Position numbers and translations under genes: made by a program. DNA of 64,000 bases from Cordylochernes scorpioides. Lineage: Eukaryota; Arthropoda; Arachnida; Pseudoscorpiones; Chernetidae. Under the pieces are notes generated by a model that worked only from the letters and a program-made list of their open reading frames with translations, ran no database searches and was not told the origin of the DNA. Every line of letters begins with the position of its first letter. Position 1 is the first letter of the stretch. Shown here one piece after another: positions 1 through 64,000 of this stretch. The stretch spans positions 136,401,255-136,465,254 of the forward strand of contig CP092864.1 of assembly GCA_030710605.1 (NCBI GenBank). The letters are read 5' to 3'.

Positions 1-19
1 AAAAAATCTAAATAAATTA

Positions 20-187
20 ATATACAGTAAAACTCCACTAAAACAAACCTGGGATATAGCGAATCTTCCCTTATTAATGAACATGAAATAATCCCCATTT
101 TAATTTTATAATACAGTCAACTATTGCTATAATGAACCATATGTTTCAGTCCTATTGGGATTCACTATAGAAGGGTTTTATTGTATT
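20..187. repeat. MITE-like element
   Basis: Ends acagtaaaactccac and gggttttattgtat form imperfect inverted repeats; the interior tatagtgaacc-like text recurs at 55570-55742. Confidence 0.6.
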
Positions 188-230
188 ATATTATAATATA
201 TAGAAATATAATACAATATAATGCGGCTTA

Positions 231-622
231 TGATTGTAGAACATTTGACAAGTTTTACCACAAATGTTTCTTTTGAACGAAAAATCGTAATTTATTTTAA
301 GGAGAAATAACTACTATTCCTATCCTTAGGGATGAATTATGAAAGGATGAATTGTGAAGAGTAATGATAAGCGGCAAAAATAAAAGTGTCCAGGGATGGG
401 AATCGAACCCACAGTGTTCCTCTTACCGGGCAGATACCATGTCCACTAGGCTACCCATCCCTGGACACTTTTATTTTTCCGTTCATCATTACTCTTCACA
501 ATTCATCCTTTCATACTTCATCCCTAAGGATAGAAATAGTCGTTATTTCTCCTTAAAATAAATTTTGATTTTCGTTCAAAAGAAACATTTGCGGTAAAAC
601 TTGTCAAATGTCATTTTACAAT
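231..622. repeat. Palindromic element with a tRNA-like centre
   Basis: Arms of about 160 bp (231-390 and 465-622) are reverse complements, with ccttagggatgaa..aaggatgaattgtgaag and matching aaagaaacatttg. The tRNA-like sequence at 389-464 forms the middle. A half copy is at 1880-2078 and a copy that lost its centre is at 58565-58885. Confidence 0.85.
389..464 (-). tRNA. tRNA-like sequence, tRNA-Thr (GGT)-like
   Basis: Acceptor strands TCCAGGG and CCCTGGA pair perfectly; B-box GGGTTCGATTCCC; anticodon-loop position reads CCGGTAA. The D arm does not fold normally and one anticodon-stem pair is lost. A related copy near 2025-2078 keeps the paired stem TCTGC/GCGGA. Identity as Thr is tentative. 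Confidence 0.55.
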
Positions 623-840
623 ACAAATATATTGGAAATTTAGAGTATAAAATTTTTTGAATTTGGTCTTATGTTGTACTTTTAAATTATAATCCGAATT
701 GTACTTAATCATTTACAACTGTATATATATGTTCTTATGGCCTAAATGTATATTTTAGGCATTTGTTATAAAGGAGTGTTATCTTTTTTGTTCATCAATA
801 TTATCATTGTCATTACAATGTATTCTGGTTTAAAATCAAC

Positions 841-1149
841 CTTAAAACATCACCAGCTAAAAACTCTTTAGCAGATTTGACCAATTTCATAACAATTCTT
901 AAAGAAGCTCACCAGAAATTCAACCATCCAGGAATTTCTCAACTGACTAGGATCATCTGCGCCCAATACTTTTGGAGCGGAATGTCAATAGATATTCATG
1001 CCTTCATTAAGAATTGTAACATCTGTCAAATGAGCAAAACCCCAAAAGGACCGAAGTATGGAGAGTTGAGCGAATTGCCAGAATCCCCACTGCCATTCGA
1101 TCTGGTCTCTATGGACACTATAGCCGGGTTTGCTAGATATGGGATAGCT
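841..1149 (+). pseudogene. Gypsy-type integrase fragment
   Basis: About 100 residues of a retrotransposon Pol: the H-H-C-C zinc-binding region (E-A-H-Q-K-F-N-H-P-G..N-C-N-I-C-Q) and the beginning of the integrase core (P-F-D-L-V-S-M-D-T). No RT or LTR nearby; it is cut at a TGA close to a palindromic element. A relic of a Ty3/gypsy-like element. Confidence 0.85.
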
Positions 1150-1165
1150 TGAAACTGTGGTATAC

Positions 1166-1695
1166 AGGTATAATACAAGAAAATAAGACCAAATCCAAAT
1201 AATTTAATAGTATGTGATGTTTCAGTAACAGCATTGTTACCATCACAGTAAGTCATTAAATAGTAGTGTTCTCAAGTTGTCTTAAAAAACTATTTTTCCT
1301 TATCTGTTATCTTGTTTAAACACTGATAAGGCACAATTTGGATTATAGATTATAAACACAAGGTGATAAGACCAAATCCAAATAAATAGATAGTGTGTGA
1401 CGTTTCGGTAACAGCGTTGTTACCATCTTCAGACAAAAGTACTGAATGACTTTTGACTTCAGTACTTTTGTAGGAAGATGGTAACAACGCTGTTACCGAA
1501 ACGTCACACACTATTTATTTATTTGGATTTGGTCTTATCACCTTGTGCTTGTTTAAACAATAACAGTACTATTTAAGAACTTGCTGTGATATTTTTTCTC
1601 ATTTATTCTTTTGTCTGATGATGGTGACAAAGCTATTGCCGAAACATCACACATTATTAAATTATTTGGATTTGGTCTTATTTTCTTGTAGGTTG
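1166..1695. repeat. Nested palindromic hammerhead-type elements
   Basis: An outer element starts tacaagaaaataagacc and ends in its complement near 1693, with CTGATGA...GAAACATC at 1616-1650. Inside it, 1326-1555 is a second palindrome of the ggcacaatttggatt family with gaaacgtcacac arms. Confidence 0.82.
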
Positions 1696-1879
1696 TTGAC
1701 CTGTTGTATAACTGTTCCAAAACTGGTGTTATGGCTTTTCCAATGATGTAAACATGAAGGTTCTAATCAGAAAAGATTTTAAAAACATTATTTTAATGCA
1801 TTTATTAAAAAGGAGGCATTACAGGCTTGATACCTTAATATGATTAAGTGGAGATAAGAAAGAAGATTGATGTTTAACA

Positions 1880-2078
1880 AGTTTTACCTCAAATTTTTCT
1901 TCACACAGAACGAAAAATCATAATTTTCATTATTTAAGGAGAAATAACGACTAACCTATCCTTAGGGATGGAATATGAAAGGATGAATTGTGAAGAGTAA
2001 TGTGAGTGAAAATAAAAGTGTCCAGGGATGGGAATCAAACCCACAGTGTTCCGCTTACCAGGCAGATGACATGTCCAG
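1880..2078. repeat. Half copy of the tRNA-centred palindrome
   Basis: caagttttacctcaaa..ttagggatggaatatg..gtccagggatggg, ending inside the tRNA-like part at about 2078, where unrelated sequence begins. Confidence 0.8.
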
Positions 2079-2129
2079 AATTGCTTTTTGCACATAAACT
2101 CTTGCGTACTTGTATAACTTCATTCAAGG

Positions 2130-2988
2130 CAAACAATTAAGTCCACTATAACATTTTCACATGTCTCCAGATACAATTAAGTCCACTATAGCATTTTCAC
2201 ATGTCTCCATAAATAATTAAGTCCACTATAACATTTGCACATGTCTCCAGAAACAATTAAGTTGACTATAACATTTTTTTTACATGTCTCCAGAAACAAT
2301 TAAGTTGGTTATAACATTTTTTACATGTCTGCAGAAACAATTAAGTTGGTTATAACATTTTTTACATGTCTCCAGAAACAATAGTATCCACTACAAACCT
2401 TTTCACACATCTCCAAGCATACAATTAATTTGACTATAACATTTTCACATGTCTCCAAGCATACAATTAAGTTGACTATAACATTTTCACAGTTCTCCAA
2501 GCACATACAATTAATCTGACTATAACATTTTCACATGTCTCCAAGCATACAATTAAGTTGACTATAACATTTTCACATGTCTCCAAGCATACAATTAAGT
2601 CCACTATAACATTTTCACATGTCTCCAAGCACATACAATTAATTTGACTATAACATTTTCACATGTCTCCAAGCATACAATTGTGTCCACTCTAACATTT
2701 TCACATGTCTCCAAGCATACAATTAAGTCCACTATAACATTTTCACATGTCTCCAAGCATACAATTAAGTCCACTATAACATTTTCACATGTCTCCAAGC
2801 ATACAATTAAGTCCACTATAACATTTTCACATGTCTCCAAGCATACAATTAAGTCCACTATAACATTTTCACACGTCTCCAAGCATACAATTAAGTCCAC
2901 TATAACATTTCACATGTCTCTAAGCATACAATTAAGTCCACTATAACATTTTCACATGTCTCCAGAAACAATTGTGTCCACTACAAAC
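2130..2988. repeat. 42 bp tandem array seeded on an exon end and donor
   Basis: About 20 units of roughly 42 bp, containing cacatgtctccaagcatac and its variant ccagaaacaa. On the minus strand each unit resembles the last 19 or so bases of the exon at 2989 plus the first 22 bases of its intron. The copy at 2391-2416 is nearly identical to the true junction. Toward 2140 the units become more diverged. Confidence 0.93.
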
Positions 2989-3114
2989 CTTTGCACACGT
3001 CTCCAGAAGTAGAAAGCTCATGGCCAGAAGGACATTGGCAGAAGAAGGAGCCCGGAGTGTTCACACATGTTCCCCCACGGCAGAGTCCTCTGTTCCTCGT
3101 ACATTCATTGATAT
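2989..3114 (-). CDS. FBN: Fibrillin exon: cbEGF, last one in window
   Basis: 126 bp; [26 protein letters not shown]. Acceptor gtttcag. The donor AAAG|gtttgt is weak, and this exon end plus donor is the apparent seed of the 42 bp array just downstream. No further exon is visible down to position 1. Confidence 0.9.
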
Positions 3115-3124
3115 CTGAAACAAA

Positions 3125-3280
3125 GGAGATAAGGCACAATTTGGATTATTGATTAAACCCAAGGTAATAAGACAAAATACAAATAAATAAATAGTGTTTG
3201 ACATTTCGACAACAGCATTGTTACCAAAACATCACACACTATTTATTCATTTGGATTTGGTCTTATATTACCTTGTGTCT
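3125..3280. repeat. Deleted palindromic hammerhead-type element
   Basis: Begins agataaggcacaatttgg and ends ggtcttatattaccttg, but the centre is lost and the gttaccaaaac segments abut. Confidence 0.8.
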
Positions 3281-3540
3281 GAAACAAAGAAAGTGGAAAG
3301 TTAGAAATAGACCTGAGAATTGTACCAAAATGAAGCTTTGTTAATCTCTCTCATTTATTTCACTATTTTTTCTTGTATTACACAGTCCAAATAACCTTTT
3401 TTTATTTCCTAAATATGACACTATTCCTATTATACATTGTGCATTTTTGTCCTAGAACCCAGGATACCTTTATAACAAAGTTTTATTATAAAATTATTTT
3501 TAAATTTACTTGACCACTATACAACTATTGTATTGCATAT

Positions 3541-4145
3541 AGAGTAGAACCTCCATGAAAGGACACTTTCACTAAAGGACACTTCTCTACAAAGGACAGT
3601 TTTCATTGTCAAAATTACCATTTTTACTATTTAGTACCTCTCTATAAAGGGCAGTTTTAAACTGCAAAATTACCATTTTTACTATTTAGCAACTCTCCAG
3701 TAAGAGGAACACCTCTCTATAAAGGACAGTTTTCATTGTCAAAATTACAATTTTTACTACTTAGCAACCTCTGGTAAGAAGACATCTCTCTATAAAGGAC
3801 AATTTTCATTGTTAAAATTACAATTTTTTACTATTTAGCAACTCTCCGGTAAGAGACACCTCTATAAAGGACAGTTTTCATTGTCAAAATTAGCATTTTT
3901 ATTATTTAGCAACTCTCCAGTAAGAGGACACCTCTCTATAAAGGACAGTTTTCATAGTCAAAATGACCATTTTTACTATTTATCAACTCTCCAGTAGGGG
4001 ACACCTCTCTATAAAGGACAATTTTCATTGTCAAAATTACAATTTTTTTATTATTTAGCAACTCTCGAGTAAGAGGACACCTCTCTCTAAAGAACACTTT
4101 GGCTCTGCAATTAGGTATTGTCCTTTAAAGGGAGGTTCTACTGTA
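3541..4145. repeat. Inverted-repeat element with internal tandem copies
   Basis: Ends gtagaacctccatgaa and gggaggttctactgta are complementary. Between them cctctctataaaggacag and accatttttactattta recur about seven times. Member of the family listed at 26142, 31874, 35361, 35930, 48900, 50528, 56008, 62163 and 62482. Confidence 0.8.
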
Positions 4146-4404
4146 TGTTCAAATATTTAACTGGATCTATAAAAGCTTTTTCTTCCCATAGCACCTATCT
4201 TTTTCTGTTTATGTAGAATTTGTTAAAGTTGATATATTATTTTATCCATATAGTTTTCTCAGCAGTGTCTAATACAGAAATGGTATGCTAGTGACTTCTT
4301 CCATCTATGCTGTTAGCAGATAAATTTGAGATTTTATCAAAAGAAGAACAAAATTGTAAGCTATGAATAGTTTCTTGTACGCTTTTTTTGTTAATATGAC
4401 CTTT

Positions 4405-4625
4405 AGAGGAGATAAGGCACAATTTGGATTATAGATTATAAACACAAGGTAAAATAAGACCATATCCAAATAAATAGTGTGACAAGGAGACCCATTAGCT
4501 CAGTTGGTTAGAGCATCGTGCTAATAACGCGAAGGTCGTGGGTTCAATTCCCCCCATGGGCCATCTTTTTTTTTTACACACAATTTATTTGTATTTGGTT
4601 TTATTACCTTGTGTTTATGACCTTT
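4405..4625. repeat. Palindromic element with tRNA-Ile at its centre
   Basis: Left arm ggcacaatttggattatag..aaatagtgtgac; right arm acacacaatttatt..accttgtg. The usual ribozyme-like core is replaced by a tRNA-Ile gene and T run. Confidence 0.82.
4489..4563 (+). tRNA. tRNA-Ile (AAT), probably a pseudogene
   Basis: D arm GCTC..GAGC with A-box TAGCTCAGTTGG, anticodon loop CTAATAA (AAT), anticodon stem TCGTG/CGCGA, B-box GGTTCAATTCC. Acceptor strands gacccat and atgggcc pair except at position 2. The T-stem side has six Cs, giving one extra base. A poly-T run follows. Confidence 0.78.
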
Positions 4626-4747
4626 TGAGGATTTCTGTTCTTCAACAGAAATTTAAAAAGAATGTATAAAAGTAAGACAGAAATACTTGAGAGCTTCTAT
4701 AAATATACACAAGGTAATAACAAATCCAAATAAATAAATAGTGTGTG

Positions 4748-4780
4748 ACGTTTCGGTAACAGCGTTGTTACCATCCTCAG
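4748..4780 (-). ncRNA. Hammerhead-ribozyme-like core (mirror arm)
   Basis: Reverse-strand twin of 4861-4895: CTGAGGA, GGTAAC/GTTACC stem, GAAACGTC. Both arms of the palindrome therefore carry the motif, one on each strand. Confidence 0.52.
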
Positions 4781-4860
4781 ACAAAAGTACTGAATGAGAG
4801 AATTTTACCACAGCATGCTGCAGTATGCTGTGGTAAAATTCTCTCATTCAGTACTTTTGT

Positions 4861-4895
4861 CTGAGGATGGTAACAACGCTGTTACCGAAACGTCA
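4861..4895 (+). ncRNA. Hammerhead-ribozyme-like core
   Basis: CTGAGGA (fits CUGANGA), one unpaired T, stem II GGTAAC/GTTACC with loop AACGCT, then GAAA and CGTC|A. ACGT is self-complementary, which would allow a dimeric stem III, with cleavage expected after GTC. Stem I: TGT pairs with ACA and AGTA with TATT. A mirror copy lies at 4748-4780 on the minus strand. Activity untested; the extra base before stem II departs from the textbook form. Confidence 0.55.
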
Positions 4896-5182
4896 CACAC
4901 TATTTATTTATTTGGATTTGGTCTTATTACCTTGTGTTCATAATCTATAATCCAAATTGTGCCTTATCAACTTCTATAAATATAAAATACTCTACAAGAA
5001 ATGCTTCATATTGTTGTGTGTCAATAAGTAGCCGACCGATGGTACACGGGAGCAGTACAAATTATTTAATTTTTGTTTATTTTTAATTAATTATTTAATC
5101 AGAGAAACGGCACCACAGAGATGACGGATATAAATTGTATTTGACCATTGACCACTGTTTCGCGGCAATGCTTTAATACAAC

Positions 5183-5518
5183 GTGGCAGTTATCGCTTAC
5201 CCTTCATCCTATTTTTATTTTATTGTCTCCTTGAGCGGCGAACGAAAGATGTCCTGTCATTGCTACAACCCCTCCTACAGCCTTACCGATGATAACCAGA
5301 CAACAACAACCCTCCAAGACCTGACCACAAACCCAGCATTGGAACAGGCCTTGGTGACCATAGCCCACCAGGACAATGTACTGCAGCAATTAAATAAACT
5401 GAGTCTTACATCCCCACCTCAGTCTCATCAATATCTTACAATTTTGATCTTTGAAAATACATTACTCCATGTGATTATTCAACTTATCAATTTTGGGATA
5501 GCTATGCAACAAGATTAA
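5183..5518 (+). CDS. Unrecognised ORF, perhaps transposon-derived
   Basis: 111 residues, opening with an alternative start; an internal Met gives M-S-C-H-C-Y and a Thr/Gln-rich stretch (N-Q-T-T-T-T-L-Q-D). I recognise no family. It lies in a fibrillin intron on the opposite strand and its last part runs into a repeat, so it may be a gag-like relic or chance. Confidence 0.2.
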   Translation: MAVIAYPSSYFYFIVSLSGERKMSCHCYNPSYSLTDDNQTTTTLQDLTTNPALEQALVTIAHQDNVLQQLNKLSLTSPPQSHQYLTILIFENTLLHVIIQLINFGIAMQQD

Positions 5519-5990
5519 TGTGCGTATATAGGCAGACTCATTCAATACAGTATTAGAGCTCTAAGAAGCGGTCTGGTAAATTAAATTAGAGAAACCACTG
5601 GGAGGGTTCACCACTGATGAACCAAGCTCTCCCAATATATATTTTCATTGCAGTAAGGACAGTAGAAGTTTGTATTGTATATAAAAGAAACATCCGTGCT
5701 TTATAATGCTTCCATTTCTTATATATAGATGGCACGTTATCCCCTTATGATTACTCCAGGATATGATAATTTGGATATGCAACAAGGTTAATGCTGCATA
5801 TATAAACAGAATCATCCAATTCAGTATTAAAGTTCTAAGAAACGGTCTGGTAAGATTAAATTGGTGAAACCGCTGGGAGGGTTCACAACTGATGAACCAA
5901 GCCCTCCCAATATTTTTCATCGCAGTAAGGACAGTAGAAGTTTGTATTGTATATAAAAGAAAAATTCATGCTTAAATTATTTCATTTTAT
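5505..5990. repeat. gcagtaaggacagtagaa repeat, two copies
   Basis: 5505-5700 and 5765-5970 share agaagcggtctggta, gggagggttcaccactg and cagtaaggacagtagaa. Further copies at 50715-50845 and 50905-51025, and partial ones at 24100-24190, 49735-49800 and 51740-51795. Confidence 0.78.
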
Positions 5991-6204
5991 ATAAAAGAAT
6001 TGTGATGAAGTGATGGAAGATTTCTTTGGAACTCTATAAATCTGAAAAATAGAACAAAAATGAATTTTTACTTGAATCAGGTTGGAGATTCGATAGATGG
6101 CGCAAGCCATCAGCAACTTTTATTTGCACAATGAGGAAATGCCCCTTTTTCTCAATCTATAAAGTCAGTTTAGAGAGAAAGTCAGTGAAGTGTGGTCAAC
6201 TCAC

Positions 6205-6330
6205 CCATACACATCTGCATCATCATGGAGTCCTCATATCCTTCATTGCAATTACAGCGGAATGATCCTGGAGTATTCTGACACACTCCGTTGACACAGA
6301 CCTCATGGGCGATGGAACACTCATCAATAT
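6205..6330 (-). CDS. FBN: Fibrillin exon: cbEGF domain
   Basis: 126 bp; [17 protein letters not shown], then the unusual methionine-rich stretch S-M-M-M-Q-M-C also seen in the matching human cbEGF. Acceptor ataacag, donor ATGG|gtgagt. The intron to the previous exon is only 76 bp. Confidence 0.93.
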
Positions 6331-6406
6331 CTGTTATATCACACACACAACAAGTAGGATAATGATGATAAATCATGATATGATGATTATAAATATCATC
6401 TCTTAC

Positions 6407-6532
6407 CTGTGCAGTTGATGTTTTCAGAGTCAAGTACAAAGCCTGGATTACATTGACAACTGAAACTTCCAATGGTGTTCTGGCATCGCCCGTTATAGCA
6501 GAGAGTTGGGAAATGGGCGCATTCATTGATAT
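6407..6532 (-). CDS. FBN: Fibrillin exon: cbEGF after TB3
   Basis: 126 bp; [31 protein letters not shown]. Counterpart of the cbEGF right after TB3 in human fibrillin. Donor ACAG|gtaaga. The acceptor tgttgtccag and first 13 coding bases are the seed of the 8.5 kb array that fills the upstream intron. Confidence 0.93.
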
Positions 6533-9500
6533 CTGGACAACAAACATTTATTGATATCTGGACAACATACATTCATTGATATCTGGACAACAAACATTCA
6601 TTGATATCTGGACAACAAACATTCATTGATATCTGGACAACAAACATTCATTGATATCTAGACAACAAATATTCATTGATATCTGGACAAAAAACATTCA
6701 TTGATATCTGGACAACAAACATTCATTGATATCTGGACAACAAACATTCATTGATATCTGGACAACAAACATTCATTGATATCTGGACAACATTCATTGA
6801 TATCTGGACAACAAACATTCATTGATATCTGGACAACAAACATTCATTGATATCTGGACAACAAACATTCATTGATATCTGGACAACATTCATTGATATC
6901 TGGACAACATTCATTGATATCTGGACAACAAACATTCATTGATATCTGGACAACAAACATTCATTGATATCTGGACAACATTCATTGATATCTGGACAAC
7001 AAACATTCATTGATATCTGGACAACAAACATTCATTGATATCTGGACAACATTCATTGATATCTGGACAACAAACATTCATTGATATCTGGACAACAAAC
7101 ATTCATTGATATCTGGACAACAAACATTCATTGATATCTGGACAACAAACATCCATTGATATCTGGACAACAAACATTCATTGATATCTGGACAACAAAC
7201 ATTCATTGATATCTGGACAACAAACATTCATTATATCTGGACAACAAACATTCATTGATATCTGGACAACAAACATTCATTGATATCTGGACAACATTCA
7301 TTGATATCTGGACAACATTCATTGATATCTGGACAACAAACATTCATTGATATCTGGACAACAAACATTCATTGATATCTGGACAACATTCATTGATATC
7401 TGGACAACAAACATTCATTGATATCTGGACAACAAACTTCATTGATATCTGGACAACAAACATTCATTGATATCTGGACAACAAACATCCATTGATATCT
7501 GGACAACAAACATTCATTGATATCTGGACAACAAACATTCATTGATATCTGGACAACAAACATTCATTGATATCTAGACAACAAATATTCATTGATATCT
7601 GGACAACAAACATTCATTGATATCTGGACAACAAACATTCATTGATATCTGGACAACAAACATTCATTGATATCTGGACAACAAACATTCATTGATATCT
7701 GGACAACATTCATTGATATCTGGACAACAAACATTCATTGATATCTGGACAACAAACATTCATTGATATCTGGACAACAAACATTCATTGATATCTGGAC
7801 AACATTCATTGATATCTGGACAACAAACATTCATTGATATCTGGACAACAAACATTCATTGATATCTGGACAACAAACATTCATTGATATCTGGACAACA
7901 AACATCCATTGATATCTGGACAACAAACATTCATTGATATCTGGACAACAACATTCATTGATATCTGGACAACCAAACATTCATTGATATCTGGACAACA
8001 AACATTCATTGATATCTGGACAACAAACATTCATTGATATCTGGACAACATTCATTGATATCTGGACAACATTCATTGATATCTGGACAACAAACATTCA
8101 TTGATATCTGGACAACAAACATTCATTGATATCTGGACAACATTCATTGATATCTGGACAACAAACATTCATTGATATCTGGACAACATTCATTGATATC
8201 TGGACAACAAACATTCATTGATATCTGGACAACAAACATTCATTGATATCTGGACAACAAACATTCATTGATATCTGGACAACAAACATCCATTGATATC
8301 TGGACAACAAACATTCATTGATATCTGGACAACAAACATTCATTGATATCTGGACAACAAACATTCATTGATATCTGGACAACAAACATTCATTGATATC
8401 TGGACAACAAACATTCATTGATATCTGGACAACAAACATATTCATTGATATCTGGACAACATTCATTGATATCTGGACAACAAACATTCATTGATATCTG
8501 GACAACAAACATTCATTGATATCTGGACAACAAACATCCATTGATATCTGGACAACAAACATTCATTGATATCTGGACAACAACATTCACTGATATCCTG
8601 GACAACATTCATTGATACTTTGGACAACATTCATTGAAATATCTGGACAACAAACATTCAATTGAATATCTGGATCAACAACAAACATTCATTGATATCT
8701 GGACAACATTCATGATATCTGGACAACAATCATTCATTGATATCTGGACAACAAACATTCATTGATGTCTGGACAACATCATTGATATCTGGACAACAAA
8801 CATTCATTGGATATCTGGACACAAACATTCATTTGATATCTGGACAAACAAACATTCATTGATATCTGGACTACATTCAGTGATATCTGGACAACATTCC
8901 TTTGATATCAGGACAACAAACATTCATTGATATCTGGACAGCAAACATTTCATTGATATCTCGGGACAACAAACATTCATTGATATCTTGGACAACAAAC
9001 ATTGCATGATATCAGTACAACATTCATTGATATCTGGACAACATTCATTGATATCTGGACAACATTCATTGATATCTGGAACAACATTCATTGATATCTG
9101 GACAACAAACATTCATTGATATCTGGACAACAAACATTCATTGATATCTGGACAACATTCATTGATATCTGGACAACAAACATTCATTGATATCTGGACA
9201 ACAAACATTCATTGATATCTGGACAACAAACATTCAATGATATCTGGACAACATTCATTGATATCTGGACAACATTCATTGATATCTGGACAACTAACAT
9301 TCATTGATATCTGGACAACAAACATTCATTGATATCTGGACAACAACATCATTGATATCTGGACAACAAACATTCATTGATATCTGGACAACAACATTCA
9401 TTGATATCTGGACAACATTCATTGATATCTGGACAACAACATTCATTGATATCTGGACAACAAACATTCATTGATATCTGGACAACAAACATTCATTGAT

Positions 9501-12500
9501 ATCTGGACAACAAACATCTCATTGATATCTGGACAACAACATTCATTGATATCTGGACAACAAACATTCATTGATATCTGGACAACAAACATCATTATAT
9601 CTGGACAACAAACATTCATTGATATCTGGACAACAAACATTCATTGATATCTGGACAACATTCATTGATATCTGGACAACATCATTGATATCTGGACAAC
9701 AAACATTCATTGATATCTGGACAACAAACATTCATTGATATCTGGACAACATTCATTGATATCTGGACAACAAACATTCATTGATATCTGGACAACAAAC
9801 ATTCATTGATATCTGGACAACAAACATTCATTGATATCTGGACAACAAACATCCATTGATATCTGGACAACAAACATTCATTGATATCTGGGACAACAAA
9901 CATTCATTGATATCTGGACAACAAACATTCATTGATATCTAGGACAACAAATATCTTGATATCTGGACAACAAACATTCATTGATATCTGGACAACAAAC
10001 ATTCATTGATATCTGGACAACAAACATTCATTGATATCTGGACAACATTCATTGATATCTGGACAACAAACATTCATTGATATCTGGACAACAAACATTC
10101 ATTGATATCTGGACAACAAACATTCATTGATATCTGGACAACATTCATTGATATCTGGACAACAAACATTCATTGATATCTGGACAACAAACATTCATTG
10201 ATATCTGGACAACAAACATTCATTGATATCTGGACAACAAACATCCATTGATATCTGGACAACAAACATTCATTGATATCTGGACAACAAACATTCATTG
10301 ATATCTGGACAACAAACATTCATTGATATCTGGACAACAAACATTCATTGATATCTGGACAACAAACATTCATTGATATCTGGACAACATTCATTGATAT
10401 CTGGACAACATTCATTGATATCTGGACAACAAACATTCATTGATATCTGGACAACAAACATTCATTGATATCTGGACAACATTCATTGATATCTGGACAA
10501 CAAACATTCATTGATATCTGGACAACAAACATTCATTGATATCTGGACAACAAACATTCATTGATATCTGGACAACAAACATTCATTGATATCTGACAAC
10601 AAACATTCATTGATATCTGGACAACAAACATCATTGATATCTGGACAAACAAACATTCATTGATATCTGGACAACAAACATTCATTGATATCTGGACAAC
10701 AAACATTCATTGATATTCTGGACAAAAAACATCATTGATATCTGGACAACAAACATTCATTGATATCTGGACAACAAACATATTCATTGATATCTGGACA
10801 ACATTCATTGATATCTGGACAACAAACATTCATTGATATCTGGACAACAAACATTCATTGATACTGGACAACAAACATCAATTGATATCTGGACAACAAA
10901 CATTCATTGATATCTGGACAACAACATTCATTGATATCTGGACAACAAACATTCATTGATATCTGGACAACATTCATTGATATCTGGACAACATTCATTG
11001 ATATCAGGACAACAAACATTCATTGATATCTGGACAAGCAAACATTCATTGATATCTGGACAACAACATTCATTGATATCTGGACAACAAACATTCATTG
11101 ATATCTGTACAACATTCATTGATATCTGGACAACATTCATTGATATCTGGACAACATTCATGATATCTGGACAACATTCATTGATATCTGGACAACAAAC
11201 ATTCATTGATATCTGGACAACAAACATTCATTGATATCTGGACAACAAACATTCATTGATATCTGGACAACAAACATTCTTGATATCTGGACAACATTCA
11301 TTGATATCTGGACAACATTCATTGATATCTGGGACAACATTCATTGATATCTGGACAACAAACATTCATTGATATCTGGACAACAAACATTCATTGATAT
11401 CTGGACAACAAACATTCATTGATATCTGAACAACATTCATTGATATCTGGACAACATTCATTGATATCTGGACAACATTCATTGATATCTGGACAACATT
11501 CATTGATATCTGGACAACAAACATTCATTGATATCTGGACAACACTTCATTGATATCTGGACAACAAACATTCATTGATATCTGGACAACAAACATTCAT
11601 TGATATCCTGGACAACAAACATATTCATTGATATCTGGACAACATACATTCATTGATATCTGACAACAAACATTCATTGATATCTGGATAACAAACATTC
11701 ATTGATATCTGGACAACAAACATTCATTGATATCTGGACAACATTCATTGATATCTGGACAACATTCATTGATATCAGGACAACAAACATTCATTGATAT
11801 CTGGACAGCAAACATTCATTGATATCTGACAACAAACATCATTGATATCTGGACAACAAACATTCATTGATATCTGTACAACATTCATTGATATCTGGAC
11901 AACATTCATTGATATCTGGACAACATTCATTGATATCTGGACAACATTCATTGATATCTGAACAACAAACATTCATTGATATCTGGACAACAAACATTCA
12001 TTGATATCTGGACAACAAACATTCATTGATATCTGAACAAACATTCATTGATATCTGGACAACATTCATTGATATCTGGACAACAAACATTCATTGATAT
12101 CTGGACAAACATTCATTGATATCTGGACAACATTCATTGATATCTGGACAACAAACATTCATTGATATCTGGACAACAAACATTCATTGATATCTGGACA
12201 ACATTCATTGATATCTGGACAACAAACATGCATTGATATCTGGACAACAAACATTCATTGATATCTGGACAACAAACATTCATTGATATCTGGACAACAT
12301 TCATTGATATCTGGACAACAAACATTCATTGATATCTGGACAACATTCATTGATATCTGGACAACATTCATTGATATCTGGACAGCATTCATTGATATCA
12401 GGACAACAAACATTCATTGATATCTGGACAACAAACATTCATTGATATCTGGACAACAAACATTCATTGATATCTGGACAACATTCATTGATATCTGGAC

Positions 12501-15064
12501 AACAAACATTCATTGATATCTGGACAACAAACATTCATTGATATCTGGACAACAAACATTCATTGATATCTGGACAACATTCATTGATATCTGGACAACA
12601 TTCATTGATATCAGGGACAACAAACATTCATTGATATCTGGACAGCAAACATTCATTGATATCTGGACAACAAACATTCATTGATATCTGGACAACAAAC
12701 ATTCATTGATATCTGTACAACATTCATTGATATCTGGACAACATTCATTGATATCTGGACACACATTCATTGATATCGTGGACAACATTCATTGATATCT
12801 GGACAACAAACATTCATTGATATCTGGACAACAAACATTCATTGATATCTGAACAACATTCATTGATACTGGACAACATTCATTGATATCTGGACAACAA
12901 TCATTCATTGATATCTGGACAACATTCATTGATATCTGGACAACATTCATTGATATCTGGACAACAAACATTCATTGATATCTGGACAACAAACATTCAT
13001 TGATATCTGGACAACATTCATTGATATCTGGACAACAAACATGCATTGATATCTGGACAACAAACATTCATTGATATCTGGACAACAAACATTCATTGAT
13101 ATCTGGACAACATTCATTGATATCTGGACAACAAACATTCATTGATATCTGGACAACATTCATTGATATCTGGACAACATTCATTGATATCTGGACAGCA
13201 TTCATTGATATCAGGACAACAAACATTCATTGATATCTGGACAACAAACATTCATTGATATCTGGACAACAAACATTCATTGATATCTGGACAACATTCA
13301 TTGATATCTGGACAACAAACATTCATTGATATCTGGACAACAAACATTCATTGATATCTGGACAACAAACATTCATTGATATCTGGACAACATTCATTGA
13401 TATCTGGACAACATTCATTGATATCAGGACAACAAACATTCATTGATATCTGGACAGCAACATTCATTGATATCTGGACAACAAACATTCATTGATATCT
13501 GGACAACAAACATTCATTGATATCTGTACAACATTCATTGATATCTGGACAACATTCATTGATATCTGGACAACATTCATTGATATCTGGACAACATTCA
13601 TTGATATCTGGACAACATTCATTGATATCTGGACAACAAACATTCATTGATATCTGGACAACAAACATTCATTGATATCTGGACAACATTCATTGATATC
13701 TGGACAACAAACATTCATTGATATCTGGACAACAAACATTCATTGATATCTGGACAACAAACATTCATTGATATCTGGACAACATTCATTGATATCTGGA
13801 CAACAAACATTCATTGATATCTGGACAACATTCATTGATATCTGGACAACAAACATTCATTGATATCTGGACAACATTCATTGATATCTGGACAACATTC
13901 ATTGATATCTGGACAACATTCATTGATATCTGGACAACAAACATTCATTGATATCTGGACAACAAACATTCATTGATATCTGGACAACAAACACCCATTG
14001 ATATCTGGACAACAAACATTAATTGATATCTGGACAACAAACATTCATTGATATCTGGACAACAAACATTCATTGATATCTGGACAACAAACATTCATTG
14101 ATATCTGGACAACATACATTCATTGATATCTGGACAACATACATTCATTGATATCTGGACAACAAACATTCATTGATATCTGGACAACAAACATTCATTG
14201 ATATCTGGACAACAAACATTCATTGATATCTGGACAACATTCATTGATATCTGGACAACAAACATTCATTGATATCTGGACAACAAACATTCATTGATAT
14301 CTGGACAACAAACATTCATTGATATCTGGACAACAAACATTCATTTATATCTGGACAACATTCATTCATTGATATCTGGACAACATTCATTGATATCTGG
14401 ACAACATTCATTGATATCTGGACAACAAACATTCATTGATATCTGGACAACAAACATTCATTGATATCTGGACAACAAACATTCATTGATATCTGGACAA
14501 CATTCATTGATATCTGGACAACATTCATTGATATCTGGACAACATTCATTCATTGATATCTGGACAACAAACATTCATTGATATATGGACAACATTCATT
14601 GATATCTGGACAACATTCATTGATATCTGGACAACATTCATTGATATCTGGACAACAAACATTCATTGATATCTGGACAACAAACATTCATTGATATCTG
14701 GACAACAAACATTCATTGATATCTGGACAACATTCATTGATATCTGGACAACATTCATTGATATCTGGACAACAAACATTCATTGATATCTGGACAACAA
14801 ACATTCATTGATATCTGGACAACATTCATTGATATCTGGACAACATTCATTGATATCTGGACAACAAACATATATTCATTGATATCTGAACAACATACAT
14901 TCATTGATATCTGGACAACATTCATTGATATCTGGACAACAAACATTCATTGATATCTGGACAACAAACATTCATTGATATCTGGACTCATTCATTGATA
15001 TCTGGACAACAAACATTCATTGATATCTGGACAACAAACATTCATTGATATCTGGACAACAAAC
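6533..15064. repeat. 8.5 kb tandem array of 21/25 bp splice-acceptor units
   Basis: About 360 units by length. Two unit lengths alternate: 25 bp and 21 bp, differing by the four bases aaac. Read on the minus strand each unit is a T-rich stretch ending tccag followed by ATATCAATGAATG, identical to the acceptor and first 13 coding bases (D-I-N-E-C) of the fibrillin exon at 6532. The array touches that exon and makes up about 97% of the intron. Predicted small ORFs inside it are repeat artefacts. Blocks at about 8580-9000 and 10590-11700 show many single-base indels. Confidence 0.97.
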
Positions 15065-15336
15065 AAATATGATTTTTGACCATTAAAACAGATGGTTTTC
15101 TTTTTTTTTTTTTCTAGTTGAAAACACACATAGTTCAATTTTCCAAAAATATTTAGAATATATTGCTACAAATATATTTTTAAAATTGGTGTGCTGGTAA
15201 TAGAAATGTGAAAAATTTTAGCGTAACTTTTCTTTTATGAAAATAAAATATTTTGTATCTGTTTGAAGCTAGGATTGATTTTGAAAGAGATATTGTGATT
15301 GAGAAACCTTCAAAATTAAAAATAAACAAAACTTAC
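15065..15336. other. AT-rich intron, nothing recognised
   Basis: Unique-looking AT-rich sequence between the large array and the TB3 exon donor. Confidence 0.6.
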
Positions 15337-15417
15337 CGGTCAAAAGTCCAAGTTCTCCTCTACCTCGTCCATCGAAGGCGTAGCCATGTCCCTTGATGCA
15401 CAACTCAGCATGGGCCT
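15337..15417 (-). CDS. FBN: Fibrillin exon: TB3 domain, last part
   Basis: 81 bp; A-E-L-C-I-K-G-H-G-Y then a Gly/Arg/Leu-rich linker, ending T/D into the next cbEGF. Its acceptor, attgtacag, is the first unit of a 41 bp tandem array. Donor ACCG|gtaagt. Confidence 0.85.
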
Positions 15418-15858
15418 CTGTACAATGTTTAGGTCTGTTGTACCAGTGCTACAGGTTGCTGTACAATGTTTAAGTCTGTTGTACCAGTGCTACAGGGTGC
15501 TGTACAATGTTTAAGTCTGTTGTACCAGTGCTACAGGGTGCTGTACAATGTTTAAGTCTGTTGTACCAGTGCTACAGGGTGCTGTACAATGTTTAAGTCT
15601 GTTGTACCAGTGCTACAGGGTGCTGTACAATGTTTAAGTCTGTTGTACCAGTGCTACAGGGTGCTGTACAATGTTTAAGTCTGTTGTACCAGTGCTACAG
15701 GGTGCTGTACAATGTTTAAGTCTGTTGTTACAGTGCTACAGGGTGCTGTACAATGTTTAAGTCTATTGTACCAGTGCTACAGGGTGCTGTACAATGTTTA
15801 AGTCTGTTGTACCAGTGCTACAGGGTGCTGTACAATGTTTAAGTCTGTTGCACCAGTG
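15418..15858. repeat. 41 bp tandem array starting at a splice acceptor
   Basis: Nearly 11 copies of a 41 bp unit starting ctgtacaatgtttaag. The first unit begins at the intron base next to exon 15337-15417, so every unit contains a copy of that acceptor (aaacattgtacag on the minus strand). Copies are almost identical. Confidence 0.95.
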
Positions 15859-16007
15859 CTACTGAGGCTCACATAGTGTATAAGGCCATTGTCTCACTGC
15901 TAAATGATAATATTTAGAGCGCTGGCACATAATATAGGCCATTACACTACTGTTATTCCAAGTTGAACAGGTGGCGTACCACGCGCAGTACACCCTTGCT
16001 ACCTTAC

Positions 16008-16163
16008 CTGTCCCCTTGCGCGGACACAGTTCACAACCAGAGTTGCGGTAACTCCACGCCTGCCCCACTGAGCAACAGCACAGCATCTTGCGGAAGCGGC
16101 CATTGAACGGTCTTGAACATTGATCAAGGCTATTCCCAGCGTAGCATACTCCCTTGCGCAAAT
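16008..16163 (-). CDS. FBN: Fibrillin exon: TB3 domain, first part
   Basis: 156 bp; G-V-C-Y-A-G, then K-M-L-C-C-C-S-V-G-Q-A-W and C-E-L-C-P-R-K-G. Triple-cysteine TB signature. Acceptor gttttag, donor ACAG|gtaagg. Confidence 0.92.
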
Positions 16164-16394
16164 CTAAAACATATATAAAAATCCTTTATTCTACAAGAAA
16201 ATAAGACTAAATCCAACTTGTAGCTATAATCTATGATCCAAATTTGTGAAAAGAAACATTCGCGTCTTAATGTTTTCATTTGTTATATATAGATGGCACT
16301 TTATTCCTTGTATTAAATTGTGCTTTATCAATGCTTTATTCTCTCTCTCTCTCTCTTTTGTCTACCTAATTAAAAATAATTCTTTGAGAATTAA

Positions 16395-16675
16395 TATATA
16401 CACTCATGGACAAAACTTAAGGAAGTTGTACCTTTTAGTATGTATATCGGGACTCAGACAAAAAATCTGAAAGATACACTCATAGATAACACTTAAGGAA
16501 GTTGTACCTTTTAGCATGTATATCGGGATTCAGACAATATCTCTGAAAGATACACTCATGGACAAAACTTAAGCAAGTTGTACCTTTTAGTATGTATATC
16601 GGGATTCAGACAATATCTCTGAAAGATACACTCATAGATAACACTTAAGGAAGTTTTACCATTTAGCATGTATAT
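16395..16675. repeat. cactcatggacaaaac repeat cluster
   Basis: Four tandem partial copies of a unit with acactcatggacaaaactt, tagtatgtatatcggga and cagacaatatctctgaaa. Confidence 0.8.
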
Positions 16676-17206
16676 CATACTTCTCTATTTAAAACATTTT
16701 AAAATGAAAAGATAAAACTTTTTTTTTCTTTTATTATTTATTAATCAACCAGGCGCGATATTGAAATATTTGCATCTATTACAGAGGAAACAAACAAATT
16801 AGAACTTAGAATTAAAAATATTTACAAATTTACATGTATTAATCAACAGAGTTCATAAAATTTATATAGACAAGGTGGCTTCTTCTTCTTTCTTATCTCC
16901 ACTCAATCATATTAGGGTATCAAGCTTGTAAAGCTTGTTGATGGTGTCTGCTGGGGATGAGTAGAGCTCATCAATGGATGAGTCAATACAGTCAATACAA
17001 GGTGGCTGATGTAAGAGAGTTAAAACATTTAGATCAGGGAATAATCAATGTCTCACTTCTGTAAAGTTCTGACCGTCATTGATAAGGTGAAGAGCAGTCT
17101 GTTCAGTTTCTCTGCAGGAACAATTTGGTATTTCTGATAGAACTCTTAAAATCTCTTAAGGAAGAGAAATCTAAGAAGAACCAACTACACAGATTGTGAT
17201 ATTTAC

Positions 17207-17335
17207 CAATGCACTTTTTTCCAGAGGGGTCAAGGGTGAGATGAGGCGGACAGTTACAGCGGAAGGATCCCTCGGTGTTGACACAGAGTCCTCCTCCTTG
17301 ACAGATATTGGGGAACACCTCGCACTCATTCACAT
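17207..17335 (-). CDS. FBN: Fibrillin exon: cbEGF between hybrid 2 and TB3
   Basis: 129 bp; D-V-N-E-C-E-V-F-P-N-I-C, C-V-N-T-E-G-S-F-R-C, T-L-D-P-S-G-K-K-C-I. Clearly the counterpart of the single cbEGF between hybrid 2 and TB3 in human fibrillin. Acceptor gtcgacag, donor ATTG|gtaaat. Confidence 0.93.
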
Positions 17336-17459
17336 CTGTCGACATATCACTGTTATGGTGGACACACTTGACATGGGGGAGTCAGTAATGCCAAGCCAAA
17401 TAACCACTGCAGAAATGTATGTTATAGTTTACTAAATACAAAATATTACTACAGAACTA

Positions 17460-19088
17460 TCTGAGTTTCCAAAATCACAAGAGACACAAAATCAAATATT
17501 GCTACAGAACTGAGAATCACCAAATCCCAAATATTGCTACAGAGCTATCTGATAGTTCACCAAATGATAAGGCACAAACTCAAAAATATTGCTACAGAAC
17601 TATCTGAGAGTCACCAAATCCCAAATATTACTACAGAGCTATCTGATAGTTCACCAAATGATAAGGCACCAAATCCCAAATATTGCTACAGAGCTATTTG
17701 ATAGTTCACCTAATGATAAGGCACCAAATCCCAAATATTGCTACAGAGCTATTTGATAGTTCACCTAATGATAAGTCACCAAATCCAAAATATTGCTACA
17801 TAACTATCTGAGAGTCACCAAATCCCAAATATTGCTACAGAGCTATTTGATAGTTCACCAAATGATAAGGCACCAAATCCAAAATATTGCTACAGAACTA
17901 TCTGAGAGTCACCAAATCCCAAATATTGCTACAGAGCTATTTGATAGTTCACCAAATGATAAGGCACCAAATCCAAAATATTGCTACAGAACTATCTGAG
18001 AGTCACCAAATCCCAAATATTGCTACAGAGCTATTTGATAGTTCACCAAATGATAAGGCACCAAATCCAAAATATTGCTACAGAACTATCTAATAGTCAC
18101 CAAATCCCAAAGATTGCTACAGAGCTATTTGATAGTTCACCAAATGATAAGGCACCAAATCCAAAATATTGCTACAGAACTATCTGAGAGTCACCAAATC
18201 CCAAATATTGCTACAGAGCTATTTGATAGTTCACCAAATGATAAGGCACTAAATCCAAAATATTGCTACAGAACTATCTGAGAGTCACCAAATCCCAAAT
18301 ATTGCTACAGAGCTATTTGATAGTTCACCAAATGATAAGGCACCAAATCCAAAATATTGCTACAGAACTATCTGAGAGTCACCAAATCCCAAATATTGCT
18401 ACAGAGCTATTTGATAGTTCACCAAATAATAAGGCATCAAATCCCAAATATTGCTACAGAACTATCTAATAGTCACCAAATCCCAAATATTGCTACAGAG
18501 CTATTTGATAGTTCACCAAATGATAAGGCACCAAATCCAAAATATTGCTACAGAACTATCTGAGAGTCACCAAATCCCAAATATTGCTACAGAGCTATTT
18601 GATAGTTCACCAAATGATAAGGCATCAAATCCCAAATATTGCTACAGCGCTATTTGATAGTTCACCAAATGATAAGGCATCAAATCCCAAATATTGCTAC
18701 AGAGCTATTTGATAGTTCACCAAATCCCAAATATTGCTACAGAGCTATTTGATAGTTCACCAAATCCCAAATATTGCTACAGAGCTATTTGATAGTTCAC
18801 CAAATCCCAAATATTGCTACAGAGCTATTTGATAGTTCACCAAATGATAAGGCACCAAATCCAAAATATTGCTACAGAGCTATTTGATAGTTCACCAAAT
18901 CCCAAATATTGCTACAGAGCTATTTGATAGTTCACCAAATGATAAGGCACCAAATCCAAAATATTGCTACAGAGCTATTTGATAGTTCACCAAATCCCAA
19001 ATATTGCTACAGAGCTATTTGATAGTTCACCAAATGATAAGGCACCAAATCCAAAATATTGCTACAGAACTATCTGAGAGTCACCACT
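17460..19088. repeat. 94 bp tandem array (two ~47 bp halves)
   Basis: Period 94 bp through 17790-18650, composed of two related halves each with atattgctacaga; shorter or single halves occur at both ends. It lies in the fibrillin intron 125 bp upstream of the cbEGF exon at 17335. It shows no clear copy of the exon junction. The overlapping 68-residue ORFs are repeat artefacts. Confidence 0.95.
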
Positions 19089-19091
19089 CTC

Positions 19092-19350
19092 TTGGTAGAG
19101 AGTTAGCAACTACTTATACTGTAAGTATACCACATAGCTACACATGTGAAAAGCAATTCAACTTTTGCACTTACAAGTTTGCCAGAGCCCTATTGTTTAT
19201 TTATACTCACTATTGGGATTGGTCATTTACAAGAATCAGTGTCCATTGTGAAGCAATTTACCGGAAATAAAAGCCGCTAAATGCAGAATCCGATTTTGGG
19301 TCTTGGTTGTCCAAAATTGACAGCTTATACGACTCTTTCACCAACACTTT
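19092..19350 (-). mobile_element. Diverged tRNA-derived SINE (inverted)
   Basis: Contains agttagcaactactta, acacatgtgaaaagc and a decayed head ccaaaattgacagctta. Confidence 0.7.
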
Positions 19351-19464
19351 CCAGGTTGGAGAGATTGTGACTGATTTAACTACCTCACATGTCTACACAT
19401 GTAGAAAACATTCAGACTTCACACTTAAAAAGTGCCAGAGCCCTATTTAGATATTAACATTCAC

Positions 19465-20175
19465 TTATGATAAAGCACAATTTGGATTATATATTATAAA
19501 CACAAGGAAATAAGACCAAATCCAAATAATTAGTGTGTGATGTTTCAGTGTAAAAACATTGTTACCATCTTCAGACAAAAGTACTGAAAAATGCTGTTAC
19601 TGAAATGTCACACACTATTTATTTATTTAGATTTGGTCTTATTATCTTGTGGTTTTAGCATTGTTTGACTGTATATTTTAGATATAGATTGTTTGATGTT
19701 CGTTAAAAGCATTGATACCGAAATGTCACACACTATTTATTTACTTGGATTTGTTATTATTACATTGTGTTTAACACTCACTTATATACATTATTACAGG
19801 TTTGCGGTTTTCAACAAATTATAAAAAGGATATAATATGCTGCAACTTTTTTCATTTATTTGAATAAATGAAAAATCACAATTTGGATTATATATTATAA
19901 ACACAAGGTAATAAGACCTAATCCAAATAATTAGTGTGTGATGGTTCAGTGTAAAAACATTGTTACCATCTTCAGACAAAAGTACTGAAAAAGGCTGTTA
20001 CCGAAATGTCACACACTATTTATTTATTTAGATTTTGTCTTATTATCTTGTGGTTTTAGCATTGTTTGACTCTATATTTTAGATATAGATTGTTTGATGT
20101 TCGGTAAAAGCGTTGATACCGAAATATCACACACTATTTATTTACTTGGATTAGGTCTTATTACATTGTGTTTAA
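19465..20175. repeat. Two tandem copies of palindromic hammerhead-type element
   Basis: Two ~390 bp blocks (from about 19465 and 19865) are near-identical, including ttgcggttttcaacaaatt and the ends. Each has gaaatgtcacacac arms. Block duplication, not independent insertions, is the simplest reading. Confidence 0.8.
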
Positions 20176-20269
20176 CACTTACTTATATGCATTATCACAG
20201 GTTTGCGGTTTTCAACAAATTAAAAGGATATAAGATGCTGCAACTTTTTTCATTTATTTGAATAAATGA

Positions 20270-20480
20270 AAAATCACAATTTGGATTATAGATTATAAAC
20301 ATAAAGTAATAAGACCAAACCCAAATAAATTAATAGTGTTTGACGTTTTGGTAACAGCATTGTTACCATCATCAGACAAAAAAATAAAATTAAAATTAAA
20401 TGTTACCATCTGATGATGGTAACAATGCTGTTACCAAAATATCACACACTATTAATTTATTTGGATTAGGTCTTATTTGT
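20270..20480. repeat. Palindromic hammerhead-type element
   Basis: Arms ending in tttggatta/taatccaaa; cores gttttggtaacagc and ctgatgatggtaacaatgc flank a short aaaattaaa centre. Confidence 0.8.
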
Positions 20481-20708
20481 TATGTAATTAAAGTAAGTAA
20501 GAAGGATGAATCCATAACCAATTTAACTTTACATATTATTTATTATATGATTATATTATATAGCAATTATATGAAACAAATCTTGGTATATATGTCTACA
20601 TGAAAAACAACAAAAACGATAAAACATTATATATATACAATTTTCTTTTCAAACTCAGCCTTATCTATAGCCATTGTTATTCTGTAATATTCCAACATTA
20701 TTTTCTTG

Positions 20709-20790
20709 TATTTACTTGAATAAAAAAAGCGTAAAAATTCAGATTTGCTGAAGAAGGGCTTGCCCGAAAGCTTCTTTAATCAAGTAAATA
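20709..20790 (+). ncRNA. Second hammerhead-like motif, separate family
   Basis: CTGAAGA at 20748, one unpaired A, stem II GGGC/GCCC with a TT loop, then GAAA and GCTT. AGCT is self-complementary. The flanks ATTTACTTGA (20710-20719) and TCAAGTAAAT (20780-20789) are perfect complements and would close stem I. The same overall plan as the main family but with unrelated stems. Confidence 0.55.
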
Positions 20791-20939
20791 AAAATAGTTG
20801 CAGCGTATTATTTCTTTTTTTTTTTGTAATTCACACTTATATGGTTGTTCTTCTTGTTCCAAAATCACTTTATTAGGTACCGCTCACAAAGAGAAACCTA
20901 GTTTATGATATTTGCAACAATGAATAATATGTGATGGTT

Positions 20940-21035
20940 ATTCACATATTAAAATAAAATGTTAACGTGGGATTCGATCCCGGTTCATGACTGTCGAGAA
21001 TCGAGGGTGTTACCCACTCATCCACCGACTTTTAT
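20940..21035 (-). repeat. tRNA-like SINE head
   Basis: On the minus strand: gtcggtggatgagtggg (A-box-like) and B-box GGGATCGAATCCC about 50 nt later. It resembles the tRNA-derived head of the SINE family here; no SINE body follows. Confidence 0.6.
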
Positions 21036-21084
21036 ATGGTTGGACTTGTCCAAGTTGTGCACCATTGAAACAATTTGTTATCTT

Positions 21085-21215
21085 CACAAGGTAATAAGAT
21101 CAAATCTAAATAAATAAATAGTGTGCGATATTTTGGTAACAATGTTGTTACTATCTTCAGATTTGGTCATATTACCTTACGTTTATAATCTATAATCATA
21201 TTATTGTGCCTTATC
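21085..21215. repeat. Degenerate palindromic hammerhead-type element
   Basis: Left arm cacaaggtaataagatc..gtgtgcgatattttgg, right arm ttggtcatattacc; much shortened. Confidence 0.7.
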
Positions 21216-21544
21216 AATGTATTATCTTGTGAATTGAAAAGAGTCTAGTATGGTAATTGACACATGGTTGTATTTGTCAAGGCTACAATACCTCTTCCCC
21301 CCCCCCCCCCAACGGGGGTGACCCTGGACAGGTGAAGTATGTCTGGAGTTCTGAACTCCTGGTACCCAAGGCATGAAGGCTCTCCCACTATGTCTAGCTA
21401 AACAGTCGTATTCCTACCTACATCAGATGTCCCATCAACAGGCATCTAAATACTCCAATGAACCATGGAGATAAGCACCACCACAATACCTCCCTGTCCA
21501 CTGATCTTCAAGAAGTGTAAAATTTTGAAGATGTGAAAACTTAC

Positions 21545-21595
21545 CTGTACAAGTTGTTCCATCCAACATTACATAGCCCTTCGGACATCTGAGTT
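21545..21595 (-). CDS. FBN: Fibrillin exon: hybrid domain 2, last part
   Basis: A 51 bp exon: L-R-C-P-K-G-Y then G-T-T-C-T, the EGF-like tail of hybrid 2 with the final two cysteines. Acceptor tgtgcag, donor ACAG|gtaagt. Phase 1-1 and homology to the same segment of vertebrate hybrid 2 make this small exon credible. Confidence 0.85.
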
Positions 21596-21668
21596 CTGCA
21601 CATTTAAAACACATTATGTTAGCTCAATACTGCCATCTGTGATACTGTTAAATATTAAGAAAAAAGAA

Positions 21669-21975
21669 GGGGGTTCGGTGGATGAGTGGTCTAAACCTTT
21701 GGTTTTCGACAGCTACAACCCAGGATTGAATCCCGCATTTGACACTTTTTTCTGATTAAAAAAATGCTCCAATGGCTCCAATTCTTCCAAAAGTTCAACC
21801 CCACCAGCGAGTGCAAGTAACCAAATGGGGCTCTGGCACATTTGAAAGTGCAAAGTTGAACTTCTTTTCATATGTGTAGACATGTGGTACACTTACAGTA
21901 AAAGCAGTCGCCAACTTCTGCCCACCATGATTAACATGGCCTGTACCAGGCATAATAGGGATAAGTAAAAAAGAA
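21669..21975 (+). mobile_element. tRNA-derived SINE
   Basis: Head with A-box-like gttcggtggatgagtgg and B-box-like GGATTGAATCCC; body has ccaccagcgagtgcaag, ggctctggcaca and accatgattaacatgg; tail agggataagtaaaaa. Family consensus about 310 bp. Confidence 0.85.
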
Positions 21976-22227
21976 AAAGAGAGAGAAAGGGAAAAAGGCA
22001 TTTTCTAATTTTACAACTAGAAGTTGCTGATGGCATGCATCATCTGTCAAAATAAATAAAAACTATTTTTTTGATTTTGAATTATTCCAAAATTGTGGCC
22101 AAATACCCATTCTTGATTAATCAAGCAACGCTAACCACTTAGGTATTTCAAGCTGTTGGCCCATGTCAATGTGATGCAAGATGTACCTTAATGACCAAAA
22201 ATTGGTCATTCAAGCATCCTTAAAAAT

Positions 22228-22345
22228 CTTTTTTTTTTGCTTATCCTTAGTACATGTGGTACAGGCCATGGCAATCATGGTGGGTAGAAGTAGGCGACTG
22301 CTTTTACTGTAAGTGCCCCACATGTCTACACATGTGAAAAGCAGC
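22228..22345 (-). mobile_element. SINE 3' fragment
   Basis: tttttttgcttatcc through acacatgtgaaaagcag; head missing. Confidence 0.75.
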
Positions 22346-22874
22346 ACATGAAATATCATGAAACGTAGTTAAGGCCAGAAAGGCATAAGAATGCCAAACT
22401 GCTAAATATACTGCTGAAGTAGAAAGACATCTGGAAGAATCAAAAAGAAGGTTTTATTTGGTGTGGGATCCATTAGGTTCTGGGGTAAGGTCGGGTCCAG
22501 CTTGACTCGGAGTTTGTTTCTGTGTCTTGATTCTCTGACAGATATCCTAACTTGTCTTTTATCTTCTCTCAAAAAAATTATCCCCAGAAAAAAAAAAATG
22601 GGTGACCAAGCAGAAATGTGGTCCATGGTCAAATTAAACCTATTCATTTTAGTGGTATACAGCAGATTAATATACATAATGAATACTGTTGTTTCTGCAT
22701 GTACCCTACATTTCTACTCAGAGAATCTATATAAGACTGAATGTCTTAATAAAGCTTTTTGTTGTTGTTATCTATAAATAGAATAAAATTTCTAAAAAAT
22801 ATTAAAGTATTATTTTTTCAAAATAGATAAAAAATCAAACAATATGGCTACGTTCCTTGTTATAGAATAATGTA
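22346..22874. other. Intron, no assignable element
   Basis: Contains a less AT-rich patch around 22460-22530 (ccattaggttctggggtaa) that could be an old repeat; otherwise AT-rich. Confidence 0.4.
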
Positions 22875-23190
22875 TATTTTTTATTATCCCTAGTACATGT
22901 GGTAAAAGACATGATAATCATGGAGGGTAGAAGTTGGCAACTGCTTTTACTGTAAGTGCACCACATGTCTATGCATGTGAAAAGCAGTTCGACTTTTGCG
23001 CTTACATGTACCCAGAATCCTATTTGGTTATTTGCACTCGCTGGTGAAATTGGACTTTTACAAGAATCGAGAATCATTGGTGCATTTTTAATTTCAAATT
23101 TAAAAAAAGTGCCCAATATGGGATTTGATCCTGGGTCATAGAGATCAAAAAACAATGGTTTAGAACAATCGTCCATGACCCCACTGTTAA
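22875..23190 (-). mobile_element. tRNA-derived SINE (inverted)
   Basis: Tail ttattatccctagtac at left, head gtccatgacccc at right; the head is followed by fibrillin intron sequence later duplicated. Confidence 0.82.
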
Positions 23191-23420
23191 ATATACTATA
23201 AGGCAATAATGAGCTATCAATACACACGAAATACTTACCAATCTCAGAGCAAAAGAGCATTGGAGCATTTTTTTATTTAGAAAAAAAAGTGTCCAATGTG
23301 GATTTGATCATGGGTCATAGCGGTCAAAAACTGACAGCTTAGACCACTTTGTCACAATCCCACTGTTTTATATACTATAAGGTAACAATGAGCTATCTAT
23401 ACAGAATAAATACTTACCAA
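23060..23420. repeat. 179 bp duplication copying an exon donor
   Basis: Two copies of SINE head, intron text (tatactataaggcaa) and tacttaccaatctcagagca. The second copy is the true exon edge (13-odd coding bases plus donor of hybrid 2). The first, at 23232-23251, is a decoy joined to SINE sequence. Confidence 0.88.
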
Positions 23421-23558
23421 TCTCAGAGCAAGGTTTGCAAGGACTACCCCAGGCCTGGCCAATGGTAGTACAGCATTCTGAGCGCAGCATTGGAACCTTG
23501 ACATCATTCTCGCAGTGGCCATTTTGTATAGTTAGCCAACATGATCCTCGTCTGTTGT
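23418..23558 (-). CDS. FBN: Fibrillin exon: hybrid domain 2, first part
   Basis: 141 bp; R-G-S-C-W-L-T-I, then S-E-C-C-T-T-I-G-Q-A-W-G-S-P-C-K-P-C. The double cysteine and the G-x-C-W opening identify hybrid 2. Acceptor gttccag, donor ATTG|gtaagt. The last 13 or so exon bases with the donor are duplicated about 179 bp downstream in the intron. Confidence 0.91.
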
Positions 23559-23604
23559 CTGGAACACACACCCAGTGAGGAATGGGGAAAATATCATTTA
23601 TACA

Positions 23605-23830
23605 GGTAAAGCACAATTTAGATTATAGATTATAATACAAGAAAATAAGACCTAATCCAAATAATTTAATAGTGTGTAACATTTCGGCAACAGCATTGTC
23701 ACCATCATCAGACAAAAGAATAAAATGGATTTTATTCTTTTATCTTATGATGGGGGGGTGACAATGCTGTTGCTGAAACGTCACACACTATTAAATTATT
23801 TGGATTAGGTTTTATTTTCTTGTATCATTT
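23605..23830. repeat. Palindromic hammerhead-type element
   Basis: Variant with ends acaagaaaataagacc; arms carry aacatttcggcaacagc and gacaatgctgttgctg, meeting at ttttattc. Confidence 0.8.
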
Positions 23831-24189
23831 ATACTGATGAATACCTCAACTTGAAAAATTCTTAATGGGTTGGTCAAATATTACAGGATAAGTTAAATCG
23901 ACATTTAGTTGAATTTTGTTCCGCTAGATGGCACTCTTCATCTAAAATGCTCAAATGAGCAGTCAGGATATGCCTATTTTGTTTATAATATTGTTGTGAA
24001 ATTTGTTTAGAGTGAAATCAAACTAATTGTTTATTAATAAATATGTAAATATTTTAATTGTTTGATGTTATGAAGACATTAAGACGTGAATGTTTCTTTT
24101 CACAAATCATTCTAACTTCTACTGTCCTTACTGCAATGAAAAAATATTTGTGAAAAGAAACATTAGCGTCTTAATATCTTCATTCGTTA

Positions 24190-24440
24190 TATATAGTTCT
24201 TAAAATTAAAGATACTTCGGCCAGTATATCTTTTTATTATCTCAACCTTTTGACAAAAAATCTTTTGTCCTCGTCAGGAACAAATAAAATTAAAACATAC
24301 GGCAAAGCGTTATATTTTTAACATTATGCCAAATGTTTTAATTTTATTTGTTCCTAACGAGGAGAAAAGATTTTTGTCAAAACACCGAGGTAATAAAAAG
24401 ATATACAGGCTGAAGTGTCTTTAATGTGAAGAACTATGAA
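24190..24440. repeat. Palindromic element of a third hammerhead-like family
   Basis: Arms mirror each other around 24320. On the minus strand the left arm reads CTGACGA, stem GACAAAA/TTTTGTC, then AAAA and GGTTG, a hammerhead-like order in which the G of GAAA is lost. Confidence 0.65.
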
Positions 24441-24548
24441 TGTCGGCAAGGCAGCCTCTATCTTTATGATAATTGTTATATATAGATGGCATGCTACTAC
24501 TTTGTATTAGTTTGATAAGGCACAATTTGGATTATAGATTATAAACAA

Positions 24549-24714
24549 GTCACGACCGTCTTTCCTCATCGGCCTCTGTCACGGATGCGCGCGCACAGGG
24601 AGGTCACGTGCTCGCCGGCTCCCTCGAGCCGGATTTGAACCAGCGACCTAAGGATCACCGTTGTAACATCTACAGTCGGGTAAAACACGGGCGTTGCCCG
24701 GGTCATTCGGCTAG
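24549..24714 (+). mobile_element. Short Helitron with a tRNA-Tyr fragment
   Basis: The 3' end has the cgggcgttgcccggg hairpin and CTAG. The 5' part (cacgaccgtctttcctcatc) matches the start of the other Helitrons. The middle is a tRNA-Tyr piece. The 5' limit is uncertain because the flanking agattataaaca motif occurs on both sides. Confidence 0.75.
24618..24678 (-). tRNA. tRNA-Tyr (GTA) 3' part with intron, truncated
   Basis: On the minus strand it reads gactGTAg, a short intron atgttacaacggtg, then atccttaggtcgctgg, B-box GGTTCAAATCC and the 3' acceptor strand. This is the typical 3' two-thirds of tRNA-Tyr. The 5' half with the D arm is missing; Helitron terminal sequence replaces it. Confidence 0.8.
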
Positions 24715-25414
24715 TAGATTATAAACACAAGGTAATAAGACCAAATCTAAATAAATAAATAGTGTGTGACGTTTCAGTAACAGCATTGTTACCATCTTCA
24801 GACAAGAGTACTGAATCCTCATTCCAATTACGGAGCCTCGTTAGAGAGTCCTGTATTGTTATTTTTCTTCAAACATTCAGTACTTTTGTCTGAAGATGGT
24901 AACAACACTGTTACCGAAATGTCGCACACTATTTATTTATTTGGATTAGGTCTTATTACCCTGTGTTTGTATTAATTTATTGTTATGTAAAGTCTGTAAC
25001 TATATATTTCTTCTTCTTTAGATTGGGGTAAAAAAAGACATCACTCACTTTTTGAGCCTTAATTTAATGATAAAACCTTCTAAAATACAAGTGTAGCTGT
25101 GTGTAACTCTATTCATAATTGTGACAATATCAACACCTAACTTTTTTTTTTCTTTTTTCACACATTTCCTTTTATATCTCAAGGATCCAAATGTTACACT
25201 ATTAACTCTCTAATTCAATCAACTACAGTAGAACTACCTCTCTGTAAAGGACAACATCTAGTTGCAGAGCTAAAGCTAAGAGCTAAATTTTCTTGAATTG
25301 CTCGCTAGTGGGAAGAATATTTATTATATCCATGTCTATCTCCCGGCTAATTGACCAAATAAATATGGCCTCTTCTAGTCCTTAAAAAAATCAATTATAT
25401 ATATATATTTGTTT

Positions 25415-25710
25415 ATCCCTAGTACATGTGGTACAGACCATGATAATCATGGTGGGTAGAAATAGGTGACTGCTTTTACTGTAAGTGCACCACATGTCTG
25501 AAGCAGTTCAATTTTGCACTTACAAATGTGCCAGAGCCCCGTTTGGTTACTTGCACTCGCTGGTGGTATTAGACTTTTGCAAGAATTGGGGGCCATTAGA
25601 GCATTTTTTTTTTTAAATCAGAAAAAAAAGTGCCCAATGCAGGATTCAAACCTGGGTCGTAGCAGTTGATAACCAACAGTTTAGACCATTCTTCCACGAC
25701 CCCCTTCTCT
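25415..25710 (-). mobile_element. tRNA-derived SINE (inverted)
   Basis: tttatccctagtacatgtgg to cttccacgaccccc; a short deletion in the middle. Confidence 0.84.
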
Positions 25711-26140
25711 TATATATAAAATCCATATATGATGCATTGGTGAAAGCATCCATTGTTTGGAGGCTAGTGAGAATTCTGCTATAGCAAACGCATTTTCAAT
25801 AGATGGGCAATTTTGGCGGCAAAAACTGTCTGTTTTATCAGAGGTTTCCGCTAATGGAGGTTCTACTGTATTGATAAATTTCTATTCAAATCACTGTGTA
25901 TCTTCATTATAACAGCCTCTTTTATAACAATAATGATGTTATAACACAATTATTTCAAAGTTTTAAGTCCGCATTGTTTCAACAGTGGTTATGACACAAC
26001 AGCCAATATGGTTATAACAACATAGAATCTTGGTGTCAAATGTAATTGTTATAACAAGGCTCAACTATATTTACCATCTTTAATTCAACCAAGAACTGAA
26101 GATGGAAGCTAATTTGAAAGTGATATTTGGTTAGGAATTA
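25710..26140. other. Intron with decayed MITE-like text
   Basis: ttataacaataatg-rich stretch 25880-26070 with ends similar to gtagaacctcc elements (gaggttctactgtat at 25857). No gene seen. Confidence 0.45.
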
Positions 26141-26141
26141 C

Positions 26142-26460
26142 AGTAGAACATACTCCATGAGAGGACACCCAAGCTAGAGGAAACCTCTCTATAAAGGATA
26201 GTTTTCATTGCCAATACAGTAGAACATACTCCATGAGAGGACACCTCTCTATAAAGGACAGTTTTCATTGCCAATACAGTAGAACATACTCCATGAGAGG
26301 ACACCCAAGCTAGAGGAAACCTCTCTATAAAGGACAGTTTACATTTGCAAAATTATCATTTTTACTATTTAGTAACTATCCGATAAGAGGATATCTCTCC
26401 CTAAAGGACACCTTGGCTCTGCAATTAGGTGTTGTCCTTTACAGGGAGGTTCTACTGTAT
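26142..26460. repeat. Inverted-repeat element (gtagaacctcc family)
   Basis: Three left ends (agtagaacatactccat) in tandem, then one right end gggaggttctactgta. Confidence 0.78.
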
Positions 26461-26581
26461 TTTAAATGGTTATAGTGTTGAAGTATAGTTTGTTGGATTA
26501 AAGAGGACAAGTATAGATATGTGTTTGGAGAGAATATTTGCATATGTGCAGAAGCAATACAAAAACAAATAGTGAACTCAC

Positions 26582-26710
26582 CTATGCAAATATTTCTGGT
26601 GGCATCCAGAGTGGTGCCGGCTGGACAGTTGCAGTGGAAGCTACCCGGGGAGTTGACACATGTCCCTCCAATACAGACTTCTTTGCCCAGTTCTTGACAC
26701 TCGTTGACAT
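26582..26710 (-). CDS. FBN: Fibrillin exon: cbEGF domain before hybrid 2
   Basis: 129 bp; D-V-N-E-C, C-V-N-S-P-G-S-F-H-C, then T-L-D-A-T-R-N-I-C-I. Acceptor gtcacag, donor ATAG|gtgagt. It corresponds to the cbEGF preceding hybrid 2 in vertebrates. Confidence 0.92.
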   Translation of the reverse strand: MSTSVKNWAKKSVLEGHVSTPRVASTATVQPAPLWMPPEIFA

Positions 26711-27089
26711 CTGTGACAAAGAACCCACTCAGATCTTTGATATCAGTATGGTAGCTGCATGTTGATGGAGTTACTTGTGTTATCATTTTCTACTCATTCA
26801 TCGATGTATCCTGTTTTTTTTTTGTTGTTATTTATCCTGGATACACATGGTATAGGCTATGATAACCATGATGGGAGGGTTTTAAAATGACCATACATTA
26901 TACACACCTTGAAGATTGAAGGAATCATTGGTAATTTATTAAAGTATAGTCTGTATGTAGAAGTTATAATGAAGTGATGAGAATTGACACAGAACAGGGT
27001 GGAGTGGTATTCCATTATGACTGTCCTCCATATTAGAGATTGTACTTTCTATGATAATTCTGATGAGAACTTAAAGGTTTTTATATGCT

Positions 27090-27360
27090 AAGTACACTCA
27101 TGGACAAAGTCTTTGATGTTGCTGATCGTCTATTTCTTTGAAGGAGACAGAGGGTGTTCACACTTGGTTATCTTTTGTCTTTAATAAAGGTCACTGTGTA
27201 TCAAATATATTTCAGAGTTATTGTCTGAATCCCGATATACATGCTAATAGGTACAATTTCCTTAAGTTTTGTCCATAAGTGTATCTTTCAGAGTTATTGT
27301 CTGAATCCCGATATACATACTAAAAGGTACAACTTCCTTAAGTTTTGTCCATGAGTGTAT
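27090..27360. repeat. cactcatggacaaa repeat, both orientations
   Basis: Left end tacactcatggacaaag, inner tcactgtgtatcaaata, and two right ends ttttgtccatgagtgta. Looks like a small DNA transposon with inverted ends. Confidence 0.75.
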
Positions 27361-27469
27361 GTCAAATGGCTATACATGTAGACTCTATACCATTTTTTTA
27401 CACTATCAAAATGCCTAAGTTAGAATTAGGGAATTAATTACAATTACTAGTAGGGTTGGACTTGTGTAA

Positions 27470-27865
27470 TGGACAGACATCATAACTCCGCCTTTGCTGG
27501 TCCCAAGCCCAGATGAAAAAGGAGGAGGGGGAGGCAGTAACAAGCTCGCTGAAAAACCTGGGTTCAGCTGGCCAGGCTGATAGTACCCTGTAAGGGCTCC
27601 TAATCCAGGGATACAGGATGAGCAGCGTTTGTACTCCATGTTAGGAGCAGCTGCACATGGCGTCTGTTTCTCATGTCAGAGGCGGCCATTTATTTTGTAG
27701 CTAAGTCGGCCTGCCACTGAGTAGTGCTCCCAGTCTTAATGACAAAGGCAGACGCATTCTACTTCACCCAGTCATGATGGTTGTCAAACAGACACCATCA
27801 AGGGTCACAACTTGATACCCTAATATGATTGAGTGGAGATAAGAAAGAAGAAGAAGAAGAAGACA
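27470..27865 (+). repeat. LINE-tailed non-autonomous repeat
   Basis: Starts actccgcctttgctgg, contains ccctgtaagggctcc and tagtgctcccagtctt, and ends tgattgagtggagataag plus aag repeats: the same tail as the LINE at 48075. Other copies: 40060-40405 (minus), 45535-45800, 59430-59660 (part), 63640-64000. Confidence 0.75.
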
Positions 27866-28363
27866 GACATCATTGCATCTATTAGAGTTTTCAGATCTCT
27901 AAATCCTTACTACCAAAAATAAGACAGCATGACATAATAGACAACCATCCCCAATACCATATTTGAACAGAGTATTTTCACTCAATGTGGTCTGTATCAA
28001 AGTAAAAATATCAGACTCAAGGAATAAGTTTCTTTTAAAACATTTTAATTCAAAAATCTCTACCTTCGAGCGCAAAAGCCCTTCTATAAGAGAAAACATG
28101 CTAAAATAATTCCCCAATAGGACAAGATTTAAAATAAATCAAATACAGAGATAGTGCTTAATGTTGTATTTGAACTGTTGTCCTATTGGTGATTTATTGT
28201 AGTTTGTTTTCTCCTGTAGAAGGGTTTTCTTGTCTGATAGCTAGAGATTTGTGAATTAAAATGTTTTAAAAGAAATTTATTTCCAGATGTGTGAAAAAAT
28301 AGTAAAATGTGAAATTAAGAAAAAGGCATCTCCTTATTGATAAGGTACAATTTGGATTATCTA

Positions 28364-29066
28364 TCTATATATATAAAAATGAATGTATGTGTGTGTGTCT
28401 GTTTGTTTGTTTGTCCTTTATGCCTGACCAAACCACTCATTGGATCGCCATGAAACTTTGGGAAGTTATTTAGTATAGTACTGGGAAGGTTTCTAGCAAA
28501 TAAAATTTTTGAAATAACTTTTCGCCTAGAAATAATCAAGATAAATATTCTAATTTATCTGTTATAATTCAACAATCTGCTCTAAATATTATCATGATGA
28601 TACGATGATTTTGTAATGTAGAAAATTAGGAAAGACAAAATTCAGGATGACACGGCAATTTATTTGAGACAAGAATAATGATACAATTCAAAGGCAAGAT
28701 ACTATTCCTTTAACTTCCAATTACCGAGGGAACCAATTAATATTGATTTTATTCAACTTATCGAGTATTTTTCAAGGAGCCGGGAAAAAATGTTCACTTT
28801 ATCGAGAGATTCGTTAAACAAACCTTTACTCGGGTAAAACCCGGGCGAAGCCGGGTACATCCATACAAGAATAATGATACAATTCCAAGGCAAGATACTA
28901 TTCCTTTAACTTCCAATTACCGAGGGAACCAATTAATATTGATTTTATTCAACTTATCGAGTATTTTTCAAGGGACCGGGAAAAAAATGTTCACTTTATC
29001 GAGAGATTCGTTAGACAAACTTTTACTCGGGTAAAACCCGGGCGAAGCCGGGGGTACGTCGGCTAG
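28364..29066 (+). mobile_element. Helitron of a second family, 3' end duplicated
   Basis: Starts TCTATATATATAAAAATG, ends cccgggcgaagccggg..cggCTAG followed by T. About 190 bp including the terminal hairpin occur twice in tandem (28674-28858 and 28864-29053). No coding capacity seen. Confidence 0.82.
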
Positions 29067-29263
29067 TTTTTGAATAATTAAAAATCAATGAATAGTTGAT
29101 ATTTATTCTGACAGATGGCATAAGCCATCAGCAACTTTTAGTTGTACGATAAGGAGATGCCTTTTTCTTAATTTATCTAAAGATGTCTGATATTTCATCT
29201 TAATATTGATACGTGGGTTTATTGAATTGAAGTCTGTATCACACAGAAGTTTAAAGTTCTCAC

Positions 29264-29389
29264 CTTCACAGATGCTGGACTGGAGGTTGTGTCTGAACCC
29301 TGTAGGACAGGTACACTGGAAACTGCCGGGAGTGTTCCTGCACTGGCCGTTCTGACAGAGGAGGAGGTTGATGGAGCACTCATTGATGT
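29264..29389 (-). CDS. FBN: Fibrillin exon: cbEGF domain
   Basis: 126 bp; D-I-N-E-C, L-L-C-Q-N-G-Q-C-R-N-T-P-G-S-F, C-P-T-G-F. Residue-for-residue similar to the second cbEGF after human TB2. Acceptor tgtgtag, donor GAAG|gtgaga. Confidence 0.92.
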
Positions 29390-29559
29390 CTACACAGCAC
29401 AGCAGGATCTACAGTGTGACACTGTAAAATATATAAGATATACAGCAAGATACACAGTAAAAGTTATCTAAAAGTACTGGAGGCTTTTGAGAAATGTCAT
29501 TTGGTTTCAATCCTAATGAATGAAAAACCCTTATTTGTACCTCCTAGGTACAGCTGGTA

Positions 29560-30210
29560 CATTCCTAGAAGCAGATGGCCTCCCAGACCTTTAGGTCCAT
29601 AAGCCGGCAGCTGGTACAGTAGACACAGGAGGAGCTATGAAACAACACTAACAAGATTTAAAACAGGCCATCTCAAGCCATTGAAGATAGAAAATAACAA
29701 CAAAATCTACCCCACTTGTCCAAAATGTAGCTTATCGCCTGAAGCTCCACAACATATTTTGCCTTGTATTAGATGTACTAAACAGGATTTTGAGAGAGTC
29801 CACTGCTTATGCTAGTAAACTACATGCTGTGCTGAAAAAAAAAAGACTTAGGATCAAGGAGGATTGAACACCTCACCTGACAACCTCCAGATCAGTAATG
29901 GTACATGACGACAGGCATCAACGTAGAACTAAAAGTACTGGAAGGTTTTACAAATGCTATTTGGTCTCAAACCTAATTAATGAAAAACCCCTATTTTTAC
30001 CTTATAAACACAGCTGGTACAGTGGAGTGGACCCAGAAAGAACTCTGAACCACTGACAGCATCAAACAACACTAACAAGATTTAGAACAGGCCATCTCAA
30101 AAGCCTTTGAAGATAGGCAATATTGCCCAAAATGTAGCTTGGGAGAGACCACTGCTTATGCTAGTAAACTACATGCTGTGCTGAAAAGAAAGACTTAGAA
30201 TAAAGGAGGA
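29560..30210 (+). pseudogene. Two decayed LINE 3' fragments of the same family
   Basis: 29645-29870 encodes T-R-F-K-T-G-H-L-K-P-L, Y-P-T-C-P-K-C and P-Q-H-I-L-P-C; 30060-30200 is a shorter second copy. Frames are broken. Together they fill the intron beyond the exon at 29389. Confidence 0.75.
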
Positions 30211-30287
30211 TTGAACTTCTCAGCTGACAACTTCCAGATCAGTGATGGCACACGACAAGAGATTCAAGGCATCAATGTAGAACTTAC

Positions 30288-30413
30288 CAGTGCAGACTTT
30301 CCCAGTTGGATCAATCTGAAAGCCAGGATTGCAGACACACCGATAGCTGTCCTTCAAATTCTCACAAGCTCCATTGGGACAGATGGAAGGGAATACAATA
30401 CATTCATTGATAT
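30288..30413 (-). CDS. FBN: Fibrillin exon: cbEGF domain after TB2
   Basis: 126 bp; [20 protein letters not shown]. Close to the cbEGF directly following TB2 in human fibrillin. Acceptor ttgttccag, donor ACTG|gtaagt. Confidence 0.92.
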
Positions 30414-30465
30414 CTGGAACAACACTGCTCTGTACAAGTCCATTTAGAGTCCATTTCAAAGATAC

Positions 30466-30681
30466 CTTCTCCCTCATGAGCAGCTCCCGGACCTCTAGGA
30501 CAGAGTTGGACATACTCCGGTGATCCTGGCAGGGGACACGGCATGCAGGGAGTCCCAAAGCCAGGGACTAGGGACCCTCGTAATCCACAGCAGCAAGAGG
30601 ACTTAGTGACCAGCATTCCTGATGGGAGAGAACACTCCCCCGGACCTTTGTACGAACCGTAGCAGTAGTCCCTTCGGGTAT
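30466..30681 (-). CDS. FBN: Fibrillin exon: complete TB2 domain
   Basis: 216 bp carrying a whole TB domain in one exon: [10 protein letters not shown], then [15 protein letters not shown], and [11 protein letters not shown]. This matches vertebrate TB2, including the linker that runs straight into D-I-N-E-C. Acceptor gcttcag, donor GAAG|gtatct. Only 52 bp separate it from the next exon. Confidence 0.92.
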
Positions 30682-30894
30682 CTGAAGCAAAACAACCAAG
30701 ATTTCCTCAACACCAGCTTCAATGGAGGATAAAGTGTCAAAATAAAAGAAAGATTAAAATAAATGAAAAAGGAAAGCCCACATTTGCAGGTTGATATTAT
30801 ATTTTGAATGAAATTAAGATAATCAATCTATTTGATTTTTTATTCTGATATTTTATCTATGAAAATAGAGGTCATCTCCCCCATCAATTCCAAC

Positions 30895-31300
30895 TGATAC
30901 ACTCATGGACAAAATTTAATGAAGTTTTACCTTTAAGCATGTATATCAGTATTCAGACAATAACTCTTGAAAGATACACTCATGGACAAAACTTAAGGAG
31001 GGTGTACATTTTAGCATGTATATCGGGATTCAGACAATAACTCTGAAAGCTATTACAGTGATCTTTATTAAAGACATACGAGATAACCAATATACAATCA
31101 TGGAGACAAAACTTAAGGAAGTTGTACCTTTAAGCAGGTATATCAGGATTCAGACAATAACTCTGAAAGATATTACAGTGACCTTTGTTGAAGACACAAG
31201 ATAACCAAGTGTGAACAAAATTGTCTCTGTTTCCTTCGAAAAAAATAGATGACTGGCGACAACAAAGACTTTTCACTTCTTTAAGTTTTGTCCATGAGTG
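30895..31300. repeat. cactcatggacaaa repeat
   Basis: Three left ends in tandem, interior agatgactggcgacaac, right end ttttgtccatgagtgta. Confidence 0.78.
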
Positions 31301-31337
31301 TAAATCTGTCATATTATGGATGTTTACTAAGGTGTAC

Positions 31338-31463
31338 CTAGACAGTTTCTTCCTCCGGCCCCCATGGTGAAGCCATCAGGACAGATACAGCGGTAGCTGC
31401 CTGGGGAGTTGTCACAGCGGCCATTGATGCAGACATTGGGGGACTCCTGGCACTCATCAATAT
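31338..31463 (-). CDS. FBN: Fibrillin exon: cbEGF domain
   Basis: 126 bp; [20 protein letters not shown]. Acceptor tgtgcag, donor CTAG|gtacac. Last cbEGF before TB2. Confidence 0.91.
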
Positions 31464-31499
31464 CTGCACAGCACATTCTGTTTTATTCATCAATACCTA

Positions 31500-31870
31500 A
31501 GTAATTATTCAGCCAATATGGCTACTCTTATAGAAAGAAATGATAAACATTATATTACAACTTCTTATTTTTCACACTAACAGTGTATTTATGCAATTTC
31601 TGCCTTAAATACCCATTTCTTATTTTCTCAGGAAATCTCTGGAACAAAATCATTGGTCGTAGAAGTACAGCCTGCACCAAGCTGACAAGGTCAAACAGCT
31701 TTAAATGCATACATGATTAGCTTTTCTTGATTAATAAAGAAATTGAGTTGTCCAAATATGATGGAAAAAGTTAAATCAACGTTTAGTTGATATTTGTTCC
31801 ACTAGATGGTGCTCTGTCATCTAAAATGCTCATATGAGTGGTCAGGATATGCCTATTTTGTTTTTAATAT
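31500..31870. other. Intron with a short shared repeat
   Basis: 31780-31865 (gttccactagatggtgc..gtcaggatatgcctatt) recurs at 23920-23985; the rest is AT-rich and unassigned. Confidence 0.5.
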
Positions 31871-31873
31871 AAA

Positions 31874-32056
31874 TACAGTATAACCTCCCTGTAAAGGACA
31901 ACACCTAATTGCAGAGCCAAAGTGTCCTTTAGGGAGAGGTGTCCTCTTACCGGAGAGTTACTAAATGTTAAAAATGGTTATTTTGCAAATGGAAACTGTC
32001 CATTGTAGAGAGGTGTCCGCTAGCGGGATGTCTGCTAAAGGGAGGTTCTACTGTAT
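31874..32056. repeat. Inverted-repeat element (gtagaacctcc family)
   Basis: acagtataacctccctg to ggaggttctactgta; lies immediately downstream of the GC-donor exon. Confidence 0.78.
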
Positions 32057-32077
32057 ATGTGAAGAAGAGATACTTGC

Positions 32078-32200
32078 CTATACATCTCTGTCCGTCAGAC
32101 GTCAGCTTGTATCCAGGGTTGCAGATACACTTGAAGCTTCCATCACCATTGACACACTTGCCATTGGTGCACATCCCCGATCCATCGCATTCGTTGTAAT
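32078..32200 (-). CDS. FBN: Fibrillin exon: cbEGF domain (GC donor)
   Basis: 123 bp; D-Y-N-E-C, C-V-N-G-D-G-S-F-K-C, C-N-P-G-Y. Acceptor ttttcag. The donor is ATAG|gcaagt: a GC instead of GT but with an otherwise perfect U1-pairing consensus, the hallmark of GC-AG introns. No in-phase GT donor is present nearby. Confidence 0.9.
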
Positions 32201-32464
32201 CTGAAAACAATGATGTGTGTTATACACCTGTATAATGTACATTGGGTGTATTTATGGCATAAATAAAATATCGAAAGGTAACAAGACTAAAACACAATAT
32301 AATAAATGAGATCATCCAGTACATTGATGATGAATCCTCCTGTCTGGGGGTCCACTACAGCAAACACTATGTCATTATCAGCCAGAAAATCCTGACTGCA
32401 TTCTTCTACCTGAATACTTTGCTTCTGAGTTCCTGTGTATGTTTGTGCGTGTGTGTGTGTGTGT

Positions 32465-32690
32465 AACACAAGGTTACAAAACCAAATCCAAATATATAAT
32501 AATAAGTGATGTGTTGGTAAGGGCAATGTTACCAAAATATCACATATAATTTATTCACAGTCCAACTTCTTTAATTCAATGCTCCAAAGGAATCATAGTT
32601 TTCAGTTGACTTAGAGTCTGTGTGTTGAATTATAGTCAGTTAAATATTAAATAGGTATTTGGATTTGGTCTTGGTACCTTGTGATACTTA
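32465..32690. repeat. Degenerate palindromic element fragments
   Basis: acacaaggttacaaaacc..ggcaatgttaccaaaa, and a second piece tatttggatttggtcttgg at 32654-32680; ribozyme-like core eroded. Confidence 0.6.
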
Positions 32691-32976
32691 CAATTTTCAG
32701 TTGAAGTATGGGTTAATTTTTTTTATTATTATTATCCCATTGTATAATTGTACAAGGTCATGGAGACTGAAAATATTCATAGATTAAATTTACAATCATG
32801 GTAGGGTTGGAATATAGGTCCTGTCTTGAGGGTCCCATACATTCCAAGAGGTGGTTGGGTGAGGCCTCTTTGGTCCTGTAGTATTATAGCTGTGCTGAAT
32901 TATAGTTGGTTAAATTAAATAGGTATTTGAAAAAAATTGTTTTCTTATGTTATTACCTTAAGATCCTTTTAAACTA

Positions 32977-34286
32977 CATGGTAGGATCAAAAAGTTCCTG
33001 AACTTTTAAAAAATAAAATAACTTTTGAAAAATGTAAAATCAATTTTACTGTAAAGAACAAAGCCTAAACTATAATTTAATTTAGCAATGCCAGTAAATG
33101 TGCATGCGTAGTTTTCATTTTAGTCATATTTTTGTTAAGTATTTAGCTTGCGTCGGTTTCTGTAATGTCATCATTTGAGCAAAGGGCAAATATTAAATTT
33201 TGTGTAAAATTGAAAAGGTCTTTCACAGAGACTTTAGCATTAATGAATGAAGCTCATGAAGACGGAAAATTGTCACGAACGCAAGTTTATTTCTGTTATA
33301 AACGTTTTAAAGATGGCCGTAAGAGCATCGCAGATGATTCAAGGTCAGGTCGGCCATTGACGTCAACAACAGATCGCAATATTGGAGAGGTACGCGATTT
33401 AATTGTTGCTGATAGAAAAATTACTATTGATAATATATCAGAAACACTTGGAATTTCGTATGGTAGTTGCCAAAAAATTATTGGTGAATATTTAAACATT
33501 AAAAAACTTTGTGGTTATTTTGTCCCATGAAATTTAACAGATCAACAAAAAGAAACCAGATTATCAATTTGCAAAGATTTAATTGAAACTGCAAATAATT
33601 ATTCTGATTTTTAAAAACAATAAAACTGGTGATGAAACATGGTGCTTTCTTTTTGATCCACAAACCAAAAAACAATCAGTCGAATGGCACACACCAAGTT
33701 CTCCTAGGAAGAAGAAAGTTCGTCTTGACAAGTCCAAAGGAAAAGTAATGCTTGTAGTGTTTTTCGATTATCAAGGACTTGTCTATTATGAATTTATTAA
33801 AGAGGGGGTTACTATTAATAAACAGGCATACAAAGAAATATTTGTTCGCCTTCGTAATGCGATAAGAAGAAAAAGAAACCAACTCTTCAAATCAAAACAG
33901 TGGAAATTGCTACATGATAATGCCCCTGCTCATAGAGCCATTATTGTTCAAGACTATTTAGCAAACACTTTGTATCTGTCTTGCCGCATCCTCCTTACTC
34001 TCCTGATATCACCCCATGCGATTTCTTCTTCTTTCCAAAACTTAAAATGACGTTAAAAGGGAGGCGCTTTTAATCGTCATCAGAAGTAATTGAAAATGTG
34101 ACAGTGGAGCTAAACAAGCTTAGAAAAATTGACTTTGAACTAGCATTTCAACAGATATTTTCACACTGGAAAAAAATGTGTAGATAACCAAGGCTCCTAT
34201 TTTGAAAAATTTGATGTTTAAATTACTATACAATGAATAAATAATTAATTTTTTAAAAAGTTCGGGAGCTTTTTGATCCTACCTTG
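32977..34286 (+). mobile_element. Tc1/mariner-type transposon (mariner), decayed
   Basis: 1310 bp with inverted ends GGTAGGATCAAAAAG at 32980 and its complement ending near 34283, flanked by TA on both sides. Length and ends are typical of a full-size mariner. The transposase inside is broken. Confidence 0.9.
33165..34186 (+). pseudogene. Mariner transposase pseudogene
   Basis: Reading starts M-S-S-F-E-Q-R-A with the helix-turn-helix region (F-K-D-G-R, G-R-P). A TGA stops it at 33528-33530, right after F-V-P. The catalytic part resumes in another frame from about 33583: G-D-E-T-W-C-F (first Asp), then H-D-N-A-P-A-H-R (second Asp). A further frameshift near 33960 moves the third motif S-P-D-I-T-P-C-D to a different frame. 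A complete copy would be about 340 residues of the D,D34D class. At least one nonsense and two frame changes make it inactive. Confidence 0.9.
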
Positions 34287-34439
34287 TATAATTGAACCTG
34301 AGGACATATTGACAAAAGAAGTGTAGCTAGATTGATCCAAATTCAAACAACGATTCTCCCTCTATTCGCTATAGAAGAAGAAACACAGGTTGGGGAGAAG
34401 AGCTTTTACGGGCGTCTTGCCTGAAAGGTTGTACGATCA

Positions 34440-34766
34440 TTAATATATACAGTTATCAGCGTCATAATCAAGCAACAATTCTTAATCAATTCTGTCACCG
34501 TTTGCTTTGTGAATGGAATAAATACCCAAATATGGCCATTTCTCATAACCATCGGTGGTTCAGTGGTAGAATGCTCGCCTGCCACACAGGCGGCCCGGGT
34601 TCAATTCCCGGCCGATGCATTTTTTTTTTTTTACAATTTTCAAAACTCATTTATATATTATACAAGAATGACATCCACGGCGCCAATTTATAATTGTAAC
34701 GAATAGTATTTGAATAAAAGCATTTAATCGGGTAAAACCCGGGCGTTGCCCGGGTCATTCGGCTAG
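34440..34766 (+). mobile_element. Helitron-like element carrying a tRNA-Gly
   Basis: The 3' end has a hairpin CCCGGGCGTTGCCCGGG, then tcattcgg and CTAG followed by T, the Helitron terminal structure. The 5' end tatacagttatcagcgtca is shared with other copies at 36840 and 47332. No Rep/helicase gene: non-autonomous. Confidence 0.82.
34549..34619 (+). tRNA. tRNA-Gly (GCC), possibly slightly degenerate
   Basis: 71 nt with A-box TGGTTCAGTGG, anticodon loop CTGCCAC (anticodon GCC) and B-box GGTTCAATTCC. The acceptor stem pairs ATCGG with CCGAT, but the first pair is C-C, and two anticodon-stem pairs look broken. It is followed at once by a T run, a Pol III terminator. It lies inside a Helitron, so it is a mobile copy. 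Confidence 0.82.
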
Positions 34767-34913
34767 TCCTCTTATAAAAGAAGCTCTTCTCCCTGACCTG
34801 TGACCTGTGTTTCTACAGCGAATAGAGAGTTTATCGTTGTTTTACTCTATACTGTTGAATTTGGATCAATCTAGCTACACTTCTCTTGTCAATATGTCCT
34901 CAGGTTCAATTAT

Positions 34914-35035
34914 ACAAGGTAGGATCAAAAAGTTCAGGAACCGTTTTTTAAATTAATTATTTATTCATTGTATAGTAATTTAAACATCAAATTTTTCAAA
35001 ATAGGAGCCTTGGTTATCTACACATTTTTCCAGCA
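34914..35035 (-). mobile_element. Truncated mariner 3' end, inverted
   Basis: Begins aaggtaggatcaaaaagttc and matches the last ~120 bp of the mariner at 32977-34286 in reverse, then stops abruptly near 35035. The flanking sequence to its left also mirrors the flank of the first copy, so both sit in a larger inverted repeat. Confidence 0.88.
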
Positions 35036-35098
35036 TATTGAATTCCAGTATTGAAGTATACAATTGCAGTTATATAAATAGAAATAAGTGACACTCAC

Positions 35099-35224
35099 CA
35101 ATACAGAAATCACCGTTAGGGGACAGCACAAATCCAGGCTGACAGAAACATCTGTAGCTCCCAGGTATATTTTCACATCTTCCTCGGAGGCAGATTCTTC
35201 CGTTGTCAGCACATTCATCAATAT
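35099..35224 (-). CDS. FBN: Fibrillin exon: cbEGF domain
   Basis: 126 bp; [23 protein letters not shown] and C-Q-P-G-F. Acceptor ggtttag, donor ATTG|gtgagt. A truncated mariner end stops about 65 bp downstream of its donor. Confidence 0.91.
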
Positions 35225-35360
35225 CTAAACCCCACATTAATACATTACAACATTAAATTACAGGAGGATGATATTCATGTACTGAAAGTGACACCTCTCC
35301 CTTTAAATATGCATTAAAACAATGCATATTGGACAAGACACCACCACCAACAATGCATAT

Positions 35361-35516
35361 ACAGTAAAACCTCCCTAGTTGCAGAGCCAAAGTGTCCTTT
35401 AGGAAAAGATGTCCTCTTACTGGAGAATTACTAAATAGTAGAAATGGTACTTTTGGTGATGAAAACTGTCCTTTATAGAGAGATGTCCTCTAGCATGAGG
35501 AGTATGTTATACTGTA
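35361..35516. repeat. Inverted-repeat element (gtagaacctcc family)
   Basis: acagtaaaacctccc to atgttatactgta, interior aaaactgtcctttatag. Confidence 0.75.
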
Positions 35517-35519
35517 GTT

Positions 35520-35850
35520 GATTAGGTACAATTTGTATTATAGATTATAAACACAATGTATAATAAGACCAAATCCAAAAAAAAAAAAAACACACTATTT
35601 ATTTAGATTTTGATACAGAAGATAAGGCACTATTTGGATTATATATTATAAACACAAGGTAATAAGACCAAATCCAAATAAATAAATAGTGTGTGACATT
35701 TTGGTAACAACGCTGTTACCGAAATGTCACACACTATTTATTTATTTGGATTTGGTCTTATTACCTTGAGATTTTGATACATTATTCATTTATTTATACT
35801 TAGTCTTATTACCTTGTGTTTCTAATCTATAATCCAAATTGTACCTTTTC
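35520..35850. repeat. Two nested palindromic hammerhead-type elements
   Basis: Outer copy with ends taggtacaatttg..aaattgtacc; inner copy 35628-35765 where the two gttaccgaaat arms meet directly. Confidence 0.8.
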
Positions 35851-35929
35851 TCTTTTGACTAATGTAATGGCAGCATTTATCTGTTGAATTATCTGCAGTT
35901 CTACATGTATGATCATCAATGGTGGGATA

Positions 35930-36112
35930 TACAGTAGAACCTCCCTTTAGCGGACACCTCGCTAGTGGACATCTCTCCACAAAGGACAGTTTTCATTTGC
36001 AAAATTACCATTTTTACAATTTAGAAACTCTCCGGTAAGAGGACACCTCTCTCTAAAGGACACTTTGGCTCTGCAATTTTAGGTGTTCTTTACAAGGAGG
36101 TTCTATTGTATT
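35930..36112. repeat. Inverted-repeat element (gtagaacctcc family)
   Basis: acagtagaacctccc to ggaggttctattgta. Confidence 0.78.
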
Positions 36113-36211
36113 TATTTTAAGCATAAAAGGATGAAGAATGATAATTTATAAACATTAGCTATGGACAAGTTGAAGGTAAATTGGGTATTGAGATAATAAA
36201 TTCATACCAAC

Positions 36212-36334
36212 CAATACAAGTCTGTCGGCTAGGGGCGAGCATAAAACCAGGGTTACAGACGCAGGCGTAGGAACCGTCAGCATTGATACATCGTCCGTTG
36301 GCACACATTCCTGTGGTGGAGCATTCATCTTTGT
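36212..36334 (-). CDS. FBN: Fibrillin exon: cbEGF domain
   Basis: 123 bp; D-K-D-E-C start, C-I-N-A-D-G-S-Y-A-C, C-N-P-G-F. Acceptor tgtccag. The in-phase donor is ATTG|gttggt, a weak site; a better-looking gtatga lies 4 bases further but would break the frame. I chose the in-phase site because every other exon here is phase 1-1. Confidence 0.87.
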
Positions 36335-36404
36335 CTGGACACAACAATGGCCATTGGCATCAGAGAGGTAGGGTTAGACAGCATTTTGAAACTAAGATAG
36401 AACT

Positions 36405-36720
36405 GGGGGTTCGGTGGAAGGCTGGTTAAACCGTTTGGTTTTCGACCACTACGACCCGGGTTCGATTCCCGCATTGGACACTTTTTTCTGTTAAAAAAAA
36501 ATGCTCCAATGGGTCCCCGATTCTTGCAAAAGTCCAACCCCACCAGTGAGTGCAAGTAACCAAACGGGGCTCTGGCACATTTGTAAGTGCAAAGTCGAAC
36601 TGCTTTTGCATGTGTAGATATGTGGTGCGCTTGCAGTAAAAAGCAGTCGCTAACTACCCACCATGATTATCATGGCCTGTACCACGTGTACTAGGGATAA
36701 GCAAAAAAAAAAAAAAAAGA
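36405..36720 (+). mobile_element. tRNA-derived SINE, well preserved
   Basis: B-box GGGTTCGATTCCC intact, complete body and a poly-A tail after agggataagc. The best copy of the family here. Confidence 0.88.
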
Positions 36721-36839
36721 TAGAACTATTGTATTGTAATATCTACAACTTTATATTAAGAGACATAAGCACAAGGCAAAATATTTACTTCTAAGGTCCA
36801 TTGAAGTCTATAAAAATGATAAGGTACAATTTGGACTAT

Positions 36840-37237
36840 TCTATATACAGTTACGAGCGTCATTCTTCATCAGTCATCTCTGTCACCGTTTGCTTTTTTT
36901 TTGGAATGGCGCCCTCCTATTGGTTCGCTATGATCACGCCACCTTTGCACCCCCCCCCACTCGCTTTTTCGTTTCTGTAACCATTGTGTTGGAGCGGGTC
37001 GCTCCTTAAATAAATGCATATATTAGTTAATAACCAAATGGAATCCTCTCTTTCTTTTTCCCAGTAAGAGACGCCTACGGAAGCCAACAGTACATAGACA
37101 GACAAAGCACATAGGCTATAGTTATTAACTAACATATGCATTTATATAAGGCGCCAATTTATAATTGTAACAAATAGTATTTAAATCAAAACATTGAATC
37201 GGGTAAAACACGGGCGTTGCCCGAGTCATTCGGCTAG
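36840..37237 (+). mobile_element. Non-autonomous Helitron
   Basis: Starts TCTATATACAGTTACGAGCG, ends with hairpin cgggcgttgcccg and CTAG. Inserted in the ggattat|agattataaac motif of a palindromic element. Inside, aaatgcatatattagttaat recurs inverted near 37125, framing about 130 bp. Confidence 0.85.
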
Positions 37238-37851
37238 TAGATTATAAACACAAGGTAATTTACTTTCAATACAAGATGAAGAAGAATCTCAGCTATAAGA
37301 GAAGGAATCGCCGAGACCTCATCTTAAACAAGAAACAAAAGTTAACGGCGACGAGTTTCTTTTATTAATGCTGTAAATTAGGCAAGCTTTCGGACTTTGA
37401 CGTCCTTCAACAGAAAACTTTCCAAGAACCTAGAAGATAATATATATATATATACAGATAAATATTTACATAATTAAAAACCTTTCTTAGTGAAATAAAT
37501 GATTATTGTACAAAATTATTTTCTCTTTATCTATGTAAACAAATTTGTTCTGAGAAAAGGATGACTACCTTAGGATGCAGGGAAAGACAAAATCATTCCT
37601 TTTGTGTTATAACCATCCAATTAGGATGTTGTCTGTCCTCTATTGGAGTTGTACTCACACTAGAAATAGGAGTTTTCCATTCATTGGGATTGAGACCAAA
37701 TGGCATTTCTGAAAATCCTCCAATATAGAAAAAGAAATACAAGTCGGGGAGAAGAGCTTCTTTTATAGGAGGTCAATCGTACAAGCTTTCAGGCAAGATG
37801 TCTTTCTATGGATACAAAAGAAGAGCATCTTGTCTGAAACTTGTATGATCA

Positions 37852-38275
37852 CTAGCCGAATGACCCGGGCAACACCCGTGTTTTACCCCATTGAATGTTT
37901 TTATTCAAATACTATTTGTTACAATTATAAATTGGCACCTTAAATAAATGCATATATTAGTTAATAACTATAGCCTATGTGCTTTATCTGTCTATGTACT
38001 GTTGGCTTCCGTAGGCGTCTCTTACTGGGAAAAGGAAAGAGAGGATTCCATTTAGTTATTAACTAATATATGCATTTATTTATAAGGAGCGACCCGCTCC
38101 AACACAATAGTTACAAAAACCAAAAAGAGAGTGGGGGGGGCAAAGTCAAAAACAAAGTGTCTCGCATAGTGGTGGCGTGATCGTAGCCAACCAATAGGAG
38201 AGCGCCATTCCAAAAAAAAAGCAAACGGTGACAGAGATGAAGACATGACGCATGACGCTCGTAACTGTATATAGA
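37852..38275 (-). mobile_element. Non-autonomous Helitron (inverted)
   Basis: Reverse copy of the element at 36840: CTAG end at 37852, hairpin cccgggcaacacccg, and gttactctatatac-type 5' end at 38260-38275. It sits at the centre of a palindromic host element whose arms contain gaagagcttcttttat. Confidence 0.85.
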
Positions 38276-38334
38276 ATCCTCTTATGAAAGAAGCTCTTCT
38301 CCCTGACTTGTGTTTCTATAGCAAATAGAGAGAT

Positions 38335-38806
38335 TAACATTGTCTTACCTATAATATAGGTTGTTCCTTTCATTTCAACCAATTTATAGAACCAAGTTCT
38401 CCATCCTATCAAGTAATGTTCTAGCTTGAGAAGCATGGACTCCTGGAATTCATGTAATCTTTGGGAGCTCGGTGGAAGGGTGGTCTAAACCAATGGTTTT
38501 CAACCGCTACGACCCAGGATCAAATCCCGCATTGAGCACTTTTTTTTTCTGATTAAAAAAATGCTCCAAAGGCCCCCAATTCTTGCAAAAGTCCAACCCC
38601 ACCAGCGAGTGCAAGTAACCAAACGGGGCTCTGGCACATTTATAAGTGCAAAGTCGAACTGCTTTTCACATGTGTAGGTAGACATGTGATGCACTTACAG
38701 TAAAAGCAGTCGCCTACTTCAACCCACCATGATTATCATGGCCTGTACCACATGTACTAGGGATAAGCAAAAAAAATTATTTGCACAAGGGGATAAGAAA
38801 CAATGA
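38335..38806. repeat. LINE 3' tail with SINE inside
   Basis: 38335-38456 and 38782-38806 flank the SINE; ends caaggggataagaaac. Similar tails at 59365-59440 and 63035-63120, both inverted. Confidence 0.65.
38461..38782 (+). mobile_element. tRNA-derived SINE inside a LINE tail
   Basis: Complete copy. The flanks (attcatgtaatcttt and cacaaggggataagaa) are the two halves of a LINE 3' end found whole near 58905. Confidence 0.85.
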
Positions 38807-38884
38807 TAACAAGTAATGCACTTACTAAATAATGATGGGTAAAAGTATATGTTAGGAGGGAAAATTAAAAAAGGCAAATACCTA

Positions 38885-39640
38885 TTTCAGTTATCTCTAT
38901 AATATGTGTGTGAATATGTAAATTAGTGATTATGGTATGCAAATCAAGTTAAGTTAGCTATCTCTATAAAATGTGTGTAAATATCTAAATCAGTGATTAC
39001 GGTATGCAAATCAAGTTAGCTATCTCTATAATATGTTTGAATATGTAAATCAGTGATTATGGTATGCGAATCAAGTTAGCTATCTCTATAATATGTATGT
39101 GAATATGTAAATCAGTGATTACGGTATGCAAATCAAGTTAACTATATAATATGTGTGAATATGTAAATCAGTGATTACGGTATGCAAATCAAGTTAACTA
39201 TCTCTATAATATGTTTGAATATGTAAATCAGTGATTATGGCATGCGAATCAAGTTAGCTATCTCTATAATATGTATGTGAATATGTAAATCAGTGATTAA
39301 GGTATGCAAATCAAGTTAACTATCTCTATAATATGTGTGAATATGTAAATGAGTGATTATGGTATGCAAATCAAGTTAAGTTACCTATCTCTATAATATG
39401 TGTGTGAATATGTAAAACAGTGATTACAGTATGCATATCAAGTTAAGTTAGCTATTTCTATGTGTGTAAATATGTAAATTAGTGATTACGGTATGCAAAT
39501 CAAGTTAGCTATCTCTATAATATGTGTGTGAATATGTAAAACAGTGATTACAGTATGCATATCAAGTTAAGTTAGCTATTTCTATGTGTGTAAAAATGTA
39601 AATTAGTGATTACGGTATGCAAATCAAGTTGTTGATCAAT
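38885..39640. repeat. ~60 bp tandem array, AT-rich
   Basis: About 12 imperfect copies of a 55-66 bp unit with gtgattacggtatgcaaatc and tctctataatatgtgtg. The array stops about 30 bp from the cbEGF exon at 39669, on its donor side. Confidence 0.9.
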
Positions 39641-39668
39641 AAGAATAATGATAGAGGAGGACACTCAC

Positions 39669-39791
39669 CAGTACAATTCTTTCCATCCGGTGTTGGATTG
39701 TAACCAGGATTGCAGACACACCGGTAACTACCCTGGGTGTTGAAGCATCTTCCAAATCTGCAATAGTCGGGGTTCCTACATTCATCGATAT
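39669..39791 (-). CDS. FBN: Fibrillin exon: cbEGF domain
   Basis: 123 bp; D-I-D-E-C, then [10 protein letters not shown] hydroxylation motif and C-N-P-G-Y. Acceptor gctacag, donor ACTG|gtgagt. First of five consecutive cbEGFs before TB2; human fibrillin has four at this place. Confidence 0.92.
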
Positions 39792-40059
39792 CTGTAGCAC
39801 ACATTTTCAATGGCCATTTTTTCTTTAAGTAAAATATAGGAAATCTCTCATCATATGGGCTTCACATAGAAAAGAGTAGTCCTAATTATGAGTTCTTGAA
39901 GTAATAAAATGCTTATTTTAAATACCTTAATCTCACAGATGAATATTAAAACAAACTTTTGCTAATATAGTAGCCATATAGCTGTAGGATATATAGTATC
40001 TTTACCACTCTTTAAAGGACAATACCTTGTGGCAAAGTGTCTAGTAGGGAGAGGTGTAC

Positions 40060-40405
40060 TTTCATCTTCTTTCACTCAATCATATTAGGGTATCAAGCTT
40101 GTAGAGCATGAGACTCATGACTCGGTGAAGTAGAATATATCTGCCTTTGTCATTAAGACTGGGAGCACTACTCAGTAGCAGGTCGACTTAGCTCCTAAAA
40201 AATAGCCGCCTCTGACATTAGGAACAGACACCATGTGCAGCCGCTTCTAACATGGAGTACAGATTCATCCTGTATCCCTGGATCAGGAGCCCTTACAGGG
40301 TACTATCAGCTGGGCCAGCTGAGCCCAGGTTTTTTAGCAAGCTTGTTACTGCTCCCCCTCCTCCTTTTTCATCCAGGCTTGGAACCGGCAGAGGCGTAGT
40401 TGTAC
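40060..40405 (-). repeat. LINE-tailed non-autonomous repeat
   Basis: Reverse copy: ctttcactcaatcatatt at left, ggcagaggcgtagttg at right. Confidence 0.75.
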
Positions 40406-40663
40406 TTTCACCTCAGAGATTCTAATTAGTTAAAATGGCAAATTCTCCTTTGTAGAAAGATGTTCTTTCATGGAAAGTTCTGATGCACACATACACTCAT
40501 GGACAAAACTTAAAGAAGTTTCATATTTTGATGTCGCCGGTCATCTGTTTTGATGAATGAGAGGAAATTTTGTTCACACTTGGTTATCTCATGTGTCTTC
40601 AATAAAAATCACTGTAATACCTTTCAGAGTTATTGTCTGAATCCCGATATATATGCTAAAAGG

Positions 40664-40924
40664 TGAAGACATGTTGAATATGCCCACTTCCGCCTGAGAG
40701 GACCTACGTCACCACTACGTCACGGACAGCCAATCACTGAGCTGCCCAGCGGGCAGTCCCTCCTCCCTCCCCCTTTTTAGTCAAAAATAAAGATACTTTC
40801 CTGTTGTTCGCGTCGCCTCTGCGTGCTTCTATATATCCACTTCAATCGGCAGATGTAGTGGGATAATTGACTACTTCCTTATACTATTACATCATCTAGT
40901 CCAGCTTCAACTTATAGCCCAACA
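40664..40924 (+). repeat. Copia 5' LTR
   Basis: 261 bp, TGAAGACATG to AGCCCAACA; contains ctttttagtcaaaaataaag, a plausible core promoter/poly(A) region. Followed by the tRNA-Met-type primer site. Confidence 0.93.
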
Positions 40925-40966
40925 TCTGGTAGCAGAGCGTGGTTAATTCGAGACACCACGTGCAAG

Positions 40967-43900
40967 ATGACCTCGACGATGATCAACACACCCCTCGAGA
41001 AACTCAATGATCAGAACTACAGAAGCTGGAAGTATAATACGAAGATGATGCTAATCGAAAGAGAACTCTGGAAGTATGTTACGGAGCCAACACCCGATGA
41101 AGAAGCCTCAAGAACAATCTTCAACATGAAGCAAGAAAAGGCGTTGGCTATGATAGCACTGACGATCTCACTGAGCCAACAGATTCATATAATGGACTGT
41201 ACCACTGCACGAGAAGCATGGGATACCTTGGAACAAGTATACGAACCCAAGTCAAGGTCAAGAATCCTCCAACTGAAGAAGCAGTTCATCTCCATAAGAT
41301 TCGAAGAACAAGAGACGATGACGAACTATTTGGCGAGACTGAAGATCTGTTCGGATCACTTAAGAGAGGCAGGCGCAGAAATGCAGGATCAAGACCTCGC
41401 CTATTCAATGCTTGCTGGCCTACCGGAGTCATACGACGGAATCATCATGACCTTCAGCAACGTAGAAGACAAGGAATTCACCTCTAGCAAGGTAAAACAT
41501 GTGCTGCTAGCAGAATACGAGAGACGGATGGCCCGACGTGTGTATAACACAAATGAAGCTTTGCAGTTCGGGACAACGACCAGGAAGGAAGACAAGAAGA
41601 AGAAAAATTTCACCTGCTACAAGTGCGGCAAGGAAGGACATATCGCGAGATCATGCAGAGGAAAGGCTAAAACTCCAACTCCAAATTTCCAACCACCGAG
41701 ATGTAGCACTCACGAGATAGCGGGAAGCGAAATGCTAACAGCCCTATCCTGCGCCATCCCTGACAACTCTTGGGTGATCGACAGCGGCGCGACTCACCAC
41801 GTGTGTAACAAAAGGGAGTGGTTCACCAACTTCCAAGGAATAACGTCGGATCCGATCCTAACAGTGAGCGGGACTACACGAGCGGAAGGATGCGGCGACA
41901 TCAAGTTCAAGGCCTATGTGGGTAAGCACCACGTTGACCTAAAACTATGTAATGTGCTGTATGTCCCTAATGTGCGACGAAACCTATTGTCAGTCTCGAG
42001 CATGGAAAATAAGGGCAAGATAATTAATTTTGCGAACAGAAGAGCGCAAGTTTTCGATTCGGAGAACCGAATTGTCGCAATAGCACATGATGAAAATGGA
42101 TTATATGTCATGAAGGGTAGAGTCATTTTACCAAACGCTGAGTTGTTTAACAGTCTAAAGAGTTCACAAAAACAAACATTAGAACTATGGCATCAGAGGT
42201 TCTGTCATGTAAACAATGACGCAATTGAGAGAATGGCAAAGGGGGAATTAGTTAAGGGGTTAGAGATCTCCTCGATGGATCGAAGTCTGTGTGATGATTG
42301 TTGTGTAGCAAAGTCCACAAAAGAGCCACACAAACCCATTAGGAATATAAGATCTAAAAGGCCGTTAGAATTAGTTCACACTGATATTTGTGGTCCAATG
42401 CCTGTTAGATCTATTGGAGGAAGCGCATATTTTCTAACATTCATTGATGATTATTCTAGAAAGATAACCCTGTTTTGCCTTAAACATAAAAACGAAGTGC
42501 TGAAACACTTCGACTCGTATCTCGCTAGGGCTGAGAGAGAAACCAGACATAAGCTAAAAGTGCTAAGATCCGACAATGGACTCGAATATTGCAACCATGA
42601 ATTTAAAACTAGGCTAGAGCAACTTGGCATCAAACACGAGCTAACGAACACATACTCGCCACCTATGAACGGCGTTGCAGAAAGGGCTAATCGCGTGTTG
42701 TTGGACATAACCCGATCTTGTTTACATAGCGCCAAACTCCCTCAGAGATTCTGGGAAGAGGCAGTAAACACTGCAGCTTATATAAGAAACAAGTGCTACA
42801 ATAGCGCCCTAGGAGATAAAGTACCCGATGAACTTTGGGCATCAAGAAAACCGAGTGTTCGCCACTTAAAAGCTTTCGGGTGCTTAGCATATAGCCATAT
42901 CCCCACAGAAAGGCGAAAGAAACTGGACAATCGAGCAAATAGGTGCATTCTTGTTGGTTATTCTTCCCAGACTAAAGGCTATCGTCTTTGGTGTCCAGAA
43001 ACTCAACACGTAATCCAAACGAAGCATGTCAAATTTGACGAATCCAAGATAGGACTGAAGTGGACTAAGGTTGAGGATGAACCTGAAAGATACAACCATA
43101 TTTGGATAGAACCCGATAACCAGCTTGAAGGAGATATAGATCTAAAACCTGAAGCGGAAAGAGAACGTAATGATGATACGAGTGATCAGGATTTAGTGGG
43201 GGTAAACAACGACGACATTGTTCAAACTAGGCCTAAAAGAATTGTACGAAACCCTTATGGGCGTGCTGGAAAGCCAAAAGCAGAACTGCATTTCCTAGAT
43301 ATCATCGAACCCACAACTTTCGAACAAGCCATAAACAGCAAAGAGGCACCGTACTGGAGAAGGGCCATGAAGGATGAATTGAGAAGTCTTGAGGATAGAA
43401 ATACATGGACGTTGTCCGACCTACCACTTGGCAAGCGCCCAATTAGCAGTAGATGGGTATTTAAAATAAAGACTAACTCAAAAGGGGACGTTGAAAGATT
43501 TAAAGCGCGACTAGTTGCGAGAGGTTTTTCTCAAAAACGAAACATTGACTTTTTTGAGACATATTCGCCAGTAATAAATTTTTCGGTCATCAGAATAATC
43601 TTTGCATTGACGATAAATAAAAATTGGTACAATCGACACCTCGACGTCGACAATGCATATCTGTACGGCGAACTGAATGAAGAAATCTATATGAGCCCAC
43701 CAGATGGATCTAACGACGAGAAATGTGAGGGCAAAGTTCTTAAACTAAACCGTCCAATATATGGTTTACGTCAGTCCGGTCTCGAATGGTACTGCACACT
43801 AGATAAAGCTCTTGAAGATATTGGATTTCGTCGTTTAGCCGCTTGTAATTGTTTATACACTTTTGAAGATAAGGCGGTTATCGCAGTATATGTCGACGAT

Positions 43901-44893
43901 CTAGCTTTGTTCGCGGAAAGCGAGGACATTCTGACAAATATTGAGGAAAAGATTAGAGAAAAATTTAAGATCAAGAACTTAGGACCCATCAAATATTTCT
44001 TAGGTGTAGAAACAAGTTATCCAGATGAAAACACAATAATCCTCTCACAAGGAAAATACACCATGTCGATCCTCGAACGATTTAATATGATGGAATGTAG
44101 GGGCGTTTCTACTCCATTAGATAACTCCATCCCGATTACAAAGAAAGACTGTCCAACAACTGATAAGGAAAAGGATGAGATAAAACACGTCCCTTACAGA
44201 GAACTTATAGGGTCTCTGCTATATCTTGCAAACTCATCGAGACCTGATATGACGTTTGCCGTAACTAAATTAGCACAATTCTGTAGTAACCCAGGCGAAC
44301 GACACTGGCAAGCTGCTAAACATATACTAAGATATCTTCAAGCTACTAAGAATGTTTCACTCATCTATAAAAGAGGGTCTGATGATATACTAGCATTTAG
44401 CGACTCAGATTGGGCTAATGACATAGATGATAGACGATCAACTAGCGGGTCAGCTGTTACTATTAATGGTTGTTTAGTGTCATGGAGATCTAAAAAGCAA
44501 AATTGCGTATCATTATCTACAATGGAGTCTGAGTACATTGCTCTCGCCCAGACCACTAAGGAAATATTGTGGATAGCACAAATATTAGAGAATTTGAAAT
44601 GCCTGACTAACGCCTCACGCCCAATAACAATATTCTGTGATAATAGGGCTGCCATAGAGTTTTCTAAAAACAACATAGAAAACAATAGGTCGAAGCACAT
44701 TGACATACGGTATCATTATATAAGAGAAAAGGTCAACAGTGGAGACATCCATGTGAATTACATCTCTACCAACGACAACCTGGCCGACATCTTCACCAAG
44801 GGCCTCAAAAGGACTGCACATCAGAATGCTTGTGCAGCTATGAATTGTCTGGATACTGGCATACTACCCGACATATCCAAAGTGGGGGAATGA
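40967..44893 (+). CDS. Copia Gag-Pol polyprotein
   Basis: 1308 residues in a single uninterrupted frame. Domains in order: Gag of the UBN2/copia type (about 1-200); CCHC zinc knuckle C-Y-K-C-G-K-E-G-H-I-A-R-S-C near 215; aspartic protease D-S-G-A-T near 272; GAG-pre-integrase H-H-C-C region (about 410-460); integrase core with the first Asp in H-T-D-I-C-G near 473, S-D-N-G near 536 and a later Glu in V-A-E-R; reverse transcriptase with Y-V-D-D near 975; RNase H with S-D-S-D-W-A near 1145 and the H-I-D-I-R-Y terminus. The order protease-integrase-RT is diagnostic of Ty1/copia. No frameshift or stop was found, so it is probably competent. Stop overlaps the LTR. Confidence 0.97.
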   Translation: MTSTMINTPLEKLNDQNYRSWKYNTKMMLIERELWKYVTEPTPDEEASRTIFNMKQEKALAMIALTISLSQQIHIMDCTTAREAWDTLEQVYEPKSRSRILQLKKQFISIRFEEQETMTNYLARLKICSDHLREAGAEMQDQDLAYSMLAGLPESYDGIIMTFSNVEDKEFTSSKVKHVLLAEYERRMARRVYNTNEALQFGTTTRKEDKKKKNFTCYKCGKEGHIARSCRGKAKTPTPNFQPPRCSTHEIAGSEMLTALSCAIPDNSWVIDSGATHHVCNKREWFTNFQGITSDPILTVSGTTRAEGCGDIKFKAYVGKHHVDLKLCNVLYVPNVRRNLLSVSSMENKGKIINFANRRAQVFDSENRIVAIAHDENGLYVMKGRVILPNAELFNSLKSSQKQTLELWHQRFCHVNNDAIERMAKGELVKGLEISSMDRSLCDDCCVAKSTKEPHKPIRNIRSKRPLELVHTDICGPMPVRSIGGSAYFLTFIDDYSRKITLFCLKHKNEVLKHFDSYLARAERETRHKLKVLRSDNGLEYCNHEFKTRLEQLGIKHELTNTYSPPMNGVAERANRVLLDITRSCLHSAKLPQRFWEEAVNTAAYIRNKCYNSALGDKVPDELWASRKPSVRHLKAFGCLAYSHIPTERRKKLDNRANRCILVGYSSQTKGYRLWCPETQHVIQTKHVKFDESKIGLKWTKVEDEPERYNHIWIEPDNQLEGDIDLKPEAERERNDDTSDQDLVGVNNDDIVQTRPKRIVRNPYGRAGKPKAELHFLDIIEPTTFEQAINSKEAPYWRRAMKDELRSLEDRNTWTLSDLPLGKRPISSRWVFKIKTNSKGDVERFKARLVARGFSQKRNIDFFETYSPVINFSVIRIIFALTINKNWYNRHLDVDNAYLYGELNEEIYMSPPDGSNDEKCEGKVLKLNRPIYGLRQSGLEWYCTLDKALEDIGFRRLAACNCLYTFEDKAVIAVYVDDLALFAESEDILTNIEEKIREKFKIKNLGPIKYFLGVETSYPDENTIILSQGKYTMSILERFNMMECRGVSTPLDNSIPITKKDCPTTDKEKDEIKHVPYRELIGSLLYLANSSRPDMTFAVTKLAQFCSNPGERHWQAAKHILRYLQATKNVSLIYKRGSDDILAFSDSDWANDIDDRRSTSGSAVTINGCLVSWRSKKQNCVSLSTMESEYIALAQTTKEILWIAQILENLKCLTNASRPITIFCDNRAAIEFSKNNIENNRSKHIDIRYHYIREKVNSGDIHVNYISTNDNLADIFTKGLKRTAHQNACAAMNCLDTGILPDISKVGE

Positions 44894-45151
44894 AGACATG
44901 TTGAATATGCCCACTTCCGCCTGAGAGGACCTACGTCACCACTACGTCACGGCCAGCCAATCACCGAGCTGCCCAGCGGGCAGTCCCTCCTCCCTCCCCC
45001 TTTTTAGTCAAAAATAAAGATACTTTCCTGTTGTTCGCGTCGCCTCCGCGTGCTTCTATATATCCACTTCAATCGGCAGATGTAGTGGGATAATTGACTA
45101 CTTCCTTATACTATTACATCATCTAGTCCAGCTTCAACTTATAGCCCAACA
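44891..45151 (+). repeat. Copia 3' LTR
   Basis: 261 bp, same ends as the 5' LTR. Differences seen: cggac/cggcc, cactg/caccg and ctctg/ctccg. Its first three bases TGA form the stop codon of the polyprotein. Confidence 0.93.
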
Positions 45152-45534
45152 AAGGTACAACTTACTTAAGTTTTGTCCATGAGTGTATCTTTAAGAGTCA
45201 TTGTCTGAATCCCGATATATATGCTAAAAGGTACAACTTACTTAAGTTTTGTCCATGAGTGTAATTAGGACTAAATTTAGTTTCCTTGCACAATTCCCAA
45301 TTTAATGAAAAAGCTTTCACATTACTTAAAAAACCTACAATTAATAAAAATAAAGTATCAAAATGTAGCAACACTCTCCTAATCCAAATAAGCCAACTAT
45401 ACAGAACTTATCATTAACAGCAAGTGTCCAGTGGAAACAATGCCATTAGCAAAATGTCAAATATAATTTACTTATTTGGTTATGGCTACCCTTTTATTCT
45501 GTTATCCAATTTCCTTTTTTTTTTAATTTAATAA

Positions 45535-45800
45535 CACGCTCTTTCTCAAACTCCATCATTGCTGGTCCCAAGCCTGAATGAAAGAAGAAGAGAGGGAGAA
45601 ATAACAAGCTTACTAAATGAAAAAACTAGACTCACCTAGTCGAGTTGATAGTACCCTGTAAGGGCTCCAGGGATAGAGGATGAGTCTGTACTCCATGTGA
45701 GTGTCTCTATCTCATGTCAGAGGCGGTCATTACATATTGGAGCTAAGTTAGTGGTCTGCTAATGAATAGTGCTTCCAGTCTTTACCCCTTAAAATGATTG
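45535..45800 (+). repeat. LINE-tailed non-autonomous repeat
   Basis: Diverged copy: cattgctggtcccaagcc to gattgattagagataag. Confidence 0.7.
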
Positions 45801-46170
45801 ATTAGAGATAAGAATTATAAAGAAAATACAGTCAATTATATACATATATGTAACACGCCAATATGCAGAGGATATTGTTTTGCGTAAAGAAAGAGAGAAC
45901 AATCAACCATCTGACTAAATTTATTTCAATCACGCGCCTTTTATATAGTTACAAATATTTACATAATTCCTAACAGCGTAAAAATTTACATCTACTAATA
46001 ATTTATAAGCAGAATGTGACATATATATATATATACCAGGGTAAATGAGATTAAGGCAACCATGATATATCAAATTTCATGGCCAATGTGCAAATTATTA
46101 ACAGAAATGATATGCAATAAATCGTTTTTAGACTTATATAACCCTGTTAAATCAGTAAATTCCATTAAAT
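45800..46170. other. AT-rich intron, nothing recognised
   Basis: Low-complexity AT stretches including a TA run at 46021; no gene or clear element. Confidence 0.5.
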
Positions 46171-46173
46171 TGG

Positions 46174-46322
46174 GGATAAGGCACAATTTGGATTATAGAT
46201 TATAAACACAAGGTAATATGACCAAATCCAAATAAATAGTGTGTGACGTTTCGGTAACAACGCTGTTACTGAAACGTCACACACTATTTATTTATTTGGA
46301 TTTGGTCTTATTACCTTGTGAT
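46174..46322. repeat. Palindromic hammerhead-type element, core deleted
   Basis: Arms gtgtgacgtttcggtaac and gttactgaaacgtcacac meet at aacgct: the two stem II halves have fused and CTGANGA is lost from both arms. Confidence 0.82.
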
Positions 46323-46379
46323 TAAATTGGGGAGTTACTTTACACTAATTGTCTAGCGATGGCTGCAGCCTTGCAGAAA

Positions 46380-46880
46380 ATTGACATGGACCTAACAGCT
46401 TTACACACCCAAGATAGTGGACATTGCGACTGCTATGATAGAGATGTATGGAGACATCTGAGACTCTTCATTGGACACGACAACAACAACAATACAGTAT
46501 ACACACCCAAGATAGTGGACATTGCGACTGCTATGATAGAGATGTATGGAGACATCTGAGACTCTTCATTGGACACGACAACAACAACAATACAGTATAC
46601 ACACCCAAGATAGAGGACATTGCGACTGCTATGATAGAGATGTATGGATACATCTGAGACTCTTCCTTGGACATGACAACAACAATACAGTATACACACC
46701 CAAGATAGAGGACATTGCGACTGCTGTGATAGAGATGTATGGAGACATCTGAGACTCTTCCTTGGACATGACAACAACAATACAGTATACACACCCAAGA
46801 TAGAGAATATTGTGACTGCTGTGATAGAGATGTACGGAGACATCTGAGGCTCTTCATTGGACACGCCAACAACAATACTG
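46380..46880. repeat. 95-98 bp tandem array, 5 copies
   Basis: Five copies starting near acacccaagatag at about 46404, 46501, 46599, 46694 and 46789. Variation is mostly in the number of aac triplets. Long ORFs on both strands are repeat artefacts. It lies in the large intron. Confidence 0.93.
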
Positions 46881-47204
46881 TTGGATCCTATTGTTTTGTA
46901 TTGTTTTCTTAAATTCAATTATATTTAAGCAAATAAAGCTGAAATCTCAATTAATTGTAGCATATAAAATCTTTAATATGTAAATTTTCATATTTTAAAG
47001 ACTCCCTCTCTCTCTAGTAGCAAAAATCAAAATCTTAATAAACATTTATTCTTTATAAGCGATAGAACTCTTCCTGTTTAAGGTAATCAAATAAAATAAA
47101 GCGTGAAGGAAGATGAAAGAAACTCATCTTCCTTCACGCTTTATTTTATTTGATTTATTCATTATATTTTCTAATGAACATTCAAGCCACTACAATACAT
47201 TATG

Positions 47205-47823
47205 CATAAACACAAGATAATAAGACCAAATTCAAATAAATAAATATTGTGTGACGTTTTGGTAACAGCGTTGTTACCATCTTCAGAGAAAGTACTGAAT
47301 GAGAAAATTTATTATGATATAAATATAATATTCAATATACAGTTACGAGCGTCATGCGTTCTTCATCTCTTAATTCTTCAGTTTGCATCTCTGTCACCGT
47401 TTGCTTTTTTTTTGGAATGGCGCTTTCCTATTGGTTGGCTACGATCACGCCACCTTTGCCTCCCCCACTCGCTTTTTCGTTTTTGTAACTATTGTGTTGG
47501 AGCGGGTCGCTCCTTAAATAAATGCATATATTAGTTAATAACTAAATGGAATCCTCTCTTTCTTTTTCCCAGTAAGAGACGCCTATGGAAGCCAACAGTA
47601 CATAGACAGATAAAGCACATAGGCTATAGTTATTAACTAATATATGCATTTATTAAAGGCGCCAATTTATAATTGTAACAAATAGTATTTGAATAAAAAC
47701 ATTCAATCGGGTAAAACACGGGCGTTGCCCGGGTCATTCGGCTAGTAAAATATATACAATATTTATTTGGATTTGGTCTTATTACCTTGTGTTTATAATC
47801 TATAATCCAAATTGTGCCTTATC
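47205..47823. repeat. Palindromic element split by Helitron
   Basis: Left arm cataaacacaagataat..catcttcagag; right end ttggatttggtcttatt..ttgtgccttatc at 47757-47823. The Helitron 47332-47745 lies between. Confidence 0.8.
47332..47745 (+). mobile_element. Non-autonomous Helitron
   Basis: Starts TCAATATACAGTTACGAGCG, ends hairpin cgggcgttgcccggg, CTAG. Shares the internal inverted atgcatatattagtt motif with the copies at 36840 and 37852. It interrupts a palindromic hammerhead-type element. Confidence 0.85.
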
Positions 47824-48074
47824 ATTATATACAAATGCTAAGGACCTCTACATAATATTTGTAACTGGATAAAAAAATTTGTTGTTTTTGCATAAACACA
47901 CCTTTTTTACACATAGTCTCAGTTTTTGTTAGCTGGGGTTGGCTGAGAAGATAAATATTGGTTTTTAATTATCACTAGTCACGACAGAAAGTTTATTTTA
48001 TTCCAATTTGTGAGATATATGCACATAATTAAATAATATTTGTTAATTGGGACTCTACTTTTAGTTCAGACTAG

Positions 48075-48335
48075 TCTTCTTCTTTCTTATCTCCACTCAA
48101 TCACACTAAGATATCAAGCTTGTAAAGCTTGAGATTTTTTATGGTGTCTGCCGGGGAAGAGTAGAGCTCATCAATGGATGAGTCAATACAGTCAATAATA
48201 TGTCTTGGGGTTGCAGGCTGAGAATTGCACTTAGTACATAGTGGGAAAACCCTGCAACCATTCTGGAAAGTCATTGTCCGTAGATGACCAGACTTAAGTC
48301 TGGAAATCAAAGACTGTTGTTCTCTTGGGAGGACA
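48075..48335 (-). pseudogene. LINE 3' end, second family
   Basis: Minus strand: S-G-H-L-R-T-M-T-F, C-T-K-C and P-R-H-I-I-D-C, ending K-L-D-I-L-V and stop, then the tail gattgagtggagataagaa. Same zinc-knuckle module as the first family but a different tail. Confidence 0.78.
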
Positions 48336-48440
48336 GAACTGGTGCTTGTCCCTCCTGCTCTGTACCAGTCATATGCAGCATCGTTCAGACTAGTGATAAT
48401 TGGTACTATTGATAACTGGCAATTCTATTAGGACTATATA

Positions 48441-48752
48441 GGGGGTCAGTGGAAGGATGGTCTAAACTGTTGGTTTTTGACCGCTATGACCCAGGTTTGA
48501 TTCCCGCATTGGACACTTTTTTCTGATTTGAAAAAAATACTTCAATGGCCCCGATTCTTACAAAATTCCAACCCTACGAGTGCAAGTGCAAGTAACCAAA
48601 TGGGGATCTGGCACATTTTTAAGTGCAAAGTTGAACTGCTTTTCACATGTGTGGACATGTGGTGCACTTACAGTAAAAGCAGACGCCTACTTCTACCACC
48701 ATGATTACCCTAGCCTGTACCACTGTACAAGGGGTATGCAAAAAAAAAAAAG
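48441..48752 (+). mobile_element. tRNA-derived SINE
   Basis: Head gggggtcagtggaagg, B-box-like AGGTTTGATTCCC, tail aggggtatgcaaaaaa. Confidence 0.85.
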
Positions 48753-48899
48753 ACTATATAGAATTGTAATTAATGATAATTGAGACTGTTTAGATAATTA
48801 TATTGGTTGATGTGGGTGAGAATATATAATTTAAATACTGTTAATTGTGACTGATATTAATTGGGAATACTGTTAATTGGGAATAGTGATAATTGGGAC

Positions 48900-49077
48900 T
48901 ACAGTAGAACCTCCATGAGAGGACACTCCGGCTAGAGGACACCTCTGTACAAAGGACAGTTTTCAATGTCAAAATTACCATTTTTACTATTTAAAAACTC
49001 TCTAGAAAGAGGGCACCTCTTCATAAAGGACACTTTGACTTTGAAATTAGGTGTCCTTTACAAGGAGGTTCTACTGA
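48900..49077. repeat. Inverted-repeat element (gtagaacctcc family)
   Basis: acagtagaacctccatg to ggaggttctactga; adjoins the intron side of the TB1/EGF exon donor. Confidence 0.78.
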
Positions 49078-49173
49078 ATAGGAGTTGATTGTAATTTCAC
49101 ATTTTTTCTATATCCTAACAATCTCCCAGAAACCGACATAGCCACTAAGAATGTGGAGTAAATGTTCAGGTAC

Positions 49174-49338
49174 CGTAACATTGGCGTCCATTTGGAGCGA
49201 GCTGGTAGCCAGGGTTACATTCACAACGGTAGGACTCCGGAGTGTTGACACAGATGCCATTTTCACACAGCCCCGGACGGAGGTCACATTCGTTGATCTT
49301 GAAGGAGGACCCCGGCAGACAGAGTCGTTCATAGTTGT
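49174..49338 (-). CDS. FBN: Fibrillin exon: end of TB1 fused to an EGF domain
   Basis: 165 bp. The first codons give Y-E-R-L-C-L-P-G, the end of TB1, followed without intron by K-I-N-E-C and a six-cysteine EGF domain with C-V-N-T-P-E-S-Y-R-C. No proline-rich segment, which human FBN1 has here, is visible between them. Acceptor gagcag, donor TACG|gtacct. The following intron is about 9.4 kb and contains the copia element. Confidence 0.88.
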
Positions 49339-49796
49339 CTGCTCACAGCATGTCATTGTATTTATATCAAGTATACATGGTGTATAGTTCTTCTCAATGT
49401 ATAATTTTCTTACAACATAAACCATGGATTATTAAAATATTGGATCAGTAAACATGAGGGCAACCATTTCGCTCAATTACATTATTTTTCATATAACATT
49501 TTTGTAAACAAAAAAGGTGATGATGATAAATTCAATGAATATTTACACAATCATAGAAAAATTATATTAAACCTTTATATAAACATAAATATTCTAACTA
49601 AATTAAACACATGGTACAGGCCATAATAACCATGGTGGATAGGACACATATCTATACAGATAGACAACCTATGTACTTACAAATAGGTTTTCTCTCAAAG
49701 AATAAGAAGTTATAAGAACTGAGAGCATTAAAACATGAATGTTTCTTTTATACCTAAACAAACTTCTCCACTATCCTCACTGCAATAAAAATTTAA

Positions 49797-50525
49797 ATGC
49801 AATTCTACTGTCCTAAAAGCTTATGTCCATTGTTTGGCTTGAATACCATTTTTGAGATTTCACCCTTCAATGTAATTCTACTGTCCTAAAAGCTTATGTC
49901 CATTGTTTGGCTTGAATACCATTTTTGAGATTCCACCCTTCAATGCAATTCTACTGTCCTAAAAGCTTATGTCCATTGTTTGGCTTGAATACCATTTTTG
50001 AGATTCCACCCTTCAATGTAATTCTACTGTCCTAAAAGCTTATGTCCATTGTTTGGCTTGAATACCATTTTTGAGATTCCACCCTTCAATGCAATTCTAC
50101 TGTCCTAAAAGCCTATGTCCATTGTTTGGCTTGAATACCATTTTTGAGATTCCACCCTTCAATGTAATTCTACTGTCCTAAAAGCCTATGTCCATTGTTT
50201 GGCTTGAATACCATTTTTGAGATTCCACCCTTCAATGCAATTCTACTGTCCTAAAAGCCTATGTCCATTGTTTGGCTTGAATACCATTTTTGAGATTCCA
50301 CCTTCAATGCAATTCTACTGTCCTAAAAGCCTATGTCCATTGTTTGGCTTGAATACCATTTTTGAGATTCCACCCTTCAATGTAATTCTACTGTCCTAAA
50401 AGCTTATGTCCATTGTTTGGCTTGAATACCATTTTTGAGATTCCACCTTCAATGTAATTCTACTGTCCTAAAAGCTTATGTCCATTGTTTGGCTTGAATA
50501 CCATTTTTGAGATTCCACTCTTCAA
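49797..50525. repeat. 73 bp tandem array, ~10 copies
   Basis: Period 73 bp, anchored on tcctaaaagc at 49811, 49884 and 49957 and onward. Alternate units differ by agctt/agcct and tgcaa/tgtaa, suggesting amplification of a dimer. The seed resembles the gcagtaaggacagtagaa repeat family (see 5505-5990). Confidence 0.93.
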
Positions 50526-50527
50526 TG

Positions 50528-50714
50528 TAGCATATACAATAGAACCTCCATGAGAGGACACTTACACTAAAGGACACCTCCACACAAAGGACAGTTTTCA
50601 TTTGCAAAATTACCATTTTTAATATTTAGCAACTCTCTGGTAAGAGGATACCTCTCCCTAAAGGACACTTTGGCTCTGCAATTAGGTATCTTTTACAGGG
50701 AGGTTCTAGTGTGT
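50528..50714. repeat. Inverted-repeat element (gtagaacctcc family)
   Basis: caatagaacctccatg to gggaggttctagtgt. Confidence 0.78.
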
Positions 50715-51030
50715 AAGCAGAATGATCCAATACAGTATTAGAGTTATAAGAGGCGGTCTGGTAGATTAAATTGGTGAAACTGATGGGACGGTAAACACTG
50801 ATGAGCCAAGCCCTCCAAATATTTTTTATTGCAGTAAGGACAGTAGAATTACTTATGTCCATAGTTTACATGAATACCATTTCTGAGATTCCACCTTTCA
50901 GTGTAGCATATATAAACAGAATGATCCAATACACTATTAGTTTTAAGAAGCGATCTGTTAGATTATAATGGCAAAACCTCTGGAAGGGTTAACCACTGAT
51001 AAGCCAAGCCATTCAAATATTTTTCCATGT
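50715..51030. repeat. gcagtaaggacagtagaa repeat, two copies
   Basis: Same family as 5505-5990; copies joined by a piece of the 73 bp array unit. Confidence 0.72.
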
Positions 51031-51200
51031 GGTGTCTTCTTGTCCATCCCCGCTCACGATCTTTCCTTACAGTGATGTAACCAGGTATTGAACATTTCAG
51101 GTTTTCATTGAGCTTGGTTTCATGGAGACATGCTATATCAATATGATGTTCATACAACAGTCTACCCAGCTCTCCTTCTGTGTTCCATTTATATTTAATA

Positions 51201-51737
51201 CTAGCTGAATGACCCGGGCAATGCCCGGGTTTTACCCGATTAGATGTTTTTATTCAAATACTATTCATTACAATTATAAATTGGCGCAGTGGATGTCACC
51301 CTTGTGAAACGTCCTGCTCCAAACTTTGTGTGTTTTTAAAATATAAAAATAGAAATGTGAATTTTAAAAACGATATTTGAAAATTATATTATTTTAATTT
51401 TCAAATACTATTCTTTACAATTATAAATTAATGCCATGGATATCACTCTTGTGAAACGCCTCACTCCAAACTTTACATGTACATTAGGTCAGCTGATATT
51501 ACTTCCTGTCTTCACCGCTAGAGGCGCTGCTCCCAAACGAAAGGGCAAATCTGCTAATAACTCTAAGAAATATTCAGGATAGAGACTTGAAATTTTCACT
51601 ATAAGTTTTTTCAAATTCTGCTATATATACTGCTAAAATTTCAGCCAGATTAGTTATGTATTGTGGATGTGTATAGCCAACAAACATACACACATATATA
51701 CATACATATATATATACACTGACTTTTATATATATAG
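51201..51737 (-). mobile_element. Non-autonomous Helitron (inverted)
   Basis: CTAG end at 51201 with hairpin cccgggcaatgcccggg; opposite end CTATATATATAAAAGTC near 51737. Two related ~65 bp segments (tacaattataaatt..gtgaaacg) occur inside. Confidence 0.8.
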
Positions 51738-51801
51738 GGATTTATCCCCATGGCAGTAAGGACAGTAGAAGTTTATTTTATGCGTAAAAGAAACCTTTGA
51801 T

Positions 51802-52195
51802 TTGATAAGGCACAATTTGGATTATAGATTATAAACACAAGGTAATAAGACCAAGTCCAAATAAATAAATAGTGTGTGACGTTTTGGTAACAGCATTGTT
51901 ACCATCTTCAGACAAAAGAATAAAATATACAGTTAAACCTGTCTAACTGGTAAAAGTGTGTAGACATGTGGTGCGATTACAGTAAAAGCAGTCGCTAACT
52001 ACCCACCATGATTATCATGGCCTGTACCACGTGTACTAGGGATAAGCAAAAAAAAAAAACAGCTATCTTTCAAAGTCATTTTTACAAATGCGACTTCATT
52101 TTTAAGCAGTACTTTTGTCTGAAGATGGTAATAACGCTTTTACCGAAACGTCACACACTATTTATTTATTTGGATTTGGTCTTATTACCTTGTTG
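51802..52195. repeat. Palindromic element with a SINE inserted
   Basis: Left arm ataaggcacaatttgg..catcttcagac; right arm ctgaagatggtaataacg..ttattaccttg. A SINE 3' part (51950-52055) lies between. Confidence 0.8.
51950..52055 (+). mobile_element. SINE 3' fragment
   Basis: gtgtgtagacatgtgg through agggataagcaaaaaa; 5' truncated, inserted between the arms of a palindromic element. Confidence 0.75.
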
Positions 52196-52259
52196 TGCAA
52201 ACATTTATGCTTTAATGCTTTCATTCTGTATATGAAGGAGTGAGAAAGATTGACAGTAC

Positions 52260-52415
52260 CTGTCTTAGGTAGAGGACAGGCCTCACAGATACTGCTGCCC
52301 CAGCCTTGACCCATGTTCTCTCCACAGCAACACTCCAGCTTGGTCAGTCGGACTCCGAGAGGATTGCGGCATTGTCCTACGGAATACTCAGTGTAGCAGA
52401 TCCCTTGCCTTGTGT
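52260..52415 (-). CDS. FBN: Fibrillin exon: TB1 domain, first part
   Basis: 156 bp. It reads G-I-C-Y-T-E-Y near the start, then L-E-C-C-C-G (triple cysteine) and G-W-G-S-S-I-C-E-A-C-P. Start matches vertebrate TB1. Acceptor tgtacag, donor ACAG|gtactg. The eighth TB cysteine is supplied by the next exon at 49338. Confidence 0.9.
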
Positions 52416-52599
52416 CTGTACAACCATCATTGCTGAGACACACTCTTTACACTAAATAAAAAAATTGGGAAGTATTAGATAGTAAAAAGGCATATATTGG
52501 ATTGAATAAAATATTTATTGCCAATATTTCGGTTGGCTGAACGCCAAGCTTTATCGAGGCATTACATTTTTGCATACACAAATTTGGAAGTATATGAAA

Positions 52600-53222
52600 A
52601 ATACAGAAAAACCTCCAAAAGAGTAAACTCCCATTAGAGGACACCTCTCTACAAAGGAGGGGGCCATGTGGAGGACATTGCAATGCAGCTGGCCCTGCCC
52701 CATCTGGAGCACCTGGCGTCGAGTTAGCCTGTCTGCATCGCCTGCAGCTCCAGCGACCTTTCGCTACTGGTCCTCCAGCGCCGTTCGCCCTGTCATCCGA
52801 GAAGTGTTCCCCATCATAGGCCGGACCTGCAGTCCTGGATCTTTCTAGTTGATCTCGAGGACCACACCATCACCATCTCTTTAGCGGCGAAGCACGCGAT
52901 CTACGTATTCTTTGTAGATCGCGAAATGCATGGTGTCGCTGGAGACCCACTGGTGATTCTCCACCAAACTCTGCAGCGGTGGCAGAGGTGCAATATTCAT
53001 TGTACATAGTGTTATGTATATATATAATTATCATTTAAAATAGTGCAGACTGTACACATTTGCATGCATTGACAAGATGTCAATAAAATTATTTTAATTG
53101 TCAATTGTCTACAAAGGACAATTTAGTTGCTCTCTGGTATATAGAGACTTATCTCTCTAAAGGACACTTTTGTTCAGCAACTAGGTGTTGTTCTTTACAG
53201 AGAGGTTGTTCTACTGTAGTAG
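52600..53222. repeat. Inverted-repeat element split by a GC-rich insert
   Basis: Left half caaaagagtaaactccc..ctctctacaaaggag; right half tctacaaaggacaattt..gttctactgta. The insert lies between, at about 52657-53100. Confidence 0.72.
52657..53100 (+). mobile_element. GC-rich insertion, possibly a retroposed copy
   Basis: Markedly GC-rich first 340 bp in an AT-rich setting, then an AT-rich tail with aataaaatt. The flanks tctacaaagga and tctacaaagga (52645 and 53108) look like an ~11 bp target duplication. No long ORF and no family recognised. Confidence 0.5.
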
Positions 53223-53429
53223 AAAAGTAAAATTGTACTGACATTAGGTGGCTAAATTAAGAGAAAGACATCTTTTGGTGATTCAACTGACAATTCTTGA
53301 TGGTTTGCACCATCTATTGGTATAAAAATTACACTGTATTTTACCTAGTGATCTATACTTTGGCATTGAATTTAACCAAATTTACCATATAGATTGAAAT
53401 TTTGCTGGGAGAACATTGATATACTAAGA

Positions 53430-53700
53430 TAAGGTTGCCTCTCCCGTCAAAATAGACATAAAACTAGACGCCATATATTGATCATTGCGGCAAACTAGCG
53501 GCTTTGAGTCGGTGACAAAGCCACAACACCAGCTTTGACAAACTGGGAAGTGTCCACCTAGAGACCATGGTTTCGGACTAATGGCCCTCGTCAGTCTAGG
53601 ACAGACTTTATTCCATGAGATCCACAAGGGATCCAATGGAATCTTCACAATCTGCCAAAGAGGTATTTAGCTACTATCTAGTTTTGATGGGAGAGGCAGA
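53430..53700. repeat. MITE-like element with 20 bp inverted ends
   Basis: Ends tgcctctcccgtcaaaa and ttttgatgggagaggca are complementary. Interior has tttcggactaatggccc, not recognised. Confidence 0.65.
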
Positions 53701-53800
53701 TTGTAGATATTGTAGATAAATTTACCATAGTTAAGCTTTGTTGGTAGTTAAACAAAACTACATACACTACAGAAAGGTGGTACATATGTAAATGACTTAC

Positions 53801-53926
53801 CTAAACAAGCTTTCCTATCCTGTGAAGGAACATAGCCATTGTCACAGATGCAGTTGTAGCCGCCGGGTGTGTTGGCACATCTACCATTGTAGCACACTTT
53901 GTAGGCATCCTCACACTCATCAATGT
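53801..53926 (-). CDS. FBN: Fibrillin exon: cbEGF domain
   Basis: 126 bp; D-I-D-E-C calcium-binding start, C-A-N-T-P-G-G-Y-N-C hydroxylation motif, C-D-N-G-Y core. Acceptor gttgcag, donor TTAG|gtaagt. Second cbEGF between hybrid 1 and TB1, the same count as in human fibrillin. Confidence 0.9.
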   Translation of the reverse strand, partial: TLMSVRMPTKCATMVDVPTHPAATTASVTMAMFLHRIGKLV

Positions 53927-54201
53927 CTGCAACAACAGCTGTTAGTAGATGATGTGTTTCTTGTTGGGAGCTGTCGCTCCTTCACCTTAGTAATCAAGAC
54001 AGTGTAATTCATGAGACATCATCTTTTATATCTTTTTGGAGATGCTATTAGAACATCCTCATGAGGGCAACTATGTATGATATTTATTTTTATGAGAATA
54101 TTCTCAAAAGGGTAACATATTCATCTACAATATATGGTTGGTCATCTACAATGTGGAGATTGGAAATGGAATTTTTGTTTATTTATTTTTTTTTGCAAAT
54201 G

Positions 54202-54412
54202 TACACTCATGAGCAAAACTTAAGGAAGTTGTACCTTTCAGCATGTATATTGGGATTCAGACAATAACTCTGAAAGATATTAAAGTGACCTTTATTGAAG
54301 ACATACGAGATAACCAAGTGTGAACTAAATTGCCCTGTCTCCTTAAAAAAAAATAGATTACCGGGGCAGCATCAAAGACTTTCCACTTCCTTAAGTTTTG
54401 TCCATGAGTGTA
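54202..54412. repeat. cactcatggacaaa repeat
   Basis: tacactcatgagcaaaac to gttttgtccatgagtgta; about 210 bp, the simplest complete copy. Confidence 0.8.
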
Positions 54413-54439
54413 TGAGTCTTTGTGTGATGATGCTATTCA

Positions 54440-54755
54440 ACTGCAACAACTCAAGATTGAAACCCACTTTGGACACTGTTTTTCTTTTAAAAAAATGCTT
54501 CAATGGTCTCTGATTCTTAAACAAATCTAACCCCACCAGTGAGTACCAGTAATCAAATGGGACTTTGGCACATTTGTAAGTGCAAAGGTCAAGCTGCACA
54601 TAAGTAGACATGTGTGATGCTCTTACAGTAAAAGCAGTTGATAACTAACTATCATGATTACCATAGCCTGTACCATGTGAACTTGGTACTCAAACCCGGG
54701 TCGTAGCGGTCGAAAACCAAAAGTTTAGATCATCCTTCCACCGACCACGAAACTG
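54440..54755. mobile_element. Diverged SINE pieces in both orientations
   Basis: 54440-54690 is a plus-strand SINE body; 54690-54755 is an inverted head (cccgggtcgtagcggtcg). Confidence 0.65.
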
Positions 54756-54913
54756 ATGGGAGTTGAATAATTGTCTGAAGAGAGCATTAAATTATTGAAA
54801 GTATAAATTTTTTGCCTCACGATTTTGTACTTTTAATAAGAGGTGTTAGTGTGTATCCACAGTGGAGAGAAGCAATGAGATAAAGTGATACCAGAAATGA
54901 TGTAGCCACATAC

Positions 54914-55039
54914 CGACACAGGTACCGTCAGGTCCAGGTTGGTATCCCTCATGTCGACATTCACAGCGGTATGACCCGGGTGTGTTGACACAGATTCCTG
55001 AGGGACAGAGGTCTGGGATGGCCTCGCACTCATCAATCT
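54914..55039 (-). CDS. FBN: Fibrillin exon: cbEGF domain
   Basis: 126 bp encoding E-I-D-E-C at the N-terminal calcium site, then six cysteines in EGF spacing. [10 protein letters not shown] carries the Asn beta-hydroxylation consensus. Acceptor gctgcag, donor GTCG|gtatgt. Directly follows hybrid 1, as in vertebrate fibrillin. Confidence 0.9.
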
Positions 55040-55137
55040 CTGCAGCAAACATATGTAAATTTGAAGAGATTAGGACTATAGAACAACTACAGTATCAAGA
55101 CAGTTTCAAATACAGTAGAACCTCTCTGTAAAGGACA

Positions 55138-55566
55138 CCTATACTCATAAACAAAACTTAAGGAAGAAATACCTTTCAGTATGTATATTGAGATTCAGAC
55201 AATAACTGAAAGATACACTCATGGACAAAACTTAAAGAAGTTGTACCTTTTAGCATGTGTATTGGGATTCAGACAATAACTCTGAAAGATACACTCATAA
55301 ACAAAACTTAAGGAAGAAATACCTTTCAGTATGTATATCGGGATTCAGACAATAACTCTGAAAGATACACTCATGGACAAAACTTAAGGAAGTTGTACCT
55401 TTTAGCATGTATATCGGGATTCAGACAATAACTCTGAAAGATATTTGACTTCTCTATCTTGTGTGTCTTCAATAAAGATCACTGTAATATCTTTCAGAGT
55501 TATTGTCTGAATCCCGATATGCATCCAAAAAGGTACAACTTTCTTAAGTTTTGTCCATGAGTGTAT
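55138..55566. repeat. cactcatggacaaa repeat, tandem left ends
   Basis: Four left-end units, then one right half ending gttttgtccatgagtgta. Confidence 0.8.
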
Positions 55567-55569
55567 ATG

Positions 55570-55742
55570 TCCTTAATTGAAGTAAAACCACATTAAAATG
55601 AGCTAGGGGTATAGCATACCTTCTCTTAAAATCAACCTAAAATAATCCTCACTTCTTATATAATGATATGGTCAAACATTCCTATAGTGAACCAAATGTT
55701 CAGCCTCATCAGGGTTCACTATGACAAAGTTATACTGTATTC
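55570..55742. repeat. MITE-like element, same family as 20-187
   Basis: Shares atagtgaaccaaatgtt and gggttcactat with the copy at the window start; ends gaagtaaaaccac and agttatactgtatt. Confidence 0.6.
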
Positions 55743-56007
55743 TACTTTGTTAAAGAAACACTTTTGATCCAAGATAAGCCAACCTATTACAAGAACCAAA
55801 AGCTTTATTAAGACCTTTAGGTCTTATACAGGTTCTCCAAGTAGAAGAGGGTATATACAGGAAAAACAGTAATAGTAACAATAATCAGCAATGTTATTTA
55901 TAATGTATCAGATAGGGGGAAGAAGAAAGAAAGGGCTTGAGGCATAAACTTATATACAAGCAATCGAGAACAAGAAGTTCATTTTCTTAAAGAACAATAA
56001 TTAGTAG

Positions 56008-56268
56008 TAAAGTAGAACATACTCCACGAAAGGACACTCACACTAGAGGACACCTCTCTATAAAGGACAGTTTTCATTGCCAATACAGTAGAACCTCTAT
56101 GAGAGGACACTTGCGCTAGAAGACACATCTCTATAAAGGACAGTTTTCATAGTTAAAATTAACATTTTTACTATTTATTAACTCTCTGGTAAGATGACAC
56201 CTCTCCCTAAAGGACACTTTGACTCTGCAATTAGCTGTTGTCCTTTACAGAGAGGTTCTACTGTATTG
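56008..56268. repeat. Inverted-repeat element (gtagaacctcc family)
   Basis: Two left ends in tandem, right end gagaggttctactgta. Confidence 0.78.
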
Positions 56269-56508
56269 ACAGAAATTTGGATTAGCACAAGTGAAAAAGG
56301 AATATACAACAATGTATTATACATAATTATTAGGCATCTATAATTCTATACATGGGTGTATCAAGGGTAGAAGGTTGTCTAAAGTCAGAATATAAAGATT
56401 TAGAGATTAATTAGTTAGTTCATTCACCAAGTTGTTCAGTAGAAGCCACTAGAAAGCCTGCATATTGTTATTCAAGCATTTCTAAGTGAATTGTTGATGT
56501 TTACCTAC

Positions 56509-56703
56509 CTTGACAAGTGTTGGATTCAGTGTTGAATAAATAGCCCCTTTCACATTGTAATGTAGCAGGGCAATGTTCACATGGATGTCCCCAGGCTACG
56601 CCGATGGTTGCGCAGCAGAGCATACGCGTACACACCACTCCAGTGATCTGGCCCGCACAGTGCTGGTTGTTGATTCTCCTGTAGCATGGGCCAGTCCTGA
56701 AGT
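56509..56703 (-). CDS. FBN: Fibrillin exon: hybrid domain 1
   Basis: A single 195 bp exon for a hybrid (TB/EGF) domain. Landmarks in order: [15 protein letters not shown] (double rather than triple cysteine, typical of hybrid domains), [10 protein letters not shown], then the EGF-like tail with C-E-R-G-Y and N-T-C-Q. It is very close to vertebrate fibrillin hybrid 1, the most conserved N-terminal landmark. Acceptor tgcgtag, donor CAAG|gtaggt, phase 1-1. Confidence 0.93.
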
Positions 56704-57042
56704 CTACGCAAAAAAACACCTCTGTGAGATCTTTGTAATGTCACATGTACCCAACGTAAAAATGTGAATAACTACATTGAAAATAGAGTCAAACTTAAGA
56801 TAATAAGACCCATTCCAAATAAATAAATACTGTATAAATTTTAGTAATACAGTTAAACCTGTCTATAGCACCCCCTCTAAATAGCGCCTCCCTCTCTATA
56901 ACGCCCGATTTTAAATACGTAGTACAATGCGATTTACATTAAAAGTGACTTGTATATAGCACCCTATTTTGGTGAGTCCCAAGAAGGGGCGCTATAGACA
57001 GGTTTAATTGTAGTATTTTTACCATCATCAGACAAAAGTACT

Positions 57043-57142
57043 NNNNNNNNNNNNNNNNNNNNNNNNNNNNNNNNNNNNNNNNNNNNNNNNNNNNNNNNNN
57101 NNNNNNNNNNNNNNNNNNNNNNNNNNNNNNNNNNNNNNNNNN
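57043..57142. other. Assembly gap (100 N)
   Basis: Exactly 100 Ns, the conventional placeholder for a gap of unknown size. Left flank is a truncated palindromic element (tctgatgatgg in reverse, ending gtact); right flank is the start of a fibrillin exon. The missing sequence must hold at least the rest of that exon and its donor. Confidence 0.99.
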
Positions 57143-57158
57143 ATGCATTCATTGATAT
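57143..57158 (-). CDS. FBN: Fibrillin cbEGF exon, cut by assembly gap
   Basis: Only the first 16 bases remain. They follow a T-rich acceptor ending gtgcag and read D-I-N-E-C in the phase-1 frame, the start of a cbEGF exon. The remainder falls in the 100-N gap. Position between the TB exon and hybrid 1 means the real protein has a cbEGF here, like the EGF preceding hybrid 1 in vertebrates. Confidence 0.75.
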
Positions 57159-57239
57159 CTGCACAACACACAATCATGGCAACTTGATTACTCAGGTACA
57201 TCAACACTGCACAGTAGAGATGGACAATAACTAGATAGG

Positions 57240-57552
57240 AATTTTTTTTTTGCTTATCCTTAGTACACATGGAACAAGCCATGATAATCATGGTGGGTAG
57301 TTAGCAACTGCTTTTACTGTAAGTACACCACATGTCTACACATGTGAAAAGCAGTTTGCCTTTTGCACTTAAAAATGTGCCAGAGCCCCGTTTGGTTACT
57401 TGCACTCGCTGGTTGAGTTGGACTTTTGCAAGAATCGGGGGGCCATTGGAGCATTTATTTTAAATAGAAAAAAGTGCCCAATGCGGGATCAAACCCGGGT
57501 CGTCGCGGTCAAAACCCAACAGTTTAGACCATCCTTCCACTGACCCCTCCAC
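57240..57552 (-). mobile_element. tRNA-derived SINE (inverted)
   Basis: ttttgcttatccttagtac to atccttccactgacccc; complete. Confidence 0.86.
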
Positions 57553-57584
57553 TAGATAGGAATACAGTATAATACCTCTTAACA

Positions 57585-57835
57585 AATCACAATTTGGATT
57601 ATAGATTACAACTACAAGAAAATAAGATCTAATCCGAATAAATTAATAGTGTGTGACATTTCAGTAACAGCATTGTTACCATCATCAGACAAAAGTATAT
57701 ATATAAATGAGAAATATATCAAAACATTTTTTTTTCTCATTTATTCTTTTGTCTGATGATGGTAACAACGCTGTTACTGAAATGTCACATCCTACTAATT
57801 TATTTGGATTAGGTCTTATTTTCTTGTAAGTACAT
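57585..57835. repeat. Palindromic hammerhead-type element
   Basis: Ends acaagaaaataagatc and ttattttcttgta; arms with gacatttcagtaacagc and ctgatgatggtaacaacg. Confidence 0.82.
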
Positions 57836-57927
57836 TTTTTTGTATAATACCTCGAAGTAAAACAATAGGTAAAACCAACCAAAAATACTATCAAATTAAA
57901 TTTGCATATTTATAGGTGTTATTGAAT

Positions 57928-58252
57928 CACAAGGTAATAAGACCAAATTCAAATGAATAAATATTTGGTCTTATCCTTTGTGTTTCAAATCTAAAATCCA
58001 TATTATAACTTATCAGTGTTATGACATGAATGTTAAATAAATGTTTTTAAAAAGAATCATTTAGCAACTTGATTTCACTTTTAAATTATTTTTATTAAAA
58101 TTCTAGATTCAGATTAAAAACATAAGGTAATAAGACAAACTCTAAATAATGTGATATTCGGTAACAACACTTACTAAAACATCACATACTATTTACTGTA
58201 TTTGGATTTGGTCTTATTACCTTATGTTTCTCATCTATAATCCAAATTGTAC
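57928..58252. repeat. Two degenerate palindromic elements
   Basis: 57928-58015 and 58110-58252: cacaaggtaataagacc arms with most of the centre deleted. Confidence 0.65.
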
Positions 58253-58564
58253 CATATATCATAGATTCAGATTTAAATATTTCATATATATAATAATCAA
58301 ATTTAGATATTTTTAGGATTGTTTGCATATATAAAGCTTGACTATAGAAATTTAGAATTTGCATAATAAGATAATTGAATTAATATAGAATTTTGTGAAT
58401 TTTTGCATATACAAAGAGTGAATATTCAAAATATATAACAAGATCCAACAATAGGTTTGTCATCTGACAGCTCTTGATCTACTCTAGACCGGCTCCTACT
58501 ACAAGCCAGACAATCCAGGAGGCTTGGAAAGACCAATGTATAAACACTAGATGTATAATACAAT

Positions 58565-58885
58565 ATAATGCAGCTTATGATTGTAAAATAACGTTTGACA
58601 AAAGTTTTCCAGCAAATGTTTCTTTTGAACAAAAAATTGTAATTTATTTTAAGGAGATATAACGACTATTTCTATCCTTAGGGATGAAGTATGAAAGGAT
58701 GAATTGTGAAGAGTAATGATGAACGGAAATCCCTGGACACCTTTTTTTTTGTTCATCATTACTCTTCACAATTCATCCTTTCATAACTTATCCCTACGGA
58801 TAGAAATGGTCATTATTTCTTCTTAAAATAAATTATAATTTTTTGTTCAAAAGAAATATTTGCGGTAAAATTGTCAAAAGTCGTT
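58565..58885. repeat. Palindromic element, tRNA centre lost
   Basis: Same arms as 231-622 (ttagggatgaagtatg and its complement). Only tccctggacac remains of the tRNA-like middle. Confidence 0.8.
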
Positions 58886-58904
58886 TTACTAGATGTAGTT
58901 GTTT

Positions 58905-59160
58905 CTTATCCCCTTGTATAAAGATTACATGAATTCCATGAGTTCATGCTCCTTGAGCTGTTTTATGATAAGCAGCAGCCTCTTCCAAAGGTCCTGTTTA
59001 GCGCATCTAATGCAAGCCAAAATGTGTTCTGGAGCTGCAGGTGCAAAGCTACATTTTGGGCAAGTGGGGTATATTTTGTTATTATTTTCCATTTTCAATG
59101 GCTTGAGATGGCCTGTTCTAAATCTTGTTAGTGTTGTTTGGTGTTGACTGAGGTTCAGAG
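58905..59160 (-). pseudogene. LINE 3' end (jockey-like ORF2 C-terminus)
   Basis: Minus strand reads R-F-R-T-G-H-L-K-P-L, I-Y-P-T-C-P-K-C and P-E-H-I-L-A-C, the zinc-knuckle tail of jockey-type RT proteins, ending before a short 3' tail caaggggataagaaac. Only the tail is present. Confidence 0.8.
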
Positions 59161-59939
59161 CTCATGGGTTCACTCCACTGTACCAACTGTGCTAGATGTA
59201 TAAGTTTAAGGAGTAAAGGTGGTTTAAGTTAGTTGAAAGGTAATGAGAAAGATGAAAAAGATTGAAGTAAGATTATTAAGAGGGGAAAGAAACAAGGTAA
59301 TAAGACAAAATAAAAAAATAGTATGTGATGTTTCAGTAACAACACAATTACCATTATCAGACAAAAGTTGTTGTTTCTTATCCCCTTGTGTAAATATTAC
59401 ACGATTTCCATGAGTTCATGATCTCATGGAATGGGGTGTAGGGGTGCAGTTTTCGTTGATCATGGCACCATGATCCAGGCACACTTGATGAAAGTCTGAC
59501 TTTGCCTGTAATTTGAGGCTGTTCCTAACATGGGAGTCTTTGCTGCCGACTCTAACATGAGTACAGACACAGCTCCTCCGTATCCCTTGAGAGGAACCCT
59601 AGCTGAAGGCTATCAACCGGGTCAGTTAAACTCAGGATTTTTGAAGAGGTCTTTCTCATATTTCTAACAATGCTGATGTTGTGTGTGTGTGTGGTCCGCG
59701 ACTACTTATTTGTCAGAGTTATTCTGTTTGTTTCACATCTGGCCTTCATATCTCAAGGTTGTTCCCCTATCCGCCACCTGGGGACGTGCCATGTAGCAGT
59801 CAGCTCTCCTGAGGGATCAGACAAAAGTATTGAATGAGAAAAAATATCACAGCTGTTTTTAAATAGTTACTGTTATCAGTTGTATAAACAAAATATCAGA
59901 TAAGAATAAAACTATTTTCTTCTCTCTTCCCGTAAAAAT

Positions 59940-60110
59940 TAGGATAAGGCACAATTTGGATTATAGATTATAAACACAAGGTAATAAGACCAAATCCAAA
60001 AAAAAAAAAATAGTGTGTGACGTTTCAGTAACAGCATTGTTACTATCTTCAGGCAAATGTACCGAATGAATGAATACTGAATGAAGTAGGTAATAAGAAC
60101 CTTGTGTACG
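59940..60110. repeat. Half palindromic hammerhead-type element
   Basis: gataaggcacaatttgg..gacgtttcagtaacagc..catctgaag-like core reading tatcttcagg; right arm absent. Confidence 0.75.
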
Positions 60111-60163
60111 TAAAAATTATGAAAAATAAGAATGTATTCAATAAATAACTACTTTCAGCTCAC

Positions 60164-60226
60164 CTTCCATTTGTCCATCTTCTTTGATATAACCATAGCC
60201 ATCTGGGCAGAGCTCCTTGAAGCTGG
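60164..60226 (-). CDS. FBN: Fibrillin exon: TB domain, last part
   Basis: A 63 bp exon that completes the TB domain of the previous exon. It reads F-K-E-L-C-P-D-G-Y-G, the usual end of a TB domain with its eighth cysteine, followed by a short acidic linker. Acceptor ttttccag, donor GAAG|gtgagc. The split codon at the 3' end joins as Asp to the D-I-N-E-C of the exon broken by the gap at 57143. Confidence 0.82.
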
Positions 60227-60239
60227 CTGGAAAACAAAG

Positions 60240-60955
60240 AGGGAACTTCTGGAATCAAGATGGTGACAGCATTTGGTATAAAGCAGTGGAGTTAAAATAA
60301 ATCATTTATTAAAATAAGAACATTAGGCCTCCATGGAAAAGTTTATTTTTTAAATATTTTTTATTTACAAATATCTCAAACTTTCGGGCAAGTAAGCTCT
60401 TCTACATTTAACATTTTGTAAATAAAATTTTTTTTTAAATAAAATTTTCCCTGGAGGCTTAATGTTCTTATTTCAATATTGATTCGTAGGATTATTTTAT
60501 TGAATTTTCATTTAGGTGTTTCAATATCAACTTTCTATTATAAAGGAAAACTTTCAAAGCTTGTGAATTATACAGTCTAACTCTTCTTTAGTTCAACACC
60601 CCGAAGAATCAGAAAATTGGTGTTGAATTGAAAGGTATTACTGTAATTGGCATGCACAGTAGAACATACACACACACACACAAAAGCCTTTATTAAGACA
60701 CACAGGTCTTACAGAGGATTCTCCTTGGGGTTACAAGACGGAGAAACCTATGAAGGTGGCAAATAAAAATGGAGAAAGATTATATACATATGGTAAATAT
60801 ATACAGATTATAAGGAAGAATAAAAAAATAATAATAATAATAAAAAAAAAAAAAAATTGGAAATATGGATGGGAGAAGTGGAGAGCGGAAAGAGGAAAGA
60901 AAACAGGTATTTACATATGGAACGAGTCAATTCAAGCTCTTCTGCTCACCACAGT
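60240..60955. other. AT-rich intron with simple repeats
   Basis: An imperfect inverted repeat around 60320-60480 (gcctccatggaaaa and ttttccctggaggc) with ctttcgggcaag near its middle, a CA run at 60668, and a poly-A/AAT stretch near 60820. The ORF at 60750 is low complexity. Confidence 0.5.
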
Positions 60956-60999
60956 AGAACATACTCCATGAGAGGACACTCCAGCTAGAGGATACCTCT

Positions 61000-61880
61000 C
61001 TATAAAAGACAGTTTTCATTGCCAAAATGACCATTTATATCAATTAGCTACTCTCTGGTAAGAATATATATCACTTAATTAAATAATACAGCAAGTTTCT
61101 AGATATGAGTTTCTTTTCATTTCAGCATTGCATTCTCAAGCTTTCATGTATTTCTGTTGTTATACAGGAGTATAAAGCGAACAGTGTTAATCACCAAAAT
61201 GACCATTTATATCATTTAGCTACTCTCTGGTAAGAAGACAGACATCTCTTAATTCAATAATACAGCAAGTTTCTAGATATGAGTTTCTTTTCATATTTTT
61301 TTATGATATTCTCAAGCTTTCAGGTATTTATGCTGTTATACAGAGTACAAAGCGAACAGTGTTAATCACCAAAATGACCATTTATATCATTTAGCTACTC
61401 TCTGGTAAGAAGACATCTCTTAATTCAATAATACAGCAAGTTTCTAGATATGAGTTTCTTTTCATATTTATCAATGATATTCTCAAGCTTTCAGGTATTT
61501 ATGCTGTTATACAGAGTACAAAGTGAACAGTTTTAATCACAAAAATGACCATTTATATTATTTAGCTACTCTCTGGTAAGAAGACACCTATCTTAAATTA
61601 GGTTTCTAGATACGAGTTTCTTTTCATATTTTTTAATACTATCTCACACACAAGCTTTCAGGTATTTATGCTGTTATACAGAGTACAAAGTGAACAGTTT
61701 TAATCACAAAAATGACCATTTATATCAATTAGCTACTCTCTGGTAAGAATAAACCTATCTTAAATTGGGTTTCTAGATATGAGTTTCTTTTCATATTTTT
61801 TAATGCTATCTCACACACAAGCTTTTAGGTATTTCTGCTGTTATACAGAGTATAAAACGAACAATAATGAAGGCTGAACA
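61000..61880. repeat. ~172 bp tandem array, 5 copies
   Basis: Period about 172 bp, anchored on gaccatttatat near 61029, 61201, 61374, 61547 and 61714. The first unit continues directly from a cagtagaacatactcc-type inverted-repeat element, so the array seems to have grown from part of that element. Confidence 0.88.
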
Positions 61881-61960
61881 TTTGGTAGGTTGTGATTCTA
61901 GTGTAGCCATGATGTAACAACAACTTAGTGAGTGAAGAATGTCGAGTTAGCTAGACTCAC

Positions 61961-62113
61961 GTTGCGGAGGCTGTGGACAGAGTTCACACCAAAGTTCCCC
62001 CCATCCTGCGGATCCCTTCATACAACAACATTGGCGGCGAGTCATGTTGAAAGGTCGTGACTCAGAGCATCTCCCCAGTTCTGAGATCTGGTAGCATGGG
62101 TTGGTTCTAGTGT
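61961..62113 (-). CDS. FBN: Fibrillin exon: TB domain, first part
   Basis: The most N-terminal exon in the window. It encodes the cysteine-rich start of a TB (8-Cys) domain: N-P-C-Y near the start, then the diagnostic triple cysteine R-Q-C-C-C and W-C-E-L-C-P. It is bounded by an AG acceptor just above 62113 and the donor CAAC|gtgagt below 61961. Length 153 bp, phase 1-1. Vertebrate fibrillins have EGF domains, not a TB, just before hybrid 1, so this domain marks an architectural difference. Confidence 0.88.
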
Positions 62114-62162
62114 CTGGACAAACAACATGGCTGCTATCTTAACATCTCTAGGCTGAAGTAAT

Positions 62163-62342
62163 GCAGTAGAACCTCTCTTTAGCGGACACCCTGCTAGAGG
62201 ACACCTCTCCACAAAGGACAGTTTTCATTTGCAAAATTACCATTTTTACTATTTGGCAACTCTCCGGTAAGAGGACACCTATTCCTAAAGGACTCTGTGG
62301 CTCTGCAATTAGATGTCCTTTACAGGAAGGTTCTACTATATT
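62163..62342. repeat. Inverted-repeat element (gtagaacctcc family)
   Basis: cagtagaacctctct to ggaaggttctactata, just upstream of the first TB exon's acceptor. Confidence 0.78.
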
Positions 62343-62481
62343 TAGTCTGGAAAATTCTATGCATGGAGCTGTAGTGAAACTTTGCTCCCATTTCCATCCA
62401 TCTCTTTAACCTTCGTTAGGGTAATGATAAGGTACAGTTTGGATTATAGATAAGAAACACAAGATAATAAGAGAAAAAATA

Positions 62482-63035
62482 TATATACAGTAGAACCTTC
62501 ATGAGGACACCTCTCTACAAAGGACAGTTATCATTTTAAAAAGTGACAATTTTATTATTTAGCAACTCTTGGTAAGCGGACACCTATCTCTAAAAGCTAT
62601 TTTGGTTCTGCAAAACAGATTCATTCCTTCTTGGATACATAATTTCATAACTTAATACCTACCCTGAACATACATTAGAACCTCTATGAGAGGACATTCT
62701 CGCTAGAGGACACCTCTCTACAAAGAACAGTTTTTACTACAGTAGAAGCTCCATGTATAGGACAACACCTAGTTGCAGAGCAAAGGAGTCCTTTACAGAA
62801 AGATGTCCTCTTACCAGAGAGAAGCTAATTAGTAAAAATGGTAATTTTGGTGATGAAAACTGCCCTTTGTAAAGAGGTGTTCTCTAGCAGGAGTGTCCTT
62901 TCATGGAGGTTTTACTGTATTAAAATTACCATTTTTTTAAATTAGTAACTCTCCAGTAAGAGGACACCATTCCTAGAGGACACTTTGGCTCTGCAACTAG
63001 GTGTTGTCTTTAACAGAGAGGTTCTTACTGAGCGC
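62482..63035. repeat. Cluster of inverted-repeat elements (gtagaacctcc family)
   Basis: At least three partial copies in both orientations; ends acagtagaaccttcatg, ggaggttttactgta and agaggttcttactg. Confidence 0.72.
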
Positions 63036-63639
63036 TTTGTTGTTGTTGTTTCTTATCCCCTTGTTTAAAGATTACACGAATTCTATAAGTTCATGCTCCT
63101 CGAGCTGTTTTAACTGAGTATTGTAATATATTGTAATGACAGTTGTAAACATCTACATACTATTGATTATCATGACTGCCTGTTCTATCAGTACTTGGGA
63201 AATGTAACAACTCCAGAGCAAAGATTACTTTAAAAGGTAATGAAATGATGTGCTGCCATGATATCATATGTTAACTCTCTTTTTCATTTTCTTTTTTAAA
63301 ATCAATAGTTGCTATAACAACATCATTTGAAATCCACACTGTAAAATCTTATAACAATGGTATATTTAACTCCCATTGTTTCAGTGACTTGCTGTCACTC
63401 TCCTAAGGATCACTGAAACATCGGTAGTTAAATAAATTATTGGTTGATGTGGTCATATTTTTTCTGAATCAATTTCCAACTAACAAATGATCTTCGGACT
63501 ACTGAGGCAGTTAACAGAAATCAACAACAACAACAACAACAAAAAGCTTTATTAAGACCTTTTAGTCTTATACAGAATTAACAGGAATCAAGTAGGTGTT
63601 TTATTTAAATTATTTGGACCATTTTGGCCTTGTTACATT

Positions 63640-64000
63640 AGGTTTAAAGACAACTCCGCCTTTGCCAGTCCCAAGCCAGGATGAAAAAGGAGGAGGGGGA
63701 GCAGTAACAAGCTCACTAAAAAACCTGGGCTCAGCTGGTCCGGCTGATAGTACCCTGTAAGGGCTCCTGATCCAGGGATACAGGATGAGCAGCGTTTGTA
63801 CTCCATGTTAGGAGAGGCTGTACATGGCGTCTGTTCCTCAGGTCAGAGGCGGCCATTTCTTTTGGAGCTAAGTTGGCCTGCCACTGAGTAGTGCTCCCAG
63901 TCTTAATGACAAAGACAGATGCATTCTACTTCACCCAATCATGACAGTTGTCATTTTGACTGCATTGACTCATCCATTGATGAGCTCTACTGATTCCCAG
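63640..64000 (+). repeat. LINE-tailed repeat joined to LINE ORF end
   Basis: actccgcctttgccagtcc to tcatgacagttgtc, then tgactgcattgactcatcc, which is coding sequence of the LINE at 48075. Runs off the window end. Confidence 0.72.

Follow-up and report, generated by a model that had tools for sequence, protein, structure and literature searches.

The fibrillin gene of the pseudoscorpion Cordylochernes scorpioides carries in one of its introns a kilobase-scale tandem array, each unit of which reproduces the acceptor site of that intron together with the start of the adjoining exon. The unit is private to the fibrillin locus, where it is found in two copies of unequal length, and arrays of related design recur at other exon-intron junctions. 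With a probability of about 0.7, the array is a near-neutral junction minisatellite that would be removed with the intron, misuse of its repeated acceptors being cleared by nonsense-mediated decay (NMD).

The window, which is the whole stretch of 64,000 bp that was analysed, lies on contig C2 (208,110,490 bases) of the C. scorpioides genome, and the 2.62 Gb in 24 contigs were searched. The host gene of the array is fibrillin, the best solved-structure match of the joined exons being FBN1 2w86 (E 5.3e-44). The features around the array are as follows.

6407-6532, minus strand: authentic exon encoding a cbEGF, 126 nt and phase 1-1; the last unit of the array includes its first 13 bases
6520-15065, minus strand: 25/21-bp minisatellite of 359 units, each an acceptor (TTTGTTGTCCAG or TTGTCCAG) plus the first 13 exon bases (ATATCAATGAATG)
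15066-15336, minus strand: unique 5' part of the array-bearing intron, containing a full yUnAy branch-point-like TTAAT at 15082-15086
15337-15417, minus strand: exon upstream of that intron, 81 nt and phase 1-1, covering the end of a TB domain; donor gtaagt at 15331-15336

A single array was called at 6520-15065 by TRF (period 25, 359.1 copies, score 12988), and parsing resolved it into 359 head-to-tail units, the last of which is the real exon edge. The 358 spacings between units are mostly 25 bp (207) or 21 bp (94). On the coding (minus) strand the consensus unit is TTTGTTGTCCAG|ATATCAATGAATG, 25 bp long, and the 21-bp form lacks one TTTG. The exon 6407-6532 begins with ATATCAATGAATG, encoding (G)D-I-N-E-C-A-H-F..., and is followed by a gtaaga donor. 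The array extends 13 bp into this exon, and the unit contains both intronic and exonic bases. The initial annotation had described the unit as the acceptor of the gene itself joined to the beginning of the exon, which the parse and the edge of exon 6407-6532 bear out; the upstream donor that it placed next to 15337 was likewise found, belonging to the exon 15337-15417 with gtaagt. Its statement that every unit reproduces the junction is slightly too strong, as the array and the unit identity are real but AG|ATAT is absent from 17 of the 359 units, in some through small indels only. AG|ATATC acceptors in the array number 337, comprising 336 decoys and the real one, and CCAG|ATATC occurs 320 times within the stretch. 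The units at 8600-9050 are rich in single-base indels, with a mean edit distance of 1.55 in one 20-unit bin as compared with 0.15-0.7 elsewhere; perhaps these are read errors, or perhaps an old degenerate block.

An exact genome-wide search with the 25-mer returned 280 matches, which as whole counts divide into 174 within the window and 106 within a copy of the region ~135 kb away. The reversed 25-mer, used as a control, had no match in the 2.62 Gb, and the repetition is far beyond chance. When up to three mismatches were allowed, 507 matches were obtained, of which 504 by count lie in the window (326, with an exon start at 57146 among them) and the copy (178). Three therefore fall outside both; among the matches listed there are two such, C2:136332080 and C2:136397398, both less than 70 kb from the window, and C2:136332080 is the counterpart of window position 57146. 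The match at 57146 was considered as an array and rejected, since it marks where another DINEC exon begins, truncated by an assembly gap. The 41-bp and 42-bp units of two neighbouring arrays are also restricted to the window and its copy (19 matches as 10 plus 9, and 25 as 10 plus 15, respectively). The unit had been sought elsewhere as a possible dispersed satellite, which would be present at many loci; as its exact matches occur only here and in the copy, it is not dispersed, and the 25-bp unit is private to the fibrillin locus and its copy.

The copy (loci L039 and L040) aligns to window 258-24991, with two flank alignments 99.35 and 99.51% identical, and six of the eight exons compared are identical between the two, the array-bearing exon 6407-6532 among them. 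The lengths of the arrays differ. The 25-bp array has 359.1 copies (8.5 kb) in the window and 181.1 (4.3 kb) in the copy, and the corresponding values for its neighbours are 21.0 and 26.0 (42-bp array), 10.9 and 9.9 (41-bp array), and 13.8 and 10.5 (94-bp array); a 179-bp duplication shows no length difference (1.8 in both). Comparison of unit-coded strings revealed ~60 common units at the 5' end, one of them changed, and a further five beside the exon, with much of the middle different.

One further feature bears on the position of the copy on the scaffold.

57043-57142, no strand: 100-N assembly gap, on the right of which the sequence restarts ~126 kb back

The first bases past this gap match C2:136332080, and the next contig opens inside another DINEC fibrillin exon; window 61800-62300, right of the gap, matches C2:136337017-136337517 at 99%. 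Because the scaffold restarts in this way, the preferred reading of the copy is that it represents the other haplotype, set behind the assembly gap, and the two alleles then appear to differ two-fold in array length. The gene order across 57043-57142 is then probably false, as the gap appears to join two haplotypes. Both copies do stand in order on one scaffold, as would be expected of a real segmental duplication in which 359 and 181 units belong to paralogues and not to alleles, but the restart at 99% identity makes this improbable. Of the 30 LDLa loci, 24 fall into 12 pairs whose members have equal E-values and lie 27-104 kb apart, one pair being inverted, and these pairs also argue against a duplication inasmuch as they fit uncollapsed haplotypes, though they may include local gene copies. 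More widely, the assembly may contain many uncollapsed haplotypes (LDLa loci L047-L076). That the array or its length is an assembly artefact is more improbable still. The many single indels near 8600-9050 are such as read errors would give, and the region is repeated on the scaffold across a gap, but two separately placed copies have the array at the same place, with common ends and different lengths.

To score the acceptors, a matrix was built from 33 acceptors of other genes (33 of 38 LDLa and Sushi acceptors, doubtful calls being left out); the fibrillin acceptor listed at 21596 was left out of the matrix scores, as its alignment was one base off. The authentic acceptor scored 10.01 as compared with an array median of 10.80, and decoys scoring at least as high as the authentic acceptor numbered 207 of 336 in the window array and 117 of 176 in the copy. 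The real acceptor is not marked out by splice-site strength.

The consequences of decoy use for the reading frame are uniform. As the initial annotation stated, the 21-bp unit translates in frame as D-I-N-E-C-C-P and the 25-bp unit leads to TGA. The in-frame 21-bp units speak for a productive role of the decoys, whereby D-I-N-E-C-C-P heptads would extend the exon and diversify the protein. This is scarcely credible, given that the exon is left open only from the authentic one among the 337 AG|ATATC sites and that the units nearest the exon (10 in the window, eight in the copy) are all of 25 bp. Use of any decoy would give a stop before the exon end (336/336 in the window, 176/176 in the copy). 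Productive in-frame exon extensions were rejected on this ground, and the exon extensions of variable length proposed in the initial annotation are, as productive forms, unsupported. Since the 25-bp unit passes through all three frames and CAATGA gives a stop, the universal stop is not read as design.

No extra constraint on the AG dinucleotides of the decoys is visible. Among the 207 25-bp units, one substitution was found at the A and one at the G as compared with a mean of 2.6 per position, numbers that are too few to test, and in the 94 21-bp units five of the nine substitutions fall on the A of the AG. The only full yUnAy near the array (the TTAAT at 15082-15086) lies 32 nt upstream of the first array acceptor, which is itself 8.5 kb from the exon, and this motif may be the ancestral branch point. 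In the range searched, no full yUnAy precedes the authentic acceptor, nor does one precede 13 of the 33 other acceptors. With the yUnAy placed before the first and not the last acceptor, a rule of the first AG after the branch point would predict decoy use, an argument against use of the authentic acceptor that is weak in view of those 13 acceptors.

Four further features relate to other junctions of the same gene.

15418-15862, minus strand: second array, 41 bp x 10.9, which stops exactly at the acceptor of exon 15337-15417
2129-3005, minus strand: donor-side array, 42 bp x 21, the unit of which copies the last bases of exon 2989-3114 and its donor
2989-3114, minus strand: cbEGF exon; the 42-bp array reproduces its 3' edge
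23102-23431, minus strand: 179-bp duplication (1.8 copies), which includes the exon end and donor GCTCTGAGATTG|GTAAGTATTT of exon 23418-23558

The acceptor-bearing array before exon 15337-15417, absent from the initial annotation, contains 11 TTGTACAG acceptors including the real one, and all ten decoys give a stop. Its unit repeats the acceptor AG and contains no exon base, and the array is thus not a boundary-spanning array in the strict sense of the mirages discussed below. In the 42-bp array, AAGGTTTGT is kept in only one of the 17 further copies found; the exon 2989-3114 had been entered as 2991-3114, 2 bp off, in this count, in the comparison with the copy and in the edge survey below. 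Outside fibrillin, 20 Sushi exons were chosen from the match list before their flanks were seen, and a junction array was found at one of them (L093, on C15), where the last 19 exon bases and the donor are repeated 7.1 times at 41 bp. The counterpart copy of L093, 98.9% identical, also has 7.1 copies. None of the 32 LDLa edges tested is spanned by an array. Junction arrays thus recur at three more fibrillin junctions and at one of 20 Sushi exons.

Elsewhere in the window, the exon 32078-32200 appears to have a GC donor (TAG|GCAAGT; 32072-32077), and the intron 29390-30287 contains, as judged by eye, a partial duplication with ~350 bp spacing, beginning immediately past the donor of exon 30288-30413. 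Tandem units of 76 bp that resemble one another (ACTCATGGACAAAACTTAAGGAAG...) are present at 16398-16676, 27206-27360, 30896-31049 and 55143-55443 and in some LDLa loci; these 76-bp ACTCATGGACAAAACTTAAGGAAG units are a dispersed element with internal tandem copies.

Among the 34 edges of the 17 fibrillin exons that lie below 40 kb (those at 49-62 kb being left out), three are spanned and one is touched by an array, as compared with 0.68 expected in the 56-bp zone (P 0.005), and there is no excess at 16-130 bp (1 vs 1.39 expected). A junction-specific origin argued from the window alone was rejected, as chance alone would place average-sized founding units across some of the edges. For these two reasons, other exons were surveyed. 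The survey covered 67 edges (32 of 36 LDLa and 35 of 40 Sushi edges, nine doubtful ones being left out), with one locus taken per LDLa pair and the 12 pair mates not counted. One edge is spanned, and exon-facing array ends lie at 0-15 bp in four cases (0.34 expected, P 4e-4) and at 16-130 bp in 12 (2.42 expected, P 9e-6), edges that are not independent since the surveyed exons are the best domain matches, several per gene. Beyond 130 bp, 22 array ends occur in 70,166 bp. Taken jointly, spanning arrays and those at 0-15 bp number five as compared with 1.18 expected (P 0.007), and a recount restricted to arrays of at least three copies gave 11 within 0-130 bp as compared with 1.13 expected (P 3e-8). 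The LDLa edges are significant alone (0-15 bp, 3 vs 0.13, P 3e-4; 16-130 bp, 8 vs 0.93, P 6e-6), and the Sushi edges alone are not (0-15 bp, 1 vs 0.23, P 0.21; 16-130 bp, 4 vs 1.66, P 0.087).

This clustering may reflect a tendency of arrays to arise near junctions, or to persist better at such places while the remaining sequence is diluted by transposons. The smallest gaps between exon and array are -19, 3, 7, 12 and 14 bp on the donor side and 24, 36, 36, 41 and 42 bp on the acceptor side, a pattern that fits selection sparing the branch-point and pyrimidine zone. The fibrillin acceptors at 6532 and 15417 are exceptions, which are possible because each unit brings its own acceptor. An LDLa exon at L074 (C14:3012787 region) is followed, 12 nt past its donor, by a 28-bp array with at least 52 copies, and a 1444-aa open frame is reported at the array site. 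We tentatively raise the idea, possible though short of probable, that minisatellites of this genome are preferentially born or sheltered at exon-intron junctions, that splice-site-copying arrays form a genome-wide class outside chordates, and that fibrillin offers a natural experiment on the choice of one acceptor among more than 300 equals.

The main array was probably founded by a short tandem duplication over the 3' end of the intron and the first 13 exon bases, with slippage or unequal exchange then producing growth to hundreds of units. As such growth would insert copies between the old intron and the exon, the first unit would keep the old upstream intron and the last the exon, and hence the 3' splice signal of the present exon would lie wholly within array units. 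Exon definition is assumed here as the basis for acceptor choice. The exon-adjacent acceptor would still be used if it is paired with the donor 126 nt downstream; the whole array would then leave with the intron, and mistaken use of a decoy would lead to a premature stop and NMD. As there is no sign of decoys being kept functional, the array is taken to be near-neutral.

In an alternative account, the decoys compete with the real acceptor and the array acts as a length-dependent rheostat, so that in longer alleles NMD product would increase or the 126-nt exon would be skipped, in frame, more often, with altered fibrillin dose or domain number. This account is consistent with the 207 of 336 decoys scoring no lower than the real site, with the existence of two array lengths and with the exon being 126 nt and of phase 1-1, so that its skipping is in frame. 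It also has a precedent in the human ABCA7 intron-18 VNTR, for which more exon 19 skipping and lower expression are reported with a longer VNTR (PMC5954066). The splice-junction minisatellites of amphioxus, by contrast, are reported to leave regular splicing undisturbed (PMC3087553, PMC3902484), and the decoy AGs in fibrillin show no sign of being kept. We therefore consider the rheostat unlikely and prefer the near-neutral minisatellite, from which any effect would be expected to be a length-dependent loss or skipping of the in-frame exon, as in ABCA7.

The 181- and 359-unit apparent haplotypes could provide a system for the study, at the RNA level, of 3' splice site choice among hundreds of sites of equal strength, in which it would become visible whether the spliceosome takes the AG that first follows the branch point or relies on exon definition. 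Junction arrays recur at several sites of fibrillin and also in a second gene of this genome. Mirage-type arrays, found so far in lancelets and one human gene in the literature searched, are very probably extended here to another phylum; a search of the literature for mirages under that name found none outside cephalochordates.

The initial annotation knew of no described intron satellite of this kind, yet two such systems are on record. Amphioxus mirages are minisatellite-like tandem duplications spanning intron/exon boundaries at 5' and 3' edges, in Adh3, the globins BflGb6 and BflGb9, troponin C and PGBD5, and the BflGb6 mirage differs between haplotypes (6 vs 3 units) (PMC3087553, PMC3902484). 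The fibrillin unit similarly spans the junction, with 13 exon bases in its consensus. Both edge types are likewise represented, by the acceptor at 6532 and by the donors of exons 2989-3114 and 23418-23558 and of the Sushi exon L093. Length is also unstable in the 25-, 42- and 41-bp arrays if the copies are read as haplotypes, with no difference between copies in the 179-bp duplication or the L093 array. Unlike the amphioxus mirages, the arrays described here have an arachnid host, reach 359 and 181 units (8.5 and 4.3 kb), affect four junctions of one gene, and are clustered near exon edges in other genes.

In the ABCA7 VNTR the unit is 25 bp long and begins with the donor GT, one allele measures 9711 bp, and retention of one unit amounts to ~2% on one reading of the order of the figures (PMC5954066). 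It shares with the fibrillin array the 25-bp unit, the position adjoining an exon, a splice site in each unit, kilobase alleles and length polymorphism; the fibrillin array differs in repeating mainly an acceptor with 13 exon bases. An effect on splicing has been measured only in ABCA7. A duplication carrying splice signals is also the basis of intron gain through tandemly duplicated AG/GT exon segments (the Rogers model; potato RdRp, PMC4974935), but the fibrillin intron lies at an ordinary phase-1 domain boundary and no new intron is seen. The fibrillin array belongs to the known kind represented by mirages and the ABCA7 VNTR and is extreme in scale; what is new is the pseudoscorpion host, the hundreds of acceptor decoys, the recurrence at other junctions and the clustering at exon edges.
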